From IMG/VR virus record IMGVR_UViG_3300033144_002959, positions 1 to 64,000 of that record: a stretch of DNA of 64,000 nucleotides. One strand, given 5' to 3'. The DNA is from a virus. The translations under genes and the position numbers were made by a program. Numbering within the stretch: position 1 is the first letter of the stretch; every line of letters starts with the position of its first letter. The notes beneath the pieces are model-generated. The model worked only from the letters and a program-made list of their open reading frames with translations. It was not told where the DNA came from and ran no database searches. Shown in pieces: positions 1-64,000 of the stretch.

Positions 1-105
1 AATCATCGCGACCTCAAAATTGGACACCGCGAACTCAACGCCCTCAGCCGCAGCAGCAGCATTAACAGCGTCATTCGCCAACCAGTATTCATAAGGATTA
101 TTCAT
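1..105 (-). CDS. Partial small protein, cut by left edge
   Basis: An open frame starts at an ATG (103-105) preceded by a GGAGGC ribosome site and runs off the window after 35 codons. It begins MNNPYEYWLANDAV and continues into an alanine run; no family is recognised. It lies 20 bases downstream of tRNA-His and probably shares the promoter at 219-247. Only the N-terminus is visible, so no function can be given. Confidence 0.6.
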   Translation of the reverse strand, partial: MNNPYEYWLANDAVNAAAAAEGVEFAVSNFEVAMI

Positions 106-125
106 TTTGCCTCCATGTCTCAAAT

Positions 126-202
126 TGGGGTGGGCCACGAGATTCGAACTCGCGTCTTCAAGGATCACAACCTTGGGCTTTGGCCTCTAAGCTAGACCCA
201 CC
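126..202 (-). tRNA. tRNA-His (GTG)
   Basis: The reverse strand folds as a cloverleaf with acceptor GTGGGTC/GGCCCAC, a T-arm containing GTTCGAATC and an anticodon loop TTGTGAT, giving anticodon GTG. An extra G at the 5' end opposite discriminator C73 is the identity mark of histidine tRNAs. The 3' CCA is encoded (126-128). It sits 17 bases downstream of the -10 box of a strong promoter. Confidence 0.93.
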
Positions 203-218
203 ATCATTCTACATACGT

Positions 219-247
219 ATTATCTCATAGTGGGGCACGTTTGTCCA
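219..247 (-). promoter_or_regulatory. Sigma70-like promoter for tRNA-His
   Basis: Minus strand: -35 TGGACA (242-247), 17-base spacer, -10 GATAAT (219-224). The spacer and -10 box match the promoter at 23363-23391 base for base; only one -35 base differs. It drives tRNA-His and the gene cut by the left edge. Confidence 0.75.
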
Positions 248-252
248 ATTAT

Positions 253-870
253 TTACCCGTGTAAGTCCCTGATTTGGCTCAGGATTGGAGTATTTTTATG
301 GTTGATCCAGTATCCAAGGGTATAAAGGTTCCACCAAAGGGCCATATCCGCCCTGAAACGCCGCCTAACGGCCTCTAGCATACGTTTGTCGTAGTAGGTA
401 GGCCAAGGTGCATGTCGTCGCGCTGTGTACGGCTTAGTGGCAATGCTTCGCCCTAGATACTCAGTACAGACCGGGCCAAGGCACTGATCCAATTGCTCCA
501 GCTGAAAAATGATAATCCGACTGTCTGCTCCAATTGCATTCATTGCCAGCCTGTCAACCAGATCGACAACCTGCGACCGAAAGTGATCGTTCATTCCTTC
601 GTCCGGGGTCTCGCAAATCCAATCAACAAATTTAGGAAACGGCAATGCTGGCGCAAACGAATTGTGCTTCGGCATACCTTCGCGGTTGATCAGATGATTC
701 CAGCCAGACACGAGACGTGCAGCCGGGTGACGATGCGCAGTTACATACCAGACGTGATCGACATGCCCACGTTCCCAAACTTTTTCTTCGAAGCATCTTC
801 GCAGCTGTGACGACCCAGTCTTTTTTAATGCGATAACTTTGACCAGTCCGCGATCTTGAAAATCACTCAT
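253..870 (-). CDS. Sulfotransferase family 2-like protein
   Basis: About 205 residues. Near the N-terminus KKTGSS fits the PAPS 5'-phosphosulfate loop of sulfotransferases, and RHPAARLVSGW about 30 residues later fits the 3'-phosphate motif (RxPxxRxxSxxY/W). Family members move sulfate from PAPS to carbohydrate or protein; the acceptor here is unknown. A paralogue lies at 28810-29397 with the same KKxGSSxL, RHPxARLVSGW and PWxTYY signatures. The ATG start (868-870) overlaps the end of terL by eight bases; an in-frame GTG lies three codons upstream. The position after terL suggests late expression. Confidence 0.75.
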   Translation of the reverse strand: MSDFQDRGLVKVIALKKTGSSQLRRCFEEKVWERGHVDHVWYVTAHRHPAARLVSGWNHLINREGMPKHNSFAPALPFPKFVDWICETPDEGMNDHFRSQVVDLVDRLAMNAIGADSRIIIFQLEQLDQCLGPVCTEYLGRSIATKPYTARRHAPWPTYYDKRMLEAVRRRFRADMALWWNLYTLGYWINHKNTPILSQIRDLHG

Positions 871-2782
871 CGAACTCACGCATCTTTACGCCCTTCGCCA
901 GCATGTCACGAACTGACTGCGGTATCTGTGACTTGCTTATACTGTGCCGTGTATAAATTTCTTGTCGCCTCACCAACCCGAACACGACCCCGGCAATCGC
1001 GTCAGCACAATCCTTCGATCCGTGGGGAGGGTGATCGATCTTACCTTTCTTTGGCTCCCGCTCAAGACTCACGATTTCCTTCCGCGCTTTTTTGTGCTCG
1101 GGCATTTCTAAGCAATCATCGTACAGGCCGGTCTTCAAAACTTCGTAGCCACGAATGTCGGTGTCCAGACTCACAGTACCGGTTTCGAATTTCTGGTTGT
1201 GTAACAGCTGTAACGAATCAACCGACTGATACGAGTCATAAGTGATCCACTTGATTGGCAGGCCAAGTTCACGCAGCTTATAAAACAGCTCGCGTATTTT
1301 CCAGAACTTTATCTCACCCCCCTTTGGCGGACGCACTTCCAGAATCCCGTCGATCACATAATTAGGAAGCATTTCAATTGTCTGCCCGATCATTCGCTTT
1401 GTGAATTTCTCCACGTAGCCAATCGCCACCCCGGCACTGTCACTGGTCAGGCCCAAATCAACATGCGCCCATCGAGGTTCGCTCAAATCAGTGAATCGAT
1501 CCGGGTAAAACTGCAACTGGGTACCTTCGAAGTCGCACGAGTCAGTCGAGAATATCGACTTACGCTTTTTACTCATGGCTCGCTGTACAGCTTCGGTATC
1601 CATGATGAACGGGAACCGAGCCATCGTTGATACACCAGCAATTTCACGCAGTGCCTTAATGATGTCTTTCTCAAATTGACCCAGCTCTTCAAGCGGGATA
1701 CTACGGACCAGTCGTTTACGGTCTTCCTTGTCCAGCCCTCTGAAATCTTCCTTGCTCAGTACCTTCGGCTTACGGAATTCGTCACCGACGAATACCTTGA
1801 ATCGCTCCTTACCATAGGCACCCGGCTTCACGTGCCACGTGCATTTGTCATACACGTAAATTGTCGGATCGGTTCGCGCTTCCTCTTCCTTGATGTCAGT
1901 GAACTGCCCCGGATAACGCCGGGACGAAACCAAGCACAAAATTCCCGGCAACACTCCATGCTTCATAAATCGGGACCGACGTCTGGTTGCGATTGATCGG
2001 TATAGTGCGATTGCCTGATCGTAAACGCCACCATCAATTGACGCCCTAGACTTCTCGATCACGCCCATATAATTCAGCTCATCGATCACGCCACCCATAA
2101 TGTTCTCACCAATGGTTGCGGTTTCGACACTGGACACCGGCTGAACCTCAATTCGATTCGGAAATGCCAGCTTAGATTTCAGTTCTTTGTCGAACTTGAA
2201 CTCTTCCATGAAATACCGGCTACGTTCGATCATCGCCCGGAAACGGTTGTAGCCAGTTTCCTCTGCGGTCTTTTTACGGATCGACTGGAACACAAACATG
2301 ATTTCAGAACTGGGGTCCAGATCGAATTGAGCGTGAGGTTCTTTCATGCAGCTCAACAGGTAAAGCTGGTACGCCGTTGTGTACAGTGCCGTTGTTGTTT
2401 TGCCAGACCCAATGCCCCCCGTACAAACAACTTCAACATATTTGCCGGAGTTGATTTCGATCAGCTCTTTCAGGACTTCTGGGTATATGACTTTCTTCGC
2501 ATTCATGAAATACGAATCAGTCAGGAAGGTATGGATATCGACCGGCTTATGGTTGTACTTGACCCAGTCAGCTTCATGCAAACTGGTAAGTTCTTTTTTG
2601 CCGCTGGTCAGATCGGCATAAATTAGCCCACACAAGTCCAGCCGAGACGTTGGGTTTTTGATTAAATCAATTCGGTTCCAAACTGCTGTCGCTATCTCGG
2701 AGCTGTACGATTCCAGTAACAGATTACGAGTTGCTGACTCGACGCTGGCCAGCCCCCGATCCGTTATGGTTATCAATGACAT
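863..2782 (-). CDS. terL: Terminase large subunit
   Basis: 639 residues, normal for the family. The N-terminal ATPase shows Walker A GGIGSGKTT (about 122-130) and a Walker B/catalytic pair VIDE (about 232-235). The C-terminal RNase H-like nuclease shows an acidic strand in HVDLGLTSDSAG followed by TYDSYQ. The protein drives DNA into proheads and cuts the concatemer. It overlaps the preceding small-subunit candidate by 59 bases in another frame, a strong sign of coupled translation. Confidence 0.93.
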   Translation of the reverse strand: MSLITITDRGLASVESATRNLLLESYSSEIATAVWNRIDLIKNPTSRLDLCGLIYADLTSGKKELTSLHEADWVKYNHKPVDIHTFLTDSYFMNAKKVIYPEVLKELIEINSGKYVEVVCTGGIGSGKTTTALYTTAYQLYLLSCMKEPHAQFDLDPSSEIMFVFQSIRKKTAEETGYNRFRAMIERSRYFMEEFKFDKELKSKLAFPNRIEVQPVSSVETATIGENIMGGVIDELNYMGVIEKSRASIDGGVYDQAIALYRSIATRRRSRFMKHGVLPGILCLVSSRRYPGQFTDIKEEEARTDPTIYVYDKCTWHVKPGAYGKERFKVFVGDEFRKPKVLSKEDFRGLDKEDRKRLVRSIPLEELGQFEKDIIKALREIAGVSTMARFPFIMDTEAVQRAMSKKRKSIFSTDSCDFEGTQLQFYPDRFTDLSEPRWAHVDLGLTSDSAGVAIGYVEKFTKRMIGQTIEMLPNYVIDGILEVRPPKGGEIKFWKIRELFYKLRELGLPIKWITYDSYQSVDSLQLLHNQKFETGTVSLDTDIRGYEVLKTGLYDDCLEMPEHKKARKEIVSLEREPKKGKIDHPPHGSKDCADAIAGVVFGLVRRQEIYTRHSISKSQIPQSVRDMLAKGVKMREFDE

Positions 2783-3395
2783 GGTACTCAGCCTCTACAA
2801 TGCGTAGCAAATCCATCGTTGCATCAGACACTTCCTGAAACGACGTTCGGTTGTTGACGTACTTCTCATACGATTCGGAATTTTCGTGTGGCACCAGATG
2901 CAGGCCCCCGGTCTTCGGAACACGTCGCCGTAGCCCGGTATCAAATTCCATTTCCAACAAGTCTTTAAGCAGACTGGACAACGCAAGGATATCTTTGCTC
3001 AGCCAGCTCAGAGGCATAATATATTTCTCTTCGCGAGTCACCGTCGCCATGATTCGGTTACGTTGCAAATTCACCAGCTCATTCATGCCAGACACAGCAT
3101 CAACGCGCTCACCCAGCCCCTCAAGGATGGCCATTTTTTCTTCGGTGGAAATCGGGTCCAATTGATTGGACGGTGCAGTCAGAAGTTCGGTTGATTTGTA
3201 CCGGGATAATTGCTTTGCAAGCGACGCCTCGGAGACGCCTTTGTATTTGCCCCAGTCTTTTTGAATGACCTTCGCAATGTCCAGTGAGTTTTCATTCTGC
3301 ATCATCATGGAATTGATCGATGCAATTCGTTCGTCGCCCAGTGCAAACAGCCGCTTGAATGCGGTTTTCTTTTTTGATTTGAAGGTTACCGACAT
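2724..3395 (-). CDS. Putative terminase small subunit
   Basis: 223 residues directly upstream of terL and overlapping it by 59 bases. The N-terminus is very basic (KSKKKTAFKR) and the middle is helical; residues 40-70 could form a helix-turn-helix (DIAKVIQKDW..SEASLAKQLSRY). Small terminase subunits recognise the packaging site and usually sit here. The call rests mainly on position and a DNA-binding-like N-terminus; the family is not recognised from sequence. Confidence 0.6.
   Translation of the reverse strand: MSVTFKSKKKTAFKRLFALGDERIASINSMMMQNENSLDIAKVIQKDWGKYKGVSEASLAKQLSRYKSTELLTAPSNQLDPISTEEKMAILEGLGERVDAVSGMNELVNLQRNRIMATVTREEKYIMPLSWLSKDILALSSLLKDLLEMEFDTGLRRRVPKTGGLHLVPHENSESYEKYVNNRTSFQEVSDATMDLLRIVEAEYHVIDNHNGSGAGQRRVSNS
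3156..3171. repeat. 16-bp near-palindrome, TG centre
   Basis: Exact GTCCAATTGATTGGAC inside the small-terminase gene. It is one of seven exact copies (two more are one-base variants) with 7-bp arms GTCCAAT/ATTGGAC around a two-base centre. Confidence 0.7.
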
Positions 3396-3466
3396 AAGTC
3401 CACTGCCCCGGTTGGTCAGTCAGCATATATGACCTGTCTGTCTTTGACAAACTTTCCGGGCAAAAG

Positions 3467-3505
3467 AAAAGACAGAGGGCGCTATGCCATACCCTGCCTC
3501 GCTTC
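3467..3505 (-). terminator. Possible terminator after a small-gene run
   Basis: Minus strand reads GCAGGG, a loop of about 12 bases, CCCTCTGTC, then TTTTCTTTT. The stem is short and bulged, so this is tentative. It lies in the 118-base gap between the gene at 3514-3765 and the terminase genes. No other gene is visible in the gap. Confidence 0.35.
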
Positions 3506-3513
3506 GTTGTTAC

Positions 3514-3765
3514 TTAGTCACGTGTTGTTTTGTCTGCGGTCGTGTCCACAGACGCTACGAACTTTTCCCACGGCATCTTCGGGACGTCTTCACCGAGCAC
3601 CTTTAGTTTCGCGATGATCCGGTCCATGTCGTTTTCCAATCGCCCGATCCGTGGACTCATGTGCCGCGCCAGCGCCATGCCACAATCGTACCCATCCAGT
3701 ATGGCATTCCAGTGCCGGTATTTTCGCCGCAGCTTTGCTTTGAGTCGATCAACTTTCGTCAGCAT
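3514..3765 (-). CDS. Small hypothetical protein
   Basis: 83 residues, basic N-terminal half (RLKAKLRRKYRHW) and a probable coiled-coil middle (IGRLENDMDRIIAKLKVLGED). The ATG lies within ATGCTGA overlapping the previous stop, with a G-rich ribosome site upstream. No family recognised. It is the last gene of a tightly packed run of small genes before the terminase pair. Confidence 0.6.
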   Translation of the reverse strand: MLTKVDRLKAKLRRKYRHWNAILDGYDCGMALARHMSPRIGRLENDMDRIIAKLKVLGEDVPKMPWEKFVASVDTTADKTTRD

Positions 3766-3953
3766 TTTGCCCCCTTTGCGTTAATTTCTCCCGACTCAAT
3801 CATGCCCGCCGCCGTGCGGCCAAACCATCCTTGCAGGGTCCAGCAGACACCCGTGTCCACAAGAAACTGCCATGCCTCAAGGTACTCTTCCTCAGTCTCG
3901 ACTTCGTACCCCTCAGCCCCTTCAGCTATCATTACCGCGTTGAACATATCCAC
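3759..3953 (-). CDS. Small conserved-looking phage protein
   Basis: About 64 residues from a GTG start inside TAGTG overlapping the previous stop; GGAGGG is correctly spaced in front. The core LVDTGVCWTLQGWFGRTA..MIESG resembles a short acidic protein often seen in phages of many hosts; its role is unknown. The alternative ATG two codons further in would change little. Confidence 0.65.
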   Translation of the reverse strand: MDMFNAVMIAEGAEGYEVETEEEYLEAWQFLVDTGVCWTLQGWFGRTAAGMIESGEINAKGAKC

Positions 3954-4153
3954 TAGATTCCCTCCCACATATCGAGCCGTTCTTTAGCCCATTGTTTGAA
4001 ATCAGAAATTGTCGGGAAAGTGTTGGCCCCGACTGTGTCCACTACATGATCTTTTGAATCCGTCAGTCGCCACGTATCGTTGCGATAGTTGAAATAAAGT
4101 TTGCCAGTCTCTCGCTGGCCCTTAATCGAAATAATGTACGGCGACTGCTCCAT
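3953..4153 (-). CDS. Small hypothetical protein
   Basis: 66 residues starting MEQSPYIISIKG. The start is fixed by GGAGGAAAAA just upstream and by TAATG overlap with the preceding 45-residue gene, rather than the longer frame. Pattern YFNYRNDTWRLTD..DFKQWAKERL suggests a compact beta/alpha fold. No function assigned. Confidence 0.6.
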   Translation of the reverse strand: MEQSPYIISIKGQRETGKLYFNYRNDTWRLTDSKDHVVDTVGANTFPTISDFKQWAKERLDMWEGI

Positions 4154-4290
4154 TACTTTTTCCTCCGGGCATCCATGCCTTCCATCCATGCTTTGAATTT
4201 TTTCCAAGTCATCGGCGGCATCCCGTTGGCTTTTCTTTCCCAGCGATCTTCGCGCCACATTTCTTTCCAGTTGGCTTCTCGTCTGTTCAT
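4153..4290 (-). CDS. 45-residue basic, Trp-rich small protein
   Basis: A short frame, ATG at 4288-4290 overlapping the upstream stop (ATGA) and its own stop overlapping the next start (TAATG). Product begins MNRREANWKEMWREDRW and ends MDARRKK; it has four tryptophans and many Lys/Arg. Overlaps on both sides argue it is translated. Unknown function; possibly nucleic-acid or host-protein binding. Confidence 0.6.
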   Translation of the reverse strand: MNRREANWKEMWREDRWERKANGMPPMTWKKFKAWMEGMDARRKK

Positions 4291-4550
4291 GCTTCCACCA
4301 CCTTTACTTCAACCATTTCCAATTCCTCTTTGAACGGATTACGTACGCTCAACCACCAATCGTCTGTTGCGATTATTGCGGCTTCGACTTCGTGCTTTTC
4401 GTTAGTAACCCAAATTGAATCGTATTCGCTATCACTCAGAACCACTGACATTTCTGCACAGTAATCCCCGTCAGCATTCGAAGACATGGTGTACCGTACA
4501 AACGGTTTGCCCGGTCTGTTCGTGAACCGTAGGGCATAATGGCTTTTCAT
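4287..4550 (-). CDS. Hypothetical protein
   Basis: 87 residues, well-placed GGAGCATTAA ribosome site before ATG. Mostly beta-rich with an acidic C-terminal half ending VEVKVVEA. No family recognised. Forms part of the same overlapping operon as its neighbours. Confidence 0.6.
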   Translation of the reverse strand: MKSHYALRFTNRPGKPFVRYTMSSNADGDYCAEMSVVLSDSEYDSIWVTNEKHEVEAAIIATDDWWLSVRNPFKEELEMVEVKVVEA

Positions 4551-4559
4551 TTAATGCTC

Positions 4560-4955
4560 CTAGTAATTCCGCAAATAATTGGGTCCGGTCCAGACGTAGT
4601 TTCTACCGTACGCCGCAGACGCGATGTTGCCTCGGGCATGTTTCGCTGGAGCCTTCCAGCTTGCTGCCTTGAGCAAGTCGCCGTTCTCCATGTTGACGAA
4701 ACCCCAAACGCTGCCCCCGGAATTATTGGTATCCCGAGCTATGATCTTCGCGTACTTCCTGCCAAATTTGACAGTGAATACCTTCGATGGATCATACGCA
4801 TCAGCGTCACCATTCGAAAACTTGGGATAGGACCGGTTCAAATCAATATTGGACTCGGTCTCGACCCGTTTCACAAACTCTCGGATTTTTTCTTTCATCC
4901 GCTCAACAGCCCGTGGCTCATAATAGCCGGGGAATGTTTCTCCTACTGTTTTCAT
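4560..4955 (-). CDS. Conserved-looking hypothetical protein
   Basis: 131 residues from an ATG in TGATG overlapping the previous stop. The C-terminal half carries SVWGFVNMENGDLLKAASW followed by KAPAKHARGNI, a signature I associate with small uncharacterised phage proteins. A functional role is not known. It follows the putative ADP-ribosyltransferase directly and is probably co-translated with it. Confidence 0.6.
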   Translation of the reverse strand: MKTVGETFPGYYEPRAVERMKEKIREFVKRVETESNIDLNRSYPKFSNGDADAYDPSKVFTVKFGRKYAKIIARDTNNSGGSVWGFVNMENGDLLKAASWKAPAKHARGNIASAAYGRNYVWTGPNYLRNY

Positions 4956-5599
4956 CACGCTGCCTCCTTGACTGGGTCGTAAATTACTTCCTCTTCGCCG
5001 CGACCGTTTGTGTAATACAGTGCGTCGCTTCGATTGATTTCTCTCTTCAGCACCACGCCATCGTCCCTGAATCTATTGGCGAAAAACTCTGCGGTCTCTT
5101 CGCTCAGGGTCCAGCTGATGCCGTTGTTGTCATCGTCCACCCCGGTGCCTCGATAAATTGTAAACGTCTCGGGCAAGTCAGCCAGTGCTGCACAGGGCAT
5201 ATACTCAAATAAGGGTAACCAGAATTCTCGGTTCACGCCGGGATTTTCCGCGTCAATGTAAACGCCCTCGACCAGCTCAATTTCTTCCGTGGTCAGATTC
5301 TCTGCGTCCCAGTACCCATCACTCAACGCTTCAAGCAAGGCACCGAATCGAAACGGTCTCTCATGTAACCAGACAAACTCGGACCAGTTTTCCTTTTCCC
5401 GAGCCTCTTCGACCGCCGCCTTTTTCAATTTGAAACGAGCGTTAATCACGGCATTCATTGCGTCGTGATACAGCTCATTGATCAGGGGGTGCTTGATGAA
5501 CACGAACCCAAACTTTTCGTCAGGCTCTTCGACGTAATCAACCAAGTCAGGATGCAAATCCTCTTTGGTGTTCATCAGCTTGTTAAGGTCAAACGTCAT
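4955..5599 (-). CDS. Putative ADP-ribosyltransferase
   Basis: 214 residues. The C-terminal half fits the R-S-E layout of mono-ADP-ribosyltransferases: TIYRGTG (NAD-binding Arg), then GISWTLSEETAEFFANRF (S-T-S strand), then GEEEVIYDP with the catalytic-type ExE about 45 residues later. Phage enzymes of this class, such as T4 Alt and ModA, modify host RNA polymerase or other host proteins; the target here is unknown. It is the first gene after promoter 5629-5657, so early takeover of the host is plausible. The N-terminal 120 residues are unassigned. Confidence 0.65.
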   Translation of the reverse strand: MTFDLNKLMNTKEDLHPDLVDYVEEPDEKFGFVFIKHPLINELYHDAMNAVINARFKLKKAAVEEAREKENWSEFVWLHERPFRFGALLEALSDGYWDAENLTTEEIELVEGVYIDAENPGVNREFWLPLFEYMPCAALADLPETFTIYRGTGVDDDNNGISWTLSEETAEFFANRFRDDGVVLKREINRSDALYYTNGRGEEEVIYDPVKEAA

Positions 5600-5628
5600 G
5601 CAGCCTCCATGTCTATTTCTACATACTC

Positions 5629-5657
5629 AGTATGCCTGAATGCCGCACGTTTGTCAA
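5629..5657 (-). promoter_or_regulatory. Sigma70-like promoter
   Basis: Minus strand -35 TTGACA (5652-5657), 17-base spacer, -10 CATACT (5629-5634). It stands before the ADP-ribosyltransferase gene and overlaps the end of the upstream gene. Confidence 0.75.
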
Positions 5658-5971
5658 ATAGGCTCAATCTTGATGCGGTACCGGAACAGGCCCTTGACCA
5701 CATACTTCCGCTGGATATTCAGACCTCCGAATTTCTTCTTTCGCAAGTCACGCAGCCGTGCCGATATGCTGCTCTCTGGATCGCCGGTCACCGCCGCTAT
5801 TTCCCCGAGGCTTCGCCACTGACCATCCTTCATCAAATCGTAAACCCGCAGCATCTGTGCTCCGAGTCTAAACTGATCGCGGGTCTCTTCGTAAGTTTCA
5901 CCGTCAAATTCCATGTCCCCAATATGGGGAATGCCAGACACGATGCCCTGCTTAATGATTTTGACAGTCAT
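5654..5971 (-). CDS. Winged-helix DNA-binding protein
   Basis: 105 residues from an ATG in TAATG. Residues 45-95 read as a winged helix-turn-helix: WRSLGEIAAVTGDPESSISARLRDLRKKKFGG with a following beta wing. This arrangement occurs in small phage and prophage regulators and repair-linked proteins. It ends at the next promoter, so it could autoregulate nearby transcription, which is inference only. Confidence 0.65.
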   Translation of the reverse strand: MTVKIIKQGIVSGIPHIGDMEFDGETYEETRDQFRLGAQMLRVYDLMKDGQWRSLGEIAAVTGDPESSISARLRDLRKKKFGGLNIQRKYVVKGLFRYRIKIEPI

Positions 5972-6222
5972 TACCAATCCGGTGGATAGCGCCCGTATTC
6001 GTCTTTTCGACCAATCAGGTACCGCTTGTGCCCGGTCTCCCTGTTGAGCTGAACCAGCACCAACAGGCCGGGGTCTTTATCGAAAGCATCCTTGACAATC
6101 TCTCTAATCCAGACCGTCGCTTTCGCGTGATCGTGTTCTGCCATGATCACGTATTGCTGGGCCAGAGTACCCCGGAGAGACACAGCCAGTTCCGACCGCT
6201 GCATCCCTCCGTTCGCTTTCAT
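5971..6222 (-). CDS. Hypothetical protein
   Basis: 83 residues, start overlapping the preceding stop (TAATGA). The mix of short beta segments and a C-terminal GRKDEYGRYPPDW tail is not diagnostic. No family recognised. Probably translated with the winged-helix gene that follows. Confidence 0.55.
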   Translation of the reverse strand: MKANGGMQRSELAVSLRGTLAQQYVIMAEHDHAKATVWIREIVKDAFDKDPGLLVLVQLNRETGHKRYLIGRKDEYGRYPPDW

Positions 6223-7046
6223 TACTCAGACTCGACCATCAGGTCAACATCAGGCCAGACTATTTCGAACACTCCAAGTACCTCTTCCCACGTGAAGTTT
6301 TCCATGTAGTCTTTGAGACCTTCCTTGGTTGCCTTCTCGGGTTTGGCATCCGCAGCCTTGTCGGCTTTGGCTTCCGCAGCTGGCTTGGTTGGGCCAGCGA
6401 GGTAGTCCATCGCAATCGCTTCCAGCGCCACTGCCGGGAACTCGGTCCCTGCTTCGGTCTTCGCCTTATCGAGTGCGTTGTTGATCAATTCTTTCTGATC
6501 ATCGTGAACCTTGAAAGTCATTGACGAAATTTTCTTCGCGTCTGACTCCGAACCCTTAGTACCGTCTCCGGCATTCTGATCCTTGATGTACGCAATCAGC
6601 TGCATGACGGTCATGTCTTTTGCCCGTTTCACCCAGCCCTTCACGTTCTTTTTGGTCATCACATTGACCAGTTCTTTCAGCTTCGACCAGCCGACGTCTT
6701 TCACTTCCTCCCACTGGACCCCGGACTCAAGTAGTCCGTTGTAAATTCCAATCAGGTGGAAAGCCTTCGACCGCTTGATGCCAAATCGCGACTCCACAAA
6801 CTCAGGGAACTTTTCGAACCCTTCCTCTGTGTACCACTGCTCTGTGTGGATTCGAGCGAGAATTCCGCCCAGCCTGAAATACGAAAATTCGATATCGTCT
6901 TCCAGCGTCGCTGCCGCTTCAAAAGCGGCATCCTTGGTCATGTTCTCAACTTCGTGAGCGACTGTGACAATTACATCTGTCGTTTTCTGCTTCGCCTTTG
7001 AAGTCTTTTTCTTGCTCGCTTTCTTTGTTACCTTCGCTACAGCCAT
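6222..7046 (-). CDS. Hypothetical protein with Lys-rich N-terminus
   Basis: 274 residues. A basic Lys/Thr-rich N-terminus (about residues 1-22) precedes a helical core around FSYFRLGGILARIHTEQW and a segment GIKRSKAFHLIGIYNGLL that could be a DNA-binding helix pair. A later KA/AEAKADKAADAK linker joins a C-terminal acidic helix. Strong GGAGACAGCA ribosome site; first gene after promoter 7086-7114. Function unknown; DNA binding is inferred from charge and helix layout only. Confidence 0.55.
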   Translation of the reverse strand: MAVAKVTKKASKKKTSKAKQKTTDVIVTVAHEVENMTKDAAFEAAATLEDDIEFSYFRLGGILARIHTEQWYTEEGFEKFPEFVESRFGIKRSKAFHLIGIYNGLLESGVQWEEVKDVGWSKLKELVNVMTKKNVKGWVKRAKDMTVMQLIAYIKDQNAGDGTKGSESDAKKISSMTFKVHDDQKELINNALDKAKTEAGTEFPAVALEAIAMDYLAGPTKPAAEAKADKAADAKPEKATKEGLKDYMENFTWEEVLGVFEIVWPDVDLMVESE

Positions 7047-7085
7047 TGCTGTCTCCTATTCTCAGTTTCTAACTCTGACTGTCCA

Positions 7086-7114
7086 AATATATAGCATGAC
7101 GCCACATTTGTCAA
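7086..7114 (-). promoter_or_regulatory. Sigma70-like promoter
   Basis: Minus strand TTGACA (7109-7114), 17-base spacer, TATATT (7086-7091). It overlaps the 3' end of ruvC and drives the Lys-rich protein gene. Confidence 0.7.
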
Positions 7115-7647
7115 ATGAACAATCTCAGATTTTCAGCCTTCCATGCGTGTAATAGCTTTCGTTGATCGGCTTTCAGGTGGGGATCAAGATCAGGGCAACC
7201 GGCGTATAGACCAAGCGCAGCAAGACCAAACGCATCGCACTCATTATCGGTCCCTTCAAATCTCCATTGCTTATAAACCTCCAGCATTATACCGTCTTTT
7301 TTCGTGTTCCCCTTACCGGAAACAAACTTTTTTAATTGCGTCGGTGCGGCACTGGCCCACGGAATTCCCGACTCATGCAACGCCAGCCGGATAGCAGTTC
7401 CAATCTCGACCAACGTCACCAACGTATGTTTGTTCGCAAAGCCGTAACCCTCGATCACAACCAGATTCGGTTGAAACCCAATCAGGTCGTCTTTAACTCT
7501 CTGTCCAATTGATTGGACACGGGTCATGCCCTTCTGTCCGGGGAACGTAATCTCACCGCTCTGCACCACGTGAAGCGACTCACCGTCTTTGTCTTCCATC
7601 CAAACGAATCCAGTTTTCGTGGATGGGTCCAGTCCCATAACCTTCAT
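7111..7647 (-). CDS. ruvC: RuvC-like Holliday junction resolvase
   Basis: 178 residues with the RNase H-like layout of RuvC: first catalytic Asp in MGLDPSTKTG, Glu in VVIEGYGFANKH, then the APTQLKKFVSGKGNTKKDGI strand-helix and last acidic group in NECDAFGLAALG. RuvC cuts four-way junctions formed in recombination and packaging. It closes an operon starting at promoter 10193-10221: small protein, RecA, nuclease, Cas4-like nuclease, RuvC. Confidence 0.88.
   Translation of the reverse strand: MKVMGLDPSTKTGFVWMEDKDGESLHVVQSGEITFPGQKGMTRVQSIGQRVKDDLIGFQPNLVVIEGYGFANKHTLVTLVEIGTAIRLALHESGIPWASAAPTQLKKFVSGKGNTKKDGIMLEVYKQWRFEGTDNECDAFGLAALGLYAGCPDLDPHLKADQRKLLHAWKAENLRLFI
7503..7518. repeat. 16-bp near-palindrome, TG centre
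   Basis: Exact GTCCAATTGATTGGAC within ruvC. Being inside a gene makes a simple terminator role unlikely for this copy. Confidence 0.7.
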
Positions 7648-7656
7648 CGTCCCCTC

Positions 7657-8511
7657 CTAGAGCGTCGCGCCCGATTTGAATTTGCCTGAGAAACATTCTT
7701 GTACGACCTTGCAGGCTTTTGCTCTCTTGCAGGTCGCGGAGGCGCAGACTTTTTTGGGTACCTTGCCGGTTTCACGGTAGGCTTGAAACTCAGCCGCCCT
7801 AGCAACGATTTGATCAGTTTGCGTATCATCACGTTCAACCTCATATTCTTTGAATGGTGTAAGTACACCCTCATCAGGATTCCAGTTGCCGTATGACTTA
7901 GCAATATACAACACATGCCCGACAGAGGTTTCGACCCGGTGTTCAAGTGGACTATCAGCAATCATTCGTAAGTACAGGTTTGTACGCAACCTATGCTCTG
8001 CAAGTGGCGCTTTTAATTCAACAAATTTCTCTTTGATCATCGTCTTCAGCTCGATCAATCGGGCCTTCGGCTTACCAACATCGAGAAATAAATCAAACCC
8101 GCTTGTGATCGGCGGGATTTTCAACCGGACTTCGGAATATCGCCAGTTACAATTTATGTCTTCCCGGTCGCATCCTGTCTTTGGTTTTTTCTGGAATGAT
8201 CGTACTGTGCCACAACTCGCACACTTCCAATCGCCCAGCGCGAACTCAACCAGATAGTCATTGCAAACCCGGTCCCCGATATCAACGCCCATGTCAAACG
8301 TGTGTCGCATCGGTGCAGCAATCGCGAATCCTTTTTTCGCTTTGCCAATAGTGTGGTGAATCGCATATTCCTTCGGGCAAAATTCATCGTCTTTGGTCAT
8401 GTCCGATGCGTGTACTTCATCAACGCCACGGTGCGGATCATACGCCGACATGCTGCCGTGAAGCAGAGACACAATCGATGTTGGCTTAACGACTTTTTTC
8501 AGGAAACTCAT
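7657..8511 (-). CDS. Cas4/RecB-like PD-(D/E)XK nuclease
   Basis: About 284 residues. The centre has the nuclease core: GFDLFLDVG followed by ARLIELKTM (E-x-K) and an AEHRLRTNLYLRMI helix. A cysteine set (CASC..CDRED..C mid-protein and CASATCKRAKACK near the C-terminus) suggests zinc or an iron-sulfur cluster, as in Cas4/AddB-type exonucleases. The start was set at MSFLKK, which overlaps the upstream gene by 26 bases. Likely a recombination exonuclease working with RecA. Confidence 0.7.
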   Translation of the reverse strand: MSFLKKVVKPTSIVSLLHGSMSAYDPHRGVDEVHASDMTKDDEFCPKEYAIHHTIGKAKKGFAIAAPMRHTFDMGVDIGDRVCNDYLVEFALGDWKCASCGTVRSFQKKPKTGCDREDINCNWRYSEVRLKIPPITSGFDLFLDVGKPKARLIELKTMIKEKFVELKAPLAEHRLRTNLYLRMIADSPLEHRVETSVGHVLYIAKSYGNWNPDEGVLTPFKEYEVERDDTQTDQIVARAAEFQAYRETGKVPKKVCASATCKRAKACKVVQECFSGKFKSGATL

Positions 8512-8851
8512 TCGCGATGCTCTTATAAACCTGCTCGGGTACCAGCACCCAACTTCCTTGGTGCCTGATCCGCCCATCTTTTGATACGAACTGAATTGTC
8601 AGGCTCGGTTGTTCTCCTTGCTCCAGAGCCTCCTGCGAAATCTTCAGCAGGTCATCCAACTTAACACGAATCGAATCATGAATCGTGCTCTTCGATTCAT
8701 TGCGAAAATTACCCAGCACCATGTCTCCCTTCGCATGATCTAGTGCCCCTGACGCTGGGGTTAGGAGCGCACCCAAACGTTTGGCACATCGCTTCTCAGC
8801 CCTTTGTCCGTGGTCTTTGGCCTGCCCCGGTCGGTATGCCTTAATCATCAA
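8486..8851 (-). CDS. Putative PD-(D/E)XK resolvase/endonuclease
   Basis: 121 residues. GQRAEKRCAKRLGALLTPASGA, then KGDMVL and NESKSTIHDS, fits a small PD-(D/E)XK enzyme of the Hjc/VRR type: Glu in helix 1, Asp in GD, and E-x-K in the next strand. It overlaps RecA by 11 bases and sits among recombination genes. A role in cutting branched DNA is likely; the exact substrate is not visible. Confidence 0.6.
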   Translation of the reverse strand: MMIKAYRPGQAKDHGQRAEKRCAKRLGALLTPASGALDHAKGDMVLGNFRNESKSTIHDSIRVKLDDLLKISQEALEQGEQPSLTIQFVSKDGRIRHQGSWVLVPEQVYKSIANEFPEKSR

Positions 8852-9872
8852 CTACCGCCAGTGCCTTCTCGATAATTCGATTCTCAACTTCCTGCAAAAT
8901 TAACGGGTCTTCGTACAACGCATTTCGTAATGCCTTCAAAGTTTTATATTCCTCGCCATCGAATGCCCACGGCTTGCCGGGTTTCTCTTGCGTCAACCAG
9001 CCGTAATTTTTCAGGTATGTTGAGACTGTGTTCCAACTGTCCACGTGGCCCAGCTGCAATTTCCCCGGCACCGTCACCGAGTGCATGTTGAACTTAAACG
9101 TTCGCGACGTCACTGGTACTTTGAATTTCTTGATTTGCCCGTTGACTTCCTTCCACGCTGGCATAGATGCGTGGAATTTCTTGTCTTCGACATCTTTGCC
9201 ATACAGTCTAATCGTCATCTTCGACGCAAACTTAAACGCGAATCCTCCCGGCATGGTCTCCGGGTTTCCGTACAGCACTCCGATCTTGTGTCGAATCTGA
9301 TTGATCGCAATCACCAGCGGGTACCGGCCTTCACGTTTCGCCTGATTGATTGCCGTTGTCAGCTTTCGATAGAATTTACTAATGATTAAACCGGCACCAC
9401 CGACACTAGCTTTCTCAGCCGAACTCACGACTTCGTTTTCAGGTGCCATCGCAGCCAGAGAATCTATCACAACGATGCCGATATCCTCGGCCTCCAGCAA
9501 AGCAATCACAATATCGACAACCTGCTCAGCGTAGTCAGGAAGCGCGTACACCAGCTTACTGTTATCTACCCCTAGGGTCTTGCCCCAACTCGGCTCATAC
9601 GCGCCCTCAAGGTCTAGGAACGCACATTTCAGGTGCGGCTTTAGGATTTGGCACTGGGCTATGGCTCGCAATGCCAGCGTGGATTTCAAAGATGACTCGG
9701 GGCCGTACACGATTGATACGCCGCCCATTGGGAAGCCGCCGCCAGTCGCCAGATCAAATGGAAACCAGCCTGTTGGTATTCGATCAGCTTCGGCCCAGTT
9801 AATTCCTTCGCCAGCAACCGACGTACCATATTCGTCATTGATCCCCTTGACAATATCCTTGACCTTCGGCAC
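8841..9872 (-). CDS. RecA/UvsX-like recombinase
   Basis: 343 residues. Walker A GPESSLKST (about residues 54-62), Walker B-like IGIVVIDSLAAM, then the loop region with VIAINQIRHKIG..PGGFAFKF typical of RecA. It makes ATP-dependent filaments on single-stranded DNA for strand exchange in phage replication and repair. A C-terminal extension of about 80 residues is phage specific. It lies just downstream of a small acidic gene and upstream of two nucleases. Confidence 0.9.
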   Translation of the reverse strand: MPKVKDIVKGINDEYGTSVAGEGINWAEADRIPTGWFPFDLATGGGFPMGGVSIVYGPESSLKSTLALRAIAQCQILKPHLKCAFLDLEGAYEPSWGKTLGVDNSKLVYALPDYAEQVVDIVIALLEAEDIGIVVIDSLAAMAPENEVVSSAEKASVGGAGLIISKFYRKLTTAINQAKREGRYPLVIAINQIRHKIGVLYGNPETMPGGFAFKFASKMTIRLYGKDVEDKKFHASMPAWKEVNGQIKKFKVPVTSRTFKFNMHSVTVPGKLQLGHVDSWNTVSTYLKNYGWLTQEKPGKPWAFDGEEYKTLKALRNALYEDPLILQEVENRIIEKALAVVDD

Positions 9873-10169
9873 CTACTTGGATTCCTGCTGTGCTTCCTCA
9901 ACTACGTCTGCCAGTTTTTTGTCAGCCCATTCCTGACAGATTTTGAAATCCTCTTCGATCCTATCTTGCTGTGACGGTAGCACCAACCACACTTCAAATT
10001 TCGCCGACTCGTAGTTGCCAAGGTTCATCGTATGCCCGACCTTAAATCCAACCACTGTGCCATCGGTTTCGACTGCACCCGTGGTTGATTTTTTCACGGT
10101 CTCAATGTTCTCGCCTTTCTTTTTAACAGTCGTCGTGCCTTCACCCTTCGACTTAATTTTTACAGTCAT
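9873..10169 (-). CDS. Hypothetical protein in recombination operon
   Basis: 98 residues. The start is MTVKIKSK, set by GGAGGAAGAC directly upstream. An N-terminal Lys/Thr-rich beta part precedes YESAKFEVWLVLP and an acidic helical tail. Similar short proteins accompany recA or ssb in phages, but the role is unknown. First gene after promoter 10193-10221. Confidence 0.6.
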   Translation of the reverse strand: MTVKIKSKGEGTTTVKKKGENIETVKKSTTGAVETDGTVVGFKVGHTMNLGNYESAKFEVWLVLPSQQDRIEEDFKICQEWADKKLADVVEEAQQESK

Positions 10170-10192
10170 GTCTTCCTCCGTGCCGATCAAGC

Positions 10193-10221
10193 ACCGTACG
10201 TTATGAGTAACAGATTGTCAA
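10193..10221 (-). promoter_or_regulatory. Sigma70-like promoter of recombination operon
   Basis: Minus strand TTGACA (10216-10221), 17-base spacer, TACGGT (10193-10198). It precedes the gene at 9873-10169, then RecA, two nucleases and RuvC. Confidence 0.65.
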
Positions 10222-10222
10222 A

Positions 10223-10675
10223 TCACCAGTTAGCGTGAACCGTGTCCACAACTTTCTGCAATCTATCTTCGTAATTTTTTGCATACCGGTATTTTTCAAT
10301 GCAGTCCACCAGCCGCTGCATCAGCTTAATCTGTGGCTTCGTATAGAACCTGTGCACCTGTTCAGTGTTCTCCGGCACCCAACCTTTACGCACCCACGAA
10401 CGCAGCGCATCGGGCGACTTACCCAGCAACTCAGCTGCCGCCGATACTCGGTAAACCTCGACACCATCACGTATAACGCTGGTCTCTTGAACACCGCCAC
10501 GGGCCTTACGCCGCTCACGAGTTTCCCTCGCTTGCGCCTTTATCCGATCACGATATTCAGGATCGTTTGCGTAACGCTCTTTGCGTTTATCATTGTAACC
10601 AGCGCCCTTCGACTCGTACCATTTACGGTATGTCTTTCGTTGCCGTGCCTCTGGAGTAATTTCTTGTTCAGCCAT
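10223..10675 (-). CDS. MerR-like HTH DNA-binding protein
   Basis: 150 residues from MAEQEITPEA, with AAGGAAG upstream and ATGGCTGA overlap with the helicase stop. An N-terminal Arg/Lys-rich helix (residues 15-60) is followed by YRVSAAAELLGKSPDALRSWVRKGWVPEN, a clear MerR/excisionase-type helix-turn-helix. Could be a regulator or a replication accessory; expressed with helicase and SSB. Confidence 0.65.
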   Translation of the reverse strand: MAEQEITPEARQRKTYRKWYESKGAGYNDKRKERYANDPEYRDRIKAQARETRERRKARGGVQETSVIRDGVEVYRVSAAAELLGKSPDALRSWVRKGWVPENTEQVHRFYTKPQIKLMQRLVDCIEKYRYAKNYEDRLQKVVDTVHANW

Positions 10676-11981
10676 AACTGACTTCCTTAATTTCTGCACC
10701 AATTTCGTGATACCACTTCAACCGTGTTGTCCCAAAGTTCTGATAAATTTTTAACGGGTCAACCAGATCAAGCACCAATGGTGTCGGCTTATTCGGGTGC
10801 TCTCTCAGTACCCGGCCAACAATCTGCACAACGTTTGCTTTCGGTGTCGCCATGACCATCGTATCCAGCCACGGAATATCAGTAGCTTCAGACGTGTAAG
10901 CATACGTTGCCAATATAACCGGCTTACCTTTCGCCACTTCCCGCTCAGCCTTTGTCAAACCACCAACATAGTACGACATCGCTTTCGCTGGCACCCCCAC
11001 CTTTTTTATCGCCGAATTCAAGTAGTCCAAATGATCCAGCGAATCAGAAAACACAATACAAATTCTGCCCATGTCATACGCTTTCTTAACGAACTTCGCG
11101 ATGAAATGGTTTCGCTTCAGATCGTGCCCCAGCATTCGGGTCACATGACCCATCGCCTTACCGTTGTACTTCAGGCCCTTCGGAAATTTCGCATTCGTCT
11201 TGACCCGCATAATATTCGGTATCAATTGAAGCACTTTCGTTCTCACCTTCACCGTGCCGATGTGGGCATGGATCAATGCTTCCTTTCCGTCCCGCCGCCA
11301 CGGTGTTGCACTCAACCCCCAGCGTCGTTTCGAAGGCAACAACCAGCACGTATTCGAAAACACATCAGCGCCGACTCGGTGCACTTCATCCCAAATCGTC
11401 AGGCCAATATCGTTAAACGTGTTCTGCGAATATCGACCCCCTATCGACAAACTCTGAATCATGCCTATGACAAACTTTTTACCCAGCACTTCACATTGAT
11501 CGCCCTGAATAAATCCAATCTCATTATGTGCCAACCCCAGCTCTCGCCGCGCCTCATCGTACCAATGGTCTCGCGCATCTTCTTTGGTAACCACGACCAG
11601 CGTTTTCAATTTAACCCTCGCGACAACTGCCAGTGCGCAAGGTGTCTTACCAAATCCAGTCGGAGCCTCGGTAATAAAACTCTGCCCCTTGATCAATCGT
11701 CGCGCAGATTCATCAACGATCCGTGACTGCTCTTCATTGCGTGCTTCAAATAAGCAATCGAAATTTGTGTGACTTCCAACCACCCGCAAATCATTCGGAC
11801 CTATCGGGCAAAGCCTTCTCGGCAGTGCGATCTTTTTCGCCTTGTCTTTGCCGAATACGCGATACATAAAATACGTATCGTCAAATCGGGACACGGCGGT
11901 AAACTGTTCAGCTAGAAATTCACTGTACGGGTAAACCGCCGATGCCCCTGTGGACAATGGATCATTGCCCAAGTGTTGCAC
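10668..11981 (-). CDS. SF2 DEAD/DEAH-family helicase
   Basis: 437 residues. Motif I APTGFGKT, motif II WDEVH, motif III LSATPWR, and motif VI QIVGRVLRE are all present, with VILATYAYTSEATD near motif V. The layout fits UvsW/SSL2-type branch-migration helicases used in phage recombination. Its start overlaps the SSB stop by one base. The first 85 residues are a phage-specific domain. Confidence 0.85.
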   Translation of the reverse strand: MQHLGNDPLSTGASAVYPYSEFLAEQFTAVSRFDDTYFMYRVFGKDKAKKIALPRRLCPIGPNDLRVVGSHTNFDCLFEARNEEQSRIVDESARRLIKGQSFITEAPTGFGKTPCALAVVARVKLKTLVVVTKEDARDHWYDEARRELGLAHNEIGFIQGDQCEVLGKKFVIGMIQSLSIGGRYSQNTFNDIGLTIWDEVHRVGADVFSNTCWLLPSKRRWGLSATPWRRDGKEALIHAHIGTVKVRTKVLQLIPNIMRVKTNAKFPKGLKYNGKAMGHVTRMLGHDLKRNHFIAKFVKKAYDMGRICIVFSDSLDHLDYLNSAIKKVGVPAKAMSYYVGGLTKAEREVAKGKPVILATYAYTSEATDIPWLDTMVMATPKANVVQIVGRVLREHPNKPTPLVLDLVDPLKIYQNFGTTRLKWYHEIGAEIKEVSYG

Positions 11982-12739
11982 TAGATATCTTCCTCATCAG
12001 CGTCATCGCCGAAGCTGAATCCACCCTCTTCCTCTTCACTTTTGCTGTCTTCATCGAAATCGAAATCGGCATCTTCAAGACCGGGTTCATCACCGACTTT
12101 TTCGGCTTTACCAAAACCCATTTCTCTGAGTTCCTTTGGCGTTTTGAATCCCAAAATCTCTTCGTAATCGAAAGCCTCCGCGCCATCGAATTTATTCCCG
12201 ATAGCTTTCAATGGATTTTTCGTTACGTAATCGAACACTGATCCGACAGCTGCTGACTGATCTTCGTCAACCCGGCCAACATCGAATGTTACCCCGGCCA
12301 ATCCCTTACGTTTTACTGCCTGCATTTCCAGCAACTTTTGCGTTGCTCTTTTTGCAATCAGCAGGGACACGACGTCTTTATGCACGACGCCTTCGCGATC
12401 CTTAAACTTCGTATGATCGATCACGGTAAACGCTGCAACCAGTGCAGGCGTCTTGCCCTCTTCGCAGATTGGACACGGCTCATCTTCGTTACCGGTGCAA
12501 ACGAAAAAGTTGCGCCAATGACCATTCAGGTACAGGTTGTGCTCATAGTACATGGTCATGTTCAACTCGCCATCAACCAACTCGCCATCGAGAAACGTGA
12601 CTCTACGTTCAGCACCACGCTTCAACCAGAACCGACGTATTTCGTTATCTTTTTCCTCCTTGCGTCGTTCTCTCTCTGCATCGACCCGCACAGTTTCCTT
12701 GCGAGCAGTCTTACCTTTTTTCAAAAAACTAACAGCCAT
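11981..12739 (-). CDS. Single-stranded DNA-binding protein
   Basis: 252 residues. Basic N-terminus, an OB-like centre with a possible zinc knuckle (FFVCTG..CPICEEGK) and a very acidic tail (DADFDFDED..DDADEEDI). This layout matches phage SSBs such as T4 gp32 and T7 gp2.5, where the acidic tail recruits partners. It has its own promoter at 12786-12814 and GGAGGCC ribosome site. Assigned from layout rather than close motif match. Confidence 0.75.
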   Translation of the reverse strand: MAVSFLKKGKTARKETVRVDAERERRKEEKDNEIRRFWLKRGAERRVTFLDGELVDGELNMTMYYEHNLYLNGHWRNFFVCTGNEDEPCPICEEGKTPALVAAFTVIDHTKFKDREGVVHKDVVSLLIAKRATQKLLEMQAVKRKGLAGVTFDVGRVDEDQSAAVGSVFDYVTKNPLKAIGNKFDGAEAFDYEEILGFKTPKELREMGFGKAEKVGDEPGLEDADFDFDEDSKSEEEEGGFSFGDDADEEDI

Positions 12740-12785
12740 TTCGGCCTCCTACTTGTTTACATTGATCCCATAATTGGGACCGCGA

Positions 12786-12814
12786 AATTTACCAGACTGA
12801 TTACAGATTGTCAA
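12786..12814 (-). promoter_or_regulatory. Sigma70-like promoter of SSB gene
   Basis: Minus strand TTGACA (12809-12814), 17-base spacer, TAAATT (12786-12791). A small CCCAATTATGGG inverted repeat lies in the leader, upstream of the SSB ribosome site. Confidence 0.65.
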
Positions 12815-13775
12815 ATTTTATGTGCGCCTTCAATGCTTGCTTTATCGAAACCGGATTCATGTTGCCGGGATCACCAAACGCTTTATTCGGAATCACGTGC
12901 ACGTACGGTGACTGCATTACTTTATCGATCCGGTCCCGCGCATGATTGCCGCCAGTACCATGATCAAAAAATGTCACGTACTGAACACCGTCATCAATCC
13001 GTTTGACCTTGTTATCGTTGAACCCGGAACTCAACGGGCACATCACGTTCTGATACACCCGGTACACCGCCGCCAGATCGAACACCGACTCGACCAGCAC
13101 AATCGTCTGATCCAAATCGACCCAGCTCTCACCGAGCCACGGCATTTTATTTCGTCGGTTCTCATACCCATACTGGTAATACGGCATCGGGTGATCGGTG
13201 ATTGTTCGACCATGTAGTCCAATCAATTGGTCGCCCCAATCGCGGATCGGAAAACAGACCCGCTGGCGACTCGTGTCAAAACGCAAATCGAGAAACTTAG
13301 CTGTCGGCTCATCGATCTGTCGGGTACTCAAATACGCAATTGCTTTCTCAAATGCGAACACCGACTTGAATGATTGTAAATAAAATTCCGGCCAGTACAC
13401 GACCTCTTCAGGATCGTAAATCGGCTCATCATAATCCGGCACATCAATGTCCAGCTCATCCTCTTCATCAGCAACCAACACTTCCAGTGCCTTGCTAATC
13501 TGGTACTTGACGTTTTTCTTTTGTTTGTAATGGTCGCGAACTTCGAACACCAGATCATCGACCGCCCCAGCCTCACCACAGCTGAAGCAATTATAAATTT
13601 GAGTTTTCCCCGGCTTGTAATGCTGCACTCCGAAACTGGGTTTGTTATCAACTCCAGCATCGTGCGTCCACGGCGCAAAAGGGCAGGTCGCAATGACCCA
13701 CCCTTCCCGGTGCGCTTCGTAATTGACTTGGCTATTCAGGCAGGCCAGCAACTGAGCGATGCGCTCAGTCTTCAT
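12801..13775 (-). CDS. DnaG-type DNA primase
   Basis: 324 residues. N-terminal zinc-binding set ATCPFAPWTHD..YNCFSCGEAG resembles the CHC2 domain. The second half holds a TOPRIM-like core: IVLVESVFDLAAVYR (acidic strand-helix) and YVTFFDHGTGGNHARDR. Shorter than bacterial DnaG and with no helicase-binding part visible. It lays primers for replication with DnaB at 23508-24761. Start overlaps the upstream stop (ATGAAGACTGA). Confidence 0.8.
   Translation of the reverse strand: MKTERIAQLLACLNSQVNYEAHREGWVIATCPFAPWTHDAGVDNKPSFGVQHYKPGKTQIYNCFSCGEAGAVDDLVFEVRDHYKQKKNVKYQISKALEVLVADEEDELDIDVPDYDEPIYDPEEVVYWPEFYLQSFKSVFAFEKAIAYLSTRQIDEPTAKFLDLRFDTSRQRVCFPIRDWGDQLIGLHGRTITDHPMPYYQYGYENRRNKMPWLGESWVDLDQTIVLVESVFDLAAVYRVYQNVMCPLSSGFNDNKVKRIDDGVQYVTFFDHGTGGNHARDRIDKVMQSPYVHVIPNKAFGDPGNMNPVSIKQALKAHIKFDNL
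13217..13232. repeat. Variant 16-bp near-palindrome
   Basis: GTCCAATCAATTGGTC, one mismatch from the repeated GTCCAATCAATTGGAC. It lies within the primase gene and may be chance or a weak site. Confidence 0.4.
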
Positions 13776-14229
13776 CGAGATATGTAATCGTCACACTCCG
13801 TGCTTTGGTGCGGTTCTCTTCGGTGATCGATTCAAACTGATCCGGGGTCAGGTACTTGCGCAGCTCAGTGATACTGAACCCCATCAACTTCCACGCCAGA
13901 CCTTTCTCAACGCTCTCCAGCAACTTGAATGCCTTCGATGGATCAGTGACTTTGGTCACGACACCGTGCGGGGTAAACGCGGCGACATTTTTTTCAGTCG
14001 TCACCGATACTTCTTTGCCCCGGTCAGTGGTCTCATCAACCAGTGTCTGAACCTCAGAAAATAAAGGCTTCCAGTCTTTCTGGTGAACCTTCACTGCATC
14101 CTGCAACGGGTGCATTACCCGGTGCACCGCGCCCAGCTTATCGACCAACTTGTTGATCACACTGGGCTTCGCTTTCGTTACTTTCTTTTTCGCCTGCGGT
14201 TTACTTTTCTTTGCAAATTTTACTGCCAT
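13765..14229 (-). CDS. Hypothetical protein
   Basis: 154 residues starting MAVKFAKKSKP; GGAGGAAAGG sits just upstream and rules out the longer frame. Lys-rich N-terminus, helical middle, and a C-terminal VEKGLAWKLMGFSITELRKYLTPDQF segment. No family recognised. It precedes primase in the operon from promoter 14255-14283. Confidence 0.6.
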   Translation of the reverse strand: MAVKFAKKSKPQAKKKVTKAKPSVINKLVDKLGAVHRVMHPLQDAVKVHQKDWKPLFSEVQTLVDETTDRGKEVSVTTEKNVAAFTPHGVVTKVTDPSKAFKLLESVEKGLAWKLMGFSITELRKYLTPDQFESITEENRTKARSVTITYLDED

Positions 14230-14254
14230 GATCCTTTCCTCCATGCTTTCTACC

Positions 14255-14283
14255 AGTTTACGCTCGTGGTGCTGCATTGTCAA
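14255..14283 (-). promoter_or_regulatory. Sigma70-like promoter of primase operon
   Basis: Minus strand TTGACA (14278-14283), 17-base spacer, TAAACT (14255-14260). It begins only two bases after the T-run of an upstream terminator. Confidence 0.7.
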
Positions 14284-14284
14284 A

Positions 14285-14320
14285 TAAAAAGAGGGCACCC
14301 AAGTCAATCAAGGTGCCCCC
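14285..14320 (-). terminator. Rho-independent terminator
   Basis: Minus strand: GGGCACC, loop TTGATTGACTT, GGGTGCCC, then TTTTT. It closes the single-gene unit 14364-14783 and insulates it from the next promoter. Confidence 0.85.
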
Positions 14321-14363
14321 CCGTTAGCCCGGACTCCACTGCGGAACCGGGTGGTGGTGTTTC

Positions 14364-14783
14364 TTACGCGGCTTTCTTCGGAGTCATGACGCCATCCTTG
14401 TAGTCAGCCACGATGGTTGCCTTTTTCATTTCGGCATCCCAGTCGGCTTCCATGTCCTCTCGGTGAGTGAACGTGACGCCTCCGTCTATACCGCTGACGC
14501 TGTAGTCCGACCAGAGACCGGGATCAAATCGGTGAATGATCACCGTGATTACATCACCCGATGGGGCCGTTGATTCCTCTTTACCGAAATCCTTCCAACT
14601 CGCTAGTGCCTCCGACACATCAAAACTGTACTCCAGCTCTTCAGCGAAAAACTCGGCAGGCGATTTCGGCTCTGGAAGGTTCGCGTTTCTAATCGCTTCA
14701 TACAGGGAATTAGCAGCACCCCAGTAGTGATTGCTCGCGGTCACAATCCAGACAACGTCGCTACGATCAATGTCGCTTGACAT
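14364..14783 (-). CDS. Hypothetical acidic protein in own transcription unit
   Basis: 139 residues starting MSSDIDRSD, defined by GGAGGAAAGAACT in front. Contains VVWIVTASNHYWGAANSLYEAI and an acidic C-terminal half. It has a consensus promoter and its own terminator, and a long leader of about 110 bases. A single gene under a perfect promoter suggests high early expression. Function unknown. Confidence 0.65.
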   Translation of the reverse strand: MSSDIDRSDVVWIVTASNHYWGAANSLYEAIRNANLPEPKSPAEFFAEELEYSFDVSEALASWKDFGKEESTAPSGDVITVIIHRFDPGLWSDYSVSGIDGGVTFTHREDMEADWDAEMKKATIVADYKDGVMTPKKAA

Positions 14784-14896
14784 AGTTCTTTCCTCCATGT
14801 TGTTAAAGAACAATGTCAGCGGGGCACCCGGCTGGCTTTCATTATCTTGGCTACCAGTGGCCATCAACTCGCGAGCAAAACCCCCGCTCACGCTTC

Positions 14897-14925
14897 ATTA
14901 TAACATAGTGGATAACGTTTGTCAA
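14897..14925 (-). promoter_or_regulatory. Perfect-consensus sigma70 promoter
   Basis: Minus strand TTGACA (14920-14925), 17-base spacer, TATAAT (14897-14902): both boxes match the E. coli consensus exactly. It is followed by a long leader with GGAGGAAAG before 14783. Confidence 0.85.
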
Positions 14926-14926
14926 A

Positions 14927-15082
14927 TCAGCTTCGGCCCAGTTTTGCCTTCACCCATGCGACAACCTTGTCATAATTGTCCTTCACAATCTTGGGCTGTG
15001 GCAATACATTCCAGCCAACCAGTAACCCTGCTCCGCCGTAAACAACGAATGCGCCTAACTGTTCAAGTAGCCATCCCAACAT
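14927..15082 (-). CDS. 51-residue membrane protein
   Basis: Short frame with AGGAGAATAAA upstream. Product starts MLGWLLEQLGAFVVYGGAGL: one hydrophobic segment (about 3-25) followed by a Lys-rich tail ending KLGRS. It closes the collagen-like operon. Its last base lies two bases from the next promoter. Could be a small membrane effector or a holin-like protein; no evidence for either. Confidence 0.6.
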   Translation of the reverse strand: MLGWLLEQLGAFVVYGGAGLLVGWNVLPQPKIVKDNYDKVVAWVKAKLGRS

Positions 15083-15091
15083 TTTATTCTC

Positions 15092-15376
15092 CTAGAGTTT
15101 CGCGATTACGTCGCGTACAAACTGCGTGAACTTATCATCAACCTCGTCAATTTCTTCCTCGTTATCGTCAATCTCGCCATCATGACGTTCAATAGCCGAA
15201 GCGTGCTGTGTCAACAGCGTCGAGGCTTCCGAATTACCGGTCACAATACTTGCAACCTCTTCCTGTACGATACCACGCACCCACGCGCCAGCTGCAAAAT
15301 ACAAAATCACCCCAGCCAACCCAGCAATAGTTGCAAGAGGTGCCGCGACTACCCGCAACGAATTAAAATAGCTCAT
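15092..15376 (-). CDS. Small membrane protein with acidic coiled coil
   Basis: 94 residues from an ATG in ATGA overlapping the collagen-like gene's stop. One transmembrane segment (LATIAGLAGVILYFAAGAWV, about 14-33), then a heptad-like acidic stretch ending DEVDDKFTQFV. Likely an inner-membrane anchor with its coiled coil in the cytoplasm or periplasm. Tight coupling suggests it acts with the collagen-like protein. Confidence 0.6.
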   Translation of the reverse strand: MSYFNSLRVVAAPLATIAGLAGVILYFAAGAWVRGIVQEEVASIVTGNSEASTLLTQHASAIERHDGEIDDNEEEIDEVDDKFTQFVRDVIAKL

Positions 15377-16200
15377 TGCTTGGTAGGTTCGGTTAGATAC
15401 GTCGCTGTCAGTTCCGTTTTCCATTCTTCACGCTCCTGTTCTTCGCGGCGCACTCGCTCCGCATTAGCGTCCAACCTAGCCTCAAGACTATCAACTCGAT
15501 CATCCACCTTCGCCACAGCATTCTCGACATTGAGCATTATTTCTTCATCTACAATCTCAAGCTGTTGCTCGGTTACGTAAACCTCAGTGACAGTAGGTTC
15601 TGGGGGTGGCGGTATTTCTTCTCGCCTTTCGGCAACAACAACCACCGGCAATTCCATATGACGCTTGCCGCCAAACTCAAACCCGACCGAGGCTTTAACT
15701 GCTGTCTCGTCGCCAGCGAAGCCAACCGCAACTGTCAGAGCTGTGTTCCGTTCGTTGTCCAGCATGTAGGCATAACCGACGCCATACCCAGACCTGTTAT
15801 TGATCCGTGACCCGCTAAAAGTAATTCGAGAAGTTTGGTCTTGTGGCAAGTGAACTTGCATGGCGGCTTCGGCTGCGGCGGCATCACGATACGACTGTAT
15901 CCACTTGTTGTGAATATTGAACGTATTATTCGTATTCGTAATCCACTCGATAGGCACTTCGCCCGGTGGGCCTTGTGGCCCCGGCGGACCCTGCTCACCG
16001 TCTTTACCATCCTGACCATCAGCACCGTCCTCACCCGGTGGACCCTGCGGTCCCGGTGGTCCCGGCTCATTGCAGTGATGTGGATTACCTTTGCAGTCCT
16101 TATCCTTGTCAGCAAAAGCCACACCGCTGGTTACAAAAAGATAAATGACCACCGCTGTCAGAGTAAAGAACAACAATTTTACACCGCCACTTAGTCTCAT
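15373..16200 (-). CDS. Secreted collagen-like/YadA-like protein
   Basis: 275 residues. An N-terminal signal peptide (LLFFTLTAVVIYLFVTSGVAFA) precedes about 11-12 Gly-X-Y triplets rich in GPPGPQGPPGE, then a segment QDQTSRITFSGSRINNRSG..VGYAYMLD that recalls YadA/trimeric-autotransporter anchor strands, and a C-terminal heptad coiled coil (VDDRVDSLEARLDANAERV). Such proteins form trimers. The start was placed at the second ATG because TGAGGGG stands six bases before it. A signal peptide is unusual for a virion protein; display on the infected or lysogenised cell surface is a reasonable inference. Confidence 0.75.
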   Translation of the reverse strand: MRLSGGVKLLFFTLTAVVIYLFVTSGVAFADKDKDCKGNPHHCNEPGPPGPQGPPGEDGADGQDGKDGEQGPPGPQGPPGEVPIEWITNTNNTFNIHNKWIQSYRDAAAAEAAMQVHLPQDQTSRITFSGSRINNRSGYGVGYAYMLDNERNTALTVAVGFAGDETAVKASVGFEFGGKRHMELPVVVVAERREEIPPPPEPTVTEVYVTEQQLEIVDEEIMLNVENAVAKVDDRVDSLEARLDANAERVRREEQEREEWKTELTATYLTEPTKQ

Positions 16201-16206
16201 GCCCAT

Positions 16207-16380
16207 CCCCTCATTTCGTGAAGAAGGATTCTGCCACTACCGAGCAGGGCCTTCCACCCCATTCGCCGGGTTTGTGGTTTTATACTCCCACGAGTTAGCC
16301 GTTGCCGACTAGGTAGCCACCGGACTATTGCCTACGTGTCTTAACCAATACAGGGATTCGGGCACGTAGGCTCAGGGCCT
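16207..16380 (-). other. Structured leader of collagen-like gene
   Basis: The 174-base stretch has no gene but contains a perfect 9-bp inverted repeat (GCCTACGTG/CACGTAGGC, 24-base loop) and several smaller complementary blocks (for example CCAC/GTGG). It ends with the ribosome site of the collagen-like gene. It may be a regulatory RNA leader or a remnant; no known riboswitch was recognised. Confidence 0.4.
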
Positions 16381-16396
16381 GTCCAATCAATTGGAC
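16381..16396. repeat. 16-bp near-palindrome, CA centre
   Basis: Exact GTCCAATCAATTGGAC lying two bases after the stop of the gene at 16399-16722. Confidence 0.8.
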
Positions 16397-16398
16397 GA

Positions 16399-16722
16399 TC
16401 ACCCGCTGCGCTCGTCACGAATAAATTTGCTGACTGCACTAACAACTTCACCGACTGCCTCGCCATGCACAAACTGTCTGCTTCCCTCTGGCGGCGGACC
16501 TGCCAGCCCTTTCAGTACTTCACCCACATTGACACCGTGTGCCAACCATCGATCATAGTGCCCCTGCATGTTTTGCGAGAAATCCAAGTACGGGTGAACC
16601 TCACCATTCGGATGCAGCCAATACTGCCACGGAATTTCATGGCGCATCAGGCAAAAGCAATCGATCACTTCGACCAACGCCGAATAGCCGGGGTTCGTCA
16701 TTCGTTCTAACCTTTCACGCAT
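16399..16722 (-). CDS. Hypothetical protein after rtcB
   Basis: 107 residues overlapping the rtcB stop by 16 bases. Centre reads LMRHEIPWQYWLHPNGEVHPYLDF, with several His/Trp/Asp, and C-terminal helix VVSAVSKFIRDE. No family recognised. A second ATG seven codons in has an equally good AAGG site, so the start is uncertain. It is co-translated with RtcB, so an RNA-repair accessory role is possible but unproven. Confidence 0.55.
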   Translation of the reverse strand: MRERLERMTNPGYSALVEVIDCFCLMRHEIPWQYWLHPNGEVHPYLDFSQNMQGHYDRWLAHGVNVGEVLKGLAGPPPEGSRQFVHGEAVGEVVSAVSKFIRDERSG

Positions 16723-17897
16723 ACCACTGCCTTCAACGTATGATGAATTTCGACCAAATCTTTTTGTGCTTCCATCACCGCATCAATATCTTTGTACGCT
16801 GCCGGAGATTCATCGAGCATATCTTTATCCTTGCGACACTCTACGCCTTCCGTTGCCTTTGCATGATCCTCCAGCGTGATCGTTTTCTTGGCCTCCGTAC
16901 GTGACATACGACGACCGGCACCGTGGCTGCACGAGTCCAGAGAATTAGGCGTCTGATCTGTGCCCTTCACAATGTAACTCTTCGCACCCATTGAACCGGG
17001 AATAATCCCGTACGTATCCGGGGCGCATCGCACCGCACCTTTGCGCGTGACCCACAACGGAGTGCCGAAATGATTTTCCTGATTCACGTAATTGTGGTGA
17101 CAGTCAATCGCTGCCCCGGAAATCAGCATGTCAGAAAAGTTCTCCAGCATCGCATCCAGCACCAGTGACACCATCACCGCCCGGTTGCTAAACGCATAGC
17201 TCTGCGCCCACTGCACCGCATACACGTAATCATTGAACAGCTTCGTATTAGCAGTCAGGTACGCAAGGTCTTTGTCAGGTAGATTTATATCCAACCGCAA
17301 CATATCTTCTTTGGCCTTCTGAATAAAATACCGGCCAATGATGTTGCCGATGCCCCGGCTCCCTGAGTGCAGCATCACCCAAACCATATCCTCTTCGTCC
17401 AAACACACTTCGATAAAATGGTTCCCGCCGCCCAGCGTCCCAGTTTGAAATCGACACTTGTCCCACGGGTTGCCCTTGATCATAGTCTTAACCTTGGGAT
17501 GCGCCGACATAATGTGACTCAAGCCTTTCAGGTACGCATCATCCTTCACGTATCTCGGACGCTCGCTATGCTGATTAAACCCCACCGGCACCCGCTCTTC
17601 GATTGCTGAGCGCACTGCGCTAAGACTATCCGGCAACCAGCTGGCTTGAATGTTTGTACGTACCGCCAACATGCCGCAACCAATATCGACGCCAACAGCA
17701 GCCGGGATCACCACGTCTTTGGTCGCGACCACCGAGCCAACTGTCGCACCGATTCCCCAATGCACGTCTGGCATCACGCAAATCGCCTTAACGAAATCTA
17801 GGCTGGCCATATTCATTACCTGATCCCGAGCCTGATCTTCAAACTCAACCCCGTTCGCCCACGACCGTACCTTGCCCTCAAAAAATTCTTTGTACAT
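16707..17897 (-). CDS. rtcB: RtcB RNA-splicing/repair ligase
   Basis: 396 residues with all hallmark motifs of RtcB: MPDVHWGIGATVGSV, DIGCGM (metal-binding Cys), GTLGGGNHFIE, HSGSRGIG, HNYV, PGSMG, and CSHGAGRRMSR with the guanylylated His. The enzyme joins 2',3'-cyclic phosphate or 3'-phosphate ends to 5'-OH RNA using GTP and Mn2+. In a phage it may repair tRNAs cut by host anticodon nucleases. The phage also carries two tRNAs and a large noncoding RNA region nearby. Confidence 0.95.
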   Translation of the reverse strand: MYKEFFEGKVRSWANGVEFEDQARDQVMNMASLDFVKAICVMPDVHWGIGATVGSVVATKDVVIPAAVGVDIGCGMLAVRTNIQASWLPDSLSAVRSAIEERVPVGFNQHSERPRYVKDDAYLKGLSHIMSAHPKVKTMIKGNPWDKCRFQTGTLGGGNHFIEVCLDEEDMVWVMLHSGSRGIGNIIGRYFIQKAKEDMLRLDINLPDKDLAYLTANTKLFNDYVYAVQWAQSYAFSNRAVMVSLVLDAMLENFSDMLISGAAIDCHHNYVNQENHFGTPLWVTRKGAVRCAPDTYGIIPGSMGAKSYIVKGTDQTPNSLDSCSHGAGRRMSRTEAKKTITLEDHAKATEGVECRKDKDMLDESPAAYKDIDAVMEAQKDLVEIHHTLKAVVCVKG

Positions 17898-18253
17898 TAG
17901 TTTTCCGCTCTCGTAAATTTATGCCCGAGCCTGTTCAGCTCATCGTAAAAAGATTCTTGGCTATGGTGGAGAATTATCCCCTCGCGAGTGAATGCGACCA
18001 TAGCGTGATTCAAATACTGCAACTTCTCGTATCCAACGGTATGCAATATGCAAACCTCTCCGGGCGGTAAATGCGGCACTATCAACTGAATAAAATCTAT
18101 CTCATTATCGTTACCATCGAAGCTAGGCCAGTCACCCGCCTCCGGGTAAATCATTACCGTGTCACCAGACATCCGATGCTCAAGATTTAATTCCAATATC
18201 GTCGCCGCAAACGTCAACGGGTTTTTCACTCGAAAATAATTGCTTCTGGACAT
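17897..18253 (-). CDS. Hypothetical protein upstream of rtcB
   Basis: 118 residues from MSRSNYFRVKN; an in-frame GTG lies six codons earlier. The order SRSNYFRVK near the start and LPPGEVCILHTVGYEKLQYL in the middle recalls a widespread bacterial/phage protein family of unknown function. The stop overlaps the RtcB start by one base, so the two are probably translated together. No ribosome site is obvious. Confidence 0.5.
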   Translation of the reverse strand: MSRSNYFRVKNPLTFAATILELNLEHRMSGDTVMIYPEAGDWPSFDGNDNEIDFIQLIVPHLPPGEVCILHTVGYEKLQYLNHAMVAFTREGIILHHSQESFYDELNRLGHKFTRAEN

Positions 18254-18283
18254 CGCTATAAAATCAGGCACTACTGTAGTCCA

Positions 18284-18610
18284 TTAGCTTGACTCCCCAT
18301 CGTCACCACGAATTCCATACTGCTCACTGGAGTCCTGACCAATAGCCGGGAACACCAATTTGAACCACACAGTTTTCTCTTCCTCTGGCTCCCAATAGGA
18401 CGCAGCAGCTTCGGCCTCTGGGCACTCCACCAGCCACGTAGCCGCGTGATCCGGGTGTAGCGCCACTTCTACGATAGACCCTACCCTTGGCCCGAAATTC
18501 GTATCGTCAACCAGTGGTGACCCCTTAGCGGCCCTCTGATTACGCCACATCACGTACACGATAATCGCCCAGCCCAAATTCGCCGCGATAAAACCTTGCC
18601 ACTCAAACAT
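18284..18610 (-). CDS. Small single-pass membrane protein
   Basis: 108 residues from MFEWQGF, chosen because AGGAG lies seven to eight bases upstream. One transmembrane segment near the N-terminus (FIAANLGWAIIVYVMW), then an acidic soluble domain including WLVECPEAEAAA and a DGESS end. No family recognised. The soluble part likely faces the cytoplasm if the positive RNQRAAK after the segment follows the positive-inside rule. Confidence 0.55.
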   Translation of the reverse strand: MFEWQGFIAANLGWAIIVYVMWRNQRAAKGSPLVDDTNFGPRVGSIVEVALHPDHAATWLVECPEAEAAASYWEPEEEKTVWFKLVFPAIGQDSSEQYGIRGDDGESS

Positions 18611-18621
18611 TACTCTTTCTC

Positions 18622-18879
18622 CTATCGAATATCCGGCAGCGGAACTCGCCGCGTTTTCATGCTCGTCAGCCACTCGGCAAATCGGTCTTCGTAATTTCCG
18701 TGGCCGAACGGTTTATCATTGTTATGGCACCACTGCAAGAATGCGAAAATTTCCTCCCACTCATCCACATACAACTCTTCCTCAAAGCTGGGGAAAATTT
18801 CATTCGGGTCCAGCGTCCCACACTCTTTCGCGCCTCGCGAAATCAACGTGTAATTTCTGTCACCCAGTTTTGTCATCAT
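18622..18879 (-). CDS. Hypothetical acidic protein
   Basis: 85 residues starting MMTKLGDRNYT, with GGAGGAAAAAAAG upstream and TAATG overlap. Aromatic/acidic centre (FEEELYVDEWEEIFAFLQW). No family recognised. Part of the run of small genes from promoter 19649-19677. Confidence 0.6.
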   Translation of the reverse strand: MMTKLGDRNYTLISRGAKECGTLDPNEIFPSFEEELYVDEWEEIFAFLQWCHNNDKPFGHGNYEDRFAEWLTSMKTRRVPLPDIR

Positions 18880-19094
18880 TACTTTTTTTCCTCCATGCCC
18901 ATGATCCGCTTCATTACGCGGTTCACCCAGTACCATTGATTGCCTGTTAGAAAATCATTGTCTCGGTACTGCTTACAAAGAGACGTCACAAAAACGACGT
19001 CTTCTTCAGCGACCATTTTTCGCTGCAAAAATAATTCCAGCGCAACGATTTCATTTGCTCGTCGCGCCAGAGTTTTATCGTGCGCCTTGGACAA
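18879..19094 (-). CDS. Hypothetical helical protein, TTG start
   Basis: 71 residues. The frame opens with TTG immediately after the previous stop (TAATTG) and no ATG is available before residue 27. Helical, basic; ends IMGMEEKK, where the GGAGGAAAA of its 3' end serves as the ribosome site of the next gene. No family recognised. Confidence 0.5.
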   Translation of the reverse strand: MSKAHDKTLARRANEIVALELFLQRKMVAEEDVVFVTSLCKQYRDNDFLTGNQWYWVNRVMKRIMGMEEKK

Positions 19095-19334
19095 TTAGAA
19101 TGCCATTGCGCGAACGTTGGCCATAGCCTTTGTGTTCGCAGCGGAAAGCAGCACGGTCTCACCGTTGGCCGAGATAATCTCGTCAACATAAATGCTGCCG
19201 ATGTCAGGAAAATATCCGTTGGCCTCATCGATCTTGACCATGCGAGTAATGCCCTTTTTGTTGTCGAACATTTCGCCAGTGCGGCCACCCGACATCACAA
19301 GTCGTGCACCTTTTTTCACGTCATTGATTAGCAT
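19095..19334 (-). CDS. Small hypothetical beta-rich protein
   Basis: 79 residues starting MLINDVKKG after GGAGGAAAAA. The pattern GARLVMSGGRTGEMFDNKKGITRMVKIDE..DIGSIYVDEI suggests a small barrel (SH3-like). Function unknown; such proteins are common among phage early genes. Confidence 0.6.
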   Translation of the reverse strand: MLINDVKKGARLVMSGGRTGEMFDNKKGITRMVKIDEANGYFPDIGSIYVDEIISANGETVLLSAANTKAMANVRAMAF

Positions 19335-19349
19335 TTTTTCCTCCATGTC

Positions 19350-19490
19350 TCAGCTATCATCACTATCGTCATTGTCTCCCGGCGTCCAACAGTCTGCACA
19401 GATACCGGTCTCAACAAATTCATCGCCGCAGATATCGGGCGTCAACGCCCTTCCACAACGCATACAATTCGGAACATTTTCACTTGCCAT
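19350..19490 (-). CDS. 46-residue zinc-ribbon-like protein
   Basis: Short frame with a strong AAGGAGG site. Begins MASENVPNCMRCGRAL; cysteines form C-x2-C (residues 9 and 12) and C-x2-C (residues 31 and 34), plus one Cys at 21, followed by an acidic tail DNDDSDDS. This fits a treble-clef or ribbon zinc site. First gene after promoter 19649-19677, thus probably early. A small regulator is possible. Confidence 0.65.
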   Translation of the reverse strand: MASENVPNCMRCGRALTPDICGDEFVETGICADCWTPGDNDDSDDS

Positions 19491-19503
19491 GCTTGCCTCC
19501 TTG

Positions 19504-19645
19504 TCACACACAAAAAAAGAGAGAGAAGCATCGTCGCCTCAAATTGAAAAGTCTCTCGGCTTGTTACGGCTACCCCGCAATCCCGCGCCCATTGCTACTT
19601 GGCTGTTGGGTTCAGCACGATTTATCTACGGTGCCGAGAAACAAT
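19504..19645 (-). other. Leader between promoter and zinc-ribbon gene
   Basis: About 140 bases without a convincing gene. It contains GAGAGAC matched by GTCTCTC-like blocks and ends with CTTCTCTCTC followed by seven T, which could act as an attenuator, and a 17-codon frame beginning ATGGGCGCGGGATTG without a good ribosome site. Confidence 0.35.
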
Positions 19646-19648
19646 AAT

Positions 19649-19677
19649 AGTATGCCACTCTGGCACACGTCTGTCAA
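19649..19677 (-). promoter_or_regulatory. Sigma70-like promoter
   Basis: Minus strand TTGACA (19672-19677), 17-base spacer, CATACT (19649-19654). It begins three bases past the CCA end of tRNA-Tyr and drives the small-gene/RtcB region. Confidence 0.75.
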
Positions 19678-19680
19678 ATA

Positions 19681-19765
19681 TGGTGGAGCAGGGAGGATTC
19701 GAACCTCCGACCTCTAGGGTGCCACGGGATTACAGCCCGACCGATTACCACTCTCGCACCGCTCC
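19681..19765 (-). tRNA. tRNA-Tyr (GTA)
   Basis: Minus strand acceptor GGAGCGG/CTGCTCC, discriminator A, encoded CCA. Anticodon loop CTGTAAT gives GTA. A long variable arm and T-arm GGTTCGAATCC match bacterial class II tRNA-Tyr. It is the last element of the long transcript expected from promoter 23363-23391, so it would need processing from a precursor. Confidence 0.93.
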
Positions 19766-19925
19766 AATCGAATTCAAGAGCGGGGTTCCGGCAACACCGG
19801 CACCCCCCGCAATCTGCACCGGCATCAGCCTTACGGTTTCAAACCGCTTCGACCATCCGTCGTCTGTACTTCGTTTCGTGTTGCCACGATTCCTTGGCCT
19901 AATCATTCCCTGAATGGCATAGTCT

Positions 19926-19942
19926 CTCAGCATTATGCTGAG
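19926..19942 (-). other. 7-bp hairpin beside a tiny frame
   Basis: Minus strand CTCAGCA-TAA-TGCTGAG. Upstream, TAGGAGAACGAC precedes ATG AAA AAC GCC TCA GCA TAA, a six-codon frame whose stop falls in the hairpin loop, and a second frame of 62 codons starts at the overlapping ATG and runs into tRNA-Tyr. This is either a leader peptide or part of the RNA fold. Confidence 0.35.
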
Positions 19943-20040
19943 GCGTTTTTCATGTCGTTCTCCTATCTGAAATTTTGAATTGCGCTCGCAACACTTATCG
20001 CGAAAGTTTCGAGGTACTTGGTACCTTGGCAAACGCAAAT

Positions 20041-20095
20041 CAAAAAGGACCGCAGCGCTTCTCTGCACAAAAGTGCGCAACCACTGACCTGCGGT
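20041..20095 (-). terminator. Terminator-like double hairpin in ncRNA region
   Basis: Minus strand: GACCGCA, an inner hairpin around GCGCACTTTTGTGC, then TGCGGTC followed by CTTTTTG. It may end the 3.3-kb RNA before the tRNA-Tyr segment, or be an internal domain or attenuator. Confidence 0.5.
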
Positions 20096-20696
20096 CAAAC
20101 TAAAATTTGGTCGATATGCAAAGCCTGTAGCAAACTTTGCACACTTCGGGCTTCCCACCCGCTTGCTGCTTCACGGTTCGTACGCTGTCCGGGCACCCGT
20201 TTTTCGCCAGTGCTTCCCGGTCCCTGCCCTCGCCTTTTTCATGACATAGAACAGCGCAACCCCTTTACCATATAGCCAGTTCGATCCTGTCGGGATAGAC
20301 ACTACATCGAATTTAATTCATGTGGTCAAGCTACCCTGATCACCACACAAAAGGCTTTTCAATTCATGCCGGTGATATCACTCGCCGGAAAGCGCCGCAG
20401 TTCCTTAGTATTTATATACCGGGACAAGTGCGGAAAGCACCCGGAATTTTGAGAAACACTCTCCGAAGAAAGCGCTTTTCAAATTGATCGAACACTTCGC
20501 TAACGGCCAGTACGGGAGGAATTAAAGCGGGGGTTTATTGAAATTTCGGCAGAACGCCAAAAACATTTGGCCTACAATTAAAGAGTTCAATCTTCAAAAA
20601 GATAACGGCTCGATTTTATAGAACTAGCAACCCTGCACTTTCGTGTTTTACGGGAAAAAGTTTACGCTTCAGTTCATATCGAACCGTTCAAAATTG

Positions 20697-20735
20697 GGGA
20701 GTTCTTACTTTATATTTTACTTGGCAGTCGAACCC
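20697..20735 (-). repeat. Duplicated RNA motif, copy A
   Basis: Minus strand GGGTTC-GACTGC-N5-AAAATATAAAGTAAG-AACTCCC. The same order recurs at 21612-21649; flanking stems differ but still pair. Confidence 0.6.
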
Positions 20736-21583
20736 TAAATCACTCCAAGTTTTTTTCGAACAATGGGGAGTTAATTCCATCCGAACGAGTGGCTTATCGC
20801 ATATGTCCACCTACGGGTCATGGTCTCGCTATCGTCATGCGCCCTGCTCTCGTATGCGGGGAACGAAGGATTTTCAACCCTGCCCTCAACAGGAACGATC
20901 ATGTCGGCGTCGCGCCGGAGTCGGTTTTGTCGTTTGACTACCTACGTCATTCTGGGTTTCTGAAACTCTTTATCGTTGGGAATGAGTACCAACTAGCCTG
21001 CTCCAAGGCCGGTGAACTTAACGCTGTTCTCTTACGCCATGATTATCGGCAGAGAGCCGATCACATGGTTCACACCACTTTGAAAATTCGAAGCGGAGGT
21101 CAATTCTATTTACCCAGCTACTATTGCAAGCTGGCCTTGTGAGGATCGCTGACTCCGCCCAGCGATGGCGGTACATATTTGCTTTGTGAAATGTTCGGAA
21201 CTGAGTGATCGAACACGCTGTCTTTCAAGCGTGTCGTCGTGACTGAGTCACTGTTTAATTTACTGGTGATCAAACCAGCAGGCGACAACTGCGCCATGTT
21301 CCAAACACTTTACAAAAATCTCTACTCGCGATTGGTCAACCGCATCGCATCCCACCGAGCTAAGGGCCAGCTTTTTCGTCTGGCCTTGTTGGCAGGCTCG
21401 ATATCGTCCTGCCTCACTCGCCACGCCGGGTTAGTCCCCCGGTCCAGCCTCGTCCGTTGTATCAACGAGTAGAGTTAAAATGGTTGGTAGTTGTATAAGC
21501 ACGGATACCAGCCGCCGCGATCTTTTTGCTGACGCTAACAGTGACAAGTTGCATCGTTTATATACCGGAGCCTTGTACCCGGT

Positions 21584-21599
21584 GTCCAATCAATTGGAC
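21584..21599. repeat. 16-bp near-palindrome, CA centre
   Basis: Exact GTCCAATCAATTGGAC within the noncoding region, just downstream (minus strand) of duplicated motif copy B. Confidence 0.75.
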
Positions 21600-21611
21600 A
21601 GTTTTCAATTT

Positions 21612-21649
21612 GGTCCCTTACTTTATATTTTGCGTCGCAGTCGGGAACC
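21612..21649 (-). repeat. Duplicated RNA motif, copy B
   Basis: Minus strand GGTTCCC-GACTGC-N5-AAAATATAAAGTAAG-GGACC. It shares a 15-base core and GACTGC with copy A at the same spacing, while the outer pairs change together. Confidence 0.6.
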
Positions 21650-22946
21650 ACTCGACGTTTTGGATATCCGCGCTACTGTATCAAAATAGGGCGGCGCGTA
21701 TTCTAATCAGGTACGCCCCGCTAAGAACTTTTTTGGTCATCTTAGAAACCACCCTAACGACTCACGTGGGACGTGCCGCACTGACATAGTCAGTGAACTA
21801 TCAAAATTCGTGAGCGGATACAGGAGACTGGCGAGTTGTCAGCCCGGTCGATTCTGTCACTCCGCTCGGAGCGTGCGATTAAAGTCCGCAACCCTCAAAT
21901 TCTATTAGCATAAATTCGATTCATAACGCCATCAATCACTGCCTCACGGTCTGGACATAAGTGATTTCATCTTTTGATCAAGTACCGGTTTTTAGGCCGT
22001 TCAATTTATCGACTCGATCAATGTGTTGGCGATCAAACGCTGCGCGGGCTTGGGCCTCATCGGCTATTACCCTCTTCCTGTTTGCCCGCTCTTATACGGG
22101 TTCTTGTTTTTTTTGCGGCTTACTAACATTCCCTATGGTCGCTAAACCTTTAAGGCGGAAATGACCTCAACCATCTAACAGCTTTGCAGCGATTATCACG
22201 CTTTATGCTTATCAAAAGTCACTACCGATGGTGAGTCGATTTACTCCGCCAGCAGCCTTCGAACTTCACAGCCGAAAACTTAGTTTTGAACAACTCAAAG
22301 AGCCGAACAAAATGTTGGTCGATTTACTACGCTTACAGCCAACAGCGTCACCGCCATTGACTTAGTCAATAGAAACTTCTGAAAAACAATTATGCTTTGT
22401 GATGCACTCCGCGTTACTCGTTACTCAAGTGGCCCTCTCACTTCAGCCCAATGGTCTTTCCACCATCGTTGAACCCTTTCAAGTTCCAGCTTACTAACTC
22501 TGCGACATGGCCCGCGATGCCCGACCTTATTGCTCACAAGACGATTCTTTCGAAACCCTTGCATACCCGAATTACACGGCGGCGGTCAAACGTAAATGCC
22601 TGACTCAACCCGATTACTCGGAAGCCAGTGAATCTCTTTGCAAGACCAATCATCCGGTGCTACCCGGTCCAAAGATCGAACACGTTGATTCCTGCCACAT
22701 CCTGATTTTACGCAGGAGTGATTGCCCTGATCATTAACGACTAACGTGTCAACGTCAGCAAACGCTAACAATCGGAATACATCAAAAAGCATATCCGCCA
22801 CACTTGGCAAGCACTCTATAATTTTACGATGGGAATTTTTCTCCCTTTACCCTCTCGGTGTGACCGATGGCAGTACGTTTGATTGAACCGCTATGGTAAA
22901 TGCTCGCTTGAGCATTGCAGCCGTTAGTCTGCGAAGCCGGGAACAT

Positions 22947-22991
22947 ACTCACCGTTCGATTCGAACGAACAGCATCCATTTCTGGGTGAGT
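22947..22991 (-). ncRNA. tRNA-like acceptor/T-arm element
   Basis: Minus strand ACTCACC, a 14-base linker, GTTCG-TTCGAAT-CGAAC, then GGTGAGT. The 7-bp outer helix and 5-bp arm with a seven-base TTCGAAT loop match a tRNA acceptor stacked on a T-arm, with D- and anticodon arms missing. No CCA follows. Confidence 0.5.
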
Positions 22992-23362
22992 AGTTTTGTA
23001 TCGGTAGCCCACCATCCTTACCAGCAACTATTTCTCAACGCGCTTCAGTTAAACAACTTCTTTAACCAGCTACATATATCGTCATAGCGCTTCAGTAAAG
23101 ACAGTGCCCGTAACCACTAGAACCGATCAAGTATTAAGACCAGTTCAATCAATTAGCAAGAGCGCTGCAAGGTGCAGCGGAAATTTGCTTTTCAATTTGA
23201 GACGACGGAAGTCCCGCACAGCTGCCGGATTGGATACCGGGCGGTTCTGATTGGGGCCGAAGCCTCTCTCTCTGGGCCGGTTAAGGTTCCTCTCCAGATT
23301 CCCTGTCTGTCAGGCCCTTTCGGGAGCGGGGAATTTTTTCTATCTTCTCATCCCACAAGTAT

Positions 23363-23391
23363 ATTATCTCATAGTGGGGCACGTTTGTCAA
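23363..23391 (-). promoter_or_regulatory. Strong promoter of the noncoding RNA region
   Basis: Minus strand TTGACA (23386-23391), 17-base spacer, GATAAT (23363-23368). 32 of 33 bases match the tRNA-His promoter region. No gene start follows. The 115 bases between it and dnaB (23392-23507) hold nothing recognisable. Confidence 0.85.
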
Positions 23392-23507
23392 ATTGTAGGG
23401 GGGTTTTCGTCAACTAAATAGTGACAATAATCAAGCACTTATACGATTTATTTCCACGTGCCTTCAAAAAGCACACGTAAAGCACTGAAATGGAGACTTT
23501 TTTGGCC

Positions 23508-24761
23508 TTAAACGTACACGAATTCGTCGGCTGAGGTCTCAGGTAGAATCTCGCTGAAGTCCATGAACGGGGGCGCATCGAAAATCCAGTTGATATAAAA
23601 TTCCATCTGCCCAGCGTCGCGAGCTTTGAGGATATCGACTTTCTTTTTAACGACGTATTCAATACTGCCAACTTCCTTTTCGTACAGCGCCAGAACACAA
23701 CTGCAAATTTGTCCGATAGCATCCGAGCCGCCGATGTTCTCCAGCTCTTTTTCTTTCGCGCCTTTCTTGTTGAACTGGTAGCTCAGCACACACGGAATAT
23801 TCAGCCGGGTCGATACGTCTGACTTGATTGTTTCCAGCGACTCCGCTACCCGCTCGTATCGCTTCGCGTATTTGTCATCGGTCTTCAACAGGTACGCGCC
23901 ATCGATATACAACACGTCCGGTTTCATCTGGTGCACGAGCATTTGAATGTCCTGAACTCTTGCAGTCAGGTTGCCATCGATGATCCAGAATTTATCGTGG
24001 GTGCCCTCCAATGCCGCCATGTCTGTGAGGATTTTCTTGTGTTTCTTTTTTAGAATCTCACCGCGCCTGAGCAGGGTGATCGAAAGTTTTTGGTGCATTG
24101 CCGTGATGCGTTGAATAAGCGGCAGCGGTTTCATTTCCATCGACACGAACATGACTCGCTTATTTTGTTTGTGCCATGCGTGGTGTGCCATTCTCAACAG
24201 CTGATAAGTTTTACCTTGCCCCGGCCTGCCGACGATTGCCATCACGTCGCCGCCGCGTAAACTCCCAATCATTCCGTCGAGTGTCGGATACCCAGTCAGC
24301 ACACCGGGCAGCAAGTGCCCTTTGTTAAGCATCTGAAATTCGGCATCAATAATGTCCGGGCCATCGGTCGCGTAATCCATGATCTGATTCATCGACGTTC
24401 GGGTTGTGATGTTAACCATCATTTCGCGAAACAAATCCAACGCCGCTTCGGGATTCTTTTCGGCCAACTCGATCTGTGCACCTTTCATTGCAGACACAAT
24501 GGTGCGATGCGTGAACCGCTTCACGACATCATCGAAATAATACTCGGGGGTCTCCAGCCCATCGGGCACTTCCATGATCCCGCATGTCTGCGGTTTTGGC
24601 AGTGATCCGTATTTGGCTAAGTGCCCTTGAATCTCATCATATAATTCTAACTCTGGTCCCCGAAACAAACCTTCATGGATGCCCATCCCGAGATACTTTT
24701 CGGTTCCTTTGGGGTCAACCAATAGGCTTGTCAGGAATCGCTTCCCTGACAATACCGCCAC
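23508..24761 (-). CDS. dnaB: Replicative DNA helicase (DnaB-like)
   Basis: 417 residues. A small N-terminal domain precedes the RecA-like core: Walker A VGRPGQGKT (about 178-186), RVMFVSMEMK (motif 1a), Walker B DVLYIDGAYLL, and CVLSYQFNKKG..IGGSDAIGQ (motifs 3 and 4). It unwinds the fork as a ring hexamer with the primase at 12801-13775. It follows the gene at 24776-25303 by 14 bases. Confidence 0.9.
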   Translation of the reverse strand: MAVLSGKRFLTSLLVDPKGTEKYLGMGIHEGLFRGPELELYDEIQGHLAKYGSLPKPQTCGIMEVPDGLETPEYYFDDVVKRFTHRTIVSAMKGAQIELAEKNPEAALDLFREMMVNITTRTSMNQIMDYATDGPDIIDAEFQMLNKGHLLPGVLTGYPTLDGMIGSLRGGDVMAIVGRPGQGKTYQLLRMAHHAWHKQNKRVMFVSMEMKPLPLIQRITAMHQKLSITLLRRGEILKKKHKKILTDMAALEGTHDKFWIIDGNLTARVQDIQMLVHQMKPDVLYIDGAYLLKTDDKYAKRYERVAESLETIKSDVSTRLNIPCVLSYQFNKKGAKEKELENIGGSDAIGQICSCVLALYEKEVGSIEYVVKKKVDILKARDAGQMEFYINWIFDAPPFMDFSEILPETSADEFVYV

Positions 24762-24775
24762 GCCACTGCCTTTTA

Positions 24776-25303
24776 TTATTCGGTCGTGTAAAATTCCCTG
24801 ACGTGCTCGTACAGCATGTTGCCATATGCCTTGCCCATCAGACCCAAGTCTTCGACATACAGGACGGTCGCCTTACCCTTCAGGTGCCGGGAGCTTACGA
24901 CACTGGACAGGTAAGAAATCTGCCACTCCATCAGCTCCGAACCTTCCCGGTAGAAATCTGGAATCAGCAACGCCGTTACGTCAGGCACTTCCATCCTTTT
25001 CGAACTAGCGAACAGCTCACGCAATGGCATGACTTTCGCATCGTGATAGTTCCGCAGGATCGCAGCCGCGATTACTGAACAACGATCCTCCGCTGAATAC
25101 TGTTTTGGACCCAGCAACAGTTCTGCTTTTTGATCGCGCATGTTGGATGGCAGGTTACGAATCCAATCGCAAACTGCATCAGAGCAATACTTCGTTGCCG
25201 ACCTGTGCAACCAGTGTTCGGCAATGTTAGCTCGCTCAGCTACCGTAGGCCACTGCCGAAGCAGGGGCGCGTGGTAGGTTTCATCAATCATTACGGCGTC
25301 CAT
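24776..25303 (-). CDS. Possible helicase loader-like protein
   Basis: 175 residues from MDAVMIDE. The C-terminal part (VLYVEDLGLMGKAYGNMLYEHVREFY) resembles a Walker B/sensor stretch of a DnaC-type loader, but no clear Walker A is visible. Its place between the initiator-like gene and DnaB supports a loading role. The -10 box at 25310-25315 ends seven bases before this ATG, so its message could be leaderless; a TTG further upstream opens a longer frame. Confidence 0.5.
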   Translation of the reverse strand: MDAVMIDETYHAPLLRQWPTVAERANIAEHWLHRSATKYCSDAVCDWIRNLPSNMRDQKAELLLGPKQYSAEDRCSVIAAAILRNYHDAKVMPLRELFASSKRMEVPDVTALLIPDFYREGSELMEWQISYLSSVVSSRHLKGKATVLYVEDLGLMGKAYGNMLYEHVREFYTTE

Positions 25304-25309
25304 ATTCCA

Positions 25310-25340
25310 ATTATATGCCTTCCTACTTCTCAATTGTCAA
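25310..25340 (-). promoter_or_regulatory. Sigma70-like promoter before dnaB operon
   Basis: Minus strand TTGACA (25335-25340) and TATAAT (25310-25315), spacer 19; CATATA at 25312-25317 gives the usual 17. It overlaps the end of the initiator-like gene. Confidence 0.6.
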
Positions 25341-26221
25341 AGTGATTTCCACTCTTTTTCTGTATAATCGACTTCCTTCGGTGCTTCAAATCCAGCAATC
25401 GCGTTCCGCCCCAACACAAATTTCTGTATCACCGGCTTCACTGTGGACTTGATTCCAAACTCTGCATCAGCATATTTTTTGTACTCTGGCCAGAACTTCA
25501 ACGCGATCATTATTCGCACCGGACCAGTCGGACCCAGCTGCTTGATCAGCGTCTTCAATTGCTTCTGATCCTTGTCTGTTAATTCGGGCAGCGTATGATT
25601 CACGTGTCCATACCCCCGCATACATTTTCGCCACCATAATGATATGACGGTTCCGTGGTCTCGATGTTCCATCAAAGTATCGAGCACTTCGCCCTCTTCA
25701 AAATCGAATCCGTTAGCTTTGTCCGGTGTGCCAAGTCCCTGTTCGTCGGCTACCTGCTCTACCGTTTTCGCCTTTGGCGAAATCTCTGTGTTCTTTTGTT
25801 TGGTCTTCTGCGTGTTCTTATGGTTAGAGTCCGCCGTTTTGACGGTATCAGAGTCCGCCATTTTTGCGGTATCAGAGTCCGCCGTTTTGACGGTATGCCC
25901 CTCTCCAAATTTCGGGTGATCATAGTTGATCGAGTACCATTTTGTGCGGTCCTGTTTGTGCTTATTGTATTCGCCAACATCGATCAAACCCTGCTCTCGA
26001 CAGGACACCAAGACCCTTTCCATTTTACGTTTCGACCAATACGGGAATTGCTCACGCCAATCGTTCACTGTGTTGTACACCCACCTTCGGCCATTGACCT
26101 CATGCTTCGATGTCTTCAACCAGTAATGCAGCTGTCCGATAAATTGTGATTCCGGTTCGCCGATCCGGCAGGCCAATTCAACATGAATAACCCGGACCTC
26201 TCCGTCGTGTAGCAAGTGCAT
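25337..26221 (-). CDS. Replication initiator-like protein
   Basis: 294 residues. The N-terminal 110 residues (GEPESQFIGQLHYWLKTS..WVYNTVNDWREQFPYWSKRKMERVLVSCREQGLI) match the winged-helix start of phage O/replisome-organiser proteins. A low-complexity linker contains three VKTADSD-like octads encoded by 24-bp tandem repeats. The C-terminal domain is helical and probably contacts the helicase or loader. Its ribosome site AGGGG can pair with an upstream CCCC. Confidence 0.7.
   Translation of the reverse strand: MHLLHDGEVRVIHVELACRIGEPESQFIGQLHYWLKTSKHEVNGRRWVYNTVNDWREQFPYWSKRKMERVLVSCREQGLIDVGEYNKHKQDRTKWYSINYDHPKFGEGHTVKTADSDTAKMADSDTVKTADSNHKNTQKTKQKNTEISPKAKTVEQVADEQGLGTPDKANGFDFEEGEVLDTLMEHRDHGTVISLWWRKCMRGYGHVNHTLPELTDKDQKQLKTLIKQLGPTGPVRIMIALKFWPEYKKYADAEFGIKSTVKPVIQKFVLGRNAIAGFEAPKEVDYTEKEWKSL
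25826..25897. repeat. Three 24-bp tandem repeats (candidate origin iterons)
   Basis: Units 25826-25849, 25850-25873 and 25874-25897, consensus AGAGTCCGCCGTTTTGACGG plus TATC. Repeats 1 and 3 differ only at the last base; repeat 2 has three changes. They lie in the initiator-like gene, like the iterons of the lambda O gene. Confidence 0.65.
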
Positions 26222-26227
26222 TTTGTG

Positions 26228-26245
26228 CCCCTAATAAAAATGGGG
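26228..26245 (-). promoter_or_regulatory. Hairpin covering a ribosome site
   Basis: Minus strand CCCC-ATTTTTATTA-GGGG; the GGGG is the Shine-Dalgarno of the initiator-like gene (ATG at 26221). Pairing would lower its translation. The rest of the gap to 26318 holds further short stems, including GCTG/CAGC. Confidence 0.4.
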
Positions 26246-26317
26246 AGCCGAGTGTAGTTTCCCAACAGAGAAAACCCGGCCCCCCTACGTGCTGCCTTTC
26301 AGCAACAGCGCGACAAA

Positions 26318-26893
26318 TTAAATATCTGCCGTGTCGTCGTCTTCATCGGCACCGGGGAACGCTACAATGTCCGCAGTATCTTTTCCGTTGCCTGACGACT
26401 TGCTCTTATGCTGTTCAATACTGTCTTCGACCAGCGTCACGATTCCTTTGTAACCATCATTCAGGAATTTCAACGCATCCTTCGCATCGAACAGTTTGAT
26501 TGGCGCGACCTTTCCGATCACGTCGTCAAGCATTTGGCTGGTATTATCCAACGCATCCTTCATGACTTGCTCTCTGAACTCCCAGCCGAAACTCGACTCT
26601 CGCATTAGCATGGTCGAGAACCGGGTTGGACTCCGCTTGCTCCACGGAACTTCGGGGAATGTTTCAAGCATCGATTGTGCTTCGGCTTCGGGAACCTTGC
26701 TAATGTCTTCGGCAGTCTGTGCCTTTTGCATTCGCAGGCGAAAACCGTATTGTGCCTGATCAGGTCCGATCATAAGCAGCGGTTTGATACCAAGTACGTA
26801 TCCATTCTGTCGGGCGATTACGAGATAGTCTTCGTTGCCCTCACTGCCCGCAATCATCGTTCGTTCTTTCTTTGTCGCGCTCTTCTTAGCCAT
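26318..26893 (-). CDS. Hypothetical protein with acidic tail
   Basis: 191 residues from MAKKSATKKER, fixed by GGAGGCAATTGCT. The middle carries DYLVIARQNGYVLGIKPLLMIGPDQAQYGFRL (beta-rich); the C-terminus ends DEDDDTADI. An acidic tail of this kind is seen in some phage DNA-binding proteins, but no family is recognised. Own promoter at 26933-26961. Confidence 0.55.
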   Translation of the reverse strand: MAKKSATKKERTMIAGSEGNEDYLVIARQNGYVLGIKPLLMIGPDQAQYGFRLRMQKAQTAEDISKVPEAEAQSMLETFPEVPWSKRSPTRFSTMLMRESSFGWEFREQVMKDALDNTSQMLDDVIGKVAPIKLFDAKDALKFLNDGYKGIVTLVEDSIEQHKSKSSGNGKDTADIVAFPGADEDDDTADI

Positions 26894-26932
26894 AGCAATT
26901 GCCTCCATGAATTTTGAATTGCTGATTCTATA

Positions 26933-26961
26933 ATCGTATCCTACTCAATCCAGTTTGTCAA
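26933..26961 (-). promoter_or_regulatory. Sigma70-like promoter
   Basis: Minus strand TTGACA (26956-26961), 17-base spacer, TACGAT (26933-26938). It lies at the end of the gene 26945-27172 and serves the gene at 26318-26893. Confidence 0.65.
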
Positions 26962-27172
26962 ATTTTGTTTTGACCTCGATTACAATCCTGTTTTCCTGTG
27001 TACGAACCTCATACCAATTTGAGATTTTCATTACCAGACTGGCGATTTCTTTTTTCATTCTGTTCCGTACCCGATCCTGCGCAGCTGCGATTTCTTCATC
27101 CACAATCACATTGATCCGGGCGCGTACCTCGGCCTGTATCGCCTTCTCAAATCCGTCCAGTAAAGCGCTCAC
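26945..27172 (-). CDS. Small coiled-coil hypothetical protein
   Basis: 75 residues, one long charged helix (EEIAAAQDRVRNRMKKEIASLV) followed by a short beta segment. Start overlaps the previous stop. No family recognised. Confidence 0.55.
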   Translation of the reverse strand: MSALLDGFEKAIQAEVRARINVIVDEEIAAAQDRVRNRMKKEIASLVMKISNWYEVRTQENRIVIEVKTKFDKLD

Positions 27173-27399
27173 CAGTCGTACTCTTCGGCCATGTAAATTG
27201 TATCGGCAAATATTTCACCGTTTGAAAAACTACCCTTAATGAAAATCTTATATTCATCTGGCGGAAACAAATCCAGCACGGCCTGCGTCGCCGGTACGTT
27301 CCCCATGATGCTCCGGTCTTCGTTGTAAATCATGACCGGTGGATTCTCTTCGTTACTTACCAGCGCCCGCTGCACCTTAAAAATTTCACCCGTTGTCAT
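27169..27399 (-). CDS. Small hypothetical protein
   Basis: 76 residues. Pattern PPVMIYNEDRSIMGNVPATQAVLDLFPPDEYKIFIKGSF, a small beta/alpha fold not recognised. Start overlaps the AAA+ gene end and its stop overlaps the next start, so it belongs to the AAA+ operon. Confidence 0.55.
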   Translation of the reverse strand: MTTGEIFKVQRALVSNEENPPVMIYNEDRSIMGNVPATQAVLDLFPPDEYKIFIKGSFSNGEIFADTIYMAEEYDW

Positions 27400-28531
27400 C
27401 GTCTTCCTCCAGTAAATGTTGACGCACCACGTTCAGCACTTCCGCCGTAACCTGTGCGTGTGTGGTAGCGGTCAAGGTATCGAAGTCGCCCCAGTTCATA
27501 ACGACGTCATCGATGCCCAGTGAATCGAGCAGCCCGACCACATAATTCGCAATCTCGTCTTTCTCCAGTGGCCCAAAGCATATACGTCGATCTATCCTAC
27601 CGGGCCTCACAAGCTCCGTAGGGAGCTTTTCTTCGTCATTAGTGGTCATGATAGTGAGTACGCGAGAACGGTGCTCCTGAAGCCACCAGAGTAGCCCTGC
27701 GAGCAAGTTAGCGGTAACGCCGGAGTCATCTGTGCCCTGAAACAATTTCTCGACTTCATCGATCAACATTACGCACGGTTCATTCTGACTGACCACCTGT
27801 AACGCTCGCCGCAAATTCTGCTCGGACTCACCGACATATTTCGATTGCAGCGCCCCGACATCGAGCCTGAACAGAGTCATCTTCAATTGACCAGCAATAT
27901 ATTTTGCCGCCATCGTTTTACCAGTACCGGGAATCCCGGCCATCAGCAATCCTCGGGGCTGTAATCGGTTGTCATATTCTTTGGTGTGCAAAAATGCCCC
28001 GGTGTGTTTCAACCACGCATCAATCTCATCATTGATTTCGTAATGCTCCAGCTCCGTATTCACAGTCTGTACACCGGGCACAACCTGCGCCGTAGTCTGA
28101 CGCACGTGCCGAATCGTTTCGACCGTCAGCTCATCAAACATTGTCTGTGACAACCGCGCCACTTCATCAACCTGCTTGAGCGTCAATCCGGTCATCGCCG
28201 AAATCAACTCGGGGGTCTCCCCAAGTTTCACGTGGAACTCGTCGTGCAATTTGTTACGTATCATTTTGCCCGGTACCGGAATCTCACCGGCATTAAATGC
28301 TGCCGGGATCGGCTCATCGGGATTGACAATAACCAGACAACATTCTTCGTGCTGGTTCTGCATCGCAACCTCGCCATAATTCTTATCGGGATCAGAACCG
28401 AATTCGATTTGGTAGTCCCCGTTAAATGATCCGGCCCCTGACAGGCTCAGCACGATTGCCTTGGCATTGAGCACGTCGGTTGTCGTGCATGTGATCAGGG
28501 GGATTCGGGCACCCAGCGCTGCCTTTAACAT
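27386..28531 (-). CDS. AAA+ ATPase
   Basis: About 381 residues. N-terminal 190 residues are unassigned and may choose the substrate. The AAA+ core has Walker A GIPGTGKT, Walker B CVMLIDEVEKLF, sensor 1 LTIMTTNDEEKLP and an arginine finger in LVRPGRIDRRICFG, as in classical FtsH/Cdc48-type AAA proteins. There is no protease domain. It probably remodels a protein complex. The start used is ATG at 28529-28531, overlapping the previous stop. Confidence 0.8.
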   Translation of the reverse strand: MLKAALGARIPLITCTTTDVLNAKAIVLSLSGAGSFNGDYQIEFGSDPDKNYGEVAMQNQHEECCLVIVNPDEPIPAAFNAGEIPVPGKMIRNKLHDEFHVKLGETPELISAMTGLTLKQVDEVARLSQTMFDELTVETIRHVRQTTAQVVPGVQTVNTELEHYEINDEIDAWLKHTGAFLHTKEYDNRLQPRGLLMAGIPGTGKTMAAKYIAGQLKMTLFRLDVGALQSKYVGESEQNLRRALQVVSQNEPCVMLIDEVEKLFQGTDDSGVTANLLAGLLWWLQEHRSRVLTIMTTNDEEKLPTELVRPGRIDRRICFGPLEKDEIANYVVGLLDSLGIDDVVMNWGDFDTLTATTHAQVTAEVLNVVRQHLLEEDDDNG

Positions 28532-28737
28532 GCCGGTGCCCACACTTTTTCGGCGTCACGTTCACAAGCCAGCCGCTGCACTTCAGTCAGCTCTACATCA
28601 GTTATCTCAACTTCCTCGGCTGGCTCTAGCCACTTGCGCTGGCCATCGAAGTAAATGACTTTGATGATAAAGCTGCCATAAAAGTATTGTAGTTTTTGAA
28701 CAATGCGAGGCACCCCCTCGCGGTCAACTAAAATCAT
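28525..28737 (-). CDS. Small hypothetical protein
   Basis: 70 residues from MILVDREGV, chosen because GGAGG lies five bases upstream. Beta-rich (KLQYFYGSFIIKVIYFDG). It is the first gene after promoter 28762-28790 and precedes the AAA+ ATPase. Function unknown. Confidence 0.55.
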   Translation of the reverse strand: MILVDREGVPRIVQKLQYFYGSFIIKVIYFDGQRKWLEPAEEVEITDVELTEVQRLACERDAEKVWAPAC

Positions 28738-28761
28738 ACCGCCCTCCGTGCAATGCCCAGC

Positions 28762-28790
28762 AGTGTAGCCCACTGATTCTAATTTGTCAA
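28762..28790 (-). promoter_or_regulatory. Sigma70-like promoter of AAA+ operon
   Basis: Minus strand TTGACA (28785-28790), 17-base spacer, TACACT (28762-28767). Confidence 0.7.
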
Positions 28791-28803
28791 AGAGAAACTA
28801 ACC

Positions 28804-28819
28804 GTCCAATCAATTGGAC
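28804..28819. repeat. 16-bp near-palindrome, CA centre
   Basis: Exact GTCCAATCAATTGGAC overlapping the stop of the sulfotransferase gene, 14 bases upstream of promoter 28762-28790. Confidence 0.8.
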
Positions 28820-29397
28820 AGCAGGCCCTTCCATTCTTTTTTCCAATCGCTCGTTGGCGGCGACTCATACCAACCGCCCATGTCAGAAATCTTCTGCCAC
28901 AGTTTGTAGTCTTCAGCAAATTTATCCGCCGCTACTTTCTTCACCAGCGGATTTTCGTAATACGTTTCCCAAGGATCATGCTTAGACCTGCGACGATGCT
29001 GGGTCCGGTTGTACAACTTCGTGCCTTTGAACTTTTCAAGCTCTCGCAAGCCCACTTCATTAAGCGTTTCCAGAGTACCGATGTACAACCGCCCCGAAGG
29101 TTCCAGCTCAGTCCAATCGATTACCTGCTGAATGCCATAAATCTGTGGCTCGAAATGGTGATCCATTTCTTCATTCGTCAGCTTGCATATTTTAGGTACG
29201 AACAAATCGAAGGTTTCATGCCTGACCAGATCAGACCACCCTGAGACAAGCCTAGCGAGCGGGTGACGGACAAAGAACACAAACCGATGTAACGGGTAGC
29301 CCCCCCGTGCTCCGGGCCGTAGGGCGGCTCCTAGTGTGCTGGAGCCAACTTTCTTGACCAGAGCATACCGGGTACTCCGATCATCAAAGTGCTCCAT
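28810..29397 (-). CDS. Second sulfotransferase family 2-like protein
   Basis: 195 residues. KKVGSSTLGAALRPG fits the PAPS 5' loop and VRHPLARLVSGWSDL the 3'-phosphate motif; HDPWETYYENP near the C-terminus is shared with the copy at 253-870. Lies after the lysis cassette, starting one base after the Rz1 stop (TAAATG). The acceptor could be a tail fibre, capsule sugar or lipid; no sequence evidence decides. Confidence 0.75.
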   Translation of the reverse strand: MEHFDDRSTRYALVKKVGSSTLGAALRPGARGGYPLHRFVFFVRHPLARLVSGWSDLVRHETFDLFVPKICKLTNEEMDHHFEPQIYGIQQVIDWTELEPSGRLYIGTLETLNEVGLRELEKFKGTKLYNRTQHRRRSKHDPWETYYENPLVKKVAADKFAEDYKLWQKISDMGGWYESPPTSDWKKEWKGLLSN

Positions 29398-29700
29398 TTA
29401 CCGAAGACTCTCCAGCAACTCCACCAGCGCGGTGTGGCGAGAATGACATTTGCCCGCCTCTTCCATGTTCTCACCATGAACCATAGCAATCGTTTCCAGA
29501 TCACCCGGCCCATAGTTATCGTTCATGGGTTTGCATTTTTTAGTCAGGCTCGGTGGCAACTCCGGCACTACCGTCCGTTCCTCCACGACTCGCACGGGCT
29601 TGACTGCTGAACAAGCCTGCAAGCTCAGGAAGACTAGAGCACTCAGGATGAACAGTAACGATTTTCTCGATGATCTTTGGAACTTCTTTCTCAACGACAC
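29398..29700 (-). CDS. Rz1-like outer-membrane spanin
   Basis: About 100 residues. Starts within the Rz gene in another frame, probably at a GTG after GAGAGGG. A basic N-terminus, a hydrophobic stretch LLFILSALVFLSLQAC with lipobox and acylated Cys, then a Pro-containing linker. This is the outer-membrane lipoprotein partner of Rz. It extends past the end of Rz. The exact start is uncertain. Confidence 0.7.
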   Translation of the reverse strand: MSLRKKFQRSSRKSLLFILSALVFLSLQACSAVKPVRVVEERTVVPELPPSLTKKCKPMNDNYGPGDLETIAMVHGENMEEAGKCHSRHTALVELLESLR

Positions 29701-29935
29701 GGACCCTCTCCACGATTCGTTCTTCAATAACAATGGTGCCTTCAGCAGCGTCAACGATAGCTGTCCATTTGACCTTCTCTTCTTCGCGAATCTCTTCTCT
29801 GACAGCTTCAATCTCAGCTTCCTGCGAAGTCACCGCAGCGTTCCACCCCGCATCATAAATCGCACCGTGGCCCCATTTCATTCCGGCCAGTAATATAGTA
29901 GCCAATGCCACGTATGCCCAAATTTTAAGACCCAT
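29540..29935 (-). CDS. Rz-like inner-membrane spanin
   Basis: 131 residues. N-terminal transmembrane segment (WAYVALATILLAGMKW) and a long charged periplasmic coiled coil (REEIREEEKVKW..VERVRVVEKEV). Start in TGATG overlapping the holin stop. Together with the embedded Rz1 it fuses the two membranes at lysis. Confidence 0.75.
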   Translation of the reverse strand: MGLKIWAYVALATILLAGMKWGHGAIYDAGWNAAVTSQEAEIEAVREEIREEEKVKWTAIVDAAEGTIVIEERIVERVRVVEKEVPKIIEKIVTVHPECSSLPELAGLFSSQARASRGGTDGSAGVATEPD

Positions 29936-30240
29936 CACCCGTCTCCAGATTGCTTACTCGATGAACCATTCCAATAACTCTGCGTTAATTCCTTCAACAC
30001 TTTCGTCAAGATACCCAGAATGATAGCGGGAAATCCTGCGGTTGCCGCTGCCGCCACCGACCCAACAATAGGGTCAGTCGGCAAGTCATCCCAGTTAACA
30101 GCCATAAACCACTCAACAACGAAATACCACGCAGCAATAAAAAACGTGTAGTACACAATCAGAATGATACGAGGCACCACCCGATAACAGTTAATCATGT
30201 CGGCAAAGAACCGGCACATCTTTTCACGTTCAGGCGTCAT
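29935..30240 (-). CDS. Putative holin
   Basis: 101 residues with two hydrophobic segments (IILIVYYTFFIAAWYFVVEWF and VGSVAAAATAGFPAIILGIL) and a charged, Ser-rich tail. Placed between amidase and Rz, the normal place for a holin. Identification is by position and membrane layout. Confidence 0.7.
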   Translation of the reverse strand: MTPEREKMCRFFADMINCYRVVPRIILIVYYTFFIAAWYFVVEWFMAVNWDDLPTDPIVGSVAAAATAGFPAIILGILTKVLKELTQSYWNGSSSKQSGDG

Positions 30241-30251
30241 CGTCTTTCCCC

Positions 30252-30902
30252 TTATTTAATGCCACTAGGGCGATCCTCCGGGGGCAAATTATGCAGCTGG
30301 TGTTTACGGTCAGCCAACGTGTACATTGCGCTGCAAATGCCTGCACAAGCAGCCTCACGACGAGCTTGTATATTTTCAATCTGTGCAATGAAATCTGGCT
30401 CTAGGATCAAACTCGCGCACCGCGTCTTCGCGAGAAAGTAATCGGGATTCTCGTCACCGTCAACATCACCGGGGAAGTCGATCACACCGGGCCTATCCAT
30501 CTTGTACCAACCTTCTTTGACCCCACGATTCTTTACCTGCATCGCACTGAAGATTTCTTTGTTGACAAACTTACCAGCCTCTCTGCCTGCACTAGAGCCG
30601 GGGTAAAACAAAGTTTCGCAACCGCTAATATTTGGGTCTCCCGCTGCATTGAAGTGCACTTCTATTGCGATATCAACGCCCTTGATCGCGTTAATCTGTT
30701 TGACCTTCTCTCGCAGCGATCCGGTATCAACTCGCTTCGGAATAAAATGGATATTAGGACTGCCCTGATCCCACGAACCAAGCAGCTCAATAATTTTGTC
30801 CTGCCACAATACCGCCTCATCGTACTCGTTAGCTTCTTTGTACGACGCGCCCTTGGCGTCAGGGTTATGGCCTGCCGAAACCGCTACTGTAAAAGCTGTC
30901 AT
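30252..30902 (-). CDS. Endolysin, amidase_3 type
   Basis: 216 residues. Zinc and catalytic motifs: VSAGHNP (His), a Glu in KEANEYDEA, IEVHFNA (His), and the last Glu in SLILEPDF. It hydrolyses the amide link between MurNAc and L-Ala. No cell-wall binding domain and no signal peptide, so it depends on the holin. Confidence 0.85.
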   Translation of the reverse strand: MTAFTVAVSAGHNPDAKGASYKEANEYDEAVLWQDKIIELLGSWDQGSPNIHFIPKRVDTGSLREKVKQINAIKGVDIAIEVHFNAAGDPNISGCETLFYPGSSAGREAGKFVNKEIFSAMQVKNRGVKEGWYKMDRPGVIDFPGDVDGDENPDYFLAKTRCASLILEPDFIAQIENIQARREAACAGICSAMYTLADRKHQLHNLPPEDRPSGIK

Positions 30903-31108
30903 CGTCTTAACAATTTCCTCAAGTTCACCAGCTCAGTATCGTGCCGGTGACAACAAGAATTCATGTACTCCAACTCCCACGATTGAGCATCTTTACCGCT
31001 TTCATCTTCGAACGCAAACGTGTTGGTTTCATTCTGCACAGATTGCAACTCGCCTCCGTGCATTTTAATGAACGCAGCCAACCCCAACTTTCTCGTCTCT
31101 ACAATCAT
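30899..31108 (-). CDS. Small DUF5659-like protein
   Basis: 69 residues. KLGLAAFIKMHGGELQS..F..WELEYMNSCCHRHDTELVNLRKLL resembles the DUF5659 family seen in many phages. Role unknown. It lies between fibre and lysis genes and overlaps the endolysin start. Confidence 0.65.
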   Translation of the reverse strand: MIVETRKLGLAAFIKMHGGELQSVQNETNTFAFEDESGKDAQSWELEYMNSCCHRHDTELVNLRKLLRR

Positions 31109-31116
31109 GTCTCAAC

Positions 31117-32496
31117 TCACTTTAATCCCAAGAATTTCGCTATCGTCAACAGCTTCGAAGGCTGTATCAACGCACTCGTATCAACCGTTGATCCCGTACT
31201 GTTATTCGTGAACTGCGAGTTACCCCGCACACTGATCGAGCCATCCGTACACGTTGCATCAAGCGTAACTTTGCCCTCCGATATATCCAGCGCCACCTTA
31301 TCATCGGCATGATCACAGTTGGTCAGCACAATCTCACCGCTGTACCCCCGCATATTCATAGTCGCCCCGATGCTCGATGCGTTCATACTAAATATCGGAC
31401 TCTCTGCTCCAGAACCTTCCGCGTGCGGATTGTTGTCAAACATCACATCGCCAGCTACCGCAATTTCCAACGTGCCGTCTAAGTCACAGTTATGAAAATG
31501 CCCATCAAGACCAGTTACCGAAAGTAACGTGCAGCGATTTGCATCTATTCGCCCAGACATAGCCCCAGTCAGATCACAAGACTGAAACTCTGACTTATCG
31601 ACATTCTGCCCGTTCAGGTCAATAACCGGCCCCCCAATCCCCAGAATCACAAAGTTCTTAATCAGCCTATCAACGGTCGCATCGGCCAGCACCACGAGCG
31701 ATTTGATATTGTTTGCTTCGGCATCGTCAATCGCATCTGACCAATTGTTGTACGGGGTTTGCTGATATCCATCACCGACCGGGATTGCTTCGGTATCGAT
31801 AAATATCGACCGCTGAACCTGACCATGAATGTCTTCGATCAGTGTCTGAACCGCGCCGGGGAATCCTACCAACGTTGAACCGGATGCTTTCTCCAATGTC
31901 AGATATGTGCCCACGCTTGGCACCGCCGGTTCAATAGTCACCGGTACAGCATCCACCGCCGTTGCATTTCCGCCGCCCAGAAAAACTGGCGTTACGTTGA
32001 ACACCGAGTAATTATCGAGCACGTCATACGTATTTCCCAACCCACTCGTAGGTACTTTTACCAGCAACGTATTCAGGTCAACAACAGAATCGATTGAGAC
32101 GATACTTCGATCATCCCAATTGATTATGAAACTGCCCCGCTTCACCAATGTAGCAACGAAATCCGCAGCCGTATCGATTACCTGAATCTTGCCACCAATC
32201 GGCGCAACTGATCCGGTCGTAATCGCCCCAGTCTCCGCTGGAGTTTGCCGGTCTTCGAATTGCGCCTGATTATTTTGGAACTGGTACGTGATACCAACTA
32301 AAGCACCGCCACCCAAATCCTCTTTACCGGAAGCATTGATTAACTTGGATTCCGACATACCCCGGAAACCATCTTCGACTTTGCGAATCGTATCGACCAT
32401 GTCTTGCGCATCAAATCTCGTACGCAAGTTTTTAATCACAGTTACCCGAGGATCGGCGTTAAAGTCTTGCTCGACGTCTTCCAGTGCGGTAGTCAT
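31117..32496 (-). CDS. Beta-helix virion protein/adhesin
   Basis: 459 residues. Residues 1-240 resemble a virion attachment part; the C-terminal half has repeating short strands (NFVILGIGGPVIDLNGQ, QSCDLTGAMSGRID) of a right-handed beta helix, typical of tailspikes. Likely an exposed host-recognition protein. No hydrolase residues can be named. Confidence 0.6.
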   Translation of the reverse strand: MTTALEDVEQDFNADPRVTVIKNLRTRFDAQDMVDTIRKVEDGFRGMSESKLINASGKEDLGGGALVGITYQFQNNQAQFEDRQTPAETGAITTGSVAPIGGKIQVIDTAADFVATLVKRGSFIINWDDRSIVSIDSVVDLNTLLVKVPTSGLGNTYDVLDNYSVFNVTPVFLGGGNATAVDAVPVTIEPAVPSVGTYLTLEKASGSTLVGFPGAVQTLIEDIHGQVQRSIFIDTEAIPVGDGYQQTPYNNWSDAIDDAEANNIKSLVVLADATVDRLIKNFVILGIGGPVIDLNGQNVDKSEFQSCDLTGAMSGRIDANRCTLLSVTGLDGHFHNCDLDGTLEIAVAGDVMFDNNPHAEGSGAESPIFSMNASSIGATMNMRGYSGEIVLTNCDHADDKVALDISEGKVTLDATCTDGSISVRGNSQFTNNSTGSTVDTSALIQPSKLLTIAKFLGLK

Positions 32497-33164
32497 TAGG
32501 CTTGCCCGATTTTGACCCCCAGTCCACGCAGCTCATTGTCACGTTGTATGCACAGCGAAGCCACGCCATTTAATTCAGCAATCGATTCGAACTCTTGCTT
32601 GATAATTTTATCAGCGGCATCGATAGCCTCACGAAACTTCTCGATCTGAACTTTCATCTGCTCCATATCGTAAGGCGGGAAATTGATGCGTACCGATTTG
32701 ATCTGCTCGTACTGAGCAATCTGAGCTTCGCTTACTTCCGTCAGTACCGGCTCACGGTTTTGTTCTTTAGCCCGGATACGCTCAGCCCCGTTCGCACCCA
32801 TGAGTTTGCAAAGCGAGCCATCGGGATCGAGCACTTTCAATTGTGCGTCACGATAACCGTCCATCGAAATCTTGCCTTGATAGTCCTGAATCTTCAGGCC
32901 CATTTCGCCTTTGAATTTCGTTTGCTGATCGACGTTAAGCTGACACTCTTGCATTCGGCTCTGCAAATAATCGACCTTTTGCTTCGGGTACTTGGCAATC
33001 AAGTCCTCGATTTTATTTTGCCGAATCGTATCGTGTACTAACGGCATCTGCGCCTTTACATCCGCAGCATTTTGCAAAGGCAAGTCTTCGATTTTCATCC
33101 CGCCAATGCGGATCGAAGCAATACCCTCTTCACCAATGTTCGACGTTACTTGTCCTACCGACAT
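32496..33164 (-). CDS. Hypothetical helical protein in tail module
   Basis: 222 residues, mostly long charged helices (KIEDLIAKYPKQKVDYLQSRMQECQLNVDQQTK), with a short N-terminal beta part. Start overlaps the previous gene. Possibly a fibre chaperone or virion component. Confidence 0.5.
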   Translation of the reverse strand: MSVGQVTSNIGEEGIASIRIGGMKIEDLPLQNAADVKAQMPLVHDTIRQNKIEDLIAKYPKQKVDYLQSRMQECQLNVDQQTKFKGEMGLKIQDYQGKISMDGYRDAQLKVLDPDGSLCKLMGANGAERIRAKEQNREPVLTEVSEAQIAQYEQIKSVRINFPPYDMEQMKVQIEKFREAIDAADKIIKQEFESIAELNGVASLCIQRDNELRGLGVKIGQA

Positions 33165-33187
33165 ATCTCTACTCCCTCTTAGGGACC

Positions 33188-33205
33188 GTGGCCCCGAAGG
33201 GCCAC
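33188..33205 (-). other. UUCG-capped hairpin between fibre genes
   Basis: Minus strand GTGGCCC-TTCG-GGGCCAC, a perfect 7-bp stem with the very stable UUCG loop. No T-run follows, so it is better read as an RNA-stabilising or processing hairpin between 33220-35841 and 32496-33164. Confidence 0.6.
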
Positions 33206-33219
33206 TAATACCCTAGCTC

Positions 33220-35841
33220 TTAGACTGCAATTGTGTCTGCTGTACGTACGACCGTAATCGATGCGCCGCCGTCTCCAACAAGCTGATTGATATCGAATGG
33301 CAGAATGACTTTGCCCTGCCGCACGTTACAAACTGTTGTGAAATCAGACGCCAATGTTTTGACAAAAGTATTCGACGTTGGATCACCAACTGCTTCAACA
33401 TCCAGAATCAAATCGTGAATGTTGTCAGCCGCCGCGTACGTCTGAATCAGCTTATTGATTTCATACGTGTTGCCAACATCGAAGTCATCCGGCGTACCGT
33501 AAAGCGGACTGATATCCAGAGTTATATCGTCAAATACATTCGTGACTTCCCAAACGTGTGTCGTTTTGCCACCGAAAGTATTGCGAACCAGATCACCACG
33601 AACAACCGGCGTACCGCCTGTCGAGAACAACTGTCCTGTATCGATCAACTGAGTTGTGCTCGCACTTGTCACCGTTCCGGTATCGGAAGTTGGCACCACC
33701 AAATCAAACTCTTCATCGGTGAAGTCCGTTGCAGCATATCGGTACCTGTGCTCTTCCAGCAAAGTCGTTTCAATGATTCTAATCCACGCTACAGGCGGAA
33801 CCTCAACATCCAACGTGCCCGCTACTCTTACGCGAACATCGCCTTGGTTGTTATAGCCGACCGCAGGCGCAGCCAAACCGCCATGCTGATCCTTATCAAC
33901 AACGCCCAACACCCCGGTATCCCGAGCTGCATACACCCGATCAAGTGCCAGCGTATTGCCAACCGAGTATGTAACCGTATTCGGCGGCGTCCGCAGTACA
34001 CCCAGATCATCCGTCAGAATGTAATTCTGCGTGTCATTGTCGTGGAACCCAGTGTAGTTAATGCAACGAGCACCGAACAACACCGTGCCTGTAAACGTGC
34101 CAAACGGCGCACCCTTGGGCGACGTGAACGTTTGAATGCCACCGCCCGCACCGGCAAAGAACAACGTTGCGCCAGCGCCATTTTCAACAATAACATCCGC
34201 CGCACCTTCATCGACAAGAATCGAGTTGTCAACCACAGCATCCAGTGAAGTCTGTTGATCCGTCAGTACGACATGCGCAGGTGTACGAGTATCGTGATTT
34301 GACATCGCTCGCGAGCCATAATTAGGCTGAGCCGCGATGATAATGTCCTCGCCTTCATCCACGTTGAACGTCGCATCCGAATCAACTTCGTACACAGCAT
34401 CTGCACCACGATAAACTTCACCATCGATATTGACACCAACACCAAACAGATCGGTCGAATTGCCACCTCGTCGAGTAACGTATTTCAGTCGCTCATAAGT
34501 CTTAGCTGCGGTTACACCGTTAGCACCCGGACCCTGCGAATCAATCTGGGCCGAATATGGCTCAACACCACCGACACCATCGTGATCAACTTCAATGTCG
34601 CCCAGCACAATCGTTACCGATCCGCCTTCGCCAACTCCAGCATCAGTAGGCCCGCCCGTGTTAGACGCTGGCGCACCCGCTGTACCTGAAGCATCGCCAT
34701 CCGCGCCTGTCGCGAAATCATATTCGGTAACTGCCGCCGCTGACAGATCGGTCAAATCACCGACGATGTAATACTCAAGCGTTGGCGTCGCACCTGATCC
34801 GCCGACTGTGATAATGCCTCGCGCTGTCGCCGCAGCCCACGATGCACCAACGTAAATACCATTACCCACTTCCCACGTATTCGAAGCGCCTGACAATGTC
34901 GTGCGTCGATACCCAGTCGTGTTGTTAATATCTGGAGCTGAAGCGAGCGGGAGCGCTGAGAATCCACCTGCGATTACATTCAATCGGAAGTTGTCATATA
35001 GGGATGTGTATCTGCGTGAGAATACCTCCACGTCCCCACTCGCAATCGTTACGCCAGCGTCAATCACCTTAACGAGAATCGAAATAATTCCCAGAGAGAC
35101 TGCTGCGTCAGTAGCCCACCACTGGAAATTGCCTTCCCAGTCTGTCAGCTTGATTCGATCCTGCACCATGTAAACTTCGGTGCCATTCGGGACACTACCA
35201 ATCGCCTGAATCGCGGACCACTGGTTATTGCCGTCAAGGCCAATTTCGGTACTTACCAAATCAACCGTGCCCGCGCCGCCGTCAGTCGTGCACTCCAACG
35301 TGCCGGTATCCAAATTAAAAATATCCCCCGTTACCGGCGTCGAATCATTCGGTCGAATCCAAACAATCGTGTCACCGTTCTGGGCAATTTCGAAATCCAG
35401 CAACGTACCTTGATCGGTACCGTCTGTGATCTGCCTGCCAATATCGCCTGTTATAAAATTCGTACCAAGCCCCTGCGAGTACACCTTACGGAGTACACCA
35501 TGACCATCGATATCAGTTTCGGGAGTCGAGAGTGACCAATCAGCTGTGATCGCACCCTCTTTGAGATATTCGGTTGAACTCTTCGGCATGAAAAAGTGAT
35601 TGATCAGCGTAAATGAATTCGGCGTTACCGGAATCATCGGATTCGTAAAGCCCATCGCGATAAAGTCATCGGTCACTTCAGCGATTGCTGAGTAAAGCGT
35701 ACGAGTAGAAATGACATTCTCTGTCGCTGGTGTCGCAGTCCTTCTCACCGTGCGCAGCCCTGTGTTTAATGTGGCTGGCACCGTTATTTCATCCTGAAAT
35801 AAGATTTCCCAGTCGCCGCCTAAAATCGTGATAGTGGTCAT
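33220..35841 (-). CDS. Large tail appendage/fibre protein
   Basis: 873 residues, almost all beta-strand with many Gly/Asp/Thr, as in phage fibres. Repeated strand blocks such as VTYSVGNTLALDRVYAAR and DITLDISPLYGTPDDFDVG point to beta-sheet repeats. No catalytic motif recognised. Part of the adhesin module. The gap before it, 35842-35917, holds nothing recognisable. Confidence 0.55.
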   Translation of the reverse strand: MTTITILGGDWEILFQDEITVPATLNTGLRTVRRTATPATENVISTRTLYSAIAEVTDDFIAMGFTNPMIPVTPNSFTLINHFFMPKSSTEYLKEGAITADWSLSTPETDIDGHGVLRKVYSQGLGTNFITGDIGRQITDGTDQGTLLDFEIAQNGDTIVWIRPNDSTPVTGDIFNLDTGTLECTTDGGAGTVDLVSTEIGLDGNNQWSAIQAIGSVPNGTEVYMVQDRIKLTDWEGNFQWWATDAAVSLGIISILVKVIDAGVTIASGDVEVFSRRYTSLYDNFRLNVIAGGFSALPLASAPDINNTTGYRRTTLSGASNTWEVGNGIYVGASWAAATARGIITVGGSGATPTLEYYIVGDLTDLSAAAVTEYDFATGADGDASGTAGAPASNTGGPTDAGVGEGGSVTIVLGDIEVDHDGVGGVEPYSAQIDSQGPGANGVTAAKTYERLKYVTRRGGNSTDLFGVGVNIDGEVYRGADAVYEVDSDATFNVDEGEDIIIAAQPNYGSRAMSNHDTRTPAHVVLTDQQTSLDAVVDNSILVDEGAADVIVENGAGATLFFAGAGGGIQTFTSPKGAPFGTFTGTVLFGARCINYTGFHDNDTQNYILTDDLGVLRTPPNTVTYSVGNTLALDRVYAARDTGVLGVVDKDQHGGLAAPAVGYNNQGDVRVRVAGTLDVEVPPVAWIRIIETTLLEEHRYRYAATDFTDEEFDLVVPTSDTGTVTSASTTQLIDTGQLFSTGGTPVVRGDLVRNTFGGKTTHVWEVTNVFDDITLDISPLYGTPDDFDVGNTYEINKLIQTYAAADNIHDLILDVEAVGDPTSNTFVKTLASDFTTVCNVRQGKVILPFDINQLVGDGGASITVVRTADTIAV

Positions 35842-35917
35842 TCAAATCTCCAATTCAAAATACCACCCAAGCGGCGGCAAGGCTATTCTACGTGGCAGTG
35901 TAAAACCGCCACCCTGT

Positions 35918-38116
35918 TTAGTCATTAGCTGGATCGAATAATGCCAGCGAGTTGATATTCCAAGGCACCGTCGTTGTCAACCCCGCTGGCAGTACCTCCC
36001 TCTTCAAGTCCTGTCGAAAATACTTCGTCACGTCCAGCGTCGCAAAGCGGCCAGCAGCACCAAGGGTCGATGTACCGGCAACAGATACTCGTGCTCGTAC
36101 GTAATAAAACGGACCTTGGCTGTTGATTGTCGTGACTATCCATCCCGCCTCCGCGTCAAACTCATATATAAATTCACCAACTGATCCAAAATTCGGATTC
36201 GGGTCTGCATCTGTAAACGTCAGCGCAACCCACGCACCATTCCAAAACTCCCAGACAATCGTCGGCTCGCCCGCCGTATGCGCCACCGACACTTCCAACT
36301 TGAACCGGATCGTGCCATTAGGGCCATTTATAAATTGTTCACTATGGCCCAAGTAGTACGCATCATTGACGTCCTGCGGGTTATCCGGGGTCAGAGTCAT
36401 GTCATCGTCGGTCGAGCTGTTTGCTTCCATTGTCTCGTCGGTTAGAACCGCGCCATCATCAGCAACCGCTGCATTCGGCAAACCGTTCTGAGCCGCCCGC
36501 ACGATAATATCGACACCCGCACCAAACGCACCTTCGTAGTTGAACGTGGTCAGAGCAGCCACGCCATTTGAGTCAGCAAGAATTTCCGCGATCACATCCC
36601 CGACAGTCAGCGACCCAACCGTTTCGTTGGCTATGAACTTGACCGCCGCGCCTTCGGTCATTCCGTTCGCTTCGATGGTCTGCGCATTGGTGATCGTCAG
36701 ATTCGACGGGCTAGACAGCGACGTAGTATCCGTCGTAATCGTGCCCGCCCCGTTTTGTAAATTGATTGTAATAAGAGCTGTGCTCGTAACCGGATCAACA
36801 TCAATAAAAGCATCGGCAGTATCATCAGCGCCATAGCCACTGTTCTGCCAATTGTCGAAGTTGTACACGAACGGCCCTGCTCCAGTAGGACGCAACCTCA
36901 CGCCGTAGCCTGAACCATCACTGTTGAACGTCAGATCGGTCAGGTCACTCCTGTTGTGCTGGGTTTCGTCAAGCAGCAGCGCCCCGGTGGCATCGTTCGA
37001 TCCATTGAACGTAACCTGATCCATGTTTACGAGGCCGGGGTCAACCTGATCGCAATTAACCAGAATCGTAGCAACCCAAAACTTATCCACGTCGTTTGCT
37101 ACGTTGCAATTGATTGCGCCAATATCAACCAACGTACAGCTATTCATCTGCACGAAATCCATATCGGCATCAGACATATCAAACTGTGCTCGCGTACTGA
37201 CCCCCACGATAACAACGCGAGTTATAACCCAAGAATTTATGCCGGTCGAATTACCTACCAACCTAAATGGGAAGTGCGTGTCGGCCACAATATGACCGCC
37301 CTGATTGTCTCCAATCCAAAACCACTGAGTATCTGTCGAAGTGAAATAGCTATCTGACGTCCCTGCCGGTGGATTCCCCCATTGAGTCGGCGCGAAAAAT
37401 CCATACTCAGTACCCTTCGGGTTGTTAACCATTCCCAGACCAGCGGTAATATCATCAGCAGCCACATCGACCATCGTTTCAGGGGTGCCGACTGTGCCAC
37501 CCTCAATCGTCAACGCATAACCAGTAACAGACGAGACACTGTTCAGGATGTAATAGATGCCATCGCACCAAGCATTTTTCGCCGTCGATACAGCTTTCAC
37601 CAACCCAAACGAGCCATACCCGATTTGCAGAACAGCGGTGTGATCCAGTCCCGCTTCTGTGCCGTTATAAACGAAGTGATCAGTGCCCGCTGACCCCGGC
37701 GCTGCCACAATCACAGACACATCGAGCTTCATAACGCCAAATCGAAACTCGTAGGGGAACCCTGCGATATCAGCACCATTAACGGCATACCCTACGATGT
37801 CACCGCCAGCACCATCGGCCCCATCGCCAAACGCGATCAGCCCACCGACGTTCCCAAAAAGCTCTCCGAGGTTGTACTTGATAATCATGTAGATAGTCAT
37901 GTCCGACATATCTACGTTGAACGTACTTCCGGCCTGATCTTGGTCGAACAATAAAACCTCTTGTGCGTCAGCTACCTGAAACTCAATAGAGTTCGAGCCT
38001 TGAACAACGGTACCAACAATGTTGCTCGTTCCTGTAGGCGCAGCGGACGTATCGCCACTGACATCAGCAGCAGCTTCGCAGTCCTGAAGTCGAGTTCTGT
38101 TGTCAACCAGACTCAT
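35918..38116 (-). CDS. Large tail fibre/adhesin protein
   Basis: 732 residues, beta-rich. The N-terminal part (DMTIYMIIKYNLGELFG) resembles a LamG/concanavalin-like sandwich. Central strands may form a beta helix (FNGSNDATGALLLDETQHN). C-terminal block IRFKLEVSVAHTAGEPTIVWEFW. Overlaps its neighbour by one base. Likely host-recognition component. Confidence 0.55.
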   Translation of the reverse strand: MSLVDNRTRLQDCEAAADVSGDTSAAPTGTSNIVGTVVQGSNSIEFQVADAQEVLLFDQDQAGSTFNVDMSDMTIYMIIKYNLGELFGNVGGLIAFGDGADGAGGDIVGYAVNGADIAGFPYEFRFGVMKLDVSVIVAAPGSAGTDHFVYNGTEAGLDHTAVLQIGYGSFGLVKAVSTAKNAWCDGIYYILNSVSSVTGYALTIEGGTVGTPETMVDVAADDITAGLGMVNNPKGTEYGFFAPTQWGNPPAGTSDSYFTSTDTQWFWIGDNQGGHIVADTHFPFRLVGNSTGINSWVITRVVIVGVSTRAQFDMSDADMDFVQMNSCTLVDIGAINCNVANDVDKFWVATILVNCDQVDPGLVNMDQVTFNGSNDATGALLLDETQHNRSDLTDLTFNSDGSGYGVRLRPTGAGPFVYNFDNWQNSGYGADDTADAFIDVDPVTSTALITINLQNGAGTITTDTTSLSSPSNLTITNAQTIEANGMTEGAAVKFIANETVGSLTVGDVIAEILADSNGVAALTTFNYEGAFGAGVDIIVRAAQNGLPNAAVADDGAVLTDETMEANSSTDDDMTLTPDNPQDVNDAYYLGHSEQFINGPNGTIRFKLEVSVAHTAGEPTIVWEFWNGAWVALTFTDADPNPNFGSVGEFIYEFDAEAGWIVTTINSQGPFYYVRARVSVAGTSTLGAAGRFATLDVTKYFRQDLKREVLPAGLTTTVPWNINSLALFDPAND

Positions 38117-38514
38117 TACTGACCATGCCTAATCGCCAGCGCAATCGCTGCCGCTTCTGACGGATACAAATGCGTTTTCGCAACCGACTTGATTTTGTAA
38201 GTCTCTCCAGCTTCAGCATGTTCCATGTTGGAGTAGTCGGTGCTGCCAGTAATCAAAACGATGTCGCCCTGCGGAATATCGGCCATGCCTTTGGTACCGG
38301 TTGGTTCAAGGAATACTCGCGCACCATCGCCAGCAGCCGCCAGAGCTTCTTCCATCGTAGCGTGTTGCTCAAGCTGGAAGGCATCCAAACCGGGTATGAA
38401 AGGCACGAACATAATCCGTTGAACCTCAAACGCACCCTTGATCTGTCGCCACAACTGGTACTCCGCCACTGACGGTAGCTGTGTCTGTTCCCATCTTGCG
38501 ATTATCGTGATCAA
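38116..38514 (-). CDS. Hypothetical protein, SPOUT-like hint
   Basis: 132 residues from a TTG in TTGA overlapping the previous stop. ARVFLEPTGTKGMADIP..GDIVLITGS..SN resembles the late part of SPOUT-class RNA methyltransferase-like phage proteins. The similarity is weak. Could instead be a fibre accessory protein. Confidence 0.4.
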   Translation of the reverse strand: MITIIARWEQTQLPSVAEYQLWRQIKGAFEVQRIMFVPFIPGLDAFQLEQHATMEEALAAAGDGARVFLEPTGTKGMADIPQGDIVLITGSTDYSNMEHAEAGETYKIKSVAKTHLYPSEAAAIALAIRHGQ

Positions 38515-39062
38515 CTGGTCACCTTCGGTATCAAATGCTTATCCGGGCACCGACATTTTGCTTCCTTTACCGGGTACGGATAGGCCCCAGCAAGCATCGT
38601 CACCCGGTTTGTGTCCCCGTGAATCGCCTTGATACCGTGGATTGCGTGATCCTTCATGACCGCCGCCCAACCAACCTTCGGTTGAAAACAATCAATCTCA
38701 TTCATGTCAGGATCGAGTATCGCCAACCCACCGCCAGACTCCGGCACTTGCAAATACAGGATCATCGTACGGCCATCCCACTGGTGCGTATGTGGCATTT
38801 TCAATTGCCACTCGGGATCATGCTTTGGCGGAGTGTGTTCGCATTTCTCCAGAGCTTGAATATCGGAAACCCAGTACAACCAGTGATCGACCTCATAGCC
38901 CATTTCGTCTTCGATAATTGACTTTGCGTAATCCTTAAAAACTTGCGGTACGTTATTCGTCTCACAGGTCTTATGCGCCCCAGACACGTTTGCTAGAACG
39001 TGCTCCCGCAGCATGTCCACCGGGCAATCCTTCCATTCAAAAACTTCGAATACGTTTTCCAT
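38511..39062 (-). CDS. Putative 2OG-Fe(II) oxygenase A
   Basis: 183 residues. PHTHQWDGRTMILYLQVPESGGG, then FQPKVGWAAVM, and HAIHGI with NRVTML fit the double-stranded beta-helix of prolyl-4-hydroxylase-like oxygenases: first metal His/Asp group, GG turn, last metal His and 2OG-binding Arg. Adjacent paralogue at 39062-39598. Such enzymes hydroxylate protein, nucleic acid or small molecules; the substrate here is unknown. Confidence 0.6.
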   Translation of the reverse strand: MENVFEVFEWKDCPVDMLREHVLANVSGAHKTCETNNVPQVFKDYAKSIIEDEMGYEVDHWLYWVSDIQALEKCEHTPPKHDPEWQLKMPHTHQWDGRTMILYLQVPESGGGLAILDPDMNEIDCFQPKVGWAAVMKDHAIHGIKAIHGDTNRVTMLAGAYPYPVKEAKCRCPDKHLIPKVTS

Positions 39063-39598
39063 TACCTATACCCCGTTGCAATAATCGTCATACGATCTGT
39101 TTCACCGAACACTTCCTCAACGCCGTGCTCGCACCAACCATCCAGTACAACTGTCGTTCCCAACTCTGGCGTAACTCGACCTTTCTCGGTAACTGCATCG
39201 TCCTCAAAGACCACCGTATCGCCACCAGAATCAGGCAGCTGTACGTAATGCACGCACGTCAAACCATCCCACTGGTGATTGTGTGGAAAGCCTTTGGCCC
39301 AGCCCACTCGATTACTCACGTGGCCGGGGTGCACCATGCCAGTCCAGTACCGCCATTTCGCTTCGTCGTATTTGTAATCGACTGCATCCAAACAATCCCG
39401 GTAATGTTGCTTCAACTCTTCCGGTAATTTATTTCTATCAACGTCTCTCGCCGACGTGTTGTTGTCCACCGCATTGTCACGAACTACTTCCCGCAACAAC
39501 TCAAGCGGAGACTCAGAGAAATCAAATACTTCCAGTACCGGAAAACAATCATCCGGTCTCCTGTGCCCAGTACCCATCGCAACTATTTCGTTCACCAT
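39062..39598 (-). CDS. Putative 2OG-Fe(II) oxygenase B
   Basis: 178 residues from MVNEIVAMGT. Same pattern as its neighbour: PHNHQWDGLTCVHYVQLPDSGG, VTPELGTTVVL, CEHGVEEV and DRMTII. The two overlap by one base and probably arose by duplication. The longer frame upstream overlaps another gene and was not used. Confidence 0.6.
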   Translation of the reverse strand: MVNEIVAMGTGHRRPDDCFPVLEVFDFSESPLELLREVVRDNAVDNNTSARDVDRNKLPEELKQHYRDCLDAVDYKYDEAKWRYWTGMVHPGHVSNRVGWAKGFPHNHQWDGLTCVHYVQLPDSGGDTVVFEDDAVTEKGRVTPELGTTVVLDGWCEHGVEEVFGETDRMTIIATGYR

Positions 39599-39608
39599 CC
39601 AAGCTCTC

Positions 39609-40049
39609 TCACGTGTACGTAAAGCCCAAGCGGTCATCCCAGACTTTGTCAAAATCCGAAGTACCTCCGGCCCAGCGAAATTCAAAATCATCTTGACCGT
39701 CACCACCAGTAATGACATCGATCTTTTGAATGCGCCATGCGTTCGTGGCATCTAATGTCCCCGGCTGAGCCTGACCCTTGTAGATCACTGCTTCACCAAC
39801 AAAATCAACTCTCGTTGCAAATGGCACATCACTCTCCGCTGCGGGGCCTTGAACACCAACGTCGGATATAATAACGCTTCCGTCCTCGGCCTCGATAACC
39901 GTAGTCGTTTGTTCAACAGAAATTACTTCGGAATCATCCGGCTGGACAACTACCGTGGTCTCATCAACCTGCGTAATAACATCAGCAGCATCAACGTCAT
40001 TGACGACAACACTGCCATCGTCGTTGACAATTACTTGAAACTGAGCCAT
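39609..40049 (-). CDS. Virion-associated small protein
   Basis: 146 residues. First half acidic beta repeats (VVVNDVDAADVITQVDETTV), second half DFVGEAVIYKGQAQPGTLDATNAWRI, a pattern typical of minor virion proteins near fibres. Exact role unknown. Confidence 0.55.
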   Translation of the reverse strand: MAQFQVIVNDDGSVVVNDVDAADVITQVDETTVVVQPDDSEVISVEQTTTVIEAEDGSVIISDVGVQGPAAESDVPFATRVDFVGEAVIYKGQAQPGTLDATNAWRIQKIDVITGGDGQDDFEFRWAGGTSDFDKVWDDRLGFTYT

Positions 40050-40052
40050 GAC

Positions 40053-40427
40053 CTATGGCCTCGTGACGTTAGCGACTGACTTAACTTTTCCCTCAAGCAA
40101 TCGAATCACGCAGGTAACGTCGGAAATCAAAGTCATTTCCAAATCGTAAACGCCAGCAGCCCACGTAATGTCATCGGTTACATCCGCCCCAACCTCCAGT
40201 AGAATCCCACCGTCAACACCGGATAACGTAATCGATCCTTCGTCAACGGCGGGAGCGGTGCTACGGAGCGCCAGAAGTATTGCGGTCGCGGCTGCACTTT
40301 CCCGAATGTGCATTTCTGCCGTGTAGTCACTGGTATCGATTGGATTGCCATCCGAATCATTCCACGTCAGCTGCTTGGAGAACTTGGCCCCGACTTCAAA
40401 TGTTAAAGCTAACTTTCCAGCTGACAT
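40053..40427 (-). CDS. Beta-sandwich minor virion protein
   Basis: 124 residues. LTWNDSDGNPIDTSDYTAEMHIR..GVDGGILLEVGADVTDDI..GVYDLEM matches the short beta-sandwich (BppU/Ig-like N-terminal) often used to join baseplate and receptor-binding proteins. Confidence 0.6.
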   Translation of the reverse strand: MSAGKLALTFEVGAKFSKQLTWNDSDGNPIDTSDYTAEMHIRESAAATAILLALRSTAPAVDEGSITLSGVDGGILLEVGADVTDDITWAAGVYDLEMTLISDVTCVIRLLEGKVKSVANVTRP

Positions 40428-40438
40428 GAGCTACCCCT

Positions 40439-40454
40439 GTCCAATTGATTGGAC
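40439..40454. repeat. 16-bp near-palindrome, TG centre
   Basis: Exact GTCCAATTGATTGGAC, one base from the stop of 40456-40866 and 12 bases before the start of 40053-40427. Confidence 0.8.
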
Positions 40455-40455
40455 G

Positions 40456-40866
40456 CTAGTCCAGATAGTTTACTGCCAGTGTGTAAGTGATCGAATCCGT
40501 GTCCCCGTGCGTCAACACCACCCTCCACAAATAAGGCAGACCATCTTTCGCGACAAGATTCGCAACCGCTGTCAGGTCAGGGTGAACTTTGTAAATATTG
40601 AACACCGCTGTCGTCACCGCTACACCGGTCAAAATGTTGTACCACGTATCCGAGCCGTAATCGTACCCGTCGATGGTCGCTACAACAGACGGAGTTGACG
40701 TGATAGACGTAGCATCCAACAGGATATGAGCACCACGAAACCGCTGATGATTCGTCAGGAACGGGTACTCCGGTGCCGGAGTGGCATTAGGTACATCGGT
40801 TACTGGCGTCTCTGTTCGTGCTGCGCTTGTTAGCAGAACAATTGATTGCTGTACTGGTCCGCTCAT
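40456..40866 (-). CDS. Minor virion protein, paralogue of 40917-41813
   Basis: 136 residues. The C-terminal 70 residues (IDGYDYGSDTWYNILTG..LPYLWRVVLTHGD) match the C-terminal part of the next gene upstream, so this domain was duplicated. Likely a small beta-sandwich of the tail tip. Function inferred from position. Confidence 0.55.
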   Translation of the reverse strand: MSGPVQQSIVLLTSAARTETPVTDVPNATPAPEYPFLTNHQRFRGAHILLDATSITSTPSVVATIDGYDYGSDTWYNILTGVAVTTAVFNIYKVHPDLTAVANLVAKDGLPYLWRVVLTHGDTDSITYTLAVNYLD

Positions 40867-40916
40867 TTCAATCCTCCGTCATTGGTAGCCATTAAACAAC
40901 TACCACGTTAATTCCA

Positions 40917-41813
40917 CTAGAGCTTATATTCCACTGAATAAGTTACAAGAGTTGCATCCCCGTGCTCTACTCTCACCCGCCACATATATGGCAGGACATC
41001 ATTAGCCGACAAATTGGCCACGTCATTGAGATACGATCCCACTTTCAACCGCTGCTTAGTGTTTTTCGCCGTAATATTTGCGCCAGCCAGAATAAGATAC
41101 CAAGTACCTGACCCAAAATCGTAGCCCTCTATAAAACAAGTCAGATCAAATGGTCCGCCAGCCTGCTCGGGTAAGTCAATAATTACGTCTGTCGGAGGCC
41201 CACCGCCCCCTCCTTTGCCTTTGCCGCCAGAGCCAGCACCGCCCTGCTTCGTCGCTGGCTGTGTAACTACCGCCGTCTGCGTCTCATCATATTCCGCCTC
41301 GGGAATAGGCACCCCTCCACCGGGATTCTTTGGATTCTTAATCTTAGTGCCTTGATCGTAAGGCGGCAGTGGTGGTGGTGGAGCAGGCTCACCCTCAAAC
41401 GTTGCTACCCATTCGTTGCCCGCTTCAGACCCCCAATAACTGTCCTTACTTGGAAACCAGTAATATGTCCCCGCCGTTGAACTGCCCTGATCCAAATCAC
41501 CACCAGCGCCAACATCAGCAAAATCAAACACGACATCAGCCTCGCCACTCCGAGACAAAGTCAAAGTCAGAATTGAATCAAAATCCCACTCCGTAGGAGA
41601 TTCATCACCCGGATCAAACCACATTTCCGTGCCGCCACTGGAAGTGCGATCACTGATTTCCATCCACTCGATATTGCCCGGTGGTGTATCATCTTGTAGG
41701 TAAGCCGGATCAGGGACAATGGACCCAGTAGGCAGGCTAATTTTTGTGTACCCGTAAGTCGTACCGGAGAAAAACGCTACCGTAATCGTGTATGCCTGTG
41801 TCTCAATGGCCAT
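40917..41813 (-). CDS. Minor virion protein with Pro/Gly linker
   Basis: 298 residues. N-terminal beta domain, a flexible linker (PAPPPPLPPYDQG and GGAGSGGKGKGGGGG), then a C-terminal domain paralogous to 40456-40866 (IEGYDFGSGTWYLILAG). Probably two domains joined so that the second can move. The 40867-40916 gap is empty. Confidence 0.55.
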   Translation of the reverse strand: MAIETQAYTITVAFFSGTTYGYTKISLPTGSIVPDPAYLQDDTPPGNIEWMEISDRTSSGGTEMWFDPGDESPTEWDFDSILTLTLSRSGEADVVFDFADVGAGGDLDQGSSTAGTYYWFPSKDSYWGSEAGNEWVATFEGEPAPPPPLPPYDQGTKIKNPKNPGGGVPIPEAEYDETQTAVVTQPATKQGGAGSGGKGKGGGGGPPTDVIIDLPEQAGGPFDLTCFIEGYDFGSGTWYLILAGANITAKNTKQRLKVGSYLNDVANLSANDVLPYMWRVRVEHGDATLVTYSVEYKL

Positions 41814-41822
41814 GCCTGCCTC

Positions 41823-42755
41823 CTAAGTCGTAACGATCAATTGGCCGCTAACATCAGTTGAAACCGGCGGAACACGTTGATGCAGTACCTGAACCCAACA
41901 CGTTGTTACCTGAACATTAGGATTTGTAGCCCGCCCTAGAACTTCAGTGACAATATTAGTCAATTGTGTGTCCGGGTTCGCCTCGGTACCAGCGATCTCT
42001 GCCCATAATCGAGTCATACGCACGGTCGTATTCGTGCTTGCATTGATCAGTGCCGTATCACCATTGGTACCGACCCCGAAATAGTCAATATCAAGAACAC
42101 CCCCGTGAGCGGTCCCCGAGCCTACCCCGGTCCATCCTGCCGCCGTGATTCGACTACCACTCGTATCCTCGAAATCAATCTCCCACCACGGAGGTTCGTT
42201 GAGGCCGTTAATACCGTCAATCCAATGCTTTGCTTGCACCGTAACCGTCGCGCCCGTACCGTTGACTCTGAATCGCATGTACTGCCAAACATCAGAAACC
42301 GCATCATTCCAGTACGGGAGCCTCATGGTGTACATATAGCGGGGCGCTTGCTGATTACCAGAAACATATCCATCGAGAAGTTCTGTTTGAACACCAGCGG
42401 CCCACCGATTGATTTCCAACTGGCCGAACTGATCGACCATTAAATCGTAGCCTGCTTCGTTTCCACCAGAGCCACTGGCCCGAAGGAATAGATTTGGGCG
42501 AGTATGTTGGTCGGCTGAATTTCTGTAACGACAAATGATTTCAGAGTTCGCCCGGTTGGCGTCGCCGTCTATGTCATCCCACGAGGCGAGCTGAAGACCT
42601 GTCCCTGACGCTGCCGCTTGAAACACCCGATCATCTTCAGCATCTGTCGGTGCTTCTATAGTCCACTCAGACATCGCCGCGAACCTTGCCGTGAAATCGG
42701 TTGCAAAGATTCCCGTAGTACCTTCGTCGCTAAAGTCTTTTGCGTAAGTCGTCAT
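41823..42755 (-). CDS. LamG/ConA-like adhesin
   Basis: 310 residues. Blocks LFLRASGSGGNEAGYDLMVD, YMRFRVNGTGATVTVQAKHW and GWTGVGSGTAHG fit a concanavalin-like sandwich. It is close to 52648-53547, which repeats the ASGxGGxENGY and GWTGxGxG blocks. Binds a surface glycan, by inference. Confidence 0.6.
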   Translation of the reverse strand: MTTYAKDFSDEGTTGIFATDFTARFAAMSEWTIEAPTDAEDDRVFQAAASGTGLQLASWDDIDGDANRANSEIICRYRNSADQHTRPNLFLRASGSGGNEAGYDLMVDQFGQLEINRWAAGVQTELLDGYVSGNQQAPRYMYTMRLPYWNDAVSDVWQYMRFRVNGTGATVTVQAKHWIDGINGLNEPPWWEIDFEDTSGSRITAAGWTGVGSGTAHGGVLDIDYFGVGTNGDTALINASTNTTVRMTRLWAEIAGTEANPDTQLTNIVTEVLGRATNPNVQVTTCWVQVLHQRVPPVSTDVSGQLIVTT

Positions 42756-43834
42756 GTCTCTAACGTAATCCCAAATTCTGCTGCGTCAATAGTAGTGTCA
42801 GACCAGTTCGCTGGCCCATTAGGATTCTGCTCAAATATCCCCGACACCATACGATACCTGTCTTGGTTAAAATGCGTTACATCCCCGTTAGACTCAGAAG
42901 TGCTGCTGCGACACAAAGCACTAATATCACGTCGCCCCGCATCCTCATTCCTGCCCAACATCTTAACCTGCACCCCATAAACTGTCGTGAAATTAGAAAC
43001 AAGATTTGAGAACGTGTACAAATCGTCATCAAGTGCCGTGGCACTGCTAACGTACGAGGTTTCTTCATCCTGCTCCGCCTCATCTACCATTTCATAGTTG
43101 GTCAACCCAGAGAGTTGCGTGAAATCATTGCGGTTACCATCGCCATCAGGGTCCAACACTTCAATATGAATATCACCGAGAAAATCATTCCACGGAGAAC
43201 CGCCCGTGGTGTCGAGGACATACAAATCAGCAAACTGAAACTCCACCGCTGCTTCAGGATAAAGTTCCAAATTAGTAGCCCACGCATTTACCGTAAACTG
43301 AGTATCCACCGTGCTACCTGACATGATGTTTACGCCATCCAATCTAAGTTCATACGACCCGGCACTAGCGTCTATCGTCGTCTTGTATTCGATGTAGTGC
43401 CAACGACGATCCAGATGAATGTCAGCCCGTACGCGATCAATCTCGTCATTAGCAGAATCCCCAGCATACAAAACAAATTCCTGATTGCCATTCAGATAAA
43501 CACTCTGCTGCCATTCAGCGTTTCCGCTAGTTATACCATCCACGTCTATGAGTCCGAAAATCATAACAGGCAAAAACGGAATGAGGTTTGGGGTCTCATC
43601 TATTCGAAACCTAAAGCCTAAAACTATCGATGTCATCCGGTCAGGTAATTGATATCCGGCATAAATATTCGTTGATGCCTCAGATAAAAAGCGCCCAGTC
43701 AACGGGTGCACATTATTAAGATCAGGCCCTGCGGTACCGCTCGACCACCGCAACCACATCTGCGTATTGAGCCGCCCATTAGCTTCAGACGATGCGTCAA
43801 ATGTAGACATGCTATCCAGTAAAATTAGTGCCAT
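42752..43834 (-). CDS. Tandem LamG-like adhesin 1
   Basis: 360 residues. Beta-sandwich with a distinctive C-terminal set: DFLGDIHIEVLDPDGDGN, GLTNYEMVDE, DEETSYVSS, DAGRRD. The same set recurs in the next two genes upstream, indicating three tandem paralogues. Confidence 0.6.
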   Translation of the reverse strand: MALILLDSMSTFDASSEANGRLNTQMWLRWSSGTAGPDLNNVHPLTGRFLSEASTNIYAGYQLPDRMTSIVLGFRFRIDETPNLIPFLPVMIFGLIDVDGITSGNAEWQQSVYLNGNQEFVLYAGDSANDEIDRVRADIHLDRRWHYIEYKTTIDASAGSYELRLDGVNIMSGSTVDTQFTVNAWATNLELYPEAAVEFQFADLYVLDTTGGSPWNDFLGDIHIEVLDPDGDGNRNDFTQLSGLTNYEMVDEAEQDEETSYVSSATALDDDLYTFSNLVSNFTTVYGVQVKMLGRNEDAGRRDISALCRSSTSESNGDVTHFNQDRYRMVSGIFEQNPNGPANWSDTTIDAAEFGITLET

Positions 43835-43837
43835 CAG

Positions 43838-44878
43838 TTAACTCTCAATTGTGAATCCAAATTCTGCGGCATTTATCGCCGCTTCGTCCCATGCTGCCCC
43901 GCCATTAGGATCAACTTCATAAACTCCCTTTCCATCCGTAGGCATCATCCAACTAATCGACGCAGACTGAGAAGTTCCCTCAACTTCCGTGACATTACTC
44001 CGCGATAAAGTGCGCGCCATACGCACCCCAGCATCCGTCGTACGAAACATGGGCTTGACGTTGGCACAATAAATCGTATCCATCGTTAAAGTCAGATTGT
44101 CAAACGTGTACAGCTCGTCATCGCCTACTACTGACGACCACACATACGTCGTGTCGTCATCAGGATTGTTCCCGTCATCCACGGCTTCATAATTATTCAA
44201 CCCACCCCCGACTCGCGTGAAGTTATTACGATTACCGTCACCATCGGGGTACAAGGTTTCTATGTAGCACGGCCCAAGCAAGTCATTATTAGTCAGCCCT
44301 GTCCCATCCAAGACATAAGCAAATGCACATCGGTATCCAGACTGCGCGTCGTTAATTGAACGAACTAATCCACATGACGCAACCGACCCTGCCTGTGTGT
44401 CTTGGCCAGTCAAGCTAATCCACGACTCACCATTCACCTCAAGATCAATCGTGCCAGTTGAAGCATGGACTAAAACCTTTGCTTCGATAAAATAATACAC
44501 CCCATGAATAAAAGTCTGTGGGTACACCGACCGACCGACTTCCGTACCGGTACCATCCCGTGCCGACACTGAGCCATCTTGATTTAACCGAAATTCAACG
44601 TGCGGACTTTCACCCTCATTAAACGAAAGAAAAATCCCGTTCACTGAAAAAGGCAGAAGATCGAACATTCGCAAATGACCAAAAATCACAGTCGTAGATA
44701 ACGGGATATAAAAATTTATTGATGTATTAGCCCCAGCCAAATCAAGCGAATTATTACTGGGCAGCACTGGGTCCGAACTCGCGACAACAGTGTACGAAGT
44801 TGCATCTATCATTTCACTACGCTGCAATTGTGCTTTCGTTGAGCAGTAATCAAATGCCGTTGTTCTTAAAACTGCCAT
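43838..44878 (-). CDS. Tandem LamG-like adhesin 2
   Basis: 346 residues. Same plan as its neighbours (LLGPCYIETLYPDGDGN, LNNYEAVDDG, DDTTYVWSS, TDAGVRMARTL). The N-terminal sandwich differs from its paralogues while the C-terminal block is kept, as expected for binding domains under diversification. Confidence 0.6.
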   Translation of the reverse strand: MAVLRTTAFDYCSTKAQLQRSEMIDATSYTVVASSDPVLPSNNSLDLAGANTSINFYIPLSTTVIFGHLRMFDLLPFSVNGIFLSFNEGESPHVEFRLNQDGSVSARDGTGTEVGRSVYPQTFIHGVYYFIEAKVLVHASTGTIDLEVNGESWISLTGQDTQAGSVASCGLVRSINDAQSGYRCAFAYVLDGTGLTNNDLLGPCYIETLYPDGDGNRNNFTRVGGGLNNYEAVDDGNNPDDDTTYVWSSVVGDDELYTFDNLTLTMDTIYCANVKPMFRTTDAGVRMARTLSRSNVTEVEGTSQSASISWMMPTDGKGVYEVDPNGGAAWDEAAINAAEFGFTIES

Positions 44879-44881
44879 AGT

Positions 44882-45910
44882 TTAGCTCTCTATCGTTACA
44901 CCAAACTGAGCGCTGAGCAGACCGCCCTCAATCCACGCTGCTACGGTATCGGGGTCTTGCTCCCATACCTCATAGTACGTCCGCCACGACGGCCCTAGAT
45001 ACCAGTTAATCGATCCCTCGTACGTTACCCCACCACTGCGAACCGCTGAACGCATAACACGAGTACCAAGACCCCCAGCAATTCTGCACTTATACCCGAC
45101 CTTCACCCCGTAAATCGTGTCAACAGTCTGAACCGGGGCAGGGTAATCGTACAAATCGGTGTGGCCCACCGTGGAAGACTCTACGTAACTGGTATCCTCA
45201 TCCGGTGGTGTTTCATCAATCATTTCATAATTCGTAAGGCCAGACAAAGGCGAGAAGTCATTGGAGAATCCGTCACCGTCAGCAAACAATGTCTCGACCC
45301 AGCAATCTCCTAGATAATCATTATTCTCTGTCCCGTTACCGTCGAGCACATACAGATCATCCCACCAGTTATCAAGATGTGCCGAGCTGCCAACCAACTG
45401 AAAATAGTCTACGTTTACAGGGGACGCACCATTGTTTGTGTCTTGGCCCGTTGCCGACAACGACGTAGTCACTTCGTCAACCCTAACTTCATAAGTTCCA
45501 AGCGTATCGTGCACTCGAAACTTAAACTCAAAGTAATACCACTGGTCTTGAACCAGCCCTAATCCACTCGTAACAGCTAACTGCGTTGTGCCACGATCAA
45601 CTGCCAGCTCTCCCCCAGTCACATAGCGAAAAACCAAATGCTCAGTAATACCCTGCAACACCCGGATAAGATCATGACTTGGATCATTTTGCCATCGATG
45701 AGCGAACCCAACTATGATTGTTTCACTGTTATCTAACTGGGGCAACGGATACCCCACATCCAAAGAACTTGACGTCAACTCCAACGCCTTCCCAGACCCA
45801 GATCGACCAGTCACATATACCGTAGTGGACGTGCTGCCACCAAGCATTTCGTTACGTATGTCATCGAAGCTATCGCCCTCATCGAACCCATCCATAAACA
45901 GCAAAGTCAT
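44882..45910 (-). CDS. Tandem LamG-like adhesin 3
   Basis: 342 residues. DYLGDCWVETLFADGDGF, LTNYEMIDETPPDEDTSYVE and DLYDYPAPV match the other two copies. A four-base space separates it from copy 2. Probably all three are displayed on the tail. Confidence 0.6.
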   Translation of the reverse strand: MTLLFMDGFDEGDSFDDIRNEMLGGSTSTTVYVTGRSGSGKALELTSSSLDVGYPLPQLDNSETIIVGFAHRWQNDPSHDLIRVLQGITEHLVFRYVTGGELAVDRGTTQLAVTSGLGLVQDQWYYFEFKFRVHDTLGTYEVRVDEVTTSLSATGQDTNNGASPVNVDYFQLVGSSAHLDNWWDDLYVLDGNGTENNDYLGDCWVETLFADGDGFSNDFSPLSGLTNYEMIDETPPDEDTSYVESSTVGHTDLYDYPAPVQTVDTIYGVKVGYKCRIAGGLGTRVMRSAVRSGGVTYEGSINWYLGPSWRTYYEVWEQDPDTVAAWIEGGLLSAQFGVTIES

Positions 45911-47113
45911 CTAAGCATCCCGTGTCAAGGCCAGCGTGAAATACACGTTAGCAAGAGTTGCATCTGGAGTAACAGGGGCCTGAATCTCCAACAAGTCCCC
46001 ACCTACAAAAGTCGTCTCAGATATGCCCACAAAAGTTGCCACCGTTCCCGAGATTGCAAACCGCAGAGTGCCGATGCTGCCACCATTTTTCTGCAAATCA
46101 AAATCGGTCTGCGCCGTAGCTGCGGTCTCTGCCTCAACTGATGAATTCGTTGCACCAGCCGGTAACGTAAGACTCGTAATACCAGACGGCATCGAAAAGC
46201 CAAGGCAACGTTCACTCACTCCCGGTGCACCATTTTTCCAAGACCCCACAACAAATGGTTGCGTTCCGCCTGCAACCGCTCCTGCTAGGGAAAGCGCAAG
46301 CACATTCGTGCCATCACAAACCACCAGTGCGACCGACCCTTGAGTAACGACCACGCCAGTACCCGCTGCCGTCTTCACAGTGACATCGAATGATCCTGTC
46401 GTGTTATTGATAATGATGTACGGCTTCTCAAAATCAGGCACTTCCAAATCACGATCACCGGTCAACGTACCAGTCAATAAGAATACAGCGTGCTCCATGC
46501 CCTCAGCCGTCGTGAGCGTCACGTTAGCGCCCGAAATCGTTACCGGATGGATCAGGGTATGCCCACCTTCTCCAGCCTCTAAGCGTTGATCTAATTCTAG
46601 GTACGTTTGACTTCCCAAAACAGCACTGAGTTGAGCATTCTGATTTACCGTATCGCCCCAGACAACCGGGGGCTGGGTGATTGTGGTAAACGTGCTCGGA
46701 GACGTAAACGCAATTGTATGAACAGCATCAGACGCTGTCGTATCAAAACTCCACGTGCCGAATGAATCGATGTGCGTGTAAAACGTGTCTGTCGCCTGCC
46801 CGGTAAAATCCAAAGTGATGCCGGGACTGAATGTTGTGACCGTGGCATTACTTGGTCTCCATACTGACCCAGCCGTAACATCCAGCACCGCACCGCCAGC
46901 GTCAGTCGCAAGGACTCCGCCAGCCGACAATCTACCAACCGAAGCTCCAAATACAGCAGTCGCAAATCCGGGGTAATTAACTACCGCTCCAGCAGACCCA
47001 ACAAGAGACGCCTGAAGACTATCAATCGCCGACTTGATTATGGCGTAATTCGAATTGTGCTTTGAAATATAGTTGACGTCGCCAATCGCAAGAGTGTCAA
47101 GTGTAATGGTCAT
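45911..47113 (-). CDS. Tail fibre-like virion protein
   Basis: 400 residues. The N-terminal part (IGDVNYISKHNSNYAIIKSAIDSLQ) is a typical fibre attachment helix region; the rest is beta-rich with Ala/Gly/Thr. Ends in LANVYFTLALTRDA. Probably a fibre or tip protein. Confidence 0.55.
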   Translation of the reverse strand: MTITLDTLAIGDVNYISKHNSNYAIIKSAIDSLQASLVGSAGAVVNYPGFATAVFGASVGRLSAGGVLATDAGGAVLDVTAGSVWRPSNATVTTFSPGITLDFTGQATDTFYTHIDSFGTWSFDTTASDAVHTIAFTSPSTFTTITQPPVVWGDTVNQNAQLSAVLGSQTYLELDQRLEAGEGGHTLIHPVTISGANVTLTTAEGMEHAVFLLTGTLTGDRDLEVPDFEKPYIIINNTTGSFDVTVKTAAGTGVVVTQGSVALVVCDGTNVLALSLAGAVAGGTQPFVVGSWKNGAPGVSERCLGFSMPSGITSLTLPAGATNSSVEAETAATAQTDFDLQKNGGSIGTLRFAISGTVATFVGISETTFVGGDLLEIQAPVTPDATLANVYFTLALTRDA

Positions 47114-47595
47114 GCAAATATCTCCAACAAAACTCCGCCCTCAAATCGACCCATTGACCCGTAAGCTGTATATCCATAACCGTCGCCGAGTGTTGACAGC
47201 TCACCGTAATTCAAGGCCCGAATATAAAATGTTCGATCAATCGGTGTGTCGCTTGTGTACGTAGGCAACCCAAACTCAAAGTCTGGCACCGTCACTCCTA
47301 CTTCAGTACGAGTACCCGGCATTACTTTTGAAAATCCAGACACCGTCCATCGCTGCGCCGTACGTGTGAGCGTGACTGGTTGCCCTATTTGAGCGTACCG
47401 CAAATCATTATTGCCTTGTGCTATAGCGACATCGTGCATCAAAAAATCTTCGCCGACATCTACATTGCACACGTATATTGAATTGCCTGCCTCATCCCCA
47501 AGCCACAGAACAGGGCGAGACGCAACCTTCCCTTCTATTGTGGTTTTTGCCCGATCAATATCGGCATCAATTATATTTGTAAGAATGCTGCCCAT
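47110..47595 (-). CDS. Tail tip-associated protein
   Basis: 161 residues. VLWLGDEAGNSIYVCNVDVGED and RWTVSGFSKVMPGT suggest a beta domain. Start overlaps the hub gene's stop (TAATG). Position between hub and fibre favours a baseplate/tip role. Confidence 0.5.
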   Translation of the reverse strand: MGSILTNIIDADIDRAKTTIEGKVASRPVLWLGDEAGNSIYVCNVDVGEDFLMHDVAIAQGNNDLRYAQIGQPVTLTRTAQRWTVSGFSKVMPGTRTEVGVTVPDFEFGLPTYTSDTPIDRTFYIRALNYGELSTLGDGYGYTAYGSMGRFEGGVLLEIFA

Positions 47596-49070
47596 TACGA
47601 TCTAAATCCTTTAAGGGTCAACGTCGCTGGTGAACCTCGGGTGAGATTCCTTTCGTAATCTGTAACGAATACCCGCGAGGTGTCAGGCAGCTCCACGATA
47701 TCTCCCGGCTCAATACGTGGGTCATCAATAATTTGAGCATCCCAACTATTCTCCGACGCTATCCGGTACAACAATTCTCGAATCGCAACCTGCTGTGCGT
47801 GAGGCTCATCAAAAATCAAATCGTTCTCATCGGTCTGCTGAGCTTCCATCCAATTCGGTGCCGCGTTGTCAAAAGCAATCGTCGCATTCTGCGTATGCAC
47901 GAAGTCAAACGGCTCACCAAAAATCTCATATTCCCCGGTACCAATGCTCATCATAATGAGCAGCAAAATACCCTCGGCTAGACCGCGAATAACTCGACCA
48001 ACCGGAACTGTGACGCCGCCACTAGCAATAAAGCCCACCACGACTACCAAATCAGGATACCAATCAAGGATCAACATAACCGCCAATGCAATCGTAGCCA
48101 ACGTAGGCACCCAATTATCGGTGACTACTAATATTTTCCCCTTAAACAAATCAAGCTGAGTGTAACTTTCCTCCGCAATATTCAACAGCGCATCATTCAC
48201 CGACTGATGAATAACCATTCGTGTATTCTTAGCTCGTTGCTTTTCGTCCTCAGACCAAGACACTATTTCTCGCTGCTGCAACTGATAAAACCCTGCCGTA
48301 ATTCCGGTCCTGTCTAATGACGTTTCTGCCTGTACGACTTCAGTCAGATTTCGATCAAGCCATTTAATCCGGTATCGCGAAATTGCTGGACGTGACTTGC
48401 CACCGAGAATGCGCTTCACTCTCTCTTGGGTCATTGCAATTGTTGCAATTCGATCTACTCTCCGATCATAAAATGTGATCTGCCCTTTCGCATTGGTGTA
48501 GGGCCAACGACCCATCGCCATACCAACCTTCTCAAGAATTGACCACGGTTGTTGCTCAACAAACTGGACATTCGAATGAGGAACTGCTTCACCACCCAAC
48601 GGGATTACAAATTCATTCTCAGTAAGTCCTAGCTGCCGCAACACATCCTCGGCAACAGCGTTCAGCAACGTACCTTGTGGGTACCGACGTGTGGCTACTC
48701 TACCCTTACGCCAAATACCAACACCGTCACGACTACGCGCCGTAATACTGATCGTCCGATTTCCCCTTTCTTCATTGAAATTGTTTATCTCGTCAACGAA
48801 ACCAATCCAAAGAATTGCACTGTGCTCAGAAATTCTAATCGAATCACCGACCTTTGGCTGGCTTGCAGTGAACATGCCAGTCCCGTCCCACGTCATAGTG
48901 ACTCTACACTCAAACGCGCTATGTCTTGCTTGGGAAACAAAAGGTGTCAAGTCAAACGATGTACCCGTATCTTTGAGAACATCTATATAATCAACGGACT
49001 TATTATAAGTTTTGATCGTCACATTACGAGTAACGCTCGGGGCCGGTATTCTGGAAATATCTGTTCTCAC
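47595..49070 (-). CDS. Baseplate hub-like tail protein
   Basis: 491 residues from a GTG overlapping the previous stop. Resembles gp27/late-control-D hubs: SQARHSAFECRVTMTWDGTG near the N-terminus and PWSILEKVGMAMGRWPYTNAKGQITFYD centrally. A long hydrophobic stretch (ATIALAVMLILDW..VVVVGFIASGG..LLLIMMSIG) follows, which is unusual and may help reach the host membrane. Confidence 0.6.
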   Translation of the reverse strand: MRTDISRIPAPSVTRNVTIKTYNKSVDYIDVLKDTGTSFDLTPFVSQARHSAFECRVTMTWDGTGMFTASQPKVGDSIRISEHSAILWIGFVDEINNFNEERGNRTISITARSRDGVGIWRKGRVATRRYPQGTLLNAVAEDVLRQLGLTENEFVIPLGGEAVPHSNVQFVEQQPWSILEKVGMAMGRWPYTNAKGQITFYDRRVDRIATIAMTQERVKRILGGKSRPAISRYRIKWLDRNLTEVVQAETSLDRTGITAGFYQLQQREIVSWSEDEKQRAKNTRMVIHQSVNDALLNIAEESYTQLDLFKGKILVVTDNWVPTLATIALAVMLILDWYPDLVVVVGFIASGGVTVPVGRVIRGLAEGILLLIMMSIGTGEYEIFGEPFDFVHTQNATIAFDNAAPNWMEAQQTDENDLIFDEPHAQQVAIRELLYRIASENSWDAQIIDDPRIEPGDIVELPDTSRVFVTDYERNLTRGSPATLTLKGFRS

Positions 49071-49609
49071 GAGGCTGGCCCAACTATCTGGTAAACCATT
49101 GTCACTGGTAGATCAATCCAACCTTGAAGGCTTATATCAGTAAACATAAATCCACGTTGACCACCTACCTGCATATCTTTGATCACTACATCGAATCCAT
49201 TCGCTGTCACGTAACTTGGCCACCACTGAATATAGTCCACTGTAGGGTCAGGGGGATTCTGGAAAAAACTGATCAAAACACGAAGCTGCGACATCGACAT
49301 TGCAAGCCCACCCGGTGCAGTCCATATCTCTTTGCATTCCACGTCCTTGATGTTCCCCGCCCACAACGTGTTCTGACCAGAGCTAAGCGTTTTTGTGTTC
49401 TGCCAATCCGGCACAATAATCGCCTCACCATCCATATTGATCCACTGCTCTGGCAGGTAATCATAATCAAACGTGCCCAGCGTCGGGTGAATTAACCGAC
49501 CTCTACCCTCTCCAGAAACCGCATTAGGAATTACTGCCACAGTAACTTCTGCTGTAGCCGAACTCTGGGCAGCGATTATGAACGCTGTGCTATTTGTGAT
49601 GACTGCCAC
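49067..49609 (-). CDS. Distal tail-like protein
   Basis: 180 residues from a GTG in TAGTG. Beta-rich with GTFDYDYLPEQWINMDGEAIIVPDWQ. It lies between large tail genes and the hub, the normal place for a distal tail protein. Assigned by position. Confidence 0.5.
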   Translation of the reverse strand: MAVITNSTAFIIAAQSSATAEVTVAVIPNAVSGEGRGRLIHPTLGTFDYDYLPEQWINMDGEAIIVPDWQNTKTLSSGQNTLWAGNIKDVECKEIWTAPGGLAMSMSQLRVLISFFQNPPDPTVDYIQWWPSYVTANGFDVVIKDMQVGGQRGFMFTDISLQGWIDLPVTMVYQIVGPAS

Positions 49610-51639
49610 TACAAGTTCTCCTGCTGAGTCGTATCGATATACGTGTTGCCCTCTGAATCAACACCCAACAAATCATCCGGGTCAAGAGTCCACACTACCG
49701 TTTGACAGTATAGAACTTGCGATGCTGGAGCACCGCCCTCCCAATTATTGAATACCTTCAATTCATCGAATTTATTGGTCCCTGTCGTCGCTGTCGGTAT
49801 TGCTTCATTCGCTGTGAAATCCACCAAGGCCCCAGCCCCTGCTGTTTCCAAATGCCGTGCCTGATCATCAACCAATTCCCAAAGCAGAATGCCATCAATC
49901 CAAAATCGTTGTGCTGCACTTGCCCCAACATCTGTGTTGTTCGAATAAAACTGAAAGAAATGCCACGTGTCTGCCGAGATTAACCCCGAGCTATCCGCTG
50001 TAAAATTATGGCGAGCGTCAGTCACCGTCTCATCAGGCCACGTCAACTCGTAACCTGTATGCGTAGAACCTGCACTATGCTTGAGCTTGATCGTTACGTA
50101 ATTCGCCGTCTGATCGTTACCTAATCGAAACAACATCAAACCATTTGACGTTGTACTGAAATCGAATCCAGTCGGAAAATAGAACCAACCACCAAACCAG
50201 ACTTGCCCGCCGAACAGCGTCTGAGCCGAAGTAGTTGGAACGATGTCTCCACCAAACGTACCGTCAGTCGGATTATCTGGCGTACCTGTCGTGCCCGAGG
50301 CAATGCCAATTTCGCATGACCTAACCTTGCCAATTTTTAGAATCGTGACGTCCGAATTGCACCCACGCGGCTGAGTCGTTCCCTGTTCCCAATCTACCTG
50401 CTCAGCGATAATTGTATTGACAGGTAGATTGGGTAGTGTGGGAAATTGATTAAAGTCCAAATCAATCTCTGGCGTCCAGACAGGAGGGCCATACCCACCT
50501 CCCGATCCCTCGCTCGGCTCAAACAAATCATCCGGTACAACTGCCGACACCGTAATCGTCTCGGCCCCGCCCGTAGCCAAGCCATCGTAAAATGCCTCAG
50601 CCCAACCGTCCACATCCGTGACCACCGTAACTGGAGCAACATCGCCCACACCTTCATCTGAGAACGTCACCTCTACGCCCGCCACGCCCTCTCCAGAGCT
50701 TCCAATCGCTTTGGTGAACACCTTGGTTACCGCGTTGACTCGCGGCTCTCTGACGGCCACTGGTTGCTGTAGGTGATGAACAATGGGCACTGGGCTAAAC
50801 CCACGGATGTAAGTCTGCTCAACTCCGCCTGACTGTGGCTGCAAATCACAAATCAATAATCGATGGTTGTGCCGGTCATAGCCATACAGCCTTGACGTAT
50901 CCACCGATCCCGCCAACTGAGGCCGATGCTTCGTCACGTGGACTATCTGATTGTTCAAATAGTTAAACGTAACTGCAACCCCAGTGCGATTGACAACCAC
51001 GGCATACGGATTACCAATATCAAAAATTGATTGTGCTAGTCCACACGCATGTGTCGTTTCCCCAATCCGTGTCCAAGGATTATCGTTGTCATACGTCCTA
51101 ACTTTGCCTTGCTGGGAATTACCATCAGGCGAAGTCACGTGTGAACATATCAATCGAGAAATCGGATCATAAAAAGATTCCGGCCCGCCCCCGTCACGAT
51201 AGAACGCAGTAAATGGGTCGGTATCGTCATAGGCGGAAAATTTGAAAAGCGGTAAAGTGTCTGTAACCTGACCGCCCGGTTGGGTGCCGAACCGCAACCA
51301 CACCGCCAAAAGATTAGTCCATATATATAAATTTCCGTCTCTGAATTCCCTTATAGCCGTAGTGTGGAGATACAAGCCAGAGGCACCTGTAACCGGCCCC
51401 TGCGATATCTGCTCACCAGTAGTACCGTCCCACCGAAACATATGCCACGTAATACTGCCACCGGCACTAGCACGAACTCGGCTAAACAAAGCCACAGCCA
51501 CACCGCTGGGAGCATCATTCGTCTTATACGAAAAAATGCTGTACGTATTATCAGCCAGCTCACCGTTCACAAGATTGTCCAGTAAAGCAGGGGCACTAAT
51601 AGGAACCGGCGTCGTATTGTATGTCTCTCGATAGCCCAT
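49609..51639 (-). CDS. Tail adhesin with Big-1 and LamG-like domains
   Basis: 676 residues. N-terminal 300 residues are beta-propeller-like (LYGYDRHNHRLLICDLQ). A bacterial Ig-like (Big-1) domain follows (GEGVAGVEVTFSDEG..VTDVDGWAEAFY) and the C-terminal 260 residues form a LamG/ConA-like sandwich (FGGWFYFPTGFDF, WHFFQFYSNN). A multi-domain surface-binding protein. Confidence 0.65.
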   Translation of the reverse strand: MGYRETYNTTPVPISAPALLDNLVNGELADNTYSIFSYKTNDAPSGVAVALFSRVRASAGGSITWHMFRWDGTTGEQISQGPVTGASGLYLHTTAIREFRDGNLYIWTNLLAVWLRFGTQPGGQVTDTLPLFKFSAYDDTDPFTAFYRDGGGPESFYDPISRLICSHVTSPDGNSQQGKVRTYDNDNPWTRIGETTHACGLAQSIFDIGNPYAVVVNRTGVAVTFNYLNNQIVHVTKHRPQLAGSVDTSRLYGYDRHNHRLLICDLQPQSGGVEQTYIRGFSPVPIVHHLQQPVAVREPRVNAVTKVFTKAIGSSGEGVAGVEVTFSDEGVGDVAPVTVVTDVDGWAEAFYDGLATGGAETITVSAVVPDDLFEPSEGSGGGYGPPVWTPEIDLDFNQFPTLPNLPVNTIIAEQVDWEQGTTQPRGCNSDVTILKIGKVRSCEIGIASGTTGTPDNPTDGTFGGDIVPTTSAQTLFGGQVWFGGWFYFPTGFDFSTTSNGLMLFRLGNDQTANYVTIKLKHSAGSTHTGYELTWPDETVTDARHNFTADSSGLISADTWHFFQFYSNNTDVGASAAQRFWIDGILLWELVDDQARHLETAGAGALVDFTANEAIPTATTGTNKFDELKVFNNWEGGAPASQVLYCQTVVWTLDPDDLLGVDSEGNTYIDTTQQENL

Positions 51640-52658
51640 CAGTACGTCACGCTCGCTTGAATCGTCGGGTTCACCCCACCCGTGAGCAATGTCCGGTATT
51701 GAATTTCAGCAACACCATCTTCGTCAGTCGTACTCTGCGGAGCTGTAGGCCCCAACAAATCCCCGTTGCCAACCGTAATACTCCAATCAACCAACCGGTC
51801 TGGTACCCCAGTACCAGCGTCATCCAGTAAAGTAGTCTGAATCGTGCTCACCCGCCCTTGCGTAATGGGGGTCAAAGCAATCGGTGCCGACAACGAATCA
51901 ACTTCATTCTCATTCGACCAAATTCTCATTTCCTGATTGCCAGTGTTATCGTGCAACGAAATAAAAATATCGAACTTCGGTGAGTACAACACTGTCTCTG
52001 ATGCTATTCCCAGAGTCTTACGGGGAAGTATCTCGGTCCTTCTCTGCCAATCGTAAGTTGCAATCGTACTAACCGAGTCATCGGTAGACAGATATATCAA
52101 CCCATCCCGCCCCGGTATCATGCGATTCCAGATTCCAAGAGTGCCGAAGCCCGGATCAAATACGTACTCCGACACTAGATCGGCCTGTACTTCATCAAGA
52201 GCGCAAGACGCCATTTCTGCCTGTGAAAAAGTAGGCGCTGCCCACGTAAGCCATCGATCAGGCAACCTAAATAGACCCACGTACGACCAGTCATTCGCAA
52301 CCGTAAACGCCTGCGCCTCTATCCACGATCCAGTCCACGGCTCCAAAGGGTACTCAGGTGTAGTCAAACCAAAACAAGCAATCGCGTTTTGAGTAATGTA
52401 ATCGTAACCCATCTTGCCTAAGCCGGGAGTGTTCGCCTTCTTATTCCTTACGTAAAAAACACCGTCAAGATTGACCACAATCATCGACCCCGGCCCCGCC
52501 CGTGCACCATACCCAGAGACATTTGCAGCACCGATAATGCCATGATCATCCAGCCATATTGACGAAGCCTCTGTCAGCAACACGTCAAACCCAGCAGTAT
52601 CATCATCATTTGGGTCAGCTGTGCAAACGATTGGCCCTTGCAAAAGTTTAAGTACCAT
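51639..52658 (-). CDS. Tail protein with C-terminal Big-1 domain
   Basis: 339 residues from MVLKLLQG, overlapping the preceding gene. A beta-propeller-like N-terminal region resembles that of 49609-51639; the last 90 residues are an invasin-type Ig domain (DDAGTGVPDRLVDWSITVGNGDLL..TTDEDGVAEIQY). Likely a duplicated precursor of the longer adhesin. Confidence 0.6.
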   Translation of the reverse strand: MVLKLLQGPIVCTADPNDDDTAGFDVLLTEASSIWLDDHGIIGAANVSGYGARAGPGSMIVVNLDGVFYVRNKKANTPGLGKMGYDYITQNAIACFGLTTPEYPLEPWTGSWIEAQAFTVANDWSYVGLFRLPDRWLTWAAPTFSQAEMASCALDEVQADLVSEYVFDPGFGTLGIWNRMIPGRDGLIYLSTDDSVSTIATYDWQRRTEILPRKTLGIASETVLYSPKFDIFISLHDNTGNQEMRIWSNENEVDSLSAPIALTPITQGRVSTIQTTLLDDAGTGVPDRLVDWSITVGNGDLLGPTAPQSTTDEDGVAEIQYRTLLTGGVNPTIQASVTY

Positions 52659-53547
52659 ACGTGACCTCAATCGTCTTCACGCCTTCCGTACCGGGAAAAT
52701 ATGTGTTGTAGGCTCGACCAAGAGAATCCGTCTGATTGCTGGCAACATCTAACGAACCGTCACCAACTGTTATGGCCCAACCCAAAGACTTATTAGGTTC
52801 TCCCACAAATACCAAATGCGAAGACGCGCTCAACTGCACCCGAGCCGGTGTCGCTGTCACCTCCGTAGCCCCAGCAGGTAAAACCTTGGGTAGCTGCGCC
52901 GGGGCACCGTCAGTACCAACTGCAACAAAATCAACTTCAATATCGTTAGAAAACCCAGCCCCAAATCCAGTCCACCCAACAGCCGTATGCGTGCCGTCAG
53001 TAGCTTCAAGGTTCCACGTACCGGGATTCTGATCGCCATAGGCCCACATCCGCCCTTTAATCGAGGTACCTTCCACCCGCAGCTGTGCCCAGTACCACGT
53101 GTTGATTACCAGTGTCGGCCCAGTCCACGTATCAATAATGGTTTCAACCCCAGCACTCCATTCAGAAAGCTCCCACTCAGTCCCCAATTGTGCGTCTCGG
53201 AGTGCGTAGCCATTCTCACTGCCACCAGCACCGCTGGCACGAGCACCCATAATAAAATTGTCATCGACATCAGGGCCTTCAATGTACTGAAACAATACAA
53301 GCATGTCCGTGTCCGCAGACTGATGCACCTGCAAATCAAGCCTGTCCCACGCAAGCAGTAGCCCAATCCCAGTGGCCACTTTACCTTCAACATACAACAC
53401 ATTTGGCCCGATATTATTCGTCGTCGATGTATCGAAATAAGCAAGCTGTGGCGTACCGTGTACCGCCCAACGTGGCGTCCAATCTGGTATTGCCCCATTT
53501 ACTGACGCCAAAAGCGGGTCCGTCATTGTTTGTGCTAAATGTCCCAT
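52648..53547 (-). CDS. LamG-like tail protein, paralogue of 41823-42755
   Basis: 299 residues. IMGARASGAGGSENGYAL and WTGFGAGFSNDIEVDFVAVG match the other copy. The C-terminus ends in a short Big-1-like strand set (SLGRAYNTYFPGTEGVKTIEVTY). Start overlaps the tape measure stop (TAATG). Confidence 0.6.
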   Translation of the reverse strand: MGHLAQTMTDPLLASVNGAIPDWTPRWAVHGTPQLAYFDTSTTNNIGPNVLYVEGKVATGIGLLLAWDRLDLQVHQSADTDMLVLFQYIEGPDVDDNFIMGARASGAGGSENGYALRDAQLGTEWELSEWSAGVETIIDTWTGPTLVINTWYWAQLRVEGTSIKGRMWAYGDQNPGTWNLEATDGTHTAVGWTGFGAGFSNDIEVDFVAVGTDGAPAQLPKVLPAGATEVTATPARVQLSASSHLVFVGEPNKSLGWAITVGDGSLDVASNQTDSLGRAYNTYFPGTEGVKTIEVTYGT

Positions 53548-56500
53548 TATCTCGTCGCCAGTATCCTTCCAAATTCACGTTCCAGAACATCACGCATCAT
53601 GGAATTTAACGCATCGTCACTTACATTCAAGACAAGTTCTGTCGGTTGCTGTGTTGCTGCCCGCTGTTGACCCGATGCACTCGCACCCGCCCTAAGTTGA
53701 GCCTGCGTTGGTGAAGTACCAACTGAACCGCCATCCGCAAACCGTCGTTTCGGAGGTTTCGTAATTGATAGTCGCCTAGATACATCCACGGGTTCTGCAA
53801 TGCCACGGTTAATTGCCTCCATCATTTGTACGCCGTACTGCCTAACCGACGCAGCTTTCATCACATATTCACCATCAGAAAGCATTGCCGGAATCGAATC
53901 ACTGGTGCTAGTTCCCGGCCCACGTACACTGCCCCCCGGCCCGCCTCTAGCCAACTCGGGCACGCTGTCCTCCAGCTCGGGCACACTACCCACCGGCCCG
54001 CCTCTAGCTAAGTGAGGCACGCTGCCCCCCGGTTCATGTGCACTACCCTCCGGTCTATCGCCTACCAGCTTGGATACACCGTCTTCCGCCAGTCCTGCGG
54101 CTCCTGCGGCTCCTGCGGCTTTCACCGGTACACCGTCTTCCAACTTGGGTACGCTGCCCCCACGAGCACGAGTATGAGTATGAGTATGAGTATGGGTACT
54201 GCTTACCGGCCCGCCGCTCGCCAGCTCACGTATTCTGCTTACCAGCCCACCGCTCGCCAGCTGGGCCACATTGCGGCTCGGTCCACCGCTTGCCAACTTC
54301 AATACCCCACCATCAGCCGCCTTAATAAATCCCCCTGTCGAGGGGGACGATATAAGACCGCCCTCAGAACTGCCCAAGAAACTAAACAACGAATCGACCA
54401 ACCGCTTAGCCAACCGCTCTGCGATCAATCGCAGAATTGCTTTGCGTACACCCTGCACAAACTTTTCGAAGGCATCACTTAAACTACCGAAATTGTTCAA
54501 TAAATCTTCGAAAAAGTCAGCAAGATTTGCTTCCAATAAAGTCTTAACACCCTGTTGAAATTCGGTCAGTTCGACCGTAGTGTTATCAAGAGTTAATTGC
54601 AATTCCTCCAAAAATCTCAGTAGCGCCGGGTCACCGGGGTCCAGTAACAACAATGCTTCAACTGCCGGAATCAATTCATCCCTAAGTGCACTGGCAGTAA
54701 CGCGAGCAGCATCTGCAATTTTCTCCTGAGCCACAGCCTGCGAAATTGCACCGGCCTCAAGCCGTGCCGTCACCAAAGCAACCTGAGCGTCTTGATTAGC
54801 AATCAACCGCTCAAACGCTCTCTCGATCCCCTCGATACTGCCCTCGGCAATATCATCCGCGATTGCTTTGACCTGTGCTTCTGTTCGTATGCCAAGAGCC
54901 GTAAGCCGCCCAGTGATCGTTGTTTCTAACGTGTCAAACTCAAGCTCAAGTTGCTGTTTTCGAGCATCAGCCAAATTCAATGTTGCCTGCGAACTCGTTG
55001 CCGTCTCACTGCTAGACGCCGCATCTTGTGCAAGTTTCACTCGATCAATACCGGCTTCGATTACAGCGAGCTTTGCATCAGTAAGTTTACGGGCATTCTC
55101 AAGCTGCAACGCTGCAAGCTGTTTATCCGCCTCTAGTTGCCCGAGAACAATTCTTGATCGCGCATCCGCAAATTCCTGCTCATTGATTTCTCGCGCATCG
55201 AGCTGGCGTTGCAAGTCATCAGTAAGGGCTTCGTCCCCTGCCCGAATAGCATCAACATCCGCACGCGCCTGCGCCTCAGCCAACCTATTCTCAGCACCCG
55301 TTATCGATACCCTTGTTTTTGCCGCCGCTAATTTTTCTGCCGCAGACAGCTCAGCTGCTGCCGCCGACTCTTTATCCTTGGTTACCAAATCCTCAGCAAA
55401 TAATGCTTGCTGTGCAACCGTCAATTTCTGGGCAAGAACCTGAATAATTTCCTTTTCTGTTTCAAGTTCTTTTACTTTGTTCTCTATCAAAATATTTTGT
55501 ACACCGCCTATCACACTTCTCGCCGCAGACGCTGCCTTACTTATCACGCTCTCGTCGCCAAACACTGACTCTATCTGGAATCCAGTAACAGGCTCTTCTA
55601 GTTCTGCTCGCATATTCGCAATCGAACCAGTAAGCGCAACCACTTTTATTTCGGCCTCGTCCAGCTGTTCAAAATAAGATCGAATTCCTTCGATAGATAC
55701 ATCAACGTTTCCGATATTTATTTCAGATTTTTCTTTAAGTATGTCGAACTTATCTCCGACCTCTATGATCCGCGCTTCAAGCTCATCAACCTCGGCCTGC
55801 GCATCTTCAATATCAGACTCGGTCGTGAAAAGTTTCTGTAGAGGATTACCGACATCCTCCCTCAAAGTCAGCTGTTCTAATTTGTCTTTTGCCTCGTCCA
55901 GTTCTTTGTTTAATTGGTCAACGGCCCCCTCGGCAAGATCAAGAGCCTTAACTTTATCCAGCTCAGATAACGCTTCAAACGATTCGATAGAATCATCAAC
56001 CGCTTCCGTCACTTCATCCATATCCGAAGCGAACGCAACCGCTGTTGAACTCAGCAACAGCAAACCAGTTACGATAAATCCAACCGGCCCCAGCATCGCC
56101 CTAGACGCGACAGTGAACACCCGCACAGCGGTTGTGGCCCTAGCCAAATTGATTCTTGCTAATCTCAAGCCACGATTAAAACCTGTGAGTGCCAGCTTTA
56201 AGACAGTGAACCCTTTACCCGCAACCAAAATCGTCGTAAACAATGCGGTCAACGCCACACCAAGCGCCGTGAGTGCCAACGTAACCTGTGCAATAGTTTG
56301 CGCCACTTCCGAAGTGGCTAGTAATTGCTGAAACGCAACAGCAAGATTTCCGATACCCACCACCATTGGTTCCAATATCGGAATAACCGCCTGACCAAGC
56401 TCAGTGAATGCGTTACTTATTCGCGTAAGCGCCGTTTCAAGTTGCACACCAAACGACTGTTGAACGATATCAGCCGCTCTTGCTGCCGCACCAGCCGCCT

Positions 56501-57539
56501 CTTCCTGATCCTTCAACGCCTGCGTAAATCTCTCAGCGGGTCCACCGCCAGCAGTGGTCAATTGTAGGATCGCTTGTACACCCTCAATTGATCCCAGCAT
56601 CTTGATCATTTGGGCTTCGCTGCCCTTCGCTGCTTTCCTTATTTGATCAAATGTCTTTTGCAGACCCTGTTTAGCAATAGCCTCTGAGACGCTACCAAAC
56701 TCACCAAGAGCCTCGGTTACTTCCGGGGTATCTCGGGCAAGGCCCTGCAACGCTGCACGAATCTGAGTGGTTGCCACGGATGTCGGCGTACCTGAAAGAG
56801 TGATCGTTTGGATCGCCGCATTCAGCTCGGTGAAGTCAACGCTTAATGCGTTTGCCAACGGAGCAGCTTGGAATAGGAAATTAGACAACTCATCGATAGT
56901 TGTCGCGCCGCCTTTAACCGTCGTGAACAGAGAATCCGCAACCCGAGCTGCTTCCGTCCCTTCCAGATTAAACGCATTCAATACAGACGCCAAACCTTTG
57001 GTCACTGTCTCGACATCCGCAACGCCTGCACGGGCCAACGTAAGAGCTATGGCGAGACGTTCGTTTGCATCGGCACCAGCCTCCGCTCCGGTCGATATAG
57101 TTTGATACAGGGCAGCTGCGACACGCGCACGGTCAACTCCGAACTCGTTTGACAGAGCAACTACTGACTTGCGTAACTCTTCGTTCGCTCTCGCAGACGG
57201 TGCAACCAACGTTTCAATCTCAGCAATCTGGGTTTGGAATTCCCCAGCCGCTTTTGCCGCCGCCAGAAACGGGGCTGCGATTGCCGTACCGATAGCAGCA
57301 AGTGCAAGGCCCGAACTTCTCAGCTCATTGAATTCTATCGCCGCATCAGCGGCTTGGTCTTCGGTATTTTTAAGTTCTCGGTTGAGACCTTTGACGCCCT
57401 TTTCAGTTTCCCCAACATCAACGTCTTCCAGCTCTTCGCCTGCCTTAGCAGCAGCCGAAAAGTTTTTCTTGAGCTTAGTGATTCCAGCCTGCGTTAGATC
57501 ACGCAGTTTGATCAGAATGTTTAAGGTCGAGTCAGCCAT
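53547..57539 (-). CDS. Tail tape measure protein
   Basis: 1,330 residues; at about 0.15 nm per residue this predicts a tail near 200 nm. Coiled N-terminus, hydrophobic segments around 430-500 (LALTALGVALTALFTTILVAGKGF; AMLGPVGFIVTGLLLLSSTAVAF) and long coiled coils. The C-terminal part holds LASGGP/LARGGP repeats, an HTHTHT tract and the common tape measure motif IPAMLSDGEYVMKAAS. It sets tail length and is ejected into the host envelope. Confidence 0.92.
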   Translation of the reverse strand: MADSTLNILIKLRDLTQAGITKLKKNFSAAAKAGEELEDVDVGETEKGVKGLNRELKNTEDQAADAAIEFNELRSSGLALAAIGTAIAAPFLAAAKAAGEFQTQIAEIETLVAPSARANEELRKSVVALSNEFGVDRARVAAALYQTISTGAEAGADANERLAIALTLARAGVADVETVTKGLASVLNAFNLEGTEAARVADSLFTTVKGGATTIDELSNFLFQAAPLANALSVDFTELNAAIQTITLSGTPTSVATTQIRAALQGLARDTPEVTEALGEFGSVSEAIAKQGLQKTFDQIRKAAKGSEAQMIKMLGSIEGVQAILQLTTAGGGPAERFTQALKDQEEAAGAAARAADIVQQSFGVQLETALTRISNAFTELGQAVIPILEPMVVGIGNLAVAFQQLLATSEVAQTIAQVTLALTALGVALTALFTTILVAGKGFTVLKLALTGFNRGLRLARINLARATTAVRVFTVASRAMLGPVGFIVTGLLLLSSTAVAFASDMDEVTEAVDDSIESFEALSELDKVKALDLAEGAVDQLNKELDEAKDKLEQLTLREDVGNPLQKLFTTESDIEDAQAEVDELEARIIEVGDKFDILKEKSEINIGNVDVSIEGIRSYFEQLDEAEIKVVALTGSIANMRAELEEPVTGFQIESVFGDESVISKAASAARSVIGGVQNILIENKVKELETEKEIIQVLAQKLTVAQQALFAEDLVTKDKESAAAAELSAAEKLAAAKTRVSITGAENRLAEAQARADVDAIRAGDEALTDDLQRQLDAREINEQEFADARSRIVLGQLEADKQLAALQLENARKLTDAKLAVIEAGIDRVKLAQDAASSSETATSSQATLNLADARKQQLELEFDTLETTITGRLTALGIRTEAQVKAIADDIAEGSIEGIERAFERLIANQDAQVALVTARLEAGAISQAVAQEKIADAARVTASALRDELIPAVEALLLLDPGDPALLRFLEELQLTLDNTTVELTEFQQGVKTLLEANLADFFEDLLNNFGSLSDAFEKFVQGVRKAILRLIAERLAKRLVDSLFSFLGSSEGGLISSPSTGGFIKAADGGVLKLASGGPSRNVAQLASGGLVSRIRELASGGPVSSTHTHTHTHTRARGGSVPKLEDGVPVKAAGAAGAAGLAEDGVSKLVGDRPEGSAHEPGGSVPHLARGGPVGSVPELEDSVPELARGGPGGSVRGPGTSTSDSIPAMLSDGEYVMKAASVRQYGVQMMEAINRGIAEPVDVSRRLSITKPPKRRFADGGSVGTSPTQAQLRAGASASGQQRAATQQPTELVLNVSDDALNSMMRDVLEREFGRILATR
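54171..54194. repeat. Hexanucleotide microsatellite (AGTATG)4
   Basis: Four perfect AGTATG units within the tape measure gene, read on the minus strand as (His-Thr)4. It sits in a repetitive region of about 400 bases that also has a triplicated TCCTGCGGC block. Confidence 0.8.
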
Positions 57540-57750
57540 TCGTCAGTTCCTTAATGTAAGCCTTGAAGCCTTTCTTGTCAGCCCAAGCAGCGGCTCTGAC
57601 ATTTATGGCGAACGCAGCCCGCTCAGCATCTACACGTATTCTTGCCAACTCGACTAAACTGATTAACCTCCTGATCGGATATCGGAGCACTTTTTCATAA
57701 TCGTGACCATTGGCGATCAGGAATTCTGCTCCGGCTGCAAGTCCTTTAAT
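57532..57750 (-). CDS. Tail assembly chaperone extension, -1 frameshift
   Basis: A frame without its own good start overlaps the 3' end of the chaperone gene, running to TGA at 57532-57534. The joined product would read KGLAAGAEFLIANGHDYEKVL then a helical domain ending YIKELTNG. This is the gpG/gpGT arrangement of siphoviruses. The likely slip site is A TTA AAG at 57744-57750. Coding is plausible because the frame is clean and overlaps the tape measure start. Confidence 0.65.
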   Translation of the reverse strand: MKGLAAGAEFLIANGHDYEKVLRYPIRRLISLVELARIRVDAERAAFAINVRAAAWADKKGFKAYIKELTNG

Positions 57751-58160
57751 CCACCGATCAAGGGATTCTGCACCTCGGCCAGACCCGTGTCGTTCAGCTT
57801 CCCGATGCTTTTGAGGATGCTTCCGGCCAGTTTTCCCAACGTCTCAATGTCCAGTGAAGACAAGTCCCATACCTCCTGAATGGCACGGAGCTGCACGCCT
57901 ACCGGTAATTTTCTGACCTGTTCCTCAAGATCATGCTCGTCAGCAGCGTACGCTATAGCTGCCGCCACAAATTGCGGGAACTCTTTCAATAAAATTTCAA
58001 AATCCGCCCCCGCTTCCGCACCAAACATTGCCTTCAATGCGTCCGTGTGGTTTTCCAGTAGCAACACAACATCCTCTAGTGAAAGCCCGCGCACCTGAAA
58101 ATTCTGGTCCCCCGGACATTCAATCTCAACCTTTCGATCTACAAGGTCTCTTAAACTCAT
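57717..58160 (-). CDS. Tail assembly chaperone
   Basis: 147 residues between the tail-tube gene and the tape measure. GLSLEDVVLLLENHTDALKAMFG and LKEFPQFVAAAIAYAADEH are typical of lambda gpG-like chaperones. It coats the tape measure during tail assembly. A -1 shift near its end adds the next frame. Confidence 0.75.
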   Translation of the reverse strand: MSLRDLVDRKVEIECPGDQNFQVRGLSLEDVVLLLENHTDALKAMFGAEAGADFEILLKEFPQFVAAAIAYAADEHDLEEQVRKLPVGVQLRAIQEVWDLSSLDIETLGKLAGSILKSIGKLNDTGLAEVQNPLIGGLKDLQPEQNS

Positions 58161-58183
58161 TTCTCAACTCCCGTCTCTATTAA

Positions 58184-58220
58184 AACTAGGGGGACGTCCA
58201 ATTGATTGGACAATCCCCCC
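58184..58220 (-). terminator. Terminator built around the 16-bp palindrome
   Basis: Minus strand: GGGGGG, then GTCCAATCAATTGGAC, then TCCCCC followed by TAGTTTTAAT. The palindrome (58196-58211) is extended by a G/C stem. It lies between the tail-tube and chaperone genes, where it may cut transcript levels. Confidence 0.6.
58196..58211. repeat. 16-bp near-palindrome, TG centre
   Basis: Exact GTCCAATTGATTGGAC, 23 bases after the tail-tube stop and inside a larger stem-loop. Confidence 0.8.
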
Positions 58221-58234
58221 AATCAATCACCCGC

Positions 58235-59011
58235 TTACGTTATTGTCGGGGCTTGCGTGATCTGGAAAAACTTCGATCCAACTGCCCGCGTTGCATCCGA
58301 TAGCGCGTTACCCTCAACGGCCATCTGTGCAATCTCGTCATTGATCAAAGCCAGCTCGGCCAACGGTGTGATTTCCATCTTAAAGATATCAACCGTAACC
58401 GGGTTATCCAAGTCCGCCGTGTTCAACCCGTGGAACCGTGCCCAGCGAGTCGGATTCGCCGACACTGTCAAAGCGTCAACGGTCTCCTGAGCCACGTACG
58501 TGTAATCCGCCAACAGAGCCTGACCCTCGGTGATCGTACCCGTGCCTATGGGCCTGAACGCGCCTGCCGAAGCATCGAGTTCATAGTCGGTGTCGAGTAC
58601 ATACGTCACAATTGCGCCGACATTTGTCAGCACAAAAGCCGCAACCTGAATGAAATCAAGCGGCGTCCACAGATCGATATAACCAGTTACCGCTTCGTCA
58701 GTCACGGTGCCTGCTATCACGTCAGCAGACGTACCCTTCAGGGAAATGGCCAAGTTCTCGGACTCAATCGATTCCATCGTCATGTTGACTGCGACACTAA
58801 TCTCGGTGATCAGCGTCAAGTCAACGGCTCGCTGGCCTGACTGGGATTCTTTGTGCTCAAACTCTGATATTTCATTACCGATAGTCAACGCGCTAACGTT
58901 TCCCACAGCTCTGAAACCCGAATTCGGCTCACCGGTCGTACCGTCTTTTGTTGCCAGCAACAGCACACCCTGACCGGAGAGGTAATTACTGGATTTTTCA
59001 GCAGTAGTCAT
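58235..59011 (-). CDS. Major tail tube protein
   Basis: 258 residues. NYLSGQGVLLLATKDG at the start, FEHKESQSGQRAVDLTLITEISVAVNMTMES and a C-terminal beta set are typical of siphovirus tail tube proteins. Located immediately upstream of the chaperones. A short GGCC-ATGT-GGCC hairpin occurs in the leader before it. Confidence 0.75.
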   Translation of the reverse strand: MTTAEKSSNYLSGQGVLLLATKDGTTGEPNSGFRAVGNVSALTIGNEISEFEHKESQSGQRAVDLTLITEISVAVNMTMESIESENLAISLKGTSADVIAGTVTDEAVTGYIDLWTPLDFIQVAAFVLTNVGAIVTYVLDTDYELDASAGAFRPIGTGTITEGQALLADYTYVAQETVDALTVSANPTRWARFHGLNTADLDNPVTVDIFKMEITPLAELALINDEIAQMAVEGNALSDATRAVGSKFFQITQAPTIT

Positions 59012-59064
59012 TTGCTTCTCCTAAAAGTTTTGACTCCAAGTCAGGCCACATGGCCGACCGGGTG

Positions 59065-59328
59065 TTAATCATCGTCCACTTCGGACGACGTTTCTTCATC
59101 AGCCTCAACGGCTTCCTCTTCGGATTCAGTCTCTTCAACTGACCCCAACTCAACCGGCGTTTCTTCCGGGTTCTCTCTGTCAATGACGCCAACTTTCTTG
59201 GCGGCACCTCTTCGAATCAATTTATCAGCTCGCGATACCTGAGCGGCGAACCTGTCGCCCTTCGTGTAGTGCACGCCTCCCGCAGTCAAACTCTCAACCA
59301 CGCATTCCATTTCAACGTCTAACGACAT
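59065..59328 (-). CDS. Small head-tail protein with acidic tail
   Basis: 87 residues from MSLDVEMEC, after GGAGAATTAAA. A short beta domain (GGVHYTKGDRFAAQVSRADKLIRRG) and a very acidic tail (ESEEEAVEADEETSSEVDDD). It resembles the gene at 60981-61352 in layout. A neck or assembly role is inferred from position. Confidence 0.55.
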   Translation of the reverse strand: MSLDVEMECVVESLTAGGVHYTKGDRFAAQVSRADKLIRRGAAKKVGVIDRENPEETPVELGSVEETESEEEAVEADEETSSEVDDD

Positions 59329-59371
59329 TTTAATTCTCCGCTTTGGTCGGTATCTTACCGCCACCAGTTCG

Positions 59372-59860
59372 TCACGTCAGCAACACAGTGGTTTCCCACC
59401 GCTGCACGTACGCAATTACACCCTCACTAAGTTGAGCCGGGGTCTCCATCACAAAAACCCAGAATCTATTCGCCTGCACTACCGGAACCTGATTAGCCCC
59501 TGTCCCTGTTAATGGTTTCGTCAGCTTGATTGCGTCCCGAATCTGTTCCAAAAATTCGGTTGTGTTCATTTTCACACCAGTTGCCTTGCTGATTTTTTCA
59601 ACGCATTGCTGCCCGCCGATAATATAAATATCGATAGTCACAGTCGCAGCCAAGCCATGATGTCCTTGCTTACGCTCGCCTGCCCCGTGGCCCTTCATGT
59701 TGTTGTACACGACACCAATAGCAGGTACGCCGATCTTCGACTGCTCAGAAAGCAAATCATCGCCATCAAACATATAGATAATTTTATCTTTGATCGCAGT
59801 GATAGTCTGCATTTTCACAGTCAGATCAGTAATCAATTCGCTGATAATATCGTGAGCCAT
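59372..59860 (-). CDS. Tail terminator-like protein
   Basis: 162 residues from MAHDIISEL. Pattern IISELITDLTVKMQTITAIKDKIIYMFDGDD then a beta domain (ATVTIDIYIIGG; RWETTVLL) fits the tail-terminator/minor tail fold (lambda gpU-like). It caps the tail tube. Confidence 0.6.
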   Translation of the reverse strand: MAHDIISELITDLTVKMQTITAIKDKIIYMFDGDDLLSEQSKIGVPAIGVVYNNMKGHGAGERKQGHHGLAATVTIDIYIIGGQQCVEKISKATGVKMNTTEFLEQIRDAIKLTKPLTGTGANQVPVVQANRFWVFVMETPAQLSEGVIAYVQRWETTVLLT

Positions 59861-59861
59861 A

Positions 59862-60308
59862 TCAATTCTTTTTCGCAATGCGCTCCAGAATAGCTGCCGC
59901 AATAATCGAAGCAGTGTCAGCGTCGTCTCGGGTCACACCCATAAACGGCCTCTCGATTTCGCCGCCTTCACCAAAATGATGCTTAGCAGCATACGGAACA
60001 TCAGTCGCAATCTCACCAACAGTGTCTGTCTTGCGAGCAAATTGAATTGAGTGGAATAGGGCACCCGTGTCAAACAAAGTACCACCACCTTCGCCAGATT
60101 CTTTTCTTCGTAGGCCGAACGTTGATGGAATCCACGGCTTGCCTTCCGGGTCTTGCTCGTCAAGGAAGTGTTTGCGTATGCGATCAAGAGTCGAAGCGCC
60201 GACCGCATCCGTAATAGTCTGTTTAGTACGCTGAGAGTCAGTCATCAAATCGAGTTTTTTGAATAGATCAGTCAGACCAACAAACGTAATTTCTATATCA
60301 CGTGCCAT
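59862..60308 (-). CDS. Virion morphogenesis protein, Mu gpG-like
   Basis: 148 residues. SQRTKQTITDAVGASTLDRIRKHF, EGKPW and GTLFDTGALFHSIQF, then YAAKHHFGE..RPFMGVT, match the phage virion morphogenesis/tail completion family (PF05069). It joins head to tail. Confidence 0.8.
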   Translation of the reverse strand: MARDIEITFVGLTDLFKKLDLMTDSQRTKQTITDAVGASTLDRIRKHFLDEQDPEGKPWIPSTFGLRRKESGEGGGTLFDTGALFHSIQFARKTDTVGEIATDVPYAAKHHFGEGGEIERPFMGVTRDDADTASIIAAAILERIAKKN

Positions 60309-60973
60309 TAGCTCATCGGCTTCAGTGCAGACGGCAAATACCGGATGTATCGATTCACCAAACCTTCAATAGAAATACAACAACCGAGCGCATTTTTATC
60401 GGAGTCATCGCACGGCACACCATTATCGAAAATGGCTTTCGAAATAATCTGTGCAGCTTCCGTCAGCCAGTCTGGTGTGTTTTCGTAGATAGTGCCGAAC
60501 GAATCAGCTACCGCAGTGAACCCGGCATCATAGGTCACCGACAGAAAATACCTGTCGCCGGAAACTATCTGCAACGTGCCACTCAATACCTGATCAGTTC
60601 CGGTAATCAAGACCGTACCCTTGCTCTGATCGAGCACAACGAAATCATTATTGATAGCAGTAGCCGCAGCAAGATCACCGAGCTGTGTTGCATTTTTGAT
60701 TGATAGAGCCGCAGTTGCCGTGATGACAAACCCCTGACTCAAATAGAAGCGCGGGAATTCCCCGACGAAAGGGAACTCCCCGGTGTCCACGTAGTACGTG
60801 TCCGTGATTGCTAGATTTTGATCAAACTCCGTACGGATGATCGAAATAAGATGCAGCGTTGCCGCTTCAATAGACGCCTGAGCCTTTGCGGTTACTTCAT
60901 CCGCAAGGTTCTCAACATCCCCTAGACCTGCGCGAATCGCGAAGTCTTCAACTGATACCAACTTAGCGACCAT
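60308..60973 (-). CDS. Head-tail connector protein
   Basis: 221 residues. N-terminal helices (VSVEDFAIRAG..AQASIEAATLHLISII) fit gp6-like adaptors, followed by an extra beta domain that makes it longer than usual. C-terminal helix EAAQIISKAIFDNG. Located between capsid and tail genes. Confidence 0.6.
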   Translation of the reverse strand: MVAKLVSVEDFAIRAGLGDVENLADEVTAKAQASIEAATLHLISIIRTEFDQNLAITDTYYVDTGEFPFVGEFPRFYLSQGFVITATAALSIKNATQLGDLAAATAINNDFVVLDQSKGTVLITGTDQVLSGTLQIVSGDRYFLSVTYDAGFTAVADSFGTIYENTPDWLTEAAQIISKAIFDNGVPCDDSDKNALGCCISIEGLVNRYIRYLPSALKPMS

Positions 60974-60980
60974 GCTGCCC

Positions 60981-61352
60981 TCATACGGTTACTGCTTCCT
61001 CATCCTCGTCGGCGTCATCATTCTCACCGTCGTCTTCCTCACCGTCTTCATTCACAGCCGAGGGACTATCGTCATCGTCTGCCGGATCGGGATCAGTATC
61101 GGGACCGTCAACCTTGTTATCGTCATCTTCGACAACAGGAGTCGGCACGCCGCCCTTATTGATAGATTTTTTCGGAGCCTCAAACGCCGGAGCGTTATCG
61201 TCGGCAGCACGTCGGAAGTAAAACACGTTCCGTTCGTTGTTCTGCGCCAGCAAATGCTTTGCAGCTTTTTTAGAGACTTCGTAAACAACGCCCCGGTTGT
61301 ACACCTTGCCGCTGTGTACATAAGTCTTCGACAACATAAGTTCGATCTTCAC
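60981..61352 (-). CDS. Small head-completion-like protein, acidic tail
   Basis: 123 residues from a GTG. A short domain (SGKVYNRGVVYEVSKKAAKHLLAQNN) precedes a 60-residue Asp/Glu tail (DPADDDDSPSAVNEDGEED). The acid tail could bind capsid protein or DNA-mimic targets. Related in layout to 59065-59328. Confidence 0.5.
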   Translation of the reverse strand: MKIELMLSKTYVHSGKVYNRGVVYEVSKKAAKHLLAQNNERNVFYFRRAADDNAPAFEAPKKSINKGGVPTPVVEDDDNKVDGPDTDPDPADDDDSPSAVNEDGEEDDGENDDADEDEEAVTV

Positions 61353-61376
61353 CGCTTTCTCCCGTTATTAACGCAA

Positions 61377-61394
61377 GGGGGGACTACGCCCCCC
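61377..61394 (-). terminator. Short GC hairpin after decoration gene
   Basis: Minus strand GGGGGG-CGTAGT-CCCCCC, 6 bp, without a long T-run. A weak terminator or RNA-end protection hairpin after 61409-62458. Confidence 0.45.
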
Positions 61395-61408
61395 ACTCAC
61401 GTTGGATA

Positions 61409-62458
61409 CTAGCCGATGACGGCAGCGTCCGCCACATCCACGTTGCCGTGGACAACGATACTGACCGTACTGGTCGCAGCCCAGTCCACCAGACCCGCGT
61501 TGTCGAGCAGTACCAGATTGTTCACCCGGTCCAGCGTTATCACGCCATCCCATGCTTCAACCAGACCGTCAGCCGTTGTGGTCACGTAAACCGAGGCACC
61601 TGTCGGTTCGAAGTTAAGATGCACAACCAGCAGACCAGCCGTTACTTCCTCAGCAGTCGGGACTCGCCCTTCATGCAGGCTAATGTTCGCGTTTGCATTT
61701 CGACCGTTGTACGTCGGCGTCGCGCTCCACGTATGGTTCGCATGGGCCTCTGCAAGCGTTACCGCACGAGAGCCACCCACCGTCGAGAACAGATACCCTG
61801 TCGTAGCGTTAACAGCAACAAAGCGCCAGCTCGGATTCTTGATTTTCGGTTGCCCGACAACCACGTTGCCGAAAGCGTTCGACGGAATGTCCAAATGCAA
61901 AGGACCGCGACCCACCAGAGTGTTCTGACCAACAATCGCTGCCAGTGCTGCCAAACCTGCAACAGCTGTTACCGCAACACTCGGAACAACGATGTGACCG
62001 GCTACCAGAGCCGTCGCTTCCTGAATCTCAATCGGATCAGTGCCTGTAGCGTGAGCCACAATGGTTGTACCAGCAACACCGCGATAGAACCCAACCGTAT
62101 CGGTTGCCCCGGTTACCACGCTCGTCACGAGCGCAATTTCCAGTTCGACGGCAACGTAATCACCAACCGTCAACAGGCCAGTCGTGATACCTGTCTGCAC
62201 AACTTCCTGATCGGTGTTATTCCAGAACGTCAGGATGTCATCGAGGGAGTCGGTGGACAAATCGACAATCGCGTAAATGTCGTCATCACCAGCCGCAGCT
62301 GTGCCAATAGTGAAAAACTCGCGATCAACGAATACGCCGGTCGATACAAATGCGGCCATGTCAGGTTGCCCCTGCCCCATAGCCATACCAGCGAGCATGT
62401 GTGCTGCACCTTTATTGGTGTGCACGTCGAGAAAATTAAATGGATTTTTCGTAGGCAT
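61409..62458 (-). CDS. Head decoration/structural protein
   Basis: 349 residues directly downstream of the major capsid gene. Beta-rich, Ala/Thr/Val-rich with GRGPLHLDIPSNAFGN and VHLNFEPTGASVYVTTTADG. Position and composition suggest a capsid decoration or fibre protein. It has no sequence sign of being a second capsid protein. Confidence 0.55.
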   Translation of the reverse strand: MPTKNPFNFLDVHTNKGAAHMLAGMAMGQGQPDMAAFVSTGVFVDREFFTIGTAAAGDDDIYAIVDLSTDSLDDILTFWNNTDQEVVQTGITTGLLTVGDYVAVELEIALVTSVVTGATDTVGFYRGVAGTTIVAHATGTDPIEIQEATALVAGHIVVPSVAVTAVAGLAALAAIVGQNTLVGRGPLHLDIPSNAFGNVVVGQPKIKNPSWRFVAVNATTGYLFSTVGGSRAVTLAEAHANHTWSATPTYNGRNANANISLHEGRVPTAEEVTAGLLVVHLNFEPTGASVYVTTTADGLVEAWDGVITLDRVNNLVLLDNAGLVDWAATSTVSIVVHGNVDVADAAVIG

Positions 62459-62514
62459 ATCGGTCTCCTATTACGCCCCTTCACTTATCAGGCACCACGC
62501 CCAATACATTTTTT

Positions 62515-62530
62515 GTCCAACCAATTGGAC
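62515..62530. repeat. Variant 16-bp near-palindrome
   Basis: GTCCAACCAATTGGAC, one arm base changed from the exact form. It lies between the capsid-gene terminator and the next gene. Confidence 0.6.
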
Positions 62531-62546
62531 AGGACTGAAACTAAGA

Positions 62547-62580
62547 GCCTCGGGGGCGAGGGTGAACAAACCCCCAAGGC
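62547..62580 (-). terminator. Terminator-like hairpin after capsid gene
   Basis: Minus strand: GCCTTGGGGG, 14-base loop, CCCCCGAGGC then TCTTAG. A strong stem with little T-run; may protect capsid mRNA or reduce read-through. Confidence 0.5.
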
Positions 62581-62595
62581 AACTCAGGTTACTGC

Positions 62596-63540
62596 TTAGC
62601 CGATGTTCGTGTACTTAACAGTGGCTTCCTCTTCCTCGTACTTGAAGTCCATCCGCATCGTCAAGACAATGATATACACACGAGCACTGATGTCTTTATC
62701 AGTCTCAATATGGATGTCCCTCTGGATGCCGAAAATCATATTCAGCGGATTGGTCGTTAAACCATTCGACGCTGGCATGAGGCTGGCAGGATCGACCGCG
62801 ACGCCGAACCCGAACACTGGTGATGTGCCCTGAATCTGCGCGTCTCCCAAAGCCGTCTCACGATTCGCAAGCGAGTCGCGATAAGCAATTTCGTTATCCA
62901 CTGAACAGAAGTGGCGCATCGCAGCACGGTTGCGAAGGTACTGATCAGGCATCGCCTGAAGACCTTGCTTCCATGTGTCCTTACTGATTTCAGCACCAGC
63001 AACGTCCACAACATTGGTAGTGGACTGAATCAGCCAGCCATCGAGCAATGCAAGGAACGGATCGCCTGATCCGACGTCTCCGAGCAACGCCAGCTCTTCA
63101 AGGTCAAGCGCAGCACGCTCGGCAATGAGAGTCATGATCGTGTCACGGATACCGCCAGACGTCGGCGTACCATTCGTGTCGGTGTGCATACCGATATTGC
63201 CGCGCTCGATATTGTCTTCGATAACGTCATACGGCAACCGCACTTCTGCGATTACTTCAGACGTTGCCAGCAAGACCTGCTCGGTCGTCGGGGCTGATCG
63301 ATCACCCACCACGAGAGGTGTGTTCGAAACAGCAGGGTGCAAGATTCGACTGGAAAACTGAATCTTGTTGATCTGCCGCTGCGGACTCGACATCGTCACG
63401 ACACGCGATTGATTGAGGATTGTAGGCTGAACGAGCAGCTTACGAATAAACTGGTTCGACTGTTCGTCGTTCAGTAGGCCACCGCTTGATAGATCGCCAA
63501 CCGACCAGTCCGCTTTTTGCATCAAGTCTTTGTTGTCCAT
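62596..63540 (-). CDS. Major capsid protein, HK97-type
   Basis: 314 residues. N-arm region with LLNDEQSNQFIRKLLVQPTILNQSRV, E-loop region, and ERGNIGMHTDTNG..IRDTIMTLIAERAALDLEEL spine helix; ends with KYEEEEATVKYTNIG. Very typical phage capsid layout; preceded by scaffold. It forms the icosahedral shell. Confidence 0.85.
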   Translation of the reverse strand: MDNKDLMQKADWSVGDLSSGGLLNDEQSNQFIRKLLVQPTILNQSRVVTMSSPQRQINKIQFSSRILHPAVSNTPLVVGDRSAPTTEQVLLATSEVIAEVRLPYDVIEDNIERGNIGMHTDTNGTPTSGGIRDTIMTLIAERAALDLEELALLGDVGSGDPFLALLDGWLIQSTTNVVDVAGAEISKDTWKQGLQAMPDQYLRNRAAMRHFCSVDNEIAYRDSLANRETALGDAQIQGTSPVFGFGVAVDPASLMPASNGLTTNPLNMIFGIQRDIHIETDKDISARVYIIVLTMRMDFKYEEEEATVKYTNIG

Positions 63541-63584
63541 TTCAACTCCAAGTTTTCTGAGAATATAACCGTTGGTCGGAAGAA

Positions 63585-64000
63585 TTACGCAGCGCTTTCG
63601 ATATCGCCTGCAATCCTATCCAGCGAAGTTCCGCCCCAGAACTTTTCGTCCGAGGCTTCGCCTTTTGAACGATGGGTGCCAAGACTCTGGTCGGCGTTAT
63701 CGCCGCCATCACTATTTGACGGAACAGTACCCTTAACAGCTTTAGTCGCTTTCTCCGCAGCCTCCGCAGTCGCATCAACCTTCTCGGTCAACTTGTCCTG
63801 CTTCGATTTTAGATCGGCAACTTCAGTCCGTACTCCGCTTACAGCCTCCAGAACTGGGGCCAGTGCTGCTTTGATAATCGCAGCAATGTCCTGTTCACTC
63901 TCATCACTCTTCTCAGTTGACTTATCGTCATCCGATGCACTTTCGTCTTTCTTGTCGTCTGACTTCGAAGCGGTATCGCCTGCTTTGTCGTCAATGTCCA
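63585..64000 (-). CDS. Capsid scaffold, C-terminal part (cut by edge)
   Basis: Open frame continues past the right edge; 138 residues visible. Very acidic start of the visible part (DDKKDESASDDDKS), a coiled coil (LAPVLEAVSGVRTEVADLKSKQDKL) and WGGTSLDRIAGDIESAA at the end. This layout directly before the capsid gene is typical of scaffold or protease-scaffold proteins. The N-terminus and any protease domain are outside. Confidence 0.65.
   Translation of the reverse strand, partial: DIDDKAGDTASKSDDKKDESASDDDKSTEKSDESEQDIAAIIKAALAPVLEAVSGVRTEVADLKSKQDKLTEKVDATAEAAEKATKAVKGTVPSNSDGGDNADQSLGTHRSKGEASDEKFWGGTSLDRIAGDIESAA

Follow-up and report, generated by a model that had tools for sequence, protein, structure and literature searches.

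In a 93.7-kb IMG/VR virus record, the largest gap between coding sequences is best read as a stand-alone gene for a stable RNA of ~3.3 kb, or of 3.6 kb if the transcript reaches tRNA-Tyr, a reading to which we assign a probability of roughly 0.6. That the region is an RNA gene is likely, and the odds that it specifies one RNA with a length of 3 kb or more are about even. The window analyzed here comprises the first 64 kb of the record, a tightly packed, siphovirus-like genome with a major capsid protein 57% identical to that of Stenotrophomonas phage DLP_5. The proposed RNA and its neighbors are as follows.

20042..23357, minus strand: proposed giant structured RNA, ~3.3 kb, with no credible gene, a fold z of -4.4, a hairpin excess and the internal covarying repeat M1
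23508-24761, minus strand: dnaB, encoding a DnaB-like helicase, upstream of the RNA region and accompanied by a DnaD-like loader gene
19681..19765, minus strand: tRNA-Tyr (GTA), directly downstream of the RNA region
16707-17897, minus strand: rtcB, RtcB RNA ligase gene (phrog_1075, Pfam RtcB), in the cluster that follows tRNA-Tyr and promoter P3

A gap without credible genes

The order on the minus strand is dnaB, RNA region, tRNA-Tyr, promoter P3, small genes and rtcB. The DnaB-like helicase is 35% identical to that of Rhizobium phage RHph_Y1_11 and up to ~42% identical to sequences in IMG/VR; for the phage RtcB, the best relatives among the IMG/VR matches listed are 57% identical. The small-gene stretch behind tRNA-Tyr folds strongly at 18800-19200 on both strands (z to about -3.7).

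The gap runs from the end of tRNA-Tyr at 19765 to the end of dnaB at 23508 (19766-23508). A gene caller based on codon usage, which placed every accepted gene of the genome on the minus strand, left a gap of 4162 bp at this position (19346-23508, including the tRNA); the second-largest gap by the same caller measures 1194 bp and contains a 313-codon open frame. The base composition of the RNA region matches the rest of the phage, and the cumulative GC skew passes through it without a turn. No ORF of at least 25 aa led by a ribosome-binding site (RBS) was found on the transcribed (minus) strand of the gap. On the non-transcribed plus strand, such ORFs account for 18% of the gap; stops there are somewhat below expectation (39-44 vs 57 per frame), and we read these ORFs as chance frames. 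As a yardstick, the same test was applied to the gap with a true GOLLD RNA in phage contig L130, where coverage was 14%, and to ten other long gaps of phage contigs, where it reached 48-87% because those gaps are small-gene clusters. A Pfam search with five long read-through translations of the gap gave no match above chance.

These results bear out the initial annotation, which had described 3.6 kb without a credible gene (19766-23356) as exceptional in a packed phage genome: its coordinates hold, the gap is the largest of the record, and the protein search for a conserved gene, named there as a possible refutation, returned no Pfam match.

Promoters, folding and internal repeats

The signals that delimit the proposed transcript are listed below.

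23363..23391, minus strand: promoter P1, TTGACA-17-GATAAT with an extended -10 TG, 11/12 matches; predicted RNA start at ~23357
19649..19677, minus strand: promoter P3, 10/12 matches, extended -10, directly behind tRNA-Tyr
20042..20096, minus strand: terminator-like helix of 8 bp, GACCGCAG/CTGCGGTC, then CTTTTTG; the main RNA may end here
19766..20041, minus strand: linker with strong hairpins that joins the terminator-like helix to tRNA-Tyr; would extend the RNA at its 3' end should the terminator leak

The minus-strand consensus promoter previously claimed for the start of the region is present as P1, ~115 bp behind the dnaB stop. The 33 nt over P1 (23362-23394) recur, 32/33 identical, at 218-250, immediately before tRNA-His, and the whole genome contains four sites of this promoter form, namely P1, the tRNA-His site, P3 and a site at 14925 before a protein gene. 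Because the form is found both before tRNA-His and at P1, the phage employs the same promoter for tRNA and RNA region. On the same strand, no second promoter with at least 9/12 matches was found between P1 and tRNA-Tyr, and P3 sets the rtcB gene cluster apart from the RNA unit. The P1 pattern matched three unrelated contigs and is a general strong promoter form. Nearly the same form, TTGACAnACGTGnnCCAnnnTGnnATA, with a palindrome-like spacer, occurs in the unrelated phage contigs L253 (3658-3684), L254 (2670-2696) and L255 (1786-1812), and may represent a strong promoter or operator design that recurs.

At the other end, a helix corresponding to the terminator-like hairpin previously placed at 20041-20095 was found at 20042-20096, enclosing a second hairpin and with a large loop (-25.4 kcal/mol, z -2.6); it does not have textbook terminator form and may be leaky. 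The claim that the region ends in tRNA-Tyr is right as to position, the tRNA ending at 19765; in the case of read-through, RNase P cleavage at the tRNA 5' end would set the RNA 3' end at 19766. Between the helix and the tRNA, 19897-19966 holds a tiny frame (ATG AAA AAC GCC TCA GCA TAA) with a good RBS, AGGAG, overlapping a 7-bp hairpin.

We then folded the whole region, allowing pairs up to 200 nt apart, and compared hairpin counts with those of dinucleotide shuffles (n=60). The whole-length fold z reached -4.4 on the RNA strand and -2.5 on the opposite one, whereas two coding stretches gave -0.1 and +0.6; 200-nt windows ranked in the same order, with a mean z of -1.5 in the region vs -0.4 in the flanking genes. 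Thus, the folding is biased toward the strand read from P1. Perfect stems of at least 6 bp numbered 18 vs 7.7 +- 2.9 in shuffles (maximum 17), and those of at least 7 bp numbered 8 vs 1.9 +- 1.3 (maximum 5); eight coding stretches gave 3-10 and 0-4, respectively. Of the earlier statement that hairpins are far more frequent than at random, an excess of about 2.3-fold and 4-fold in these two classes stands, but longer stems are not enriched over shuffles. When folded with a short span, the region breaks up into some 20 domains, each of 47-248 nt. Pairs of directly repeated 9-mers were also in excess (66 vs 26 expected), a result given little weight because coding windows show it too, a few more strongly. 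There was no excess of long-range inverted repeats in the region, and no iterons or tandem arrays, just short two-copy repeats. The repeats of interest are these.

21617..21663, minus strand: first copy of M1, a 10-bp bulged hairpin with the 3' tail AAAATATAAAGTAAG
20704..20755, minus strand: second copy of M1, with three compensatory double changes relative to the first
22306..22343, minus strand: M2, which resembles 20098-20135; weak, BLAST E 0.24
20098..20135, minus strand: M2 copy, adjoining the terminator-like helix
21583..21600, no strand assigned: 18-bp palindrome TGTCCAAYYRRTTGGACA, the one copy inside the RNA region
3155-3172, 7502-7519, 16380-16397, 21583-21600, 28803-28820, 40438-40455, 58195-58212 and 62514-62531: all copies of TGTCCAAYYRRTTGGACA in the window

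M1 is the strongest internal repeat of the region (34.0 bits vs a maximum of 28.3 among 400 shuffles). Its copies, 0.9 kb apart, fold to the same bulged 10-bp hairpin and have the common tail AAAAUAUAAAGUAAG, the 15-nt 3' tail AAAATATAAAGTAAG being identical in both. Seven of the ten pairs are identical, three are compensated (G-C to U-A, C-G to G-C, G-C to A-U) and none is broken; when the partner was slid by 1-3 columns, pairing fell to 15-50%. The pair count was matched by 73/500 shuffles, a control that is weak with two sequences, and the top self-matches of shuffled RNA contained at least two compensations in 13/400 cases and three in 2/400. Duplication and compensation jointly provide small but direct evidence of selected RNA structure, neither being decisive alone. 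A covariance model of M1 detected no further copy, either in the window or in 66 loci. The ATCGAC core of M2 is also found at 22235-22257. The giant non-coding RNA proposed in the initial annotation is supported in part: the non-coding character, the minus strand, the own promoter and the structure hold, and the internal covariation of M1 adds small support, but a broad scan of other internal repeat pairs found compensation no higher than in shuffled RNA.

The palindrome TGTCCAAYYRRTTGGACA is a genome-wide element: its 16-bp core occurs 11 times, often just before genes, with 8 copies in the window (0.3 expected) and three more beyond 64 kb. Four near relatives (G001, G003, G004 and G009) carry it at matching sites, with the center flipping between TCAA and TTGA, and it looks like a putative site for a phage DNA-binding protein. 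Since the RNA region carries this palindrome of the genome and its near relatives, it is part of the phage lineage rather than an assembly chimera.

Search for relatives and comparison with known large phage RNAs

Rfam covariance models gave no match in the region at E<=10, including those of GOLLD, ROOL, OLE and HEARO, for which there was also none at the gathering threshold; this search, which the initial annotation had called for after failing to match GOLLD or ROOL, agrees with its statement. As a positive control, the same search recovered GOLLD (RF02032) in L130 at 151 bits. This RNA (L130 12756-13189) contains tRNA-Ile and lies in a phage contig with 13 tRNAs and rtcB, the latter ~3.6 kb away. 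A group I or group II intron was considered and dropped, since Rfam gave nothing at E<=10 and the read-through frames had no counterpart in Pfam.

Comparison of the region by blastn with phages and plasmids revealed no relative; in 50 viral records, blastn found chance words and the shared palindrome only, as did nhmmer and blastn against 48 DnaB-bearing loci. Pattern scans with the repeated motifs across IMG/VR and GTDB genomes yielded one false match inside a coding gene and otherwise none, and a scan with one DnaB sequence in IMG/VR or GTDB genomes gave no relative. The 48 aligned DnaB loci (up to 42% identity) contained no gap of at least 600 bp by a permissive test, although the window itself still shows one of 1134 bp under that test. 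The nearest relatives (capsid 86-94%) consist of fragments aligning to 49-85 kb of the record, and the locus lies outside them; in relatives further away that carry capsid and DnaB together, both the region sequence and a comparable gap are absent. Large gaps in four relatives (G006, G045, G010 and G019) and at most RtcB loci were rejected as counterparts, being small-gene clusters. The region is therefore an orphan in the collections searched, and the sequence evidence comes from one record.

GOLLD and ROOL are found near tRNA genes, rise or are abundant in infection, and form RNA-only cages of unknown function (PMC12286853). GOLLD, many members of which exceed 800 nt, is reported to form a 14-mer cage and was pulled down with ribosomes, and ROOL has an elaborate fold and forms an octameric cage (PMC12286853). 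Like GOLLD, a large structured phage or prophage RNA with its own gene, a tRNA beside or inside it and no protein product, the proposed RNA lies among phage genes with tRNA-Tyr directly downstream; however, it is ~3.3 kb long, and no common sequence was seen, including the conserved 3' half covered by RF02032. ROOL is likewise a phage or prophage RNA near tRNA genes but several times shorter than the proposed RNA, and the elaborate fold and cage are properties of ROOL. Among other precedents, ICP1 makes an abundant ncRNA of ~800 nt and PLE satellites have a ~3-kb non-coding region holding their origin (PMC7567579). Both resemble our case in being ORF-less stretches of a phage or satellite, the very abundant transcripts being theirs; however, ICP1 has no tRNA, the PLE region includes an origin, and the region studied here has no DNA similarity to any phage record. 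Phage K, a Kayvirus, carries several lncRNAs, of which lnc001 and lnc002 lie beside tRNA genes, are highly expressed and include at least one with its own promoter (PMC9241854). They share with the proposed RNA the placement of a long RNA beside a tRNA but belong to another phage group without DNA similarity to ours.

Alternative explanations and proposed role

Several smaller structured RNAs side by side, or one precursor cut into several, are possible though unlikely. The 20 or so short-span domains (47-248 nt) would fit such an arrangement, as would the two M1 copies if they mark two units with a common module, and phage K offers a precedent with its several lncRNAs (PMC9241854); yet between P1 and tRNA-Tyr that strand has no further promoter of at least 9/12, and no internal terminator looked convincing. 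The location immediately after the replication genes, next to those for the DnaB helicase and the DnaD-like loader, would also suit a cis-acting DNA region, transcribed or not, acting in replication initiation, packaging or control, as in the 3-kb non-coding region of PLE satellites that holds the origin (PMC7567579), and one copy of the genome-wide palindrome lies inside. This explanation is improbable: short two-copy repeats stand in place of iterons or tandem arrays, the cumulative GC skew does not turn, the remaining palindrome copies are scattered over the genome, and the folding excess is greater on one strand.

Decayed protein genes or a recently acquired functionless stretch would account for the lack of homologs. 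However, the five read-through translations have no Pfam match, the composition is like that of the phage, and the phage's own promoter form and palindrome are kept; nor would junk be expected to fold 4.4 sd beyond shuffles or to hold a duplicated, compensated hairpin, and we consider this very improbable. It is most improbable that the region encodes, on one strand or the other, a series of very small or leaderless proteins missed by gene finders and profile libraries. Long gaps in many IMG/VR relatives did prove to be small-gene clusters, and the shortage of plus-strand stops (39-44 vs 57 per frame) points the same way, but RBS-led ORFs of at least 25 aa are absent from the transcribed strand and cover 18% of the gap, against 48-87% in real clusters, and all caller-accepted genes of the genome are on the minus strand. 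Against the giant-RNA reading itself stands the observation that distant relatives with the same DnaB neighborhood do without the region.

We infer transcription of the region, its synthesis as a single molecule, its termination or processing and every part of its function. Under the preferred reading of a stand-alone RNA gene, the minus-strand unit would yield one very large structured ncRNA, from ~23357 to ~20042, using the promoter type that would also drive tRNA-His; leaky read-through past the helix would extend into tRNA-Tyr and be cut there by RNase P. The RNA would fold into many local hairpin domains, with the repeated M1 modules probably serving as joints or binding sites, and would be produced in large amounts in infected cells. 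As its most likely role we tentatively propose that of a scaffold or particle with a link to translation or tRNA, by analogy, because GOLLD and ROOL, near tRNAs, form cages and ICP1 and phage K make abundant long ncRNAs. Such a scaffold or homo-oligomeric particle, like those of GOLLD and ROOL, might hold or shield either a phage component or elements of the translation machinery (tRNA, ribosome). The most far-reaching version, in which one structured ncRNA of 3.3-3.6 kb, exceeding 23S rRNA in length and unmatched in the searched collections, assembles into an RNA particle in infected cells, is doubtful.

If expressed as one RNA, the molecule would be unusually long, with about four times the length of known large phage RNAs. 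Nearly 4% of the phage genome would then be given to one RNA, controlled by a tRNA-type promoter and adjacent to tRNA-Tyr, with rtcB one gene cluster further on. For GOLLD and ROOL, whose cage structures have been solved, no function is known; the RNA proposed here would, if real, widen the size range of large phage RNAs and provide a test system for their function.

Follow-up and report, generated by a model that had tools for sequence, protein, structure and literature searches.

To our knowledge only a few structured RNAs of phages exceed 800 nt, and what they do is an open question. The closest described relatives in kind of the locus considered here are GOLLD and ROOL, which we take to be the Rfam families RF02032 and RF03087, respectively. 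GOLLD, found in phages and prophages, is a large structured RNA with pseudoknots that often lies near tRNAs and sometimes has them inside it. ROOL, likewise from phages and prophages, lies close to tRNA islands and has several pseudoknots. Both RNAs are of unknown function and form RNA-only cages (PMC12286853).

The window analysed here is a stretch of 64,000 nt from a metagenomic virus record (IMGVR_UViG_3300033144_002959). Within it, a block of about 3.7 kb without recognisable coding sequence (19766-23507) lies between a minus-strand gene for a DnaB-like replicative helicase (23508-24761; PHROG 19, E 4e-41), which is upstream, and a minus-strand tRNA-Tyr with a GUA anticodon and an encoded CCA (19681-19765). 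The absence of a known gene, the folding scores and the lack of an Rfam family together suggest a structured noncoding RNA of about 3.6 kb (19766-23355, minus strand), which would hold all copies of the module described below. How does this candidate compare with the RNAs already described? As with GOLLD, the block is in a phage and adjoins a tRNA on the same strand (tRNA-Tyr, 19681-19765), and as with ROOL a tRNA neighbourhood is combined with pseudoknots, here predicted ones. In contrast, neither Rfam covariance model is matched, the block is far longer (about 3.6 kb against about 800 nt for GOLLD, with ROOL at about 660 nt), and the account consulted reports no such repeated module in GOLLD (PMC12286853). 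A cmscan search of 19600-23550, at the gathering score and at E 5, returned only the tRNA and two chance matches. Setting and size class thus make GOLLD and ROOL the closest kind of RNA to the block, but since no Rfam model matches, it is filed under neither, and the evidence points to a large, unclassified structured RNA.

The open frames in the block are short, and ten that were tested gave no convincing PHROG match (best E 0.07). Six-frame fragments of the block compared with neighbouring phages found no relatives, whereas a dnaB fragment used as a positive control was found. A minus-strand open frame of 137 aa (19745-20158), which overlaps the end of the tRNA and is without relatives, is probably spurious, though it may be coding. 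On its minus strand the block has a lower mean folding z-score than any other stretch of its size in the 64 kb (-0.98 against -0.26, Mann-Whitney P 0.003; -1.44 against -0.39 and -0.65 in another window phase), and the value is lower on this presumably transcribed strand than on the opposite one. The base composition of the block is that of the genome, and its short-repeat content is above that of shuffles but not above that of other windows of the same genome. Three minus-strand sites of the block (20495, 21216 and 22683) read GTGTTCGATC, which resembles the T-loop sequence of tRNA.

A sigma-70-like promoter, TTGACA-17-GATAAT with a TG extension, is located just after dnaB (23363-23391, minus strand). 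Promoter-like sites across the block are no commoner than in shuffles, so the weight of this one rests on its position. With a limit of two mismatches and 250 nt after the dnaB stop, such a promoter is present in 8 of 17 dnaB relatives as against 10 of 300 random stretches, and in a ninth relative (L132) it overlaps the dnaB end. It immediately precedes a tRNA in both L132 (tRNA-Gly) and L159 (tRNA-Tyr), the order in L159 being dnaB, the TTGACAAACG promoter, tRNA-Tyr and a second promoter. The window has this same order and the same TTGACAAACG, with the 3.6-kb block lying between promoter and tRNA-Tyr, and the simplest reading is that a large RNA has been inserted into, or has grown within, a tRNA transcription unit. 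The transcript probably extends into tRNA-Tyr, and a single long noncoding transcript passing through this tRNA seems likely.

Within this predicted transcript a module of 55 bases, which would fold as an RNA pseudoknot, is present twice, with a copy-to-copy separation of 913 bp. An earlier sequence-only reading had claimed a duplicated motif consisting of GACTGC, a variable 5-base spacer and a 15-base core, and the window does contain exactly two copies of GACTGC-N5-AAAATATAAAGTAAG, both on the minus strand (copy A, 20704-20729; copy B, 21617-21642), with a match in none of 100 dinucleotide shuffles of the window. The core has no further occurrence elsewhere in the 93.7-kb virus record. The likeness between the copies stops at the edges of the pseudoknots, the 120 nt on each side being at the level of random pairs; a longer duplication around the copies was rejected on this ground.

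The same reading held that the outer sequences differ between the copies and still pair, and its letters are correct. In copy A, GGGUUC (20730-20735) pairs with GAACUC (20699-20704) in 6 bp that include one G-U, and in copy B, GGUUCCC (21643-21649) pairs with GGGACC (21612-21617) in 6 bp with one bulged U; this is helix S2. The earlier reading did not state the minus strand and ended before two upstream segments (20742-20750 and 21650-21658). In both copies the upstream sequence reads AAAAC-NNN-GAGUG, where NNN is UUG in copy A and GUC in copy B, and the spacer holds the complements, CAA and GAC, respectively. A second helix, S1, is drawn from these segments. In copy A ACUUGGAGU (20742-20750) pairs with ACU-G-CCAAGU (20719-20728), which includes the supposed variable spacer CAAGU, with one bulged G, while in copy B ACGUCGAGU (21650-21658) pairs with ACU-G-CGACGC (21632-21641). 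Here the bulged G is kept, and by comparison with copy A there are two double compensatory changes and only the terminal A-U pair is lost. Because the loop of S1 contains the 5' strand of S2, whose 3' strand comes after the core, the two helices interleave as an H-type pseudoknot. Thus the stem with compensatory changes stands, whereas the plain hairpin in which it had been drawn gives way to a pseudoknot in which the spacer pairs upstream. Of the three loops, L1 is GAUUUA in copy A (20736-20741), 6 nt as against 0-1 nt in copy B, L2 is a single G (20729 and 21642) and L3, AAAAUAUAAAGUAA, is 14 nt long, A-rich and identical in the two copies (20705-20718 and 21618-21631).

Two interleaved helices with covariation, as expected of an H-type pseudoknot, are found here in two paralogous copies only, and it is on these that covariation was measured. 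In the two-copy alignment 96.3% of the pairing cells pair as drawn, against 20-41% when the partners are slid by 1-3 columns, and four pairs have changed on both sides; placing the bulged U of copy B manually instead of leaving it to MAFFT adds a fifth. The covariation is equalled in 28 of 500 shuffles of the letters within pairs, which is about the floor for two sequences. When flanks are taken at random from the same block, 0.28% of trials yield a full S1 and 2.1% an S2 with 6 bp or more, values that serve as description and not as formal P values because S1 was found by inspection; both copies have both helices. S1 is formed in none of the 63 IMG/VR stretches that carry GACTGC-N(3-7)-AAAATATAAAG, so the sequence alone does not entail the pairing. 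An unbiased scan for pseudoknots with an A-rich L3 places copies A and B among the top eight, and the block as a whole contains 23 H-type candidates against 22 in shuffles, that is, no excess. The proposal that a constant core combined with compensatory stem changes marks a selected RNA structure is therefore upheld, with covariation extending to the spacer, by the two paralogous copies and their context, and the module is very likely to be a selected RNA pseudoknot. Duplication inside the RNA, which had also been proposed, gains support from the position of both copies within one predicted transcript.

Could each copy instead be a plain hairpin, made up of S2 and an ACU/AGU pairing around a 16-nt loop, with the upstream pairing being incidental? 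The inner ACU of S1 can alternatively pair with an AGU inside L3 to give such a hairpin, both triplets are invariant, and RNAfold, which cannot draw pseudoknots, gives this fold, with S2, for copy B. For copy A, given wide context, the same program gives S1, and the two choices are two halves of the same fold. A hairpin leaves the compensating changes of spacer and upstream segment in both copies unexplained, and the rarity of a full S1 in random draws also argues against it, making this an unlikely account.

The two sites might also act as DNA, either as operators or as parts of a replication origin, with a phage protein binding the A/T-rich core. They are near dnaB and the gene for a DnaD-like loader, the A/T-rich core is invariant and GTGTTCGATC recurs in the block, all of which would suit such a role. 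However, an operator has no need of a pair of overlapping helices with compensatory changes, the copies are 913 bp apart and missing from the rest of the record, and the strand bias in the folding z-score favours a transcribed element, so a purely DNA-level role is quite improbable.

A further possibility is that the block is decayed or mis-assembled DNA in which the pairing is coincidental. Homologues are absent and dnaB relatives carry genes in this place, as decay or mis-assembly would predict, but the composition fits the genome, promoter and tRNA-Tyr flank the block as they do in L159, no trace of the relatives' proteins is found with the positive control working, and the pairing is far above chance. 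Decay or mis-assembly is, on this evidence, very improbable, and a decayed-gene reading in particular was rejected for want of protein relatives.

Small pseudoknots of similar topology are familiar from other settings. The preQ1-I and SAM-II aptamers are H-type pseudoknots with an A-rich third loop, and the type III antitoxins (ToxI, TenpI and CptI) consist of pseudoknots that recur within a single transcript of a phage or plasmid, as short units in tandem ahead of a toxin gene; tRNA-Tyr and tRNA-His are queuosine tRNAs. That the module is a riboswitch-like ligand-binding aptamer or a type III antitoxin is scarcely probable, since, although it has the H-type topology and A-rich third loop of preQ1-I and SAM-II and is repeated, as antitoxins are, within one putative transcript of a virus that encodes tRNA-Tyr and tRNA-His, no Rfam family matches 20600-21800 even at E 10, the module is neither before a gene start nor in a metabolic-gene leader, its S1 is longer and has a bulged G, its copies are 913 nt apart rather than in tandem, no ToxN-like or other toxin was found among the neighbours with Pfam and PADLOC, and PADLOC identified no neighbouring defence or toxin protein bar one weak helicase-domain match. 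What is shared with these RNAs is thus the topology of the fold and not the context.

The preferred reading, to which we give a probability of roughly 0.6, is that an H-type pseudoknot is used twice inside one long noncoding phage RNA. Transcription would start after dnaB, at about 23355, and proceed along the minus strand for some 3.6 kb until it enters tRNA-Tyr, where 5' processing of the tRNA by RNase P would leave the 3' end of the RNA. With less confidence, the A-rich L3 may lie in the minor groove of S1, and each pseudoknot may act as a rigid unit, so that an identical contact, either RNA-RNA docking or a single bound protein, is formed at two sites of a large folded RNA comparable to GOLLD and ROOL, which are likewise linked to tRNAs. 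That the module serves twice for docking or for protein binding within such an RNA is proposed only tentatively. Bolder, and rather doubtful, is the suggestion that the locus represents a new class of structured phage RNA of very large size (about 3.6 kb, several times the length of GOLLD), inserted between a post-dnaB promoter and tRNA-Tyr, in which A-rich pseudoknots would be reused as building modules and would dock the RNA into a large particle. A candidate of about 3.6 kb with a defined repeated module would widen the size range of structured phage RNAs, and two copies of one pseudoknot offer an internal control for probing that is absent in single-copy ornate RNAs.

The full motif was not found in scans of IMG/VR, and its sole match in GTDB genomes, which falls at the 3' end of a gene for a substrate-binding protein, was set aside as chance; the 15-mer core alone gives at least 120 matches in IMG/VR, which were discounted, nearly all being within open frames. 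A covariance model found no module in 44 related or candidate records or in 54 RtcB-neighbour loci, and blastn of the whole block against phages and plasmids gave tRNA matches only, among the matches listed. Neither block nor module is present in any relative found via DnaB and RtcB, and in the dnaB relatives genes follow dnaB instead of the block. Among IMG/VR contigs the closest DnaB is at most 42% identical and the closest RtcB at most 57%; as this phage is without a close relative in these collections, the missing homologues say little about the spread of the RNA.

Two weak candidates for divergent copies are found in the block on the minus strand. Candidate C (20401-20444) would combine CCGGG/CCCGG and UUCC/GGAA with an L3 of UAUAUAAAUACUAA, and candidate D (21544-21583) ACCGGG/(U)CCGGU and ACAAG/CUUGU with an L3 of AUAUAAACGAUGCAA. 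Each of the block's four ATATAAA sites on the minus strand can be drawn as such a pseudoknot, and these four rank above the other eight sites of the window; the planted-site null gives P of about 0.13 for C and about 0.06 for D, and neither is recovered by covariance model R1, so that C and D are at best weakly suggested as further copies of the module. The CCGGTATATAAA pattern of these candidates has mostly coding matches in IMG/VR, with three in tRNA-bearing non-coding stretches. A non-coding stretch of a 103.7-kb phage contig (L210, 3225-3270, minus strand) has tRNA-Ser on the same strand; its CCGGTATATAAATGCCTAGGAA resembles candidate C at 86% across 22 nt, and an S2 of 6 bp may form. Two large phage contigs of 141.9 and 146.1 kb (L231, 5945-6025, minus strand; L244, 6420-6503, plus strand) share an 84-nt element, 89% identical, in tRNA-rich, ORF-poor regions. 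This element, which is on the strand of the tRNAs, contains CCGG...CCGGTATATAAA and GCGG/CCGC, from which a pseudoknot might be built, and is possibly another unclassified tRNA-array RNA.

Close to tRNA-Tyr is a gene for an RtcB-like RNA ligase (16707-17897, minus strand). A Septu defence is reported to cleave tRNA-Tyr (PMC13096335), and tRNA-Tyr together with RtcB could on this basis act in counter-defence. Further along the same strand, 15373-16206 encodes a collagen-like GPPG-repeat protein with tail-fibre PHROG matches and an apparent N-terminal signal or membrane segment, and 14897-14925 is a perfect consensus promoter, TTGACA-17-TATAAT with a TG extension.
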